DNA of 30,469 nucleotides from IMG/VR virus record IMGVR_UViG_3300017946_000060, positions 1 through 30,469 of that record. One strand, 5' to 3'. This stretch comes from a virus. The position numbers and the translations under genes were made by a program. Under the pieces are notes generated by a model, which was given only the letters and a program-made list of their open reading frames with translations, had not been told where the DNA came from and did not search any database. Shown in pieces: positions 1-30,469 of this stretch (the stretch's first letter is position 1; each line of letters starts with the position of its first letter).

Positions 1-3000
1 CACCTCCTACAAACCCTTTACTATTTGCATTAACTGTAGTTGTATCAAATACAGAATATGATGAGGTAGATGTAAATGGTAAAGTTGTGTCATATCGCGT
101 TATTTGACCATTATTGTTAGGAGCTAAATAAAAATATCTACCATCATACACACCACCTACAAACCCAGTACTATTTGCATTAACTGTAGTTGTATCAAAA
201 CATGTAACCATATTAGCAGTAATATTTGATACTAAAGTTTGCCAAGTAGCTGTAGTGCCGCTAGTTGCAGCAAGTAACTGTCCTGTTGTTGGAGCCGTAG
301 CTGCACTAACAGAAACTACAGTAGTTGCAGATTGAAGTCCTGTTGCAGTTCCACCGCCAGGAGCAGACCACCCCAAAGTTCCAGTACCATTGGTGAGTGA
401 CAATACCTGTCCTGAAGTTCCAACAGTAGCTGGCAATATGTATGTGCTAGAAGCTGCCAAAGTTGGCACAGTTAACTGCACACTGTAGCTGCCGTTGTTC
501 AATGCTATTGCACCAGATGATCTAATCACTGGATAAATTCTGCGATATGCTTCTTCCACTAGCAGTGTGTTGAGGTTGTACGTGAGATTTGATGCTGCAC
601 TATCAGTATACGTTAGCGCAGGATTACCTGTAGTCGCATCAGTCGCTAAAGTGAAATCTGTATTCAACACTAAATTGGTGTATCCACCAGCAGTTTTCAT
701 CAACCAGAAGCCGCCACCATTTGTGGAGAATCCACTAGCTGAGTTGCTAAGGTCTTGCACAGTGATGACAATGTATCTAAATGAGCTGGTATTCGTGATT
801 GCTACACTTCCATTCTGTGTGGTTAACTGAACTCCACCAGCAAGCAAGGTCAAATTAGTTGTGTCATACGCAGTGTCGGTATAGCAGCTTGCAAGATTGC
901 CGCCGTAAACATTGAAATTGATATTTGTTGGATTATTTGGTGTAGCGTTCAATGCCCAATTGAATGAGTAGGCTTGGAACGCTGTACCGTAGTCGATATT
1001 ATAGCGTAAGTATGAAGTGGTGTTGCTGCCGCTCCAATCAGTGTGGCCGCCATCCCAAATTTTGTAGCCACTGATACCAATATTATCTGCTGGGTATAGA
1101 GTAACAGCAGTTGGAGTTTCATTGCTTGGTGAGGTGTTGTTGCCATGCAAAATATTGCTATCTGTGCCATCAGTGTATGCTGTGACGATAGTGGTGTTCT
1201 GTGTAGTTCCAGTCGTGTTCTTGAGAACTCCAGTCGACACTAGCAATGTGGTTATTTGGCCTTCTACTACAGTGAGGTCGGCTGTATTTTGCCATTTACC
1301 TGCTGCAAGACTGTACCGATAAATATTTTTGTCAGATAAACTGGTGATATTTGCATCTGCCAAATTGGATGTGTTGAAGGTTGTCCAAGAAGGTACACCA
1401 GAAGAATTAGTTGTCAGCACACTGCTGTTAGCTGTCGCAAGTCCAGCAAGGGTATTTGCAGCAGATGAGTAAAGTAATTGATTAGCTGTAGTTGTCGTAG
1501 GGTGAGTTACTGTAGACCAAATAGGTGTAGTGCTAGAGCCTGATAACAGCATTTGATTTGCAGTTGCAGTTCCAGAAAGAATGCCTAAAGCTGATGCTGT
1601 TGAATAAACTATACCACCATTGCTTGCTGTGAGAGCTGCATTAGCACCACCGTTGCTCATGGATAATGGAAAAGCAGGTATCTGTGATGTAGTGGCTAAC
1701 GTACCGCTAACAGGCAATGTGACAGCAGTATTTGCGGTGCAAGTCAATGCAGCAGTGTAAGCTCCAACAGTGCTGAAATTTCCACCAATAGTGATAGTGC
1801 TAGCACCATTGTTTATGCCGGTTCCTCCGTACGTTCCAGCAAGAATACCAGCGTGCCAGTACCCAGAGGTAACCGTGCCAACTGTAGTGATAGATGATTG
1901 GCCGATGTACGCAGGGTCTATATTCACCACCACGTTGCCAGTAGTTGATGAACAAGTGATGTAACCTAGAGTTCCAGCTACACTTATCACACCAATTGCA
2001 GATGACTCGAAAGTCGCCCAATTAGTGCCGTCAACTGTACCTTCAAATACTGATGTTTGTCCGTTGAAGCGAATTGTTCCAGCAGCTCCTGCACGAGTAG
2101 AGGTGTCGCCCTGCGGAAGCGTCACACCAGCAGTTCCTGGCAATACTGGATTGCTAGCAAGCCCTATGGTGACAACTCCTGTTGCCGCTGATACTGTAGT
2201 TTGATTAGTGGTAGCTACGTTGCTGGTGACTCCACCAGATGATACTGTGATAGTGTGTGTTGAATCGTTGAATGTAGCCCCAGATAATGTGTATGGGGTC
2301 CATTTGTTTAGTGCTGACCCTGTGGTATACACTAGCAATTGATCATTCACTACGCTGCTTGTGCTGCAATCTGAGAGTAAAGATAATTGAGTAACACCAG
2401 CAGAAGGAGTCGTGTTCACGAACCCATTGCCAGCACTATTCCAAGTAATTACTTGGCCGTTAACCAATCCTGTGAACGCACTTTGGTTTGGGAATCCATA
2501 ATCAATGTTTAGCGTGAGAGAGCCAGTAGTGGTGATTGCCCCATTAGATTTCACCCAAGTAGCTTTGTCGATAAATAATGTATTTGCTGATGTGGTAGAA
2601 AATGACGAACCAGTTTGGCAAGCACAATCTATCATCTGACTGTAGTATGGTTGATATGTGCTGGAAATTCCAGTCAATGTGTTTGCGGCAAACCCTCCAC
2701 TAGCGTAAAAAGTGGTGTGATTCATTGATCCCATGCGAGCAACATTCAACATACCAATAAAGTAGCACTCGGTTGTTTCGTATAAGTTGAAGTTGTTGAA
2801 GTTTGCAGAGTATCCGAAATTGATACCATTGCCTCGGCAACCTACACAGCGTACATTGATATTCCCTGTCCATGTTGTTGCAGTAGAAGTATTATTGATG
2901 AACCATCCAGTTGCTGATTGATCCACGCATCGTACTTGATTAAATTGCATTTCGCTATCAGCAAAACTGCCGCCAGTTAACGCACAAATATTGATCACAC

Positions 3001-4981
3001 CAGATATTTGCCAACCAGCTTCTAGGCCTTCATATGTATATGGAGCCCCATGTTGAGTGCGAACAGTTGTTGCTAGGATGGTGGTTTCTCTGAAATAGGT
3101 GTGAGTTTGTGCAGTATTTTGGAATAGTTGAATGTTTACATTTCGCACAGTCGTGCTAGTTGCATAATACTGAGAGTAGCCACCAGAATTACCGTCTCCT
3201 AGCACTACCATTCCATCAGCAAGTAGCGTGATGTGGCGTGAGCCAGGTATAGTCAAATCTTCATCGTACTGACCACCGTTGATGTGGATAATGAATCTAT
3301 TCATCAAGTTCACATCTGAGTTGCTTGTTGGAGCTCCACCGATAGTGTTGATGGCTGCCATGATAGTGGTGAAAGGTTTGAGTATACTTCCATCGTTCAC
3401 AGAGCCACTATATTTGTTGTCTACGTATAGAGTAATAGCATTGCTGATGCAGTCGCCAAGATTAGCTAATGGAATAAATCCGTTGCTGTCTAGTGGTGCA
3501 TAGCCGTTAGCTACATTCTTGTTGGTGGTGCTTTCGCAATTGGCGATATCAGTTGTGGCTAAAGTTATCGTGTTGTTGCTAGTTGTTTTCGCATTAATCG
3601 TTAGCGGTACAGATGTAGGAATCTCGGAGGTTTGCAGTACACCACCAACTAAATCAGCCTTTGCTGTTAGTGCAGTGTTAATCGTAGATATATTTCCATT
3701 CAATGTAGAGATATTTGTATTTATCGTGCCAAGATTGCTGACAAGTCCAGTCACCATTGATTCGGTGATGTTTGGAATATTTGCGACCGGTACAAGTGAG
3801 CTGCTATCCAATGATGCGTATCCACTAGCAACACCTTTGTTGGCAGTTTTTTCGCACGCTGCTAAATCAGTGACTAGATTAACCACTTTAGATTCAGCAA
3901 TATTTGGAAGGTTCACAAGAGGTACTAGCATGCTATTGTCTAATGGGCAGTAGCCACCAGCAATAGCTTTGTTGATTGTTTTTTCACACGCTAACAAATC
4001 GCTCGTCAAGTTGGTGATTTGCGATTCAGGTAGTTCTGGAATATTTGCGATAGGCACTAGCACATTGCTATCTAGCGGTGCATAGCCACCAGGAATATCT
4101 TTGTGAGCAGACTTTTCGCACGCAGCTAAATCGGTAGTCAAATTGGTTATCTGTGATTCTGCAAGTGCTGGGATATTCGCAACAGGCACAAGTACATTGC
4201 TGTCTAATGGACAGTAGCCACTAGCAACAGCTTTATGGGCAGATAATTCACATGCAGCTAAATTGGTGCTTAGATTGGTGATTTGCGATTCAGGTAGTGC
4301 AGGAATGTTTGCCACTGGCACTAACTCATTTGCATCTAATCCGGCATACCCGTTAGCTGCACCTTTGTTTGCAAACTTTTCACAAGATGCAAGACTGGTA
4401 CTTAGATTTGTTATCTGTGATTCGTTTAGGTTAGCTCCACTCCATGTTCCTGTGGTGATGGTACCTAATGTAGTGATTGATGCTTGCCCTACGTATGCAG
4501 CATCAATATCTATGTTTGGAGCAGCTCCCGAGCTAACGTCAATTCTTCCAGTGGTACCGTTTACTGTGGTGATAATTCCTTCGCCACCAGAAGTACTCCA
4601 TGTGAGATTTGCAGTGTTGCCAGAAACAGTGTTGATGATTAACAAGTTGCCAGCATCTCCAATAGTTGATGGCATCGTGTAATTGACAGTCGCAGTTAAT
4701 CCTGATGGTGAGGATAGTGATACGTAGTTGCTATTGTTGCTGTCTAATGCTAATTCAGCACAAGATACATTGTTCGCTCCAGTGATATTTCCACTCGAAT
4801 CAATTGCAACTCCTGAACTCTGTAGAGTACCATTTACATCAGCAAACGTGGCTATAGCATCAACTACTGTAGTTTCTGATGACTGAGATGTGGAAACAAC
4901 AATTGCTCCAGTTGCATTTTGTGTGAAGTCTATTCCGTTACCTGGAACTATCAGACCATTTAAGCTGTTAATTATCGCCAT
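1..4981 (-). CDS. Giant repetitive phage tail-fibre/adhesin protein (C-terminus off the window)
   Basis: The ORF starts at ATG 4981 (AAGGA 8 bases upstream) and stays open to the window edge, so at least 1,660 residues are encoded. The product should be the host-recognition fibre of the virion. After a beta-rich Gly/Ser/Thr/Asn-rich N-terminus come tandem 44-residue modules containing GYAPLDSN and ACEK (about residues 180-505), typical of long phage fibres. Next is a probable right-handed beta-helix region that opens near residue 520 with YVDNKYSG followed by KPFTTI, the usual entry motif of pectate-lyase-like folds. A long Ser/Thr/Gly-rich part follows, and at the window edge there are at least two 50-residue units with YDGRYFYLAPN and GFVGGV, resembling beta-propeller-like display repeats. 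It is the last visible gene of the late operon. The tail-fibre call is firm; receptor specificity cannot be read. Confidence 0.85.
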   Translation of the reverse strand, partial: MAIINSLNGLIVPGNGIDFTQNATGAIVVSTSQSSETTVVDAIATFADVNGTLQSSGVAIDSSGNITGANNVSCAELALDSNNSNYVSLSSPSGLTATVNYTMPSTIGDAGNLLIINTVSGNTANLTWSTSGGEGIITTVNGTTGRIDVSSGAAPNIDIDAAYVGQASITTLGTITTGTWSGANLNESQITNLSTSLASCEKFANKGAANGYAGLDANELVPVANIPALPESQITNLSTNLAACELSAHKAVASGYCPLDSNVLVPVANIPALAESQITNLTTDLAACEKSAHKDIPGGYAPLDSNVLVPIANIPELPESQITNLTSDLLACEKTINKAIAGGYCPLDNSMLVPLVNLPNIAESKVVNLVTDLAACEKTANKGVASGYASLDSSSLVPVANIPNITESMVTGLVSNLGTINTNISTLNGNISTINTALTAKADLVGGVLQTSEIPTSVPLTINAKTTSNNTITLATTDIANCESTTNKNVANGYAPLDSNGFIPLANLGDCISNAITLYVDNKYSGSVNDGSILKPFTTIMAAINTIGGAPTSNSDVNLMNRFIIHINGGQYDEDLTIPGSRHITLLADGMVVLGDGNSGGYSQYYATSTTVRNVNIQLFQNTAQTHTYFRETTILATTVRTQHGAPYTYEGLEAGWQISGVINICALTGGSFADSEMQFNQVRCVDQSATGWFINNTSTATTWTGNINVRCVGCRGNGINFGYSANFNNFNLYETTECYFIGMLNVARMGSMNHTTFYASGGFAANTLTGISSTYQPYYSQMIDCACQTGSSFSTTSANTLFIDKATWVKSNGAITTTGSLTLNIDYGFPNQSAFTGLVNGQVITWNSAGNGFVNTTPSAGVTQLSLLSDCSTSSVVNDQLLVYTTGSALNKWTPYTLSGATFNDSTHTITVSSGGVTSNVATTNQTTVSAATGVVTIGLASNPVLPGTAGVTLPQGDTSTRAGAAGTIRFNGQTSVFEGTVDGTNWATFESSAIGVISVAGTLGYITCSSTTGNVVVNIDPAYIGQSSITTVGTVTSGYWHAGILAGTYGGTGINNGASTITIGGNFSTVGAYTAALTCTANTAVTLPVSGTLATTSQIPAFPLSMSNGGANAALTASNGGIVYSTASALGILSGTATANQMLLSGSSTTPIWSTVTHPTTTTANQLLYSSAANTLAGLATANSSVLTTNSSGVPSWTTFNTSNLADANITSLSDKNIYRYSLAAGKWQNTADLTVVEGQITTLLVSTGVLKNTTGTTQNTTIVTAYTDGTDSNILHGNNTSPSNETPTAVTLYPADNIGISGYKIWDGGHTDWSGSNTTSYLRYNIDYGTAFQAYSFNWALNATPNNPTNINFNVYGGNLASCYTDTAYDTTNLTLLAGGVQLTTQNGSVAITNTSSFRYIVITVQDLSNSASGFSTNGGGFWLMKTAGGYTNLVLNTDFTLATDATTGNPALTYTDSAASNLTYNLNTLLVEEAYRRIYPVIRSSGAIALNNGSYSVQLTVPTLAASSTYILPATVGTSGQVLSLTNGTGTLGWSAPGGGTATGLQSATTVVSVSAATAPTTGQLLAATSGTTATWQTLVSNITANMVTCFDTTTVNANSTGFVGGVYDGRYFYLAPNNNGQITRYDTTLPFTSTSSYSVFDTTTVNANSKGFVGG
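2..200 (-). repeat. 150-bp-period repeat at the window edge (tail-fibre C-terminal modules)
   Basis: A stretch of about 40 bases encoding FDTTTVNANSxGFVGGV occurs at about 8-48 and again at about 158-198, exactly 150 bp apart. The second copy differs from the first at few positions, so the duplication is recent or under homogenisation. More copies probably lie beyond position 1. Confidence 0.75.
3852..4379 (-). repeat. 132-bp tandem repeats inside the tail-fibre gene
   Basis: The unit boundary (start of the ACEK-encoding segment) recurs at 3852, 3984, 4116, 4248 and 4380, an exact 132-bp period (44 codons). Copies are diverged but clearly homologous, each encoding a GYxxLDSNxLVPxANIPxxxES-type module. 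A related, longer-spaced copy lies near 3534. Confidence 0.85.
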
Positions 4982-5012
4982 ACCAACGTCCTTGTTGAAG
5001 AAAAATAATTAT

Positions 5013-6080
5013 TTATAGATACTGTAATGCACCAATCACATTGACACCATTAACCAAATTGAACATAGTTTGACCAGATGGGAACCCCACACTGGCAAGA
5101 GTATTAGATAGCACTACCAAATCAAATGCTTGCGATACAGTGTTCGACTCCAAGCAACATTGGTTCACCATACCACCTGCAAGCAATGTTCTTCCAAATC
5201 CGCTAGTAACCGCAGCAGCTCCAGCGCCAATAATTATCTGTTGTCCAGGATTTTGGAATATATATACGTTGGCACCAGTTTGATTAGCAAAATGTATAGT
5301 GTCGCCTACGTTTAGGTTGGATACACCAGTAGGATTAACGACAGAAACACTACCAGCAACAATTGCTGGTGGCAGAATAAATGGCACAGTGCTTCCCGCG
5401 ATATTTTGAACCGTATATCCGTAATTAGTGTTCATCTGTATAGGAATGTTTACGCTAGCATCATTGCCATCAAAGTTGATGGTATATGCATTAGCTCCAG
5501 CGGTAGCATCTGCTAAGGTGGAATAAATGCTGAATGTTGTTGGTCGCACTGAGATAATCTTGATGAAGTAAAATGCAGCAGTCTCAAGTCCAGGATCAGG
5601 ATAAAGATAGGTGTTGATTATGTTTGCTGCAACCGCAGGAAAAGTACCTGGCAAGTCACCACCATTAGCACATGTAAACATTACGGGATATATAGCTCCA
5701 ACAACCGCACCAGGAATATCAGCGGTCAATGTAGCGTTGGGATTGCTGAAATCTGTGATTGAAAATGCAGTATTCTCAGTAGTAGTTACCGTACCAATGA
5801 CAGCACTAGCAGAATTGCCCATGCTATTCAATGCAACTGTTTTGTAGTAGATACTTGAGCTCTCTACGTAGAAAAATCCTTTGCCGTTTGGCAATCCAGT
5901 ACAATCGGATATGTAGAAAACGTCATTCACTGAAACCACAGGAGCAACACTCCCAAAGTACTTAGGGTCTGATGTGATCGCACCAAGTGTATCTACACTA
6001 GAACTGTATGTGTGGATTCTTGGTGCAACCTCATTGGCACTATATGTACTTAGATTCAACCCTTGTGCAGCAAATGACAT
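5013..6080 (-). CDS. Phage virion-associated protein, function unknown
   Basis: A 355-residue protein rich in Ala, Val, Gly, Asn and Thr with few charged residues, which suggests a beta-sheet virion component. It lies between the major capsid gene and the tail-fibre gene, with AAGGA 10 bases before ATG 6080. No catalytic motif is visible. Its middle (about residues 130-290) looks like successive beta-sandwich segments (NPNATLTADIPGA, AYTINFDGN, GDTIHFANQTGANVYIF), and a C-terminal hydrophobic segment ends in NVIGALQYL. Candidates are a capsid decoration/head fibre or the fibre-attachment protein. The T7-type tubular tail genes expected after the capsid gene are absent here, so this could also be a replaced tail component. 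I do not recognise a family. Confidence 0.7.
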   Translation of the reverse strand: MSFAAQGLNLSTYSANEVAPRIHTYSSSVDTLGAITSDPKYFGSVAPVVSVNDVFYISDCTGLPNGKGFFYVESSSIYYKTVALNSMGNSASAVIGTVTTTENTAFSITDFSNPNATLTADIPGAVVGAIYPVMFTCANGGDLPGTFPAVAANIINTYLYPDPGLETAAFYFIKIISVRPTTFSIYSTLADATAGANAYTINFDGNDASVNIPIQMNTNYGYTVQNIAGSTVPFILPPAIVAGSVSVVNPTGVSNLNVGDTIHFANQTGANVYIFQNPGQQIIIGAGAAAVTSGFGRTLLAGGMVNQCCLESNTVSQAFDLVVLSNTLASVGFPSGQTMFNLVNGVNVIGALQYL

Positions 6081-6131
6081 TTTCTTACATCCTTATGTTC
6101 GGTTTATTTACCTTCAATGTTTCTGGAAAAA

Positions 6132-7088
6132 CTAGACAATATCAGATTCATTGCAGAATATCTTGAAGAAACCACGATTATCTACAACCGTTGCTCCTGC
6201 GAAGAATAATCCGTTAACGAACCAGGTAGTTTCTCTTGGTAAATAGCTAACCTCGGTACGCATGTCTTGTCCGATCGCCATACCAACCGCCATTTTGTGC
6301 CAAGCAAAACAAGTGCGAACACTTTGATTTGGGTGAGCAACAGTAGCTGTATCGTTCACTGGTAGGATATTCACTGGTAAACCGCCCTCAGTCATTGATG
6401 GCAATGTGCGAACATTCATACCTAACAATTCTTTGTAGTTTAGCGAACCATCAACTACAGCATCATTTGATGTGTAGAATCTGCTGATGATACGTTGATC
6501 GTTTAGCAAATTACGTAAATTATTGCCAGACATTGCTACAAATCTTTCACCAACAGGTACTGCATCTTGATCAAAGTACTGCACAATATTGCGCAACTTT
6601 GAGTAAGTCATGTTGGTTGTTCCATCGTTAGTTAATGCACCAGCCTGAGTCAATGTCAACGATCCGGTTGCCACATCAGGTGTAGGAGACGTAGGATCAA
6701 CATTTGTGTTTGTGGTAGCAGCTGTCATAGCATCAAGGATAATTTGATCGCTTCTGCGGCCAATTGCCATAGCAACAACCAACGCCAATTCTCTTTTGGT
6801 ATCGAAGTTTACTGTAAGATCTTCAATACTGTCCACGCCTGTACCAGCGGCATATTTGAGTAATGTGGCGATATATCCAGTGAAAGTAGCATCTTGAATA
6901 CTGATAGTATTTTGGTATGCAACCTGGTTAGCAATTACTTGTCCAACCTTCCTGAATTGACAAGTGTTACCGATGATGTCGGTACGTAGTCTCACTGCGT
7001 CACGTAATAGAAATCCACGTGATCTATATTCTACCTTGACGAGCGCATCGAATTCTGTTTGTTGAACATTGGTTAAACTAATACTCAT
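6132..7088 (-). CDS. Major capsid protein
   Basis: A 318-residue protein with features of HK97-fold phage capsids: no export signal, an N-terminal segment ending near RGFLLRDAVR, a central region with FDTKRELALVVAMAIGRRSDQIILDAM (helix plus loop typical of the spine/P-domain), then ERFVAMSGNNLRNLL and FAWHKMAVGMAIGQD, which match the late part of podovirus capsid proteins (compare 'HKxAVGxAxG' in P22/phi-type coats). Start ATG 7088 is preceded by GGAGG at 9 bases. It follows the scaffold and a 58-residue gene, which fits the usual connector-scaffold-capsid order. High confidence in the role, less in the exact family. Confidence 0.9.
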   Translation of the reverse strand: MSISLTNVQQTEFDALVKVEYRSRGFLLRDAVRLRTDIIGNTCQFRKVGQVIANQVAYQNTISIQDATFTGYIATLLKYAAGTGVDSIEDLTVNFDTKRELALVVAMAIGRRSDQIILDAMTAATTNTNVDPTSPTPDVATGSLTLTQAGALTNDGTTNMTYSKLRNIVQYFDQDAVPVGERFVAMSGNNLRNLLNDQRIISRFYTSNDAVVDGSLNYKELLGMNVRTLPSMTEGGLPVNILPVNDTATVAHPNQSVRTCFAWHKMAVGMAIGQDMRTEVSYLPRETTWFVNGLFFAGATVVDNRGFFKIFCNESDIV

Positions 7089-7373
7089 GTGATGTTGGCC
7101 TCCATGCCAAAAAATAAATAAAACATTTCCCGTACTAGATTTTCTCTAATACATGTTTGTTTCACTATCTACCCTTCCATGGGTCATCGAATTCAGAGTA
7201 TCTTCAAGGGCTACATTTTTCTGGCAGTAGGGTTTCCATTCCTGGGCCTATTTGCCATACTAGATACAGATGGTCCTTTCGGGTCTGCTCGTACATGAGT
7301 ATCCACATCATTGTTTGATGCGTGATAATCTAGTATAGCAGTTTTCAGGAATTCAACATCCTTGCTGAACTAT
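7089..7373. other. Intergenic stretch between capsid and NrdD-like genes
   Basis: This 285-bp stretch has no ORF with a convincing start. On the minus strand, about 7221-7370 is open in one frame without an ATG (containing DYHASNNDVDTHVRADPKGP), and a 35-codon ATG ORF overlaps it in another frame. Neither has a ribosome-binding site. It may hold a decayed gene or the late capsid-gene leader. Confidence 0.4.
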
Positions 7374-7550
7374 TTATTCGCAACTGCAAGGAAATGCGTA
7401 AGGCTTTCTTTCAGTATACTCAGCTCGCTTGCCTTTGTTGAATTCAGTTGTTGGCCGAATATATCCCATGACGCGAGTGTACACTTCGCATGGTTGACGT
7501 TCGGCATCACACAAACCAACACTAGCAGCTTCTTGCGGTTGCTTATTCAT
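7374..7550 (-). CDS. Small phage protein resembling the C-terminal tail of anaerobic ribonucleotide reductase (NrdD)
   Basis: A 58-residue ORF starts at ATG 7550, three bases after the scaffold stop, with GGAAAAG upstream. Its core, ERQPCEVYTRVMGYIRP followed by FNKGKRAEYTER, matches the glycyl-radical C-terminal segment of class III ribonucleotide reductases (pattern CEVYSRxxGYxRPxxxxNxGKxxE). The radical-type glycine would be Gly29. The rest of the enzyme is absent, so it cannot be a reductase on its own. Small proteins of this type occur in other phages; their role is unknown to me. Cys14, Cys21, Cys55 and Cys57 might bind metal. Its place between scaffold and capsid argues for a virion or assembly role, or a repair subunit as in T4 Y06I/YfiD-type glycyl-radical tails. 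Confidence 0.7.
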   Translation of the reverse strand: MNKQPQEAASVGLCDAERQPCEVYTRVMGYIRPTTEFNKGKRAEYTERKPYAFPCSCE

Positions 7551-7552
7551 AC

Positions 7553-8284
7553 TTATTCTTTTCCTGAGCTCATCAATTGCGAGAACTTTGCTGATATTTG
7601 TGCTCTATATGCAGGGTCATTTTGGTACCTTGGATAATTCGCATACATCTCAGCTTCAATCTCAGCCTTTGATATTGGACTAAATGCTGGACCCTTCTGT
7701 GTGTCAGCAGGTATTTTTGCTAGCGTGTTCATGTGCAATTGACGAACCTCATCAAGCATCAACACTACCTCAGCACGCACTGGCAACTTCTCCAATGCTT
7801 TAGCAGATTCAGGTGTCAGATTGTTCTTGATCCAGTTCTGCAATGTATTTATTTTTTGCACGCCATCTGTGCCAAGTTTTGCAATTTCATCAGATGTGTT
7901 TGGTTGTTTGGATTTGTCGTAGTCGATCAATGTATTGATCACTTTGCCAAATGTTTCTTGCTGGATCTTGTTTTCTTTTGCATAGATAACGAAATCTTTG
8001 ATGTGGTGATTTTCTTTATCTATGTATTCTTGGTTTTCACCAAAATCATATTCCTCTGGTGCTGGCCTCAATGTGCCTAGCAATTTCTGTGCATCCTTGT
8101 ACGCCTTAGCTTGCTTAGCCATCACATACCCATATTTTTCTTCCAAGTATTCGGGGCGGGCACCTACTCCTGGCACACCTTCATCTACGTACCACTGTGG
8201 TGCTATAGCTTCTGGCACTATCGTAGTTGTTTCGGTGGATACATTACCTTCTGCAACACCAATATTGGCTAAGTTATCTTCCAT
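7553..8284 (-). CDS. Capsid assembly scaffolding protein
   Basis: A 243-residue acidic, helix-rich protein with AAGGAG before ATG 8284. The segment WYVDEGVPGVGARPEYL (residues 31-47), followed by EKYG and AKAYKDAQKLLG, is the conserved N-terminal signature of podovirus scaffold proteins, which begin with 'W..ddgvpG.GdrPewL..KY.sv..qAkaY'. The middle (95-200) is predicted long helices. It lies directly upstream of the capsid module and downstream of the portal, the normal place. Scaffolds guide procapsid assembly and are released or degraded before DNA packaging. Confidence 0.85.
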   Translation of the reverse strand: MEDNLANIGVAEGNVSTETTTIVPEAIAPQWYVDEGVPGVGARPEYLEEKYGYVMAKQAKAYKDAQKLLGTLRPAPEEYDFGENQEYIDKENHHIKDFVIYAKENKIQQETFGKVINTLIDYDKSKQPNTSDEIAKLGTDGVQKINTLQNWIKNNLTPESAKALEKLPVRAEVVLMLDEVRQLHMNTLAKIPADTQKGPAFSPISKAEIEAEMYANYPRYQNDPAYRAQISAKFSQLMSSGKE

Positions 8285-8364
8285 GAATTATCTCTCCTTA
8301 TTTGTCCACTTTAGGTTTACATTTTCTTCGGTGCATTGAGTCTGCACGTTTGTCTTTGCTCTAC

Positions 8365-8700
8365 TTATCTTGTCGTTGTAGTTCCGCTAATGCGCCTCAT
8401 ATGCGCTAATCCGTTATCTTTCATTCCGCGAATTGCATCCTTGTAGCCTTCCCAGTACATTGCTAATTTGTCAGCAGCAGCATCTGTAGGTAGGAATTTT
8501 GCAGGAATAACAAATCTATCCATGTAGATTTCCATCAGTTTTTTTCCAGCTGGTGAAACAATAAATATTTCCCAACACAGTGATTGCAATTGTTCAGCTT
8601 CTTTGTGTCCATCTCTGGATTTTTCGCGGTAAAGTTTGTATGCCTCTGGTTCTTCTGGCATGATCAATGGATTGAAATATTCGCCACTATTGTGAGCCAC
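8365..8700 (-). CDS. Small phage protein between portal and scaffold, unknown function
   Basis: The 111-residue product is mixed-charge and mostly helical (AYKLYREKSRDGHKEAEQLQ, ADKLAMYWEGYKDAIRGM). I chose GTG 8700 because AAGGAGG ends five bases before it; a second in-frame GTG at 8706 sits too close to that Shine-Dalgarno. The start lies inside the 3' end of the portal gene (14-base overlap), indicating translational coupling. Small genes at this position occur in other T7-type phages, but I recognise no family. Confidence 0.65.
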   Translation of the reverse strand: MAHNSGEYFNPLIMPEEPEAYKLYREKSRDGHKEAEQLQSLCWEIFIVSPAGKKLMEIYMDRFVIPAKFLPTDAAADKLAMYWEGYKDAIRGMKDNGLAHMRRISGTTTTR

Positions 8701-15786: not shown

Positions 15787-16017
15787 TTGGAAAAAATTGC
15801 CCCGATGAGGAACCAGGGCTAAGAACCAATCAAATTGGTTGGAGATTGACAGCGGCTATAGTATCAGAATCAGGATCAATTTCATGTCAGACATTCACTG
15901 ACAGACTAATCCCTACAAAATCAGCGTATGTACACAGTGAGTTGCGTTTGTTTATTTGCTTTTGTACTCTATCTGGCAATGTAGATTCTGGCTGGAACTG
16001 AACAAGGGAGAAATGCT

Positions 16018-16785
16018 ATGACTAACTCATTGACGAATTCATATGCCCAAACATCTGAGCTACATTTGGTAGCAAAATCGCCGCGGGAAAAAGCAACAAA
16101 AGCATCGTTCGCTGGATGCCCAACTAGCGACAGAAAAATATTTCATCTATCAAAGTGTATTGTTCCGATAAGTTTAGGTGGTAGCAAAGAACATGAGGGC
16201 AACAAATTCGCTGCCACAGTGAAATTAATCAACTCCCACTTCAAGTCATGCTCTTTGCTGATAGTTGATAGTATCTATAGGTACACATTGAAGATCAATT
16301 ATCCCCATGAAACCGACACTATGCTTCTGCAACGCTCGATTGATGCTGGAGATCAATGGTTGGAAAGAAATGAAACTGCATGCAAGTCGCTGACCATACC
16401 TCACCGAATAATCAGGTGGGACGAATATCTGAAACACAAAAACTTCAACAAACACTACAACATAGTGTCAGAGCTATACAAAAAAGACGCTTCGTACAAG
16501 AAAGCATTGGATGATAGCACCGAAGAATACCTGACACGACATTTCCACGCAAATCCTGAACCGCGGTTTATCTCATACGAGGATGCTTTCCAATGCTGCA
16601 TCAATTATCTGAAAGAAGAATGTGCTTGTGTTTGCGTATTTGGTGGCGATTCGTTTGAGGAGTATGAATTTCAAGTATATCCAACAATGTTGACAACAGC
16701 TTTGATAGCTAACTACGAAAGGTTCATCAAACCAAATTATCCAAATTTGCTAAGACCGGTATCGCTACGGTTCCACAAAAAATGA
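16018..16785 (+). CDS. tRNA-dependent cyclodipeptide synthase (CDPS), XYP subfamily
   Basis: The 255-residue enzyme should join two aminoacyl groups taken from aminoacyl-tRNAs into a cyclic dipeptide (diketopiperazine) in the cytoplasm. The Rossmann-like core starts at about residue 44. Catalytic Ser52 sits in PISLGG, followed by HEGNKFAATVKLI as in other gammaproteobacterial members. The helix INYLKEE carries Tyr197 and, four residues on, Glu201, equivalent to AlbC Tyr178/Glu182. Tyr221-Pro222 (QVYPT) is 24 residues after Tyr197, exactly the AlbC Tyr178-Tyr202 spacing. A Gly at the '40' position plus YP places it in the XYP subfamily rather than NYH. Start ATG 16018 has AAGGGAG upstream. The next gene, a LuxR-type regulator, begins 10 bp on. 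Product amino acids cannot be predicted safely. Confidence 0.88.
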   Translation: MTNSLTNSYAQTSELHLVAKSPREKATKASFAGCPTSDRKIFHLSKCIVPISLGGSKEHEGNKFAATVKLINSHFKSCSLLIVDSIYRYTLKINYPHETDTMLLQRSIDAGDQWLERNETACKSLTIPHRIIRWDEYLKHKNFNKHYNIVSELYKKDASYKKALDDSTEEYLTRHFHANPEPRFISYEDAFQCCINYLKEECACVCVFGGDSFEEYEFQVYPTMLTTALIANYERFIKPNYPNLLRPVSLRFHKK

Positions 16786-16795
16786 TGAGCAACAC

Positions 16796-17425
16796 ATGAA
16801 GAATCTTTCAGCAAACACTATGTTCTACAACGCCACAGGCCATGTGTATTGGAAAAACAAGTATGGGGTATATCTAGGGTGCAACAGTAATCAAGCACAC
16901 ACATTGGGACTAGAGAGCCCAGCAGAAATAATTGGAAAAAGTGATTTCGATTTGTTGTGGAAAAACGATGCTGTGATTTGCAGAAAAAACGATCTATATG
17001 TTGTTGATTCTGGCAAACCGGAAATTGTCGAAGAAAAAACAACCATCAACGATCAATGCGTTACCTATCAAAGCCACAAAATACCACTGATCAACAAACA
17101 CAATGTCATCATAGGCGTATTTGGTATCTCAACCGATATTTCAGATTGCGTGCGGTTGCCCCCAAAAAACAACGTCACCCCAGAAGAACATGAACAATCT
17201 AGAAACATAGCTTTCAATAATCTATCACCACAAGAACTGATAGTGCTGAAAATGCTGGCTGCTGGGAAACCAAGAAAGGTAATCTCCAAGGAAATGGGGT
17301 TATCGATCAAGACTGTTGACACCTATCGTTCACGTATATTTGGAAAGCTAAATATCAAGAACAACATTGAGCTAATGCACTTCATCATTAGGAATAATTT
17401 GCGACATTTGATTCCGTGGGTGTAG
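16796..17425 (+). CDS. PAS-LuxR transcriptional regulator
   Basis: A 209-residue regulator. The PAS domain covers about 8-118 (GHVYWKNKYGVYLGCN, IIGKSDFDLLW, and the closing VIIGVFGISTDIS strand), able to bind a small ligand or cofactor. A linker follows, then a LuxR/FixJ-type HTH at 142-205 (NNLSPQELIVLKMLAAGKPRK; GLSIKTVDTYRSRIFGKL). There is no receiver domain, so it is probably controlled by the PAS ligand rather than phosphorylation. Proteins of this layout are common in Legionella and Coxiella relatives. Ten bases after the CDPS stop, it is surely co-transcribed with it. The hairpin repeats downstream or the palindromes upstream of the CDPS gene may be its targets. Whether it senses the CDPS product is untested. 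Confidence 0.88.
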   Translation: MKNLSANTMFYNATGHVYWKNKYGVYLGCNSNQAHTLGLESPAEIIGKSDFDLLWKNDAVICRKNDLYVVDSGKPEIVEEKTTINDQCVTYQSHKIPLINKHNVIIGVFGISTDISDCVRLPPKNNVTPEEHEQSRNIAFNNLSPQELIVLKMLAAGKPRKVISKEMGLSIKTVDTYRSRIFGKLNIKNNIELMHFIIRNNLRHLIPWV

Positions 17426-17443
17426 ATCGATAGCAGATAGTCG

Positions 17444-17534
17444 GCCAAAATACGATCTATTGGGTCACTTTTGGCTGAGTATACGCTATACTGTGCCAAA
17501 ACATACTATCTCATGCCACTTTTGGCGCAGTATA
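17444..17534. repeat. Paired hairpin/direct-repeat block after the PAS-LuxR gene
   Basis: Two hairpins with identical 7-bp arms, GCCAAAA/TTTTGGC, lie at 17444-17475 and 17495-17526. Each is followed by a copy of CACTTTTGGC-NN-AGTATA (17466-17483 and 17517-17534). Between them is a perfect palindrome, AGTATA-CGC-TATACT (17478-17492). This may be a regulator-binding array or a duplicated terminator-like element; no T-run follows. Confidence 0.6.
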
Positions 17535-17540
17535 GCCAAG

Positions 17541-17602
17541 TGGGCTGGCGGCAGGGATTTCACCTGCACCTCCCGAATACAGTCCAGGGCTCTATTGCCA
17601 GC
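17541..17602 (-). tRNA. Degenerate tRNA-like sequence lacking most of the D arm
   Basis: On the minus strand GCTGGCA (17602-17596) pairs with CGCCAGC (17550-17544; one mismatch) and is followed directly by CCA. The T arm is intact (GCAGG, TGAAATC, CCTGC). Where a D arm should be there is only ATAGAGC, as if about 11 bases were lost between two AG repeats. An anticodon-like stem (CCTGG/TCGGG) has a 7-base loop, but the usual U33 is missing, so no anticodon is assigned. Probably a tRNA pseudogene or a non-translational tRNA. Confidence 0.4.
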
Positions 17603-17608
17603 AGACGA

Positions 17609-17673
17609 GTCACCAAAGGGGATCGAACCCCCGCCAACTGCAAGCAGTTATCCTACCATTGGAATATGGCAAC
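17609..17673 (-). tRNA. Degenerate tRNA-like sequence with shortened anticodon arm (Cys-like)
   Basis: Acceptor GTTGCCA (17673-17667) pairs over seven positions with TGGTGAC (17615-17609), including two G-U pairs. The D arm TTCC-AATGGTA-GGAT has the normal GG, and the T arm GGGGG-TTCGATC-CCCTT is canonical. The anticodon arm is about 5-6 bases too short (ACTGCTTGCAGT). It could derive from a Cys(GCA) arm by deletion between two GCA repeats. A further 5' tRNA-like fragment (GCTGGTGTAGCTTAG) lies just upstream at about 17687-17706. Confidence 0.45.
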
Positions 17674-17718
17674 GACATCCACCAGCAACGCTAAGCTACA
17701 CCAGCCACAGATAGCATA

Positions 17719-17946
17719 TCATTTATTGCAGTATTCTTCGATAGCTTGACGAACTATATCTGCCATACATACCTTTTCTTTGTTAGCTACATTGTTAGCT
17801 GCAATCTTAGCAATGAACAACAGATGAAACTCCTCTGGCAAATTAATGTTTAGCTGATTTCGTTTAGGTTTATTGCCTATCCATTTGTCGCCACTACATG
17901 GCTGCTGTGTTTTCTTAGCGGTTGGATTAATCGTGAATTTTTTCAT
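17719..17946 (-). CDS. Ribbon-helix-helix protein, probable ParB-equivalent partner of ParA
   Basis: A 75-residue protein with a basic, Lys/Asn-rich N-terminus (1-30) and a ribbon-helix-helix fold at 31-73: strand NQLNINLP, helix EEFHLLFIAKIAANNV, helix MADIVRQAIEEYC. This matches the layout of small centromere-binding proteins (ParG/Omega type) encoded just after type Ib ParA, and the basic tail could stimulate the ATPase. It starts at ATG 17946, 51 bp after the parA stop. The gap holds an operator-like copy (17977-17994). It could also be a stand-alone repressor of the sigma promoter, which carries matching sites. Confidence 0.75.
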   Translation of the reverse strand: MKKFTINPTAKKTQQPCSGDKWIGNKPKRNQLNINLPEEFHLLFIAKIAANNVANKEKVCMADIVRQAIEEYCNK

Positions 17947-17976
17947 GTTTACCTCGTATAGATATGTAGATTGATA

Positions 17977-17994
17977 GATATCTAGGCGTATAGG
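17977..17994. promoter_or_regulatory. Operator/centromere-like site between parA and the RHH gene
   Basis: GATATCTAGGCGTATAGG, whose complement begins CCTATACGCCTAG, resembles the CCTATACAYCTATAC core found upstream of parA and at the sigma promoter. A further partial copy, CGTATAGATATGTAGA, lies at 17955-17970. Confidence 0.45.
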
Positions 17995-17997
17995 ACT

Positions 17998-18654
17998 CTA
18001 TACATTACTCATTATTTTCTCATAGAGCACCAAGATTTCTTTGCTGGCAAGTCCTTCTTTGTCATTTTCTTGAACCGCTAATCCCATAGCTGCCGCCTCT
18101 GAAAAAATTACCCTATGAGAAATTTTGCAATCTAATACAGGTATCTTGAGATCTATTTTTTGCTCTATCTCAACTATAGCTTCTTGGATATCTCGACCAA
18201 TTACCGAGTTACTTTTCTTCATGTTGATCATCAAGAAGAACTTGAGATTAGGCTTGTACATCATTGCCTCTTTGAGCGTAATGAAAGTTCCTTCACTTGC
18301 CCAGATGTCAAATGGGGAAGGGGTGCAGGGAACGATGATAATGTCAGACGCAAGAACAGCAGATTTAGCTATATCGGTTGTGCGCGGTGGAGAATCAATT
18401 ATCACCATATCGTAGCCTTTAGCGTTTGCTGGCAAATCTCTATGTAAGGTCATTTTGGGCATAGCCATCAATGCAAGATTGGCTGGCAGCTCTTGGTGAC
18501 GATGGTCTGACCATTCCATGATCGATAATTGAGGGTCAGCATCCACAATTAATGTTTTTTTGCCTAATTTTGCGCTTTGATGTGCAACGCAGATAGCTAA
18601 CGTAGATTTACCTACTCCACCCTTCTGGTTAACGAATCCAGTAGTTATCGTCAT
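17998..18654 (-). CDS. parA: ParA-family partition ATPase (type Ib)
   Basis: 218 residues starting at ATG 18654 with AGGAG seven bases upstream. The deviant Walker A motif QKGGVGKSTLA lies at 9-19, Walker A' VDADPQ near 39-44, and Walker B MVIIDSPP near 83-90. The protein lacks an N-terminal HTH, so it is the short plasmid type Ib. ParA forms ATP-dependent gradients on the nucleoid that move plasmid copies to daughter cells. The RHH protein encoded next is the presumed adaptor. Its presence with virion genes implies low-copy extrachromosomal maintenance of the element. Confidence 0.9.
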   Translation of the reverse strand: MTITTGFVNQKGGVGKSTLAICVAHQSAKLGKKTLIVDADPQLSIMEWSDHRHQELPANLALMAMPKMTLHRDLPANAKGYDMVIIDSPPRTTDIAKSAVLASDIIIVPCTPSPFDIWASEGTFITLKEAMMYKPNLKFFLMINMKKSNSVIGRDIQEAIVEIEQKIDLKIPVLDCKISHRVIFSEAAAMGLAVQENDKEGLASKEILVLYEKIMSNV

Positions 18655-18681
18655 TGTTTTTCTCCTATATGTTTATGTACA

Positions 18682-18708
18682 GATATCTAGTATCCTATAC
18701 ATCTATAC
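18682..18708. promoter_or_regulatory. Operator/centromere-like site upstream of parA
   Basis: GATATCTAG (18682-18690) followed by CCTATACATCTATAC (18694-18708). Over 23 bp it matches the right arm of the sigma-promoter operator at about 18 positions. It lies 28-54 bp before the parA start, where it could serve as both autoregulatory operator and centromere. Confidence 0.6.
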
Positions 18709-18829
18709 ACGAATAGCAAGCACTATTTTGCAACCTGATGCAACCGTATCCATTTTGGAAACAGTTGCATAGACATTCCCGCTAAATATCTACATAATAT
18801 TTGCTGATATAGATTGAGGATAAGTACTA

Positions 18830-19690
18830 ATGAGTATGGATTTTTCCAAACCTATATTTGCATTGCTAACTGACATTCACCTGAACTTTTTGGCACTGTC
18901 TGAAAGAAGGAAGTTCTACAAAGAGATAAACGCGTGCAGTGCTACCCATGTGTTGATCACAGGTGATATAGCTGAGGCTACATCTTTGGAAATGATACTT
19001 ACTGAGATAAATGAATATATCAACAAAAAAATTTTTTTCGTACTAGGAAACCACGATTACTATGACGGTGAGATTGCCGAGGTGAAGAACTTAATATGCA
19101 AAATATCCACACTGAATGTTAACTATACTACGGTGGGTTTGCCTGATGCAATCTGGTTGTTTGGCAGTGATAGTTGGGCAGACGGCAGGTATGGAGATTA
19201 CATAAATAGTGACGTAATAATGAATGATAGTCAGCTAATATATGATTTACATATTTCATACAAAATTGGCAAACGTGAACTACTAAACAAAATGCAAGAA
19301 CTTGCCGACAGAGATGCTAATCAGCTGAAAGAAAAACTATGGAACAATATCCAAAATACCCATTCCGAACGCGATCACGATCTGTTTATTGTGCTCACAC
19401 ATATACCTCCATTCCCAGAAGTATGCAAATACAATGGCCGATACACAAAAAAAGAGTGGCTACCATTCTTTTCATGCAAGGCAACTGGAGACGTATTGCT
19501 TGAATTTGCAAAAGAAAATCCTGGCATCAATATTCTAGTGTTATGCGGGCATACTCATTCGGCAGCTCAATACCAGGCATTACCAAATCTGCTAGTCAAA
19601 TGCGGCGGATCGGAGTACTATAAGCCAAAAATACAAAAAATATTTAACAAAAATAATTTGAGGTTTGACAAAAAAAATGAACACAAATAA
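18830..19690 (+). CDS. Calcineurin-like metallophosphoesterase
   Basis: 286 residues, ATG 18830 with GAGGA about nine bases upstream. All five metal-site motifs are present: TDIH (Asp15, His17), TGDI (Asp46), GNHD (Asn74-His75-Asp76), THIPPF (His191) and GHTH (240-243). It should bind two metals and cleave phosphoester bonds. The size and the inserted helical segment at 135-180 resemble bacterial 'serine/threonine phosphatase or nuclease' members, with no recognition domain visible. It is the first gene of the plus-strand block and overlaps the exonuclease gene by 14 bases, so the two may act together on nucleic acid or nucleotides. Confidence 0.85.
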   Translation: MSMDFSKPIFALLTDIHLNFLALSERRKFYKEINACSATHVLITGDIAEATSLEMILTEINEYINKKIFFVLGNHDYYDGEIAEVKNLICKISTLNVNYTTVGLPDAIWLFGSDSWADGRYGDYINSDVIMNDSQLIYDLHISYKIGKRELLNKMQELADRDANQLKEKLWNNIQNTHSERDHDLFIVLTHIPPFPEVCKYNGRYTKKEWLPFFSCKATGDVLLEFAKENPGINILVLCGHTHSAAQYQALPNLLVKCGGSEYYKPKIQKIFNKNNLRFDKKNEHK

Positions 19691-20486
19691 CAAACAAATA
19701 TTTGATTACTTCTGCGTGCTGGATTTTGAAGCTACATGCCAAGAGAGCAACAAAGACTACACAATGGAAATAATTGAATTTCCGTCTGTGATGATTAATA
19801 CAAATACATTGCAGATTGAAGGAACATTTCAGATGTATGTGAAGCCAATTGTTAATCCGATTTTATCTAATTATTGCACAAATCTCACTGGAATAACTCA
19901 AGAACAAGTAGATGATGCAGATGATTTTTCAGAGGTATTGAAACAGTTTACTACATGGATATCCACCTATGGATCAAACATATTATTCATCACCTGTGGA
20001 GATTGGGACCTGAAAACCATGCTTCCAAACCAATGTGGCATTAGTAATCTATCGAAGCTAGGATTATTTATAGAGATGCCAGAAATGTTTAGCTCCTGGT
20101 GCAACATCAAAAAAATGTACAATAGATATTATTCCGAGAAAGTGCGCGGAATTCGTGCTATGAAAGAAATAAACAGTGGTACCTATTTTAATGTTGGCAA
20201 AGAAAATCATCAGCAAAATCACTATTATCGCGTACAAGGAATGAAAAGCTTGCTGAATAGATTAGGTTTGCCATTGATAGGCAGAAAGCATAGTGGAATA
20301 GATGATAGCAGAAACATAGCAGCCGCTACAGTGAAGATGTGCCAAGATGGGTGTGTATTCGAGTACACACAGCCGAAAAGAAATATTGGCGATGAATTAA
20401 TAGAAGGACTTCGAGCTATTCTGCGTGGAGAAGGCAAAAGAACTGAAATAAAACTTGAAGAAACAGGCACTGATGATGCGAACTGA
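19677..20486 (+). CDS. DEDDh 3'-5' exonuclease (ERI-1/KapD-like)
   Basis: About 269 residues from ATG 19677. Motif Exo I is LDFEAT (Asp16, Glu18), Exo II is CGDWDL (Asp109 or Asp111), and Exo III is HSGIDD (His205 and Asp210, the HxxxxD of the DEDDh class). CxxLTGIxQxxVDxA (TNLTGITQEQVDDA, about 68-81) is typical of the ERI-1-like branch, whose members trim RNA 3' ends. A helical segment replaces part of the domain at 125-185. An in-frame TTG at 19665 is possible but sits only one base from GAGG. It may degrade or process host or phage RNA. Overlaps both neighbours by 14 bases. Confidence 0.85.
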   Translation: MNTNNKQIFDYFCVLDFEATCQESNKDYTMEIIEFPSVMINTNTLQIEGTFQMYVKPIVNPILSNYCTNLTGITQEQVDDADDFSEVLKQFTTWISTYGSNILFITCGDWDLKTMLPNQCGISNLSKLGLFIEMPEMFSSWCNIKKMYNRYYSEKVRGIRAMKEINSGTYFNVGKENHQQNHYYRVQGMKSLLNRLGLPLIGRKHSGIDDSRNIAAATVKMCQDGCVFEYTQPKRNIGDELIEGLRAILRGEGKRTEIKLEETGTDDAN

Positions 20487-20829
20487 ACTGGAGTTAATTG
20501 AAGAGAAGAAACAAAAATTAACTGAACTTCTCCAACGACATATCGAGCAATTTGATCAAAGATTCGATAAATTACTGCCAACCAATGGTGTGTACAAAGG
20601 TGAAATTGTGATAAAAGCAACTGTATACAAACTAACAAAAGAATATATTCAGTTAACCATACCTGATATTAACAAGACTCCGAACCTAATACATCAAGGT
20701 TTGTTTGCTAAGGCAACTCCTGAACAGATTGCGGAAAGAATAGTTGACAAGGCATTTGAGTTTGCTCACGAAGATGTAGAAAAAAATACAGCTAAATATT
20801 TGGCAGAGTTGGTAGATAGTACTCATTAA
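20473..20829 (+). CDS. Unknown protein, translationally coupled to the exonuclease
   Basis: 118 residues from the ATG pair at 20473/20476, overlapping the end of the exonuclease gene by 14 bases. The first 35 residues are coiled coil (ELELIEEKKQKLTELLQRHI). The middle is beta-rich (GEIVIKATVYKLTKEYIQLTIPD), and the end is helical and acidic. An upstream in-frame TTG at 20455 lacks support. No family is recognised; position suggests an accessory subunit of the preceding nuclease pair. Confidence 0.6.
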   Translation: MMRTELELIEEKKQKLTELLQRHIEQFDQRFDKLLPTNGVYKGEIVIKATVYKLTKEYIQLTIPDINKTPNLIHQGLFAKATPEQIAERIVDKAFEFAHEDVEKNTAKYLAELVDSTH

Positions 20830-20856
20830 TTTAGTATGCTTAATTGGTGACAGATA

Positions 20857-21321
20857 ATGAATAGAAAAAAAACTGAAAGAACAAAGACCGAGAGAAGGAA
20901 GATTGCTGGCACATCCTCCTGGGGCAAAAGGAAAACAAAAATTAAATACTACAAAGCTCCATGGCATGTAAAAAAAGTATATCCAATGAGCAATTACTGT
21001 TTGTTAGTTGAGTTTGATGATGGAAATATTGTAACATATTGCACAAAACATTTGATATTTGGTGAAAATCCAGGAGTATTTGCTAGGTTGAAAGATGTGG
21101 TAAATTTCAACAAAGTCCGAGTAATAGATGGCGCAGTTACCTGGATGATTCATCCAATCGATGAAAACGGAATTGCAGACGAATACAATTGCATTGATGT
21201 ATGTCCTGAGACTATGCATGAAGTAGCTATGTGTGGCGAAGCTACCAAAGAATGGCCAAGCGTGTGGGTATCAAAATTAGGAATGAAAAGGAATAAAAAA
21301 AATAATGACAATAACAGATAA
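20857..21321 (+). CDS. DUF2442 domain protein
   Basis: 154 residues. A basic N-terminal extension (Lys/Arg/Thr-rich, 1-35) precedes a DUF2442-like fold at about 37-120: VKKVYPMSNYCLLVEFDDGN, then VFARLKDVVNFNKVRVIDGAVTWM and CIDVCPETMHE, which follow the family pattern of 'V..V.p...y.L.v.F.DG......d...lL..g.f..Ld...F..v.v..g...W.......p..l'. These small proteins are often near toxin-antitoxin or phage genes; their biochemical role is not established. The basic extension suggests nucleic-acid binding. Confidence 0.7.
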   Translation: MNRKKTERTKTERRKIAGTSSWGKRKTKIKYYKAPWHVKKVYPMSNYCLLVEFDDGNIVTYCTKHLIFGENPGVFARLKDVVNFNKVRVIDGAVTWMIHPIDENGIADEYNCIDVCPETMHEVAMCGEATKEWPSVWVSKLGMKRNKKNNDNNR

Positions 21322-21550
21322 GAAGGAATGGTTTAGAAAAATAGATGATTTGTTAAATGACTTAGAAAATTTGGCTCTTAACAAAGAAGATATAACTAGA
21401 AGAGACAAAAGCGTATTTAGTTTCATCGCCCATATATTCGAACCAAGATATAAATGTATACAAGAAATGAGAATAGCATCTAATAGAATTGAAGATGCTA
21501 TTCATGATATTCATAACCACTATAAGTATGATCCGAAAGATATTATATGA
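21305..21550 (+). CDS. Small unknown protein, paralogue of the next gene
   Basis: 81 residues, helical and charged. ATG 21305 overlaps the previous gene by 17 bases. Its first 40 residues (KIDDLLNDLENLALNKEDI) align with those of the next ORF (KINDLLKDLEMLALDGEDA), so the two arose by tandem duplication. Function unknown. Confidence 0.55.
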   Translation: MTITDKKEWFRKIDDLLNDLENLALNKEDITRRDKSVFSFIAHIFEPRYKCIQEMRIASNRIEDAIHDIHNHYKYDPKDII

Positions 21551-21792
21551 ACATAGACAAAAATGAACTCTACAAAAAAATAAATGATTTGTTAAAAGAC
21601 TTAGAAATGTTAGCATTAGATGGAGAAGATGCAGCAAAAGACAAAAAAAGTTTATTTAATTGGGCTGTTACATTTGTTCTTTCATCAGGAATTGTGAATG
21701 TGAAAAAAATGAGAGAAACATTTGCTGAACTTGAGAGACTAAAAAAAGATCTGCGTTTGTCATATGACGAATGCAACAAACAATCGAGATAA
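21547..21792 (+). CDS. Small unknown protein, tandem paralogue
   Basis: 81 residues. The start codon overlaps the stop of the preceding paralogue (ATGA), so translation is coupled. The N-terminal half matches the previous gene. The C-terminal half differs, with a hydrophobic patch (SLFNWAVTFVLSSGIVNV) and a charged end. No family recognised. Confidence 0.55.
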   Translation: MNIDKNELYKKINDLLKDLEMLALDGEDAAKDKKSLFNWAVTFVLSSGIVNVKKMRETFAELERLKKDLRLSYDECNKQSR

Positions 21793-21810
21793 ATAAATGA
21801 GGAGAATGCT

Positions 21811-22458
21811 ATGACAGATGAATTAAACTCAGAAAACACAAAAAAATATTTACAAGAATATAATGATGCAATCAAAGAAGGCAAACCTATAAATAATCCT
21901 AGCTTCTGGGGTGGTTTCAATGATGGAGTAAAATATGCTCGTCTAGCAATTGTTGAGCAATTATTGTCAACACGTAACAATTTAACACTAGATGAATTGG
22001 CAGCAGCAACATTCCTAAACAAAGAAGCAGTGCTTGGTATACAAGACAAACTAATAAACAATGAAACAGAAAGACAAAAAAACAAGAATAATCTAAATGA
22101 AAGAATGGTTGAAAATGAAAGATTTAGCAAGGGAATAATTGGACTGCAAGCTGCAAAAATGGTTGAGCAAAAAAAAGATATATTATTTTTATTCAAGCAC
22201 ATCGACAAATTGAATGATGCCCAAGATCGCATAAGCAATTTTCTAACTTCCACTAAAGATCTTGTGTGGTGTGAGAATGATACTAAAGAAAGAAATCGAA
22301 TATATTCTGATGCGTTGCAAAACATACATGATGTCATAGATGACTATGCTGATGCGTATGTAGGTGGAGATATAAACAAATACCTAGATGTAGTGAAAAA
22401 ATATGCAGAACTAACTGTGCCAGACGAAAACACTGATGAGCATGCGCATGATGAATAA
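21811..22458 (+). CDS. Helical unknown protein (215 residues)
   Basis: Strong Shine-Dalgarno GAGGAG eight bases before ATG 21811. The protein is Asn/Lys/Glu-rich and almost wholly helical, with coiled-coil propensity at 75-150 (NETERQKNKNNLNERMVENE). The C-terminus is acidic and His-containing. It looks like a phage-specific protein; no catalytic motif is visible. It has a separate ribosome-binding site, so it is well translated. Confidence 0.6.
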   Translation: MTDELNSENTKKYLQEYNDAIKEGKPINNPSFWGGFNDGVKYARLAIVEQLLSTRNNLTLDELAAATFLNKEAVLGIQDKLINNETERQKNKNNLNERMVENERFSKGIIGLQAAKMVEQKKDILFLFKHIDKLNDAQDRISNFLTSTKDLVWCENDTKERNRIYSDALQNIHDVIDDYADAYVGGDINKYLDVVKKYAELTVPDENTDEHAHDE

Positions 22459-22624
22459 CAAAAGACCAATGGTCACAGTTAGTTTCTGGATTCCTAAAGA
22501 ACTATTGATGTGGCTAATTAGCAAAGCAAAACTAAATCATTTGCCATTGCGAATATATATTGTATATTTATTGATGGAGTGTTGTCCAAAAAATGTCGTC
22601 AAACAAACAAACAACACCAACTAG
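22436..22624 (+). CDS. Small ribbon-helix-helix-like DNA-binding protein
   Basis: 62 residues; ATG 22436 overlaps the previous gene by 23 bases (ATGs at 22442 and 22448 are alternatives). MVTVSFWIPKELLMWLISKAK then LPLRIYIVYLLMECC has the strand-helix-helix layout of Arc/MetJ-type repressors. It is followed by, and overlaps, an AlpA-like gene, which suggests a regulatory pair. Confidence 0.5.
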   Translation: MSMRMMNNKRPMVTVSFWIPKELLMWLISKAKLNHLPLRIYIVYLLMECCPKNVVKQTNNTN

Positions 22625-22895
22625 ACGCGCACTATCATGCAAAGAGGCAGCTACATACATAGGCATGGGGACATCCTGGTTAGCTCATGGCAGAGTTGAA
22701 GGTTCCAGGCTAAACAGAACACCGCATCCACCATTTATCAAAATTGGAAGATCAATTAAATATTTAGTGGAAGACTTGGATACATGGTTAGACAGTTTCA
22801 GAAAACTAGATAACTTGGCTCAGTTGTCTGTGACAAGCATGTATACGGATGAATGGATATCGCGCAATCAGAAAAGCGATCCGAAAGTGTTTTAG
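22593..22895 (+). CDS. AlpA/excisionase-like winged helix-turn-helix protein
   Basis: 100 residues from ATG 22593. After a Thr-rich lead, SCKEAATYIGMGTSWLAHGR (15-34), then PHPPFIKIGRSIKYLVEDLDTWLD (45-68), matches the MerR-like HTH of phage excisionases and AlpA regulators: HTH, wing with the 'P.ikiGrsirY....L..Wl' signature. It overlaps the RHH-like gene by 32 bases. With no integrase in the window it is more likely a transcriptional regulator than an excisionase. Confidence 0.75.
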   Translation: MSSNKQTTPTRRALSCKEAATYIGMGTSWLAHGRVEGSRLNRTPHPPFIKIGRSIKYLVEDLDTWLDSFRKLDNLAQLSVTSMYTDEWISRNQKSDPKVF

Positions 22896-22968
22896 CACAA
22901 ACCGAAAATATGAAGATGAAACATGAAATAATCATGTAAATCAATTACATAAGTGTTTTAGAGCAAAC
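22885..22968. repeat. 18-bp direct repeats around a small hairpin in an intergenic gap
   Basis: AAGTGTTTTAGCACAAAC (22885-22902) recurs as AAGTGTTTTAGAGCAAAC (22951-22968), 16 of 18 identical, 66 bp apart. The first copy overlaps the stop codon of the AlpA-like gene. Between them is ATGTAA-ATCAA-TTACAT, a small hairpin. It could be an operator pair for the genes downstream. Confidence 0.55.
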
Positions 22969-22983
22969 TACAGATAATTAGGT

Positions 22984-23217
22984 ATGATTATACATATGGA
23001 CACAATAGAAAAAGCAACTACAGAAAAAACAACTATAGAAAAAGTATTCTACAGCAATACCACTAAATTGATGTATGAAAGCGCAATGAAGTTTCATTCT
23101 ACTGGAAAAATGACTGATGATGAATTTAAAAAGTATGAAATATTGTGTTGTAGACCAAACAAACTTGAAAACTGTAGTTCCGCAGAAGGAAACAATTCAA
23201 ATGAGCAAAAAAATTAA
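22984..23217 (+). CDS. Small unknown protein
   Basis: 77 residues from ATG 22984 (ATG 22996 is an alternative; neither has a clear ribosome-binding site). Thr/Glu/Lys-rich start, then a helical part YSNTTKLMYESAMKFHSTGK followed by DDEFKKYEILCC, which loosely resembles the N-terminal part of small antitoxin-type regulators. It overlaps the next gene by 17 bases. Confidence 0.45.
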   Translation: MIIHMDTIEKATTEKTTIEKVFYSNTTKLMYESAMKFHSTGKMTDDEFKKYEILCCRPNKLENCSSAEGNNSNEQKN

Positions 23218-23377
23218 ATTTGAAGTAACATCAGGAAATATTTTCCATGACCTTGGGTTTGCTAATCCTGAGGAAGAAATGAGAATATGCCAGGAAAAAT
23301 ATAATTTATTTGTCAAACAAAAAAAGAACAGAAGAAGTAAGAGTGCTGGCACCAATTCATCTGTGGAAGAAAAGTAA
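23201..23377 (+). CDS. Short HigA-like antitoxin N-terminal segment (HTH missing)
   Basis: 58 residues from ATG 23201 with AAGGA about ten bases upstream; a longer in-frame ORF begins upstream at 23117 but lacks such a site. FEVTSGNIFHDLGFANPEEE is the start of XRE-type antitoxins of the HigA2 group, where it precedes the helix-turn-helix. Here the HTH is absent and a basic tail (KQKKNRRSKSAG) follows, so it is a truncated or domain-swapped version. No toxin lies next to it. Confidence 0.55.
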   Translation: MSKKIKFEVTSGNIFHDLGFANPEEEMRICQEKYNLFVKQKKNRRSKSAGTNSSVEEK

Positions 23378-23715
23378 TGCCCAACGATAACATGCCCAAC
23401 AAAAGAAAATTTAGCGTAGTGAAACCTGTTGATCTATCATCATTAGTAAATGAGGTATGCGAACACTTGCAAGAAAAACTTCCTGAACTAGTAATACTTC
23501 GTAGATCGGATGACAGAACAGAAGCGCTGAGAGCCGTTAGACTAATCGCTGAAATCATATACACAATCAAAGAGATGAAGTCAGGTAATATTGTAGCAAA
23601 TATTGATTCATTGAAAAACAGATATAAATGTTGTACATCTAAGGATATTGCTGAATTAATATTCCAAGCATACGCACAAAATGCGATAGATGAAGGGTGG
23701 TCCGATGAAAAATGA
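23377..23715 (+). CDS. Unknown protein (112 residues)
   Basis: The start ATG overlaps the previous stop (TAATG) and has GGAAG upstream. A basic lead is followed by a helical protein (LSSLVNEVCEHLQEKLPELV; DRTEALRAVRLIAEIIYTIKEM; SKDIAELIFQAYAQNAIDEG). The spacing of hydrophobic residues is that of a compact helical bundle. It overlaps the following start by 11 bases. No family recognised. Confidence 0.55.
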   Translation: MPNDNMPNKRKFSVVKPVDLSSLVNEVCEHLQEKLPELVILRRSDDRTEALRAVRLIAEIIYTIKEMKSGNIVANIDSLKNRYKCCTSKDIAELIFQAYAQNAIDEGWSDEK

Positions 23716-23935
23716 TGAAAAATCTAAAATAAATTTTGACAAAGTAATAGGAACAGCAAATACCGGAATGAGCACTGAGGATATCATGAGTTTTTTCAGA
23801 AATTCTCCATTAATGGATAGAATAGACCTAGATACTGCAAGAGTGCCAGCATGTGAAATGAGAGAAATTGATACATTTCATGCTCCTCTCAGTAAAATAC
23901 CAATAAATGTCAACAATGAAGAAAACAAAGAATAA
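23705..23935 (+). CDS. Small acidic unknown protein
   Basis: 76 residues from ATG 23705, preferred over 23690 because AAGGGTGG lies about seven bases before it. Asp/Glu/Asn-rich, no cysteine pair or catalytic motif, probably partly disordered. Overlaps both neighbours in a chain of coupled small genes. Confidence 0.5.
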   Translation: MKNDEKSKINFDKVIGTANTGMSTEDIMSFFRNSPLMDRIDLDTARVPACEMREIDTFHAPLSKIPINVNNEENKE

Positions 23936-24119
23936 ACATACCAAATCACATCAACCTTCAGACACCATAGCAAGACATTACTACAATCTTGGAATGTCAG
24001 ATGATGGAAGTTTGCAAGATATCATCGCAGAACTATTAGAGAGAGGTCATCCTGTGGAACAGATAATGCAGTGGACTGACATATCAGAAAGTGAGATAAT
24101 TAGCCAAGAAAGTACATAG
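23907..24119 (+). CDS. Small unknown protein, last gene of the plus-strand block
   Basis: 70 residues from ATG 23907. A basic N-terminus is followed by DTIARHYYNLGMSDDGSLQD and LLERGHPVEQIMQWTDIS, suggesting two helices of HTH type ('G.s...I...tgis...I'). It ends at the start of the iteron-like repeats. Confidence 0.5.
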   Translation: MSTMKKTKNKHTKSHQPSDTIARHYYNLGMSDDGSLQDIIAELLERGHPVEQIMQWTDISESEIISQEST

Positions 24120-24175
24120 TCAAATACAGGACAGAATAGTCAAATACAAGACAGACAGTCAAATGCAGGACAGAT
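24118..24175. repeat. Three iteron-like direct repeats
   Basis: AGTCAAATACAGGACAGAAT (24118-24137), then 19-bp versions at 24138-24156 and 24157-24175 (AGTCAAATACAAGACAGAC and AGTCAAATGCAGGACAGAT). Near-helical spacing (19-20 bp) between a plus- and a minus-strand gene is what plasmid replication or operator iterons look like. Confidence 0.65.
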
Positions 24176-24254
24176 AGATTCAGTCCTTCATGCTGTGAAT
24201 CTTAGTAGGAAGGAAAACAAAAAACAATGCTTCCTAGCTAGATAGATTCAGTCC
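24172..24254. repeat. 15-bp direct repeat flanking a hairpin
   Basis: AGATAGATTCAGTCC occurs exactly at 24172-24186 and 24240-24254. Between the copies, AGGAAG (about 24207) and CTTCCT (about 24230) can pair. The first copy runs on from the third iteron. Confidence 0.6.
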
Positions 24255-24280
24255 ATGTAGCGGACGTACTGCAAATAAAT

Positions 24281-24583
24281 TTATTTCTTCATAGAAAGCA
24301 TTAATGCCTTCTCAAAATCCGAATCTAAATATTTCTTTGGAATAGTTCTAGGACTGAACGCTATCATTTCATTGTTTACACTATTTTGCAGAGATTTTCC
24401 AGCATGTTTTTTGTAGTTATCTGCCCAGATATCTAGATCATGCCTATCAAATGCTATTCCTTGGATTCCAATGGGAATGCAAATTAATGAAGGGCGTACA
24501 AGTGAGTTAAACCGATTGCGATCCATTCCTAGATAATGAGGAGCATCTTTTAGTCGGATAAATCTTGGGGGAATTGTGTTCAA
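24281..24583 (-). CDS. AlpA-like helix-turn-helix regulator
   Basis: 100 residues starting at TTG 24583, which has AGGA about nine bases upstream; no upstream in-frame ATG exists. RFIRLKDAPHYLGMDRNRFN then PIGIQGIAFDRHDLDIWAD is the MerR/AlpA-type HTH plus wing common in prophage and integrative-element regulators, where 'G.qgIaFDr.DLD.Wad.y' is highly conserved. The C-terminal 45 residues are variable. It faces the iteron-like repeats and could control them or nearby promoters. Confidence 0.75.
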   Translation of the reverse strand: MNTIPPRFIRLKDAPHYLGMDRNRFNSLVRPSLICIPIGIQGIAFDRHDLDIWADNYKKHAGKSLQNSVNNEMIAFSPRTIPKKYLDSDFEKALMLSMKK

Positions 24584-25250
24584 GTTACTACATCCTGCGG
24601 TCTACAGACGGAGTTATAGAAGAAAAATAGCGCGTCAATTAGTAAACAAACAGCCAAGAAAAATGAACAATTGGCACGCTACATTGGCATAGTACATTAA
24701 GGATAGATGGCAATCAATGTGAATGTATTTACTTATTTAAATAACTATCATGAGAGGCACATACATGCTGGCACAACAATCCTTGGGCAGGAGGGCATTA
24801 ACAGCAAGAACAAATAGTGTCGACACTGTCGCGACTATTGTCTTGATCAGAACTAATAATATTTTCGTTCAACTACGGGCATCTGAGAGCGTTTAATTGG
24901 CATTAGGCAGGAACGGCTAGTATCCTACGTTATTTTTGAGAACTTGTCAGAATTAACTCTATAGACGGCTAAAATGGCTGAGTACTGATGGGGAAGATGT
25001 GCTAGCGATGTTAGCATGCCGGAAATTTCGGAAAGGTTAGTATAATTAATATTATTTATTTAAATAACTACCTATGTGAACCATGAATTGCATTAAGCTG
25101 GATGTGGAGTATGGATAGAAAATACGCAGCGCAAAACTCGGGGGTCACTTAGTAACTTTGCTACCTATGCGAACAGTCAGTTTCCTGAGAAAATGATTGA
25201 GGATAGGTACAAATTGTACACCCCCTTTCAATTGTTTGAATGATTGTTTA
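24584..25250. other. 667-bp non-coding region with repeated palindromes and hairpins
   Basis: No ORF is supported on either strand. It holds two exact copies of a 15-bp palindromic box (listed separately), a hairpin AATAGT...ACTATT (about 24817-24841) with inner pairing, a hairpin TGCTA-7-TAGCA near 25000-25016, and CCGGAAATTTCGG (25019-25031). It could be a replication origin, a recombination site or a structured-RNA locus. Confidence 0.55.
24733..25070. repeat. Two copies of a palindromic 15-bp box, 323 bp apart
   Basis: TTATTTAAATAACTA at 24733-24747 and 25056-25070, identical. The first 12 bases are a perfect palindrome. A partial third copy, TTATTTAAA, overlaps the region just before the vapD start (25547-25555). 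Confidence 0.75.
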
Positions 25251-25535
25251 TCAGCCTTTGACTATATCTGTGATATCTGACCAATCCTCTACTTTGAAAG
25301 CTCTGATATCTCTTACTGAGAGTTTAAACCAATCAATATTAGATAATCTATTAATAGCTTTGTTTAGTGTAGATAGCGGATTAGTATTATCTTTAGATAC
25401 ATACAAGCTGCCCTGCTTCCATTCAAACCCTAGAACTTCTAGTTCTCTTGACACTTCTGCATATGCACCGTTGTATGGTTCGCCGTAATGTTTCTTTAGA
25501 TCATCAATTTTTAGATCAAATGCTATTGCATACAT
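25251..25535 (-). CDS. vapD: VapD-family endoribonuclease
   Basis: 94 residues from ATG 25535; GGAG lies six bases upstream, and the family normally begins MYAIAFDL as here. Matching features are AIAFDL (catalytic-type Asp in the first strand), [30 protein letters not shown], and [15 protein letters not shown] near the end, in the usual order and length. VapD is a Cas2-like fold homodimer that cleaves RNA and in Haemophilus, Helicobacter and Legionella relatives is linked to plasmids and persistence. The coiled-coil gene upstream shares the same type of translation start; no classic VapX antitoxin is recognised. Confidence 0.88.
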
Positions 25536-25580
25536 AGTCATCTCCATTATTTAAACGATTATTGTAGACGATAATCACAA

Positions 25581-25868
25581 TTAGCTAGCAAGATTGAGAT
25601 TACTTTTTAAAAGAAGTATCAATATACCGACAATCATTGAATAGAACATTTTGCGAAGATCTCCTTTTATATCTTTTATGTCTGCTTTGACATCTTTTAG
25701 ATCGTCTTTTACTCCCTGCACATCTTCTCTTACTCTATTCAAGTCTTCTTTTGTTGCTAGATGATCTAGTGCAGAATTTAACGCATTAGTCTGCGTTCGC
25801 GCTTCATTAACAGATATGCCACCTGCTGTTAGTTCTTCAAAGTATTTTAGTGTATTGATGTGTTCCAT
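25581..25868 (-). CDS. Coiled-coil protein with C-terminal membrane anchor (DUF1640/Bdr-like)
   Basis: 95 residues from ATG 25868 with GGAG six bases upstream. The head HINTLKYFEELTAGGISVNEA then LATKEDLNRV is typical of DUF1640-type proteins. Heptad repeats follow (VQGVKDDLKDVKADIKDIKGDL), then a single hydrophobic segment (MFYSMIVGILILLL, about 78-91). The topology predicts cytoplasmic coiled coil anchored in the inner membrane. It is co-directional with vapD, 45 bp upstream of its start, and could be its partner. A hairpin GATTAT...ATAATC (25557-25576) lies between them. Confidence 0.75.
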   Translation of the reverse strand: MEHINTLKYFEELTAGGISVNEARTQTNALNSALDHLATKEDLNRVREDVQGVKDDLKDVKADIKDIKGDLRKMFYSMIVGILILLLKSNLNLAS

Positions 25869-26127
25869 AATCATCTCCATTGTTGTTATTTATGCAGATA
25901 TTCTACACAAATAACATGCAAAATGACAGTCTCTCAAACGATCATCTATGAGACCGCGATCCATGAAACAAAAAACATATTGAAAATGACTGAAAACATC
26001 TCTCAAAACTATCTCTCAGAACTGTTGTCTCATATTAGCGACAATTTCACGAGTTGTGAGAAATATATTAATAGTTGGACAGCTACCAACAAATAATGAC
26101 TTCGCTAGACGCTTTTGTAGACACGAT

Positions 26128-26694
26128 CTATGTGTTACCTTCATCATTGTCAGCAACATTAACTGAATTATTATTGTCAGCTAGTCTTTGTTGCAAATCT
26201 TTGATGTCGTTAGCCATTGTCGTTACTTCTGCAATTTTCACACCACACACCAAAGAATCTGATAATTGCTTCAATTCATGCCCTGTGAGACCGCCTTGGG
26301 CGACTTCTTCCATCACCACATTGAATCTATCAGTATGAGTAAGAGCCTTCGCGATATTCTTGATTTTTAGCTTGCGTGTTGGGGTTTGTCCGAATCTGTT
26401 AATCATAACTGAGTTATAATACGCAAAATTGAAATTTGGTTGACTTGCCCCATTTTTCCCGTAATTTTCCCACCAAATTCTCGCTGCATTGGTAGCTTTG
26501 TCGTAAGCTGTATCAAATTCAGGATATTTGTTAACCCATTCGTAAAACACCGATTCACCGATATCAGCAGCAACTAAATAAGCTGTCAACGAATCGCCAT
26601 TACCGAACATCTCAAGTAACAATGGAATATGCACTTTAGGATCATATTTTTGCAAATGGTGTGCCAGAGGCGGCCTTTTTTTCATTTTTGACAC
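26128..26694 (-). CDS. Probable phage terminase small subunit
   Basis: 188 residues; the start is GTG 26694 (GAG five bases upstream) or ATG 26685. The N-terminal HTH region is HIPLLLEMFGNGDSLTAYLVAADIGESVFYEWVNKYPEFDTAYDKA (as two pieces, about 23-68), resembling small terminases that recognise the packaging site ('g.sl...aa.igIs..T.y.W..k.peF..a...a'). WWENYGKNG follows, then a helical oligomerisation part and an Asn/Asp-rich tail. The large subunit is not in the window. A plain transcriptional regulator is the alternative. Confidence 0.65.
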   Translation of the reverse strand: MSKMKKRPPLAHHLQKYDPKVHIPLLLEMFGNGDSLTAYLVAADIGESVFYEWVNKYPEFDTAYDKATNAARIWWENYGKNGASQPNFNFAYYNSVMINRFGQTPTRKLKIKNIAKALTHTDRFNVVMEEVAQGGLTGHELKQLSDSLVCGVKIAEVTTMANDIKDLQQRLADNNNSVNVADNDEGNT

Positions 26695-26876
26695 TTTTTC
26701 TCAACCCTTTAGTTAGTCGTCGCATTTAGTTTGATTACTAGTTAATCACTCTCCATAAAGAATAGTACAAAATTGATTTTTTTGCATGAAATTTTCCCGT
26801 TTCCCAATATTTATTTTTAATACTAATAAGTTATCTCACATACTACATACTCTAAAAAATATTCCAAAAATAGCTA

Positions 26877-26949
26877 TTGACAGCGATCTTGATTTATGTT
26901 TTACTGTAATCAATAACAACAAACACTGAAAAAAATAGGAGTAATCATC
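26877..26949 (+). promoter_or_regulatory. Possible promoter and leader of the three-gene plus-strand unit
   Basis: TTGACA at 26877-26882, a consensus -35, with a poor -10 (TTTACT or TACTGT) 17-19 bases on, in an AT-rich stretch of about 250 bp. AGGAG before the first ATG (26950) completes the unit, which ends at the terminator at 27521. Confidence 0.45.
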
Positions 26950-27054
26950 ATGACTAAACATTATCAAAACAATCTAATAGATTCAGCATTAATTTTTGCA
27001 TGCGTAATACTTACTACATGTGTAATGTTAGGCTTATATGCAGCACTTGTATAA
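26950..27054 (+). CDS. Small single-span membrane protein (34 residues)
   Basis: ATG 26950 follows AGGAG by nine bases. The product has a polar head (MTKHYQNNLID) and one membrane span (SALIFACVILTTCVMLGLYA). It heads three tiny genes each with an AGGAG site, ending at a strong terminator. Holin-, toxin- or regulator-like roles are all possible; none is shown. Confidence 0.55.
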   Translation: MTKHYQNNLIDSALIFACVILTTCVMLGLYAALV

Positions 27055-27083
27055 ATAAATCATCAACCAAAGGAGTAAACAAA

Positions 27084-27368
27084 ATGAACAAACCGAACTG
27101 GAACTACATAGAAGCAACAAAAACACGAGTTACACATTCTCTTTTAGTTGAATGTGTAGATCATCTATATGATTATCTATTGCATCTACATAGCTCAAAT
27201 CTTCCCGATACATCTCAAACAGAAGCTAGGCTAGATTACATCAAAGCCACAATAGCAGATCTTTGCGAAGAAACTGGCATTGTAGATATTTGCAAACAAA
27301 CTGAGCTTGCAGAGCTACAAAACTACAATGATTATTGCAAAACAAATAACATCACAACATCTAAATAA
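27084..27368 (+). CDS. Small unknown protein (94 residues)
   Basis: ATG 27084 with AGGAG eight bases upstream; the frame is open further up but the upstream part overlaps the small membrane gene and is ignored. Mostly helical (NYIEATKTRVTHSLLVECVD; EARLDYIKATIADLCEETGI) with five Cys and a Thr/Asn end. No family recognised. Middle gene of the unit. Confidence 0.6.
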   Translation: MNKPNWNYIEATKTRVTHSLLVECVDHLYDYLLHLHSSNLPDTSQTEARLDYIKATIADLCEETGIVDICKQTELAELQNYNDYCKTNNITTSK

Positions 27369-27385
27369 CCAAAGGAGTAAATACC

Positions 27386-27490
27386 ATGTACAAACATACA
27401 GTAACTAAGAAAGGACAAAAATATTATCATGTTGAAGGTAAGAACGAGCAAAAGAACACTAAAAAGATATATGCAGGAAGCAGACCTTAA
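27386..27490 (+). CDS. Tiny basic protein (34 residues)
   Basis: ATG 27386 has AAAGGAG eight bases upstream, the same leader style as the gene before. The product (MYKHTVTKKGQKYYHVEGKN, then a Lys-rich end) is short and strongly basic, and the stop is followed by a terminator. The leader supports it more than the sequence does. Confidence 0.5.
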   Translation: MYKHTVTKKGQKYYHVEGKNEQKNTKKIYAGSRP

Positions 27491-27520
27491 ACTTCTCCAA
27501 GATTAATTTCCCAACTAACT

Positions 27521-27548
27521 CGGGGGGATGTATTCCCCCGTTTGCTTT
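27521..27548 (+). terminator. Rho-independent terminator
   Basis: CGGGGG (27521-27526) pairs with CCCCCG (27535-27540) around an 8-base loop, followed by TTTGCTTT. It closes the 26950-27490 unit. Confidence 0.8.
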
Positions 27549-27579
27549 GCCTCACCGTCCTCTGTAAATGTAGTAGTTT

Positions 27580-27753
27580 TTATCCAATATATCCCCTATT
27601 TTTCCTACACAACGCTTCACATTTTCCATTGCCACCACCAAGACGGAATAATAGACAACAGCAACACATATAATCAGATGGATGTCCTTTCAGCATGTTA
27701 GATATATTTTCTTCTGTCGGATCCATCATTGCTTGCAATATTCTATGTTCCAT
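27580..27753 (-). CDS. Small cysteine-rich protein (57 residues)
   Basis: ATG 27753 overlaps the last codons of the upstream gene. The second half has four adjacent cysteines (DYMCCCCLLFRLGGGNGKC, then EALC), a possible metal-binding or redox knuckle. It is the final gene of the minus-strand array. Its start region HRILQ resembles that of the protein at 29004-29255, so it may be a distant paralogue. Confidence 0.55.
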   Translation of the reverse strand: MEHRILQAMMDPTEENISNMLKGHPSDYMCCCCLLFRLGGGNGKCEALCRKNRGYIG

Positions 27754-28003
27754 TAAAATGTTCGCTAAATATTTTGCTTATTTCTTCCTCACAGATATCA
27801 ACTATTCTTTTTTGCAAAGAAGAATAACGAGCAGCACAACGCGATTTTTCTTTGACCCAACTGTATAGCTGATCACGCATAAAACTATGATATTTATGCA
27901 ACGCTTGCCAAGTTGCTGTTTTTTTTCCCTCAAATTTTTCGACAAACTCCAAAATAAGTTCTAGGGGTTGTAGAATTGACTGTATATCACTGAGTTCATC
28001 CAT
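27743..28003 (-). CDS. Small unknown array protein (86 residues)
   Basis: ATG 28003 overlaps the upstream stop (TGATG). Helical and charged (LQPLELILEFVEKFEGKKTA; SSLQKRIVDICEEEISKIF). One of a run of similarly sized, coupled genes; no family recognised. Confidence 0.6.
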   Translation of the reverse strand: MDELSDIQSILQPLELILEFVEKFEGKKTATWQALHKYHSFMRDQLYSWVKEKSRCAARYSSLQKRIVDICEEEISKIFSEHFNGT

Positions 28004-28191
28004 CAATTTATCCTCTCATCTTTGAGCGTTCTATCCACTAAATCCATCAAATATATACTGTTTGTTGCGAGCAATATTCCTTCCTTGCAGATTTCTATGT
28101 TTTGTTCGCCCATGATACTGATCATGCTCCACCTAGCCCTCATCAATGCCTGTTGGCGAATAAACCTCAAATTTTGGTTATCGTCTGTCAT
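28003..28191 (-). CDS. Small unknown array protein (62 residues)
   Basis: I chose ATG 28191, which has AGAGG nine bases upstream and sits ten bases after the previous stop. An upstream in-frame ATG (28233) would overlap the previous gene. Helical, Met/Ile-rich (RQQALMRARWSMISIMGEQN; TNSIYLMDLVDRTLKDER). Confidence 0.55.
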   Translation of the reverse strand: MTDDNQNLRFIRQQALMRARWSMISIMGEQNIEICKEGILLATNSIYLMDLVDRTLKDERIN

Positions 28192-28201
28192 AATTACCTC
28201 T

Positions 28202-28444
28202 TTAGCTATCAATTGTTTTTCTCCATTTCTCATCCAACTGATATTCCACTAGCTTATTAATCAATTCTATTGCGTCTTTTGCACACAGTACATGTTTATG
28301 AAATTTATCTACATCGATCACTCCATCTATCAAATAATCACTATTTGTGATCATCTCATAGAGACTATTAGCTATAGTACCTCGCATTTTGTTTAACACT
28401 TTCACTTCGTCATCAATTATTTGTCTTTTTTTCCACTGACTCAT
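28202..28444 (-). CDS. Small unknown array protein (80 residues)
   Basis: ATG 28444 lies 7 bp after the upstream stop. A basic N-terminus (MSQWKKRQ), then helices (EVKVLNKMRGTIANSLYEMI; VLCAKDAIELINKLVEY). No family recognised; fits the array pattern. Confidence 0.6.
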   Translation of the reverse strand: MSQWKKRQIIDDEVKVLNKMRGTIANSLYEMITNSDYLIDGVIDVDKFHKHVLCAKDAIELINKLVEYQLDEKWRKTIDS

Positions 28445-28451
28445 TTAATTT

Positions 28452-28763
28452 CTATTCATCTAATTTTCTTTCTTTTTTCCAGCCCCGATAGAATGCAATT
28501 GATATTTTAGTAATATACTTAAATAAATTTTCTATAGTTACCACTACTTTTTCTTCCCCCTCCTCATTATTGTCATTTTCTAGTGATGTTTGTACATTTA
28601 AGAACAGTTCTGACAGCTGCGTATTAACTTTTTTTACAATATTTTTGGAATTTTCTTCTGTCACATCAGCATTTTCTATTAGTTCTAATTCATTTTCTAT
28701 TAGTTCTTCTGTTGTTTGCGTATATATCTTCCTTGCTAATATTTGCTTAATATCTTCTGTCAT
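28452..28763 (-). CDS. Small acidic array protein (103 residues)
   Basis: ATG 28763 overlaps the upstream stop (ATGA) and has GAGGAG about 12 bases before it. Very Glu-rich helices (TTEELIENELELIENADVTE; NDNNEEGEEKVVVTIENLF) and a basic end. Probable coiled coil. Confidence 0.6.
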   Translation of the reverse strand: MTEDIKQILARKIYTQTTEELIENELELIENADVTEENSKNIVKKVNTQLSELFLNVQTSLENDNNEEGEEKVVVTIENLFKYITKISIAFYRGWKKERKLDE

Positions 28764-29011
28764 TTTTTCACATACTCCTCTGCATAATATTTTTTGTTTT
28801 TCTGTAATAATTCCTGCATATCTCCGTCATATAACCAATCTGCTATTTTGCTAGCAAATTGTGAATCACGTTTAGTAATTATGCCAATGTTATTCTGCAT
28901 TTTTTCGGCATCTTTCCCTGAGTAATTATCATGAATCATAGTTTCAATGATTGTGCGTGATTCGTCAACGTGTTTGATTAATTTTTGTATTGTTTCGTCT
29001 CGATTATTCAT
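28760..29011 (-). CDS. Small unknown array protein (83 residues)
   Basis: ATG 29011 lies within the end of the upstream gene (8-base overlap) with AGGA about ten bases before it. Helical and charged (TIQKLIKHVDESRTIIETMI; ASKIADWLYDGDMQELLQKN). Confidence 0.6.
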   Translation of the reverse strand: MNNRDETIQKLIKHVDESRTIIETMIHDNYSGKDAEKMQNNIGIITKRDSQFASKIADWLYDGDMQELLQKNKKYYAEEYVKK

Positions 29012-29255
29012 GTGGTTTACATCCTGTTTCTACTAGTAATTTTTTTAGTTCTTCAAATTCTTTGTCCACATCGCAATTCATCACAGCTAGCAACTTTTCC
29101 AAATTCCAACTATCAACTGTTGAATATCTTCGCAAATATCCTTGAGAAGAATAAGTTAGTTTGTACAATTTTTGCATTGCTTTGATGACATATAGAAGTT
29201 CTGTGGTGATCTTTTTTTCTTGCAATATTCTATGTTGCATTTCAGCTATTTTCAT
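29004..29255 (-). CDS. Small unknown array protein (83 residues)
   Basis: ATG 29255, two bases after the previous stop. Contains EMQHRILQEKKITTELLYVI and a central Tyr/Ser segment (LTYSSQGYLRRYSTVDSWNL), then an acidic helix. The HRILQ motif recurs in the Cys-rich protein at the end of the array. Confidence 0.6.
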   Translation of the reverse strand: MKIAEMQHRILQEKKITTELLYVIKAMQKLYKLTYSSQGYLRRYSTVDSWNLEKLLAVMNCDVDKEFEELKKLLVETGCKPHE

Positions 29256-29257
29256 TT

Positions 29258-29503
29258 TTACAATTTCTCTGATTGATACTTTCGCAAAAACGTACGCAAC
29301 TTTTGTGTATCTTCATCATAATCTAATATTTTCTCAACATGTCTCATAAATGTCGGCATTGCAGCAACAAGATACTGAATACGATCTACAAATGTAACTA
29401 ACATATATATGTTTTGAGCATCTACAACAGCCTGTTGTTTTAGTAATTTGTTTTCTTCCTGCAACAACTCAACTTGTGACTTAATATTGCTAGCATTACT
29501 CAT
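29258..29503 (-). CDS. Small coiled-coil array protein (81 residues)
   Basis: ATG 29503 overlaps the upstream gene by eight bases. Coiled-coil start (SQVELLQEENKLLKQQAVVD), then a more hydrophobic helix (IYMLVTFVDRIQYLVAAM) and a charged end. Confidence 0.6.
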   Translation of the reverse strand: MSNASNIKSQVELLQEENKLLKQQAVVDAQNIYMLVTFVDRIQYLVAAMPTFMRHVEKILDYDEDTQKLRTFLRKYQSEKL

Positions 29504-29759
29504 GATTTATTCCATATTTCTTATCAAGTTTTTCTAGTAATTCAGAATTATTAACATCTACAAAATATTCTCTAATTTCATCGGCATAATGTAGCAAAAT
29601 ATCTTTCATTCTATCGCCACGAGACGCAGCATATCCTATAAAAGCTCCGTTCAACATGTTTGCTGTAGTATTAGCTCTACCTAGCCACTCCAACAATTGA
29701 ATTATTATTTTTTCATTTTCCGACAAGCTTGGATCATCCCACGAAATATATTTACTCAT
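29496..29759 (-). CDS. Small unknown array protein (87 residues)
   Basis: ATG 29759 overlaps the upstream gene by eight bases. Acidic; helices SENEKIIIQLLEWLGRANTT and KDILLHYADEIREYFVDVNN with a small-residue turn (MLNGAFIGYAASRGDR). No family recognised. Confidence 0.6.
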   Translation of the reverse strand: MSKYISWDDPSLSENEKIIIQLLEWLGRANTTANMLNGAFIGYAASRGDRMKDILLHYADEIREYFVDVNNSELLEKLDKKYGINHE

Positions 29760-30036
29760 TATCTACCGCCTTTGCTGAATATTTATCTTCTACTCTGGCT
29801 AGAAACTGTATATTACTTTCATCAGTTAACCACTCAACTATGCAGCGATTATTTTTATCTACTAGCACTATTCCATCTTCGCGGAATGTTGCCAGCAACT
29901 TTTCTACATAGCCCTCAGCTTGCACCAGTCGCGTGTATAGCCTGAGGATCACGTCTACATCTGCCACCTTTGCTTTTACGAACCACTCCAAGTCCCATGC
30001 GTGAATTTCCCTTCCTTCATTCTCTGATAGCGTCAT
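29752..30036 (-). CDS. Small unknown array protein (94 residues)
   Basis: I chose ATG 30036, which has AGGGG about six bases upstream; the longer version from 30111 would share 95 bases with the previous gene in another frame. Helical first half (EWFVKAKVADVDVILRLYTR) and a beta-like middle (EDGIVLVDKNNRCIVEWLTD). Confidence 0.6.
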   Translation of the reverse strand: MTLSENEGREIHAWDLEWFVKAKVADVDVILRLYTRLVQAEGYVEKLLATFREDGIVLVDKNNRCIVEWLTDESNIQFLARVEDKYSAKAVDNE

Positions 30037-30358
30037 TTTCATCCCCTTTTTTGTTTTTTTTATTACTTTCAGCAATTTGCTTTTTTTGTTTTCTTCTATT
30101 ACTTTCAGCAATTTGTTTATATTTATCTTTTTCTTGTTCAGTTTCTAATTGAAATATAATATTCTTGTAGTCTGTCAATTTTTCTTCATTTTCATCTAAA
30201 ACTTCTTTTAGCACAAACCTAAAATCTTCCAGTTGTCGGATAAGTATGTATTTATCTACATCACACATACTGCTTAGGTCTGCCCTGATCCACTCGATAA
30301 TACTTGTGAGAGAATCAACAAGAATATGTTTTTGCCCATGCTTGTTGATGTTAGCCAT
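30017..30358 (-). CDS. Small unknown array protein, start within or beside a hexamer repeat
   Basis: From ATG 30358 the product has 113 residues: a central helical part (SIIEWIRADLSSMCDVDKYI; EDFRFVLKEVLDENEEKLTD) and a highly basic end in which KQIAESN occurs twice. The frame stays open upstream through a hexanucleotide repeat to the window edge, adding alternating Ala-Met/Ala-Leu. No ribosome-binding site is seen before 30358, so the true start may lie off the window and the protein may carry a hydrophobic dipeptide-repeat head. Confidence 0.5.
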   Translation of the reverse strand: MANINKHGQKHILVDSLTSIIEWIRADLSSMCDVDKYILIRQLEDFRFVLKEVLDENEEKLTDYKNIIFQLETEQEKDKYKQIAESNRRKQKKQIAESNKKNKKGDENDAIRE

Positions 30359-30469
30359 CGCCAGAGCCATAGCCAGAGCCATAGCCATAGCCATCGCCAT
30401 AGCCATAGCCATCGCCATCGCCAGAGCCATCGCCAGAGCCATAGCCATCGCCATCGCCAGAGCCATAGC
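30354..30469. repeat. Hexanucleotide tandem repeat running off the window
   Basis: About 19 contiguous units of GCCATA, GCCATC or GCCAGA from 30354 to the edge. On the minus strand in the gene frame this encodes Ala-Met/Ala-Leu; another frame gives Gly with Tyr, Ser or Asp. All frames stay open because the unit length is a multiple of three. Confidence 0.9.

What the first reader, a model, noticed from the sequence alone, without database searches (positions are those of the whole stretch)
16018..17425. Phage-borne cyclodipeptide synthase paired with a PAS-LuxR regulator: candidate signalling unit
The two genes lie 10 bp apart on an element with phage virion genes and ParA. The CDPS has the catalytic Ser52, Tyr197/Glu201 and Tyr221-Pro222 of the XYP branch. 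Cyclic dipeptides are diffusible and can act on LuxR-type regulators, and the neighbour has a PAS ligand-binding domain and a LuxR HTH. The inference is that the enzyme makes a molecule the regulator senses, letting the element count its own kind or its host density, similar in logic to peptide-based phage communication but chemically different. I do not know of such a system described in a phage.
Basis: partly seen in the sequence, partly recalled or inferred. Interest (0 to 1): 0.92.

Follow-up and report, generated by a model that had tools for sequence, protein, structure and literature searches.

The report
Phage-borne cyclodipeptide signal synthase and receptor
Two related environmental phages carry, side by side, an enzyme that should make a small diffusible cyclic dipeptide and a regulator whose sensor domain belongs to a family that, in Legionella relatives, repeatedly sits next to the same kind of enzyme, so the phage very probably carries its own chemical signalling circuit, which can be tested directly in the laboratory.

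Summary
Window 16018-16785 encodes an XYP-type cyclodipeptide synthase (CDPS) with intact catalytic residues; its model matches Fluoribacter dumoffii CDPS (TM 0.94). Ten bases on, 16796-17425 encodes a PAS + LuxR-HTH protein whose model matches VqmA best, including phage VP882 VqmA. Both lie on a phage genome (portal, capsid, scaffold, ParA). A second phage (capsid 89%, CDPS 58%, LuxR 66% identical) keeps the pair in the same order under purifying selection.

The strongest new evidence is comparative. In Legionellales, CDPS genes sit beside PAS-histidine kinases (24 of 26 loci). The best match to the phage PAS in 11 of 11 CDPS-carrying genomes is a CDPS-linked one. Across the order, 57 of 75 CDPSs have such a PAS within 5 kb. 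The phage thus carries a Legionellales-type synthase-sensor unit with a one-component LuxR output instead of a kinase. An unrelated prophage carries the kinase version.

Best reading: a cyclodipeptide/PAS-LuxR signalling circuit, probably steering phage lifestyle. Product, ligand, target promoters and host are undetermined. Pocket residues differ from the Legionella enzymes and between the two phages, suggesting private signals. New variant of a known kind (compare VqmA/DPO and phage LuxI/LuxR).

The parts
16018..16785 (+). cyclodipeptide synthase, XYP subfamily (S52, Y197, E201, Y221-P222)
16796..17425 (+). PAS + LuxR-type HTH one-component regulator, VqmA-like fold; PAS family shared with CDPS-linked kinases of Legionellales
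15787..16017 (+). leader of the CDPS-LuxR operon; AAGGGAG Shine-Dalgarno-like sequence before the CDPS ATG
   Evidence: direct reading; poorly conserved between the two phages
15322..15786 (+). conserved upstream ORF of unknown function (154 aa; weak VapB/DUF2281-like match), kept in the second phage (70% identity)
18738..18770 (.). 15-bp-arm palindrome ATGCAACCGTATCCATTTTGGAAACAGTTGCAT in the divergent ParA/phosphoesterase promoter region, conserved in both phages, one copy in each: candidate regulator operator (unassigned)
17998..18654 (-). ParA partition ATPase (above NCBIfam NF041546 cut-off)
17719..17946 (-). 75-aa ORF downstream of ParA, ribbon-helix-helix-like by eye (possible ParA partner); no Pfam or PHROG match
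13539..14879 (-). RpoS/RpoD-like sigma factor with an internal insertion
11686..12963 (-). caspase-like (Peptidase C14) protein; not found in the second phage
8687..10288 (-). portal / head-tail connector
7553..8284 (-). scaffold / head assembly protein
6132..7088 (-). major capsid protein
15206..15277 (+). tRNA-like gene upstream of the pair
   Evidence: Rfam 44.8 bits; not called by ARAGORN
17608..17673 (-). tRNA-like gene with a shortened anticodon loop, downstream of the pair
   Evidence: 43.3 bits

Best explanation
The phage carries a self-contained chemical signalling circuit. The CDPS joins two aminoacyl-tRNA-borne amino acids into a cyclic dipeptide. The product, or a close derivative, is bound by the PAS domain of the neighbouring LuxR-type regulator, which changes its DNA binding and so the transcription of phage genes. 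The unit derives from a Legionellales chromosomal module in which a CDPS is paired with a PAS-histidine kinase; in the phage the same kind of PAS is fused straight to a NarL/LuxR-type DNA-binding domain, as in VqmA. Because the product is diffusible, the most likely use is to let carriers report their presence and bias the choice between maintenance (ParA-dependent, phage-plasmid style) and lysis. Shown: synthase residues and predicted fold, VqmA-like predicted fold of the regulator, gene linkage, conservation in a second phage under purifying selection, PAS-CDPS association across Legionellales. Inferred: catalytic activity, product identity, ligand binding, promoter targets, lifestyle role.
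For: CDPS fold and residues. LuxR model: the top 8 PDB matches are all VqmA, including VP882 VqmA-DPO 7dwm. Second phage with the same gene order sigma-orf-CDPS-LuxR-ParA, CDPS 58% and LuxR 66% identical, catalytic residues kept; NG86 dN/dS 0.278/1.95 and 0.252/1.34. In 24 of 26 Legionellales-type CDPS loci a PAS-kinase gene is next to the CDPS or one gene away; none in the 21 other CDPS loci. The best PAS match in 11 of 11 CDPS-carrying genomes is CDPS-linked (chance about 5e-4 by a conservative within-genome rank model). 57 of 75 Legionellales CDPSs have a family PAS within 5 kb; about 0.5 PAS hits near a CDPS expected by chance. The phage PAS groups with the inner PAS of CDPS-linked kinases (support 85/84). 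Phage CDPSs form a clade (100/100) inside Legionellales CDPSs. An unrelated prophage carries CDPS + PQ-loop-PAS-PAS-kinase between terminase and integrase.
Against: No product or ligand has been measured. PAS domains bind many ligands and may only mediate dimerisation. Some family PAS kinases lie far from any detected CDPS. The CDPS falls below the NCBIfam trusted cut-off. No operator could be assigned to the LuxR; the only conserved palindrome (18738-18770) is near ParA, not the CDPS promoter. Host and lifestyle are unknown: no related portal gene in 143 Legionellales genomes, and no integrase or known lysis-lysogeny switch gene was recognised in the sequence held. In the second phage some residues typical of the CDPS-linked PAS family are changed (H16N, Q33H, W55L).
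Confidence: 0.57

Rival explanations
1. Host manipulation or eavesdropping: the phage pair is a captured copy of the host's cyclodipeptide system. The CDPS product acts mainly on host PAS kinases, and/or the LuxR listens to the host's own cyclodipeptide, so that phage and host communicate rather than phage with phage.
For: The module is common in Legionellales (CDPS in 57 of 143 genomes) with homologous PAS sensors. Phage VP882 VqmA listens to host DPO (PMC12802170). The element also carries RpoS-like sigma, CsrA and HD-hydrolase-like genes that could act on host regulation.
Against: At 10 of 13 mapped pocket positions the window enzyme differs from the nearly uniform Legionella set, and the two phages differ from each other, which suggests a different product. 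The host is not shown to be a Legionellales bacterium.
Confidence: 0.25
2. Metabolite operon with ordinary control: the CDPS makes a bioactive metabolite (antimicrobial, amoeba-directed or tRNA-draining) and the PAS-LuxR is only its regulator, sensing redox or energy state rather than the product.
For: PAS domains often sense such cues; CDPS products are often antimicrobial (established knowledge); the pair sits in an accessory region between tRNA-like genes.
Against: Does not explain why the same PAS subfamily tracks CDPS genes across kinases and a LuxR; no tailoring enzyme lies next to the phage CDPS.
Confidence: 0.13
3. Linked but functionally unrelated cargo, or a decaying moron.
For: Phages carry unrelated cargo genes; both genes diverge faster than virion genes (58-66% against 91-93%).
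Against: Order and reading frames conserved in a second phage, dN well below dS, catalytic residues intact.
Confidence: 0.05

Closest known systems
VqmA-DPO of phage VP882 and Vibrio cholerae
   Same: PAS + LuxR-type HTH one-component receptor on a plasmid-like phage; small nitrogen-heterocyclic ligand made from amino acids; closest fold in the PDB
   Different: VP882 encodes only the receptor and uses host-made DPO; here a synthase is next to the receptor and is a CDPS; sequence identity only about 20%; DPO-contact residues not tested
Phage-encoded LuxI/LuxR pairs (Phaeobacter prophages, PMC13345283, preprint 2026)
   Same: Phage carries both signal synthase and LuxR-HTH receptor
   Different: Acyl-homoserine lactone chemistry with LuxI and an autoinducer-binding domain; neither is in this locus
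Arbitrium (AimP/AimR) of Bacillus phages
   Same: Phage-encoded signal and receptor reporting carrier density
   Different: Ribosomal peptide and TPR-type receptor; unrelated proteins
Legionellales CDPS + PAS-histidine kinase loci (for example Legionella sp. PC1000, Fluoribacter gormanii, Endohaliclona plasmid p-ren)
   Same: Homologous CDPS (about 32-43% identity) beside homologous PAS sensor (about 34-54%)
   Different: Output is a (hybrid) histidine kinase, sometimes with a PQ-loop membrane domain; on chromosomes or plasmids; no function published that I could find
Fluoribacter dumoffii CDPS (PDB 5ocd)
   Same: XYP CDPS, 41% identity, same fold; uses two Gly-tRNAs according to review PMC12945691
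   Different: Substrate-pocket residues differ (IPWCVQ/SEYRTLT in the phage against LPWVME/N-(D or E)-FRSRN in Legionella enzymes)

Membership tests
XYP cyclodipeptide synthases | catalytic Ser, Tyr, Glu, Tyr (AlbC S37, Y178, E182, Y202) and Pro after the last Tyr | tested here: met
XYP cyclodipeptide synthases | Rossmann CDPS fold | tested here: met
   AlphaFold model pLDDT 88; 5ocd TM 0.94
XYP cyclodipeptide synthases | NCBIfam TIGR04539 trusted score (an annotation threshold, not a functional feature) | tested here: not met
   30.6 against 45 bits; fold and residues support membership
XYP cyclodipeptide synthases | makes cyclic dipeptides from aminoacyl-tRNAs | not testable with these tools
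   needs expression and LC-MS
VqmA-type receptors | PAS + LuxR/NarL HTH architecture and fold | tested here: met
VqmA-type receptors | binds DPO / conserved DPO-contact residues | not tested
   identity about 20%; membership in VqmA proper is not claimed
LuxI/LuxR quorum sensing | LuxI synthase and autoinducer-binding domain | tested here: not met
   Pfam finds PAS and GerE only; the synthase is a CDPS
Arbitrium | AimR-type TPR receptor and secreted AimP peptide | tested here: not met
   Pfam results for both proteins
CDPS-linked PAS sensor family (defined here) | PAS more similar to CDPS-adjacent PAS than to other PAS of the same genomes | tested here: met
   11 of 11 genomes; tree support moderate, 85/84
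Phage-plasmid | virion genes plus partition system | tested here: met
   portal, capsid, ParA
Phage-plasmid | extrachromosomal maintenance, no integrase | tested here: inconclusive
   no integrase recognised in the window or L005, but neither record is complete; a serine resolvase is present

The most novel reading that the evidence does not exclude
A phage lineage communicates by its own tRNA-derived cyclic dipeptide, with enzyme and PAS-LuxR receptor diverging together into private dialects, as the phage branch of a general, so far unstudied cyclodipeptide-sensing PAS family that links CDPSs to two-component signalling throughout Legionellales.
Probability: 0.42. Interest if true: 0.93.

Novelty: new variant of a known kind. 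Interest (0 to 1): 0.84.

Why it matters
If right, phages have a further chemical class of self-made signal besides peptides (arbitrium) and acyl-homoserine lactones, made directly from aminoacyl-tRNA, so signal output would be tied to the translation state of the cell. It also gives a concrete, testable function to the CDPSs of Legionella and relatives, whose role has been open since they were noticed in intracellular bacteria (PMC2922099): ligands for adjacent PAS kinases. Matched synthase-sensor pairs from dozens of genomes and at least two phage lineages can be tested in E. coli reporters.

Tried and rejected
1) CDPS in INPHARED phages: no match. 2) The pair in IMG/VR by single-sequence search: only an overlapping record of the same element; the family alignment found the second phage and two further prophage records. 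3) Host by portal, caspase and sigma search in Legionellales: nothing at the thresholds used; the sigma threshold was too strict and empty answers lack a positive control, so the host stays open. 4) The first PAS tree was wrong because minus-strand loci were read on the wrong strand; redone. 5) Loci first labelled 'unlinked' (L060, L061, L062, L066-L069, L082) proved to be CDPS-linked. 6) LuxR operator: TTCCACGTGGAA is no more frequent than chance; palindrome 18738-18770 is conserved but single copy and not at the CDPS promoter. 7) Product prediction from P1/P2 pocket residues: no known signature matches; product left open. 9) The sigma dN/dS value is invalid (frames misaligned) and is not used. 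10) Arbitrium and LuxI/LuxR membership rejected.

Full report
What is there. The window is a 30,469-bp IMG/VR virus record. ORF 16018-16785 is a 255-aa protein whose best PDB sequence match is the cyclodipeptide synthase of Fluoribacter dumoffii (5ocd, E 2e-54). Its AlphaFold model (pLDDT 88) matches 5ocd at TM 0.94. S52, Y197, E201 and Y221-P222 are present and invariant among 17 aligned CDPSs. ORF 16796-17425, 10 bp downstream, has PAS_4 and GerE domains. The eight best PDB fold matches of its model (pLDDT 79, domain arrangement uncertain) are all VqmA, including VqmA of phage VP882 with DPO. Phage genes on the same contig include portal, capsid, scaffold and ParA.

The element. A second record (G001, 32.6 kb) overlaps the window at 99.9-100% identity and extends it by about 12.9 kb, adding CsrA, an HD_4 (RelA/SpoT-type) protein, a Toprim/ATPase primase-helicase-like protein and a serine resolvase. 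With the RpoS-like sigma factor and ParA, this looks like a podophage-type element maintained with a partition system. Neither record is complete, so a plasmid state is not shown.

A second phage. Record 3300048826_000083 (loci L122/L127) has portal 93% and capsid 89% identical, and carries the CDPS (58%) and LuxR (66%) in the same order: sigma, conserved ORF, CDPS, LuxR, ParA, phosphoesterase, exonuclease. Catalytic residues are intact. dN is well below dS for both genes (0.278/1.95 and 0.252/1.34; dS is near saturation, so ratios are rough). The pair is therefore kept by selection.

Where the unit comes from. A genome scan with a CDPS alignment returned 46 loci. Adding the Endohaliclona plasmid, 26 loci are of the Legionellales type by CDPS similarity (L004, L007-L030, L032; a few come from MAGs labelled only Gammaproteobacteria or Proteobacteria). 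In 24 of these a PAS-histidine kinase gene is next to the CDPS or one gene away; one (Legionella tucsonensis) has it about 10 kb off and one keeps only a kinase remnant. None of the other 21 CDPS loci (actinobacteria, Pseudomonas and others) shows a match to it. The kinases carry one or two PAS domains, HisKA and HATPase, often a receiver and Hpt, and sometimes an N-terminal PQ-loop membrane domain. Two loci also hold a NarL-type response regulator close by.

The independent test. The phage PAS alone, searched in 11 CDPS-carrying genomes, hit 4-12 PAS domains per genome. The best hit in all 11 was the PAS of a CDPS-linked protein, including cases first taken for exceptions. Under random ranking within genomes this has a probability of about 5e-4 (some weak hits were left out, so it is conservative). 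Across the order, 57 of 75 CDPSs had a listed PAS hit within 5 kb, and 57 of 141 listed PAS hits lay near a CDPS against about 0.5 expected. The association includes a second, diverged CDPS type with only 22-26% identity. In a tree the phage PAS groups with the inner, kinase-proximal PAS of CDPS-linked kinases with moderate support (85/84). Many unlinked PAS loci lie on short contigs, so linkage is a lower bound.

Evolution. Phage CDPSs form a clade (100/100), sister to a Coxiellaceae MAG enzyme (88/87), within Legionellales CDPSs. A different prophage, with P22-type portal, terminase and integrase, carries a CDPS and a PQ-loop-PAS-PAS-kinase and falls elsewhere among Legionellales. Phages thus picked up the unit at least twice. 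A third prophage-like record (L124) has a weak CDPS relative next to an XRE-type regulator.

Product. F. dumoffii CDPS uses two Gly-tRNAs (PMC12945691) and a Legionella lansingensis CDPS makes cGE (PMC5816076). Pocket positions could be mapped only where anchored by conserved residues. There the Legionella enzymes are nearly uniform (LPWVME / N-(D or E)-FRSRN), whereas the two phage enzymes read IPWCVQ / SEYRTLT and LPWGVM / SEYRGLG. The phage products may therefore differ from the host type and from each other; no prediction is made. In the second phage's PAS, residues that mark the CDPS-linked family (H16, Q33, W55) are also changed, which would fit joint divergence but could be drift.

Mechanism. 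Most likely the CDPS product binds the PAS and alters LuxR-type DNA binding, as DPO does for VqmA. The phage version short-circuits the chromosomal two-component form into one protein. Target promoters are unknown: the most striking conserved palindrome in the regions compared lies between ParA and the phosphoesterase gene (18738-18770). A lifestyle role is inferred from VP882, arbitrium and phage LuxI/LuxR, and is not shown here.

Known versus new. Skinnider et al. 2018 noted PAS domains among common neighbours of CDPSs and suggested quorum sensing (PMC5767969). Phages with receptors only (VqmA, PMC12802170) and with LuxI/LuxR pairs (PMC13345283) are known. I found no report of a CDPS in a phage, of a phage cyclodipeptide receptor, or of the Legionellales CDPS-PAS family in the open-access library searched; most papers of subscription journals are not held. 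I file it as a new variant of a known kind.

Noticed in passing
L122:5150-5508 (+), 5518-5681: The second phage encodes a tmRNA (Rfam 134.7 bits; tag ANADETFYALAA) followed by two tRNAs, one with a four-base anticodon call (gtat).
   Followed up: partly
L005:4162-4656, 5109-5471 and window 13539-14879: The element carries an HD_4 (RelA/SpoT-type) protein, CsrA and an RpoS-like sigma factor together: homologues of regulators of the Legionella biphasic life cycle.
   Followed up: partly
L123:4461-8741: Prophage with P22-type portal, terminase and integrase carrying CDPS and PQ-loop-PAS-PAS-kinase-receiver-Hpt, an independent phage acquisition of the kinase form.
   Followed up: partly
L124:7291-8537: Prophage-like record with a diverged CDPS-like gene (27% identity) directly after an XRE-type regulator.
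   Followed up: no
window 11686-12963: Caspase-like (Peptidase C14) protein in the phage; not found in the second phage and no match in 133 Legionellales genomes.
   Followed up: partly
window 14845-14912: 21-nt inverted repeat (95%) of TAGATA/CTATAC-type sequence; similar motifs recur on both sides of ParA in both phages: possible partition site.
   Followed up: partly
window 17430-17536: Overlapping 15-21 nt inverted repeats (GCCAAAA/TTTTGGC) just after the LuxR stop, partly conserved in the second phage.
   Followed up: no
window 15206-15277 and 17608-17673: Two tRNA-like genes found by Rfam but not ARAGORN flank the CDPS-LuxR region; the second lacks most of the anticodon loop.
   Followed up: partly
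window 30017-30469: Low-complexity Met-Ala-Leu coding repeat at the contig end; it continues in the overlapping record G001.
   Followed up: no
G007:C41:4592-5143 (locus L097): Full-length chromosomal PAS-LuxR relative (37% over residues 4-197) in a Legionella genome without a CDPS within about 5 kb.
   Followed up: partly
L083:4551-7537: Legionella antarctica plasmid with a family PAS kinase near a carbon storage regulator gene.
   Followed up: no
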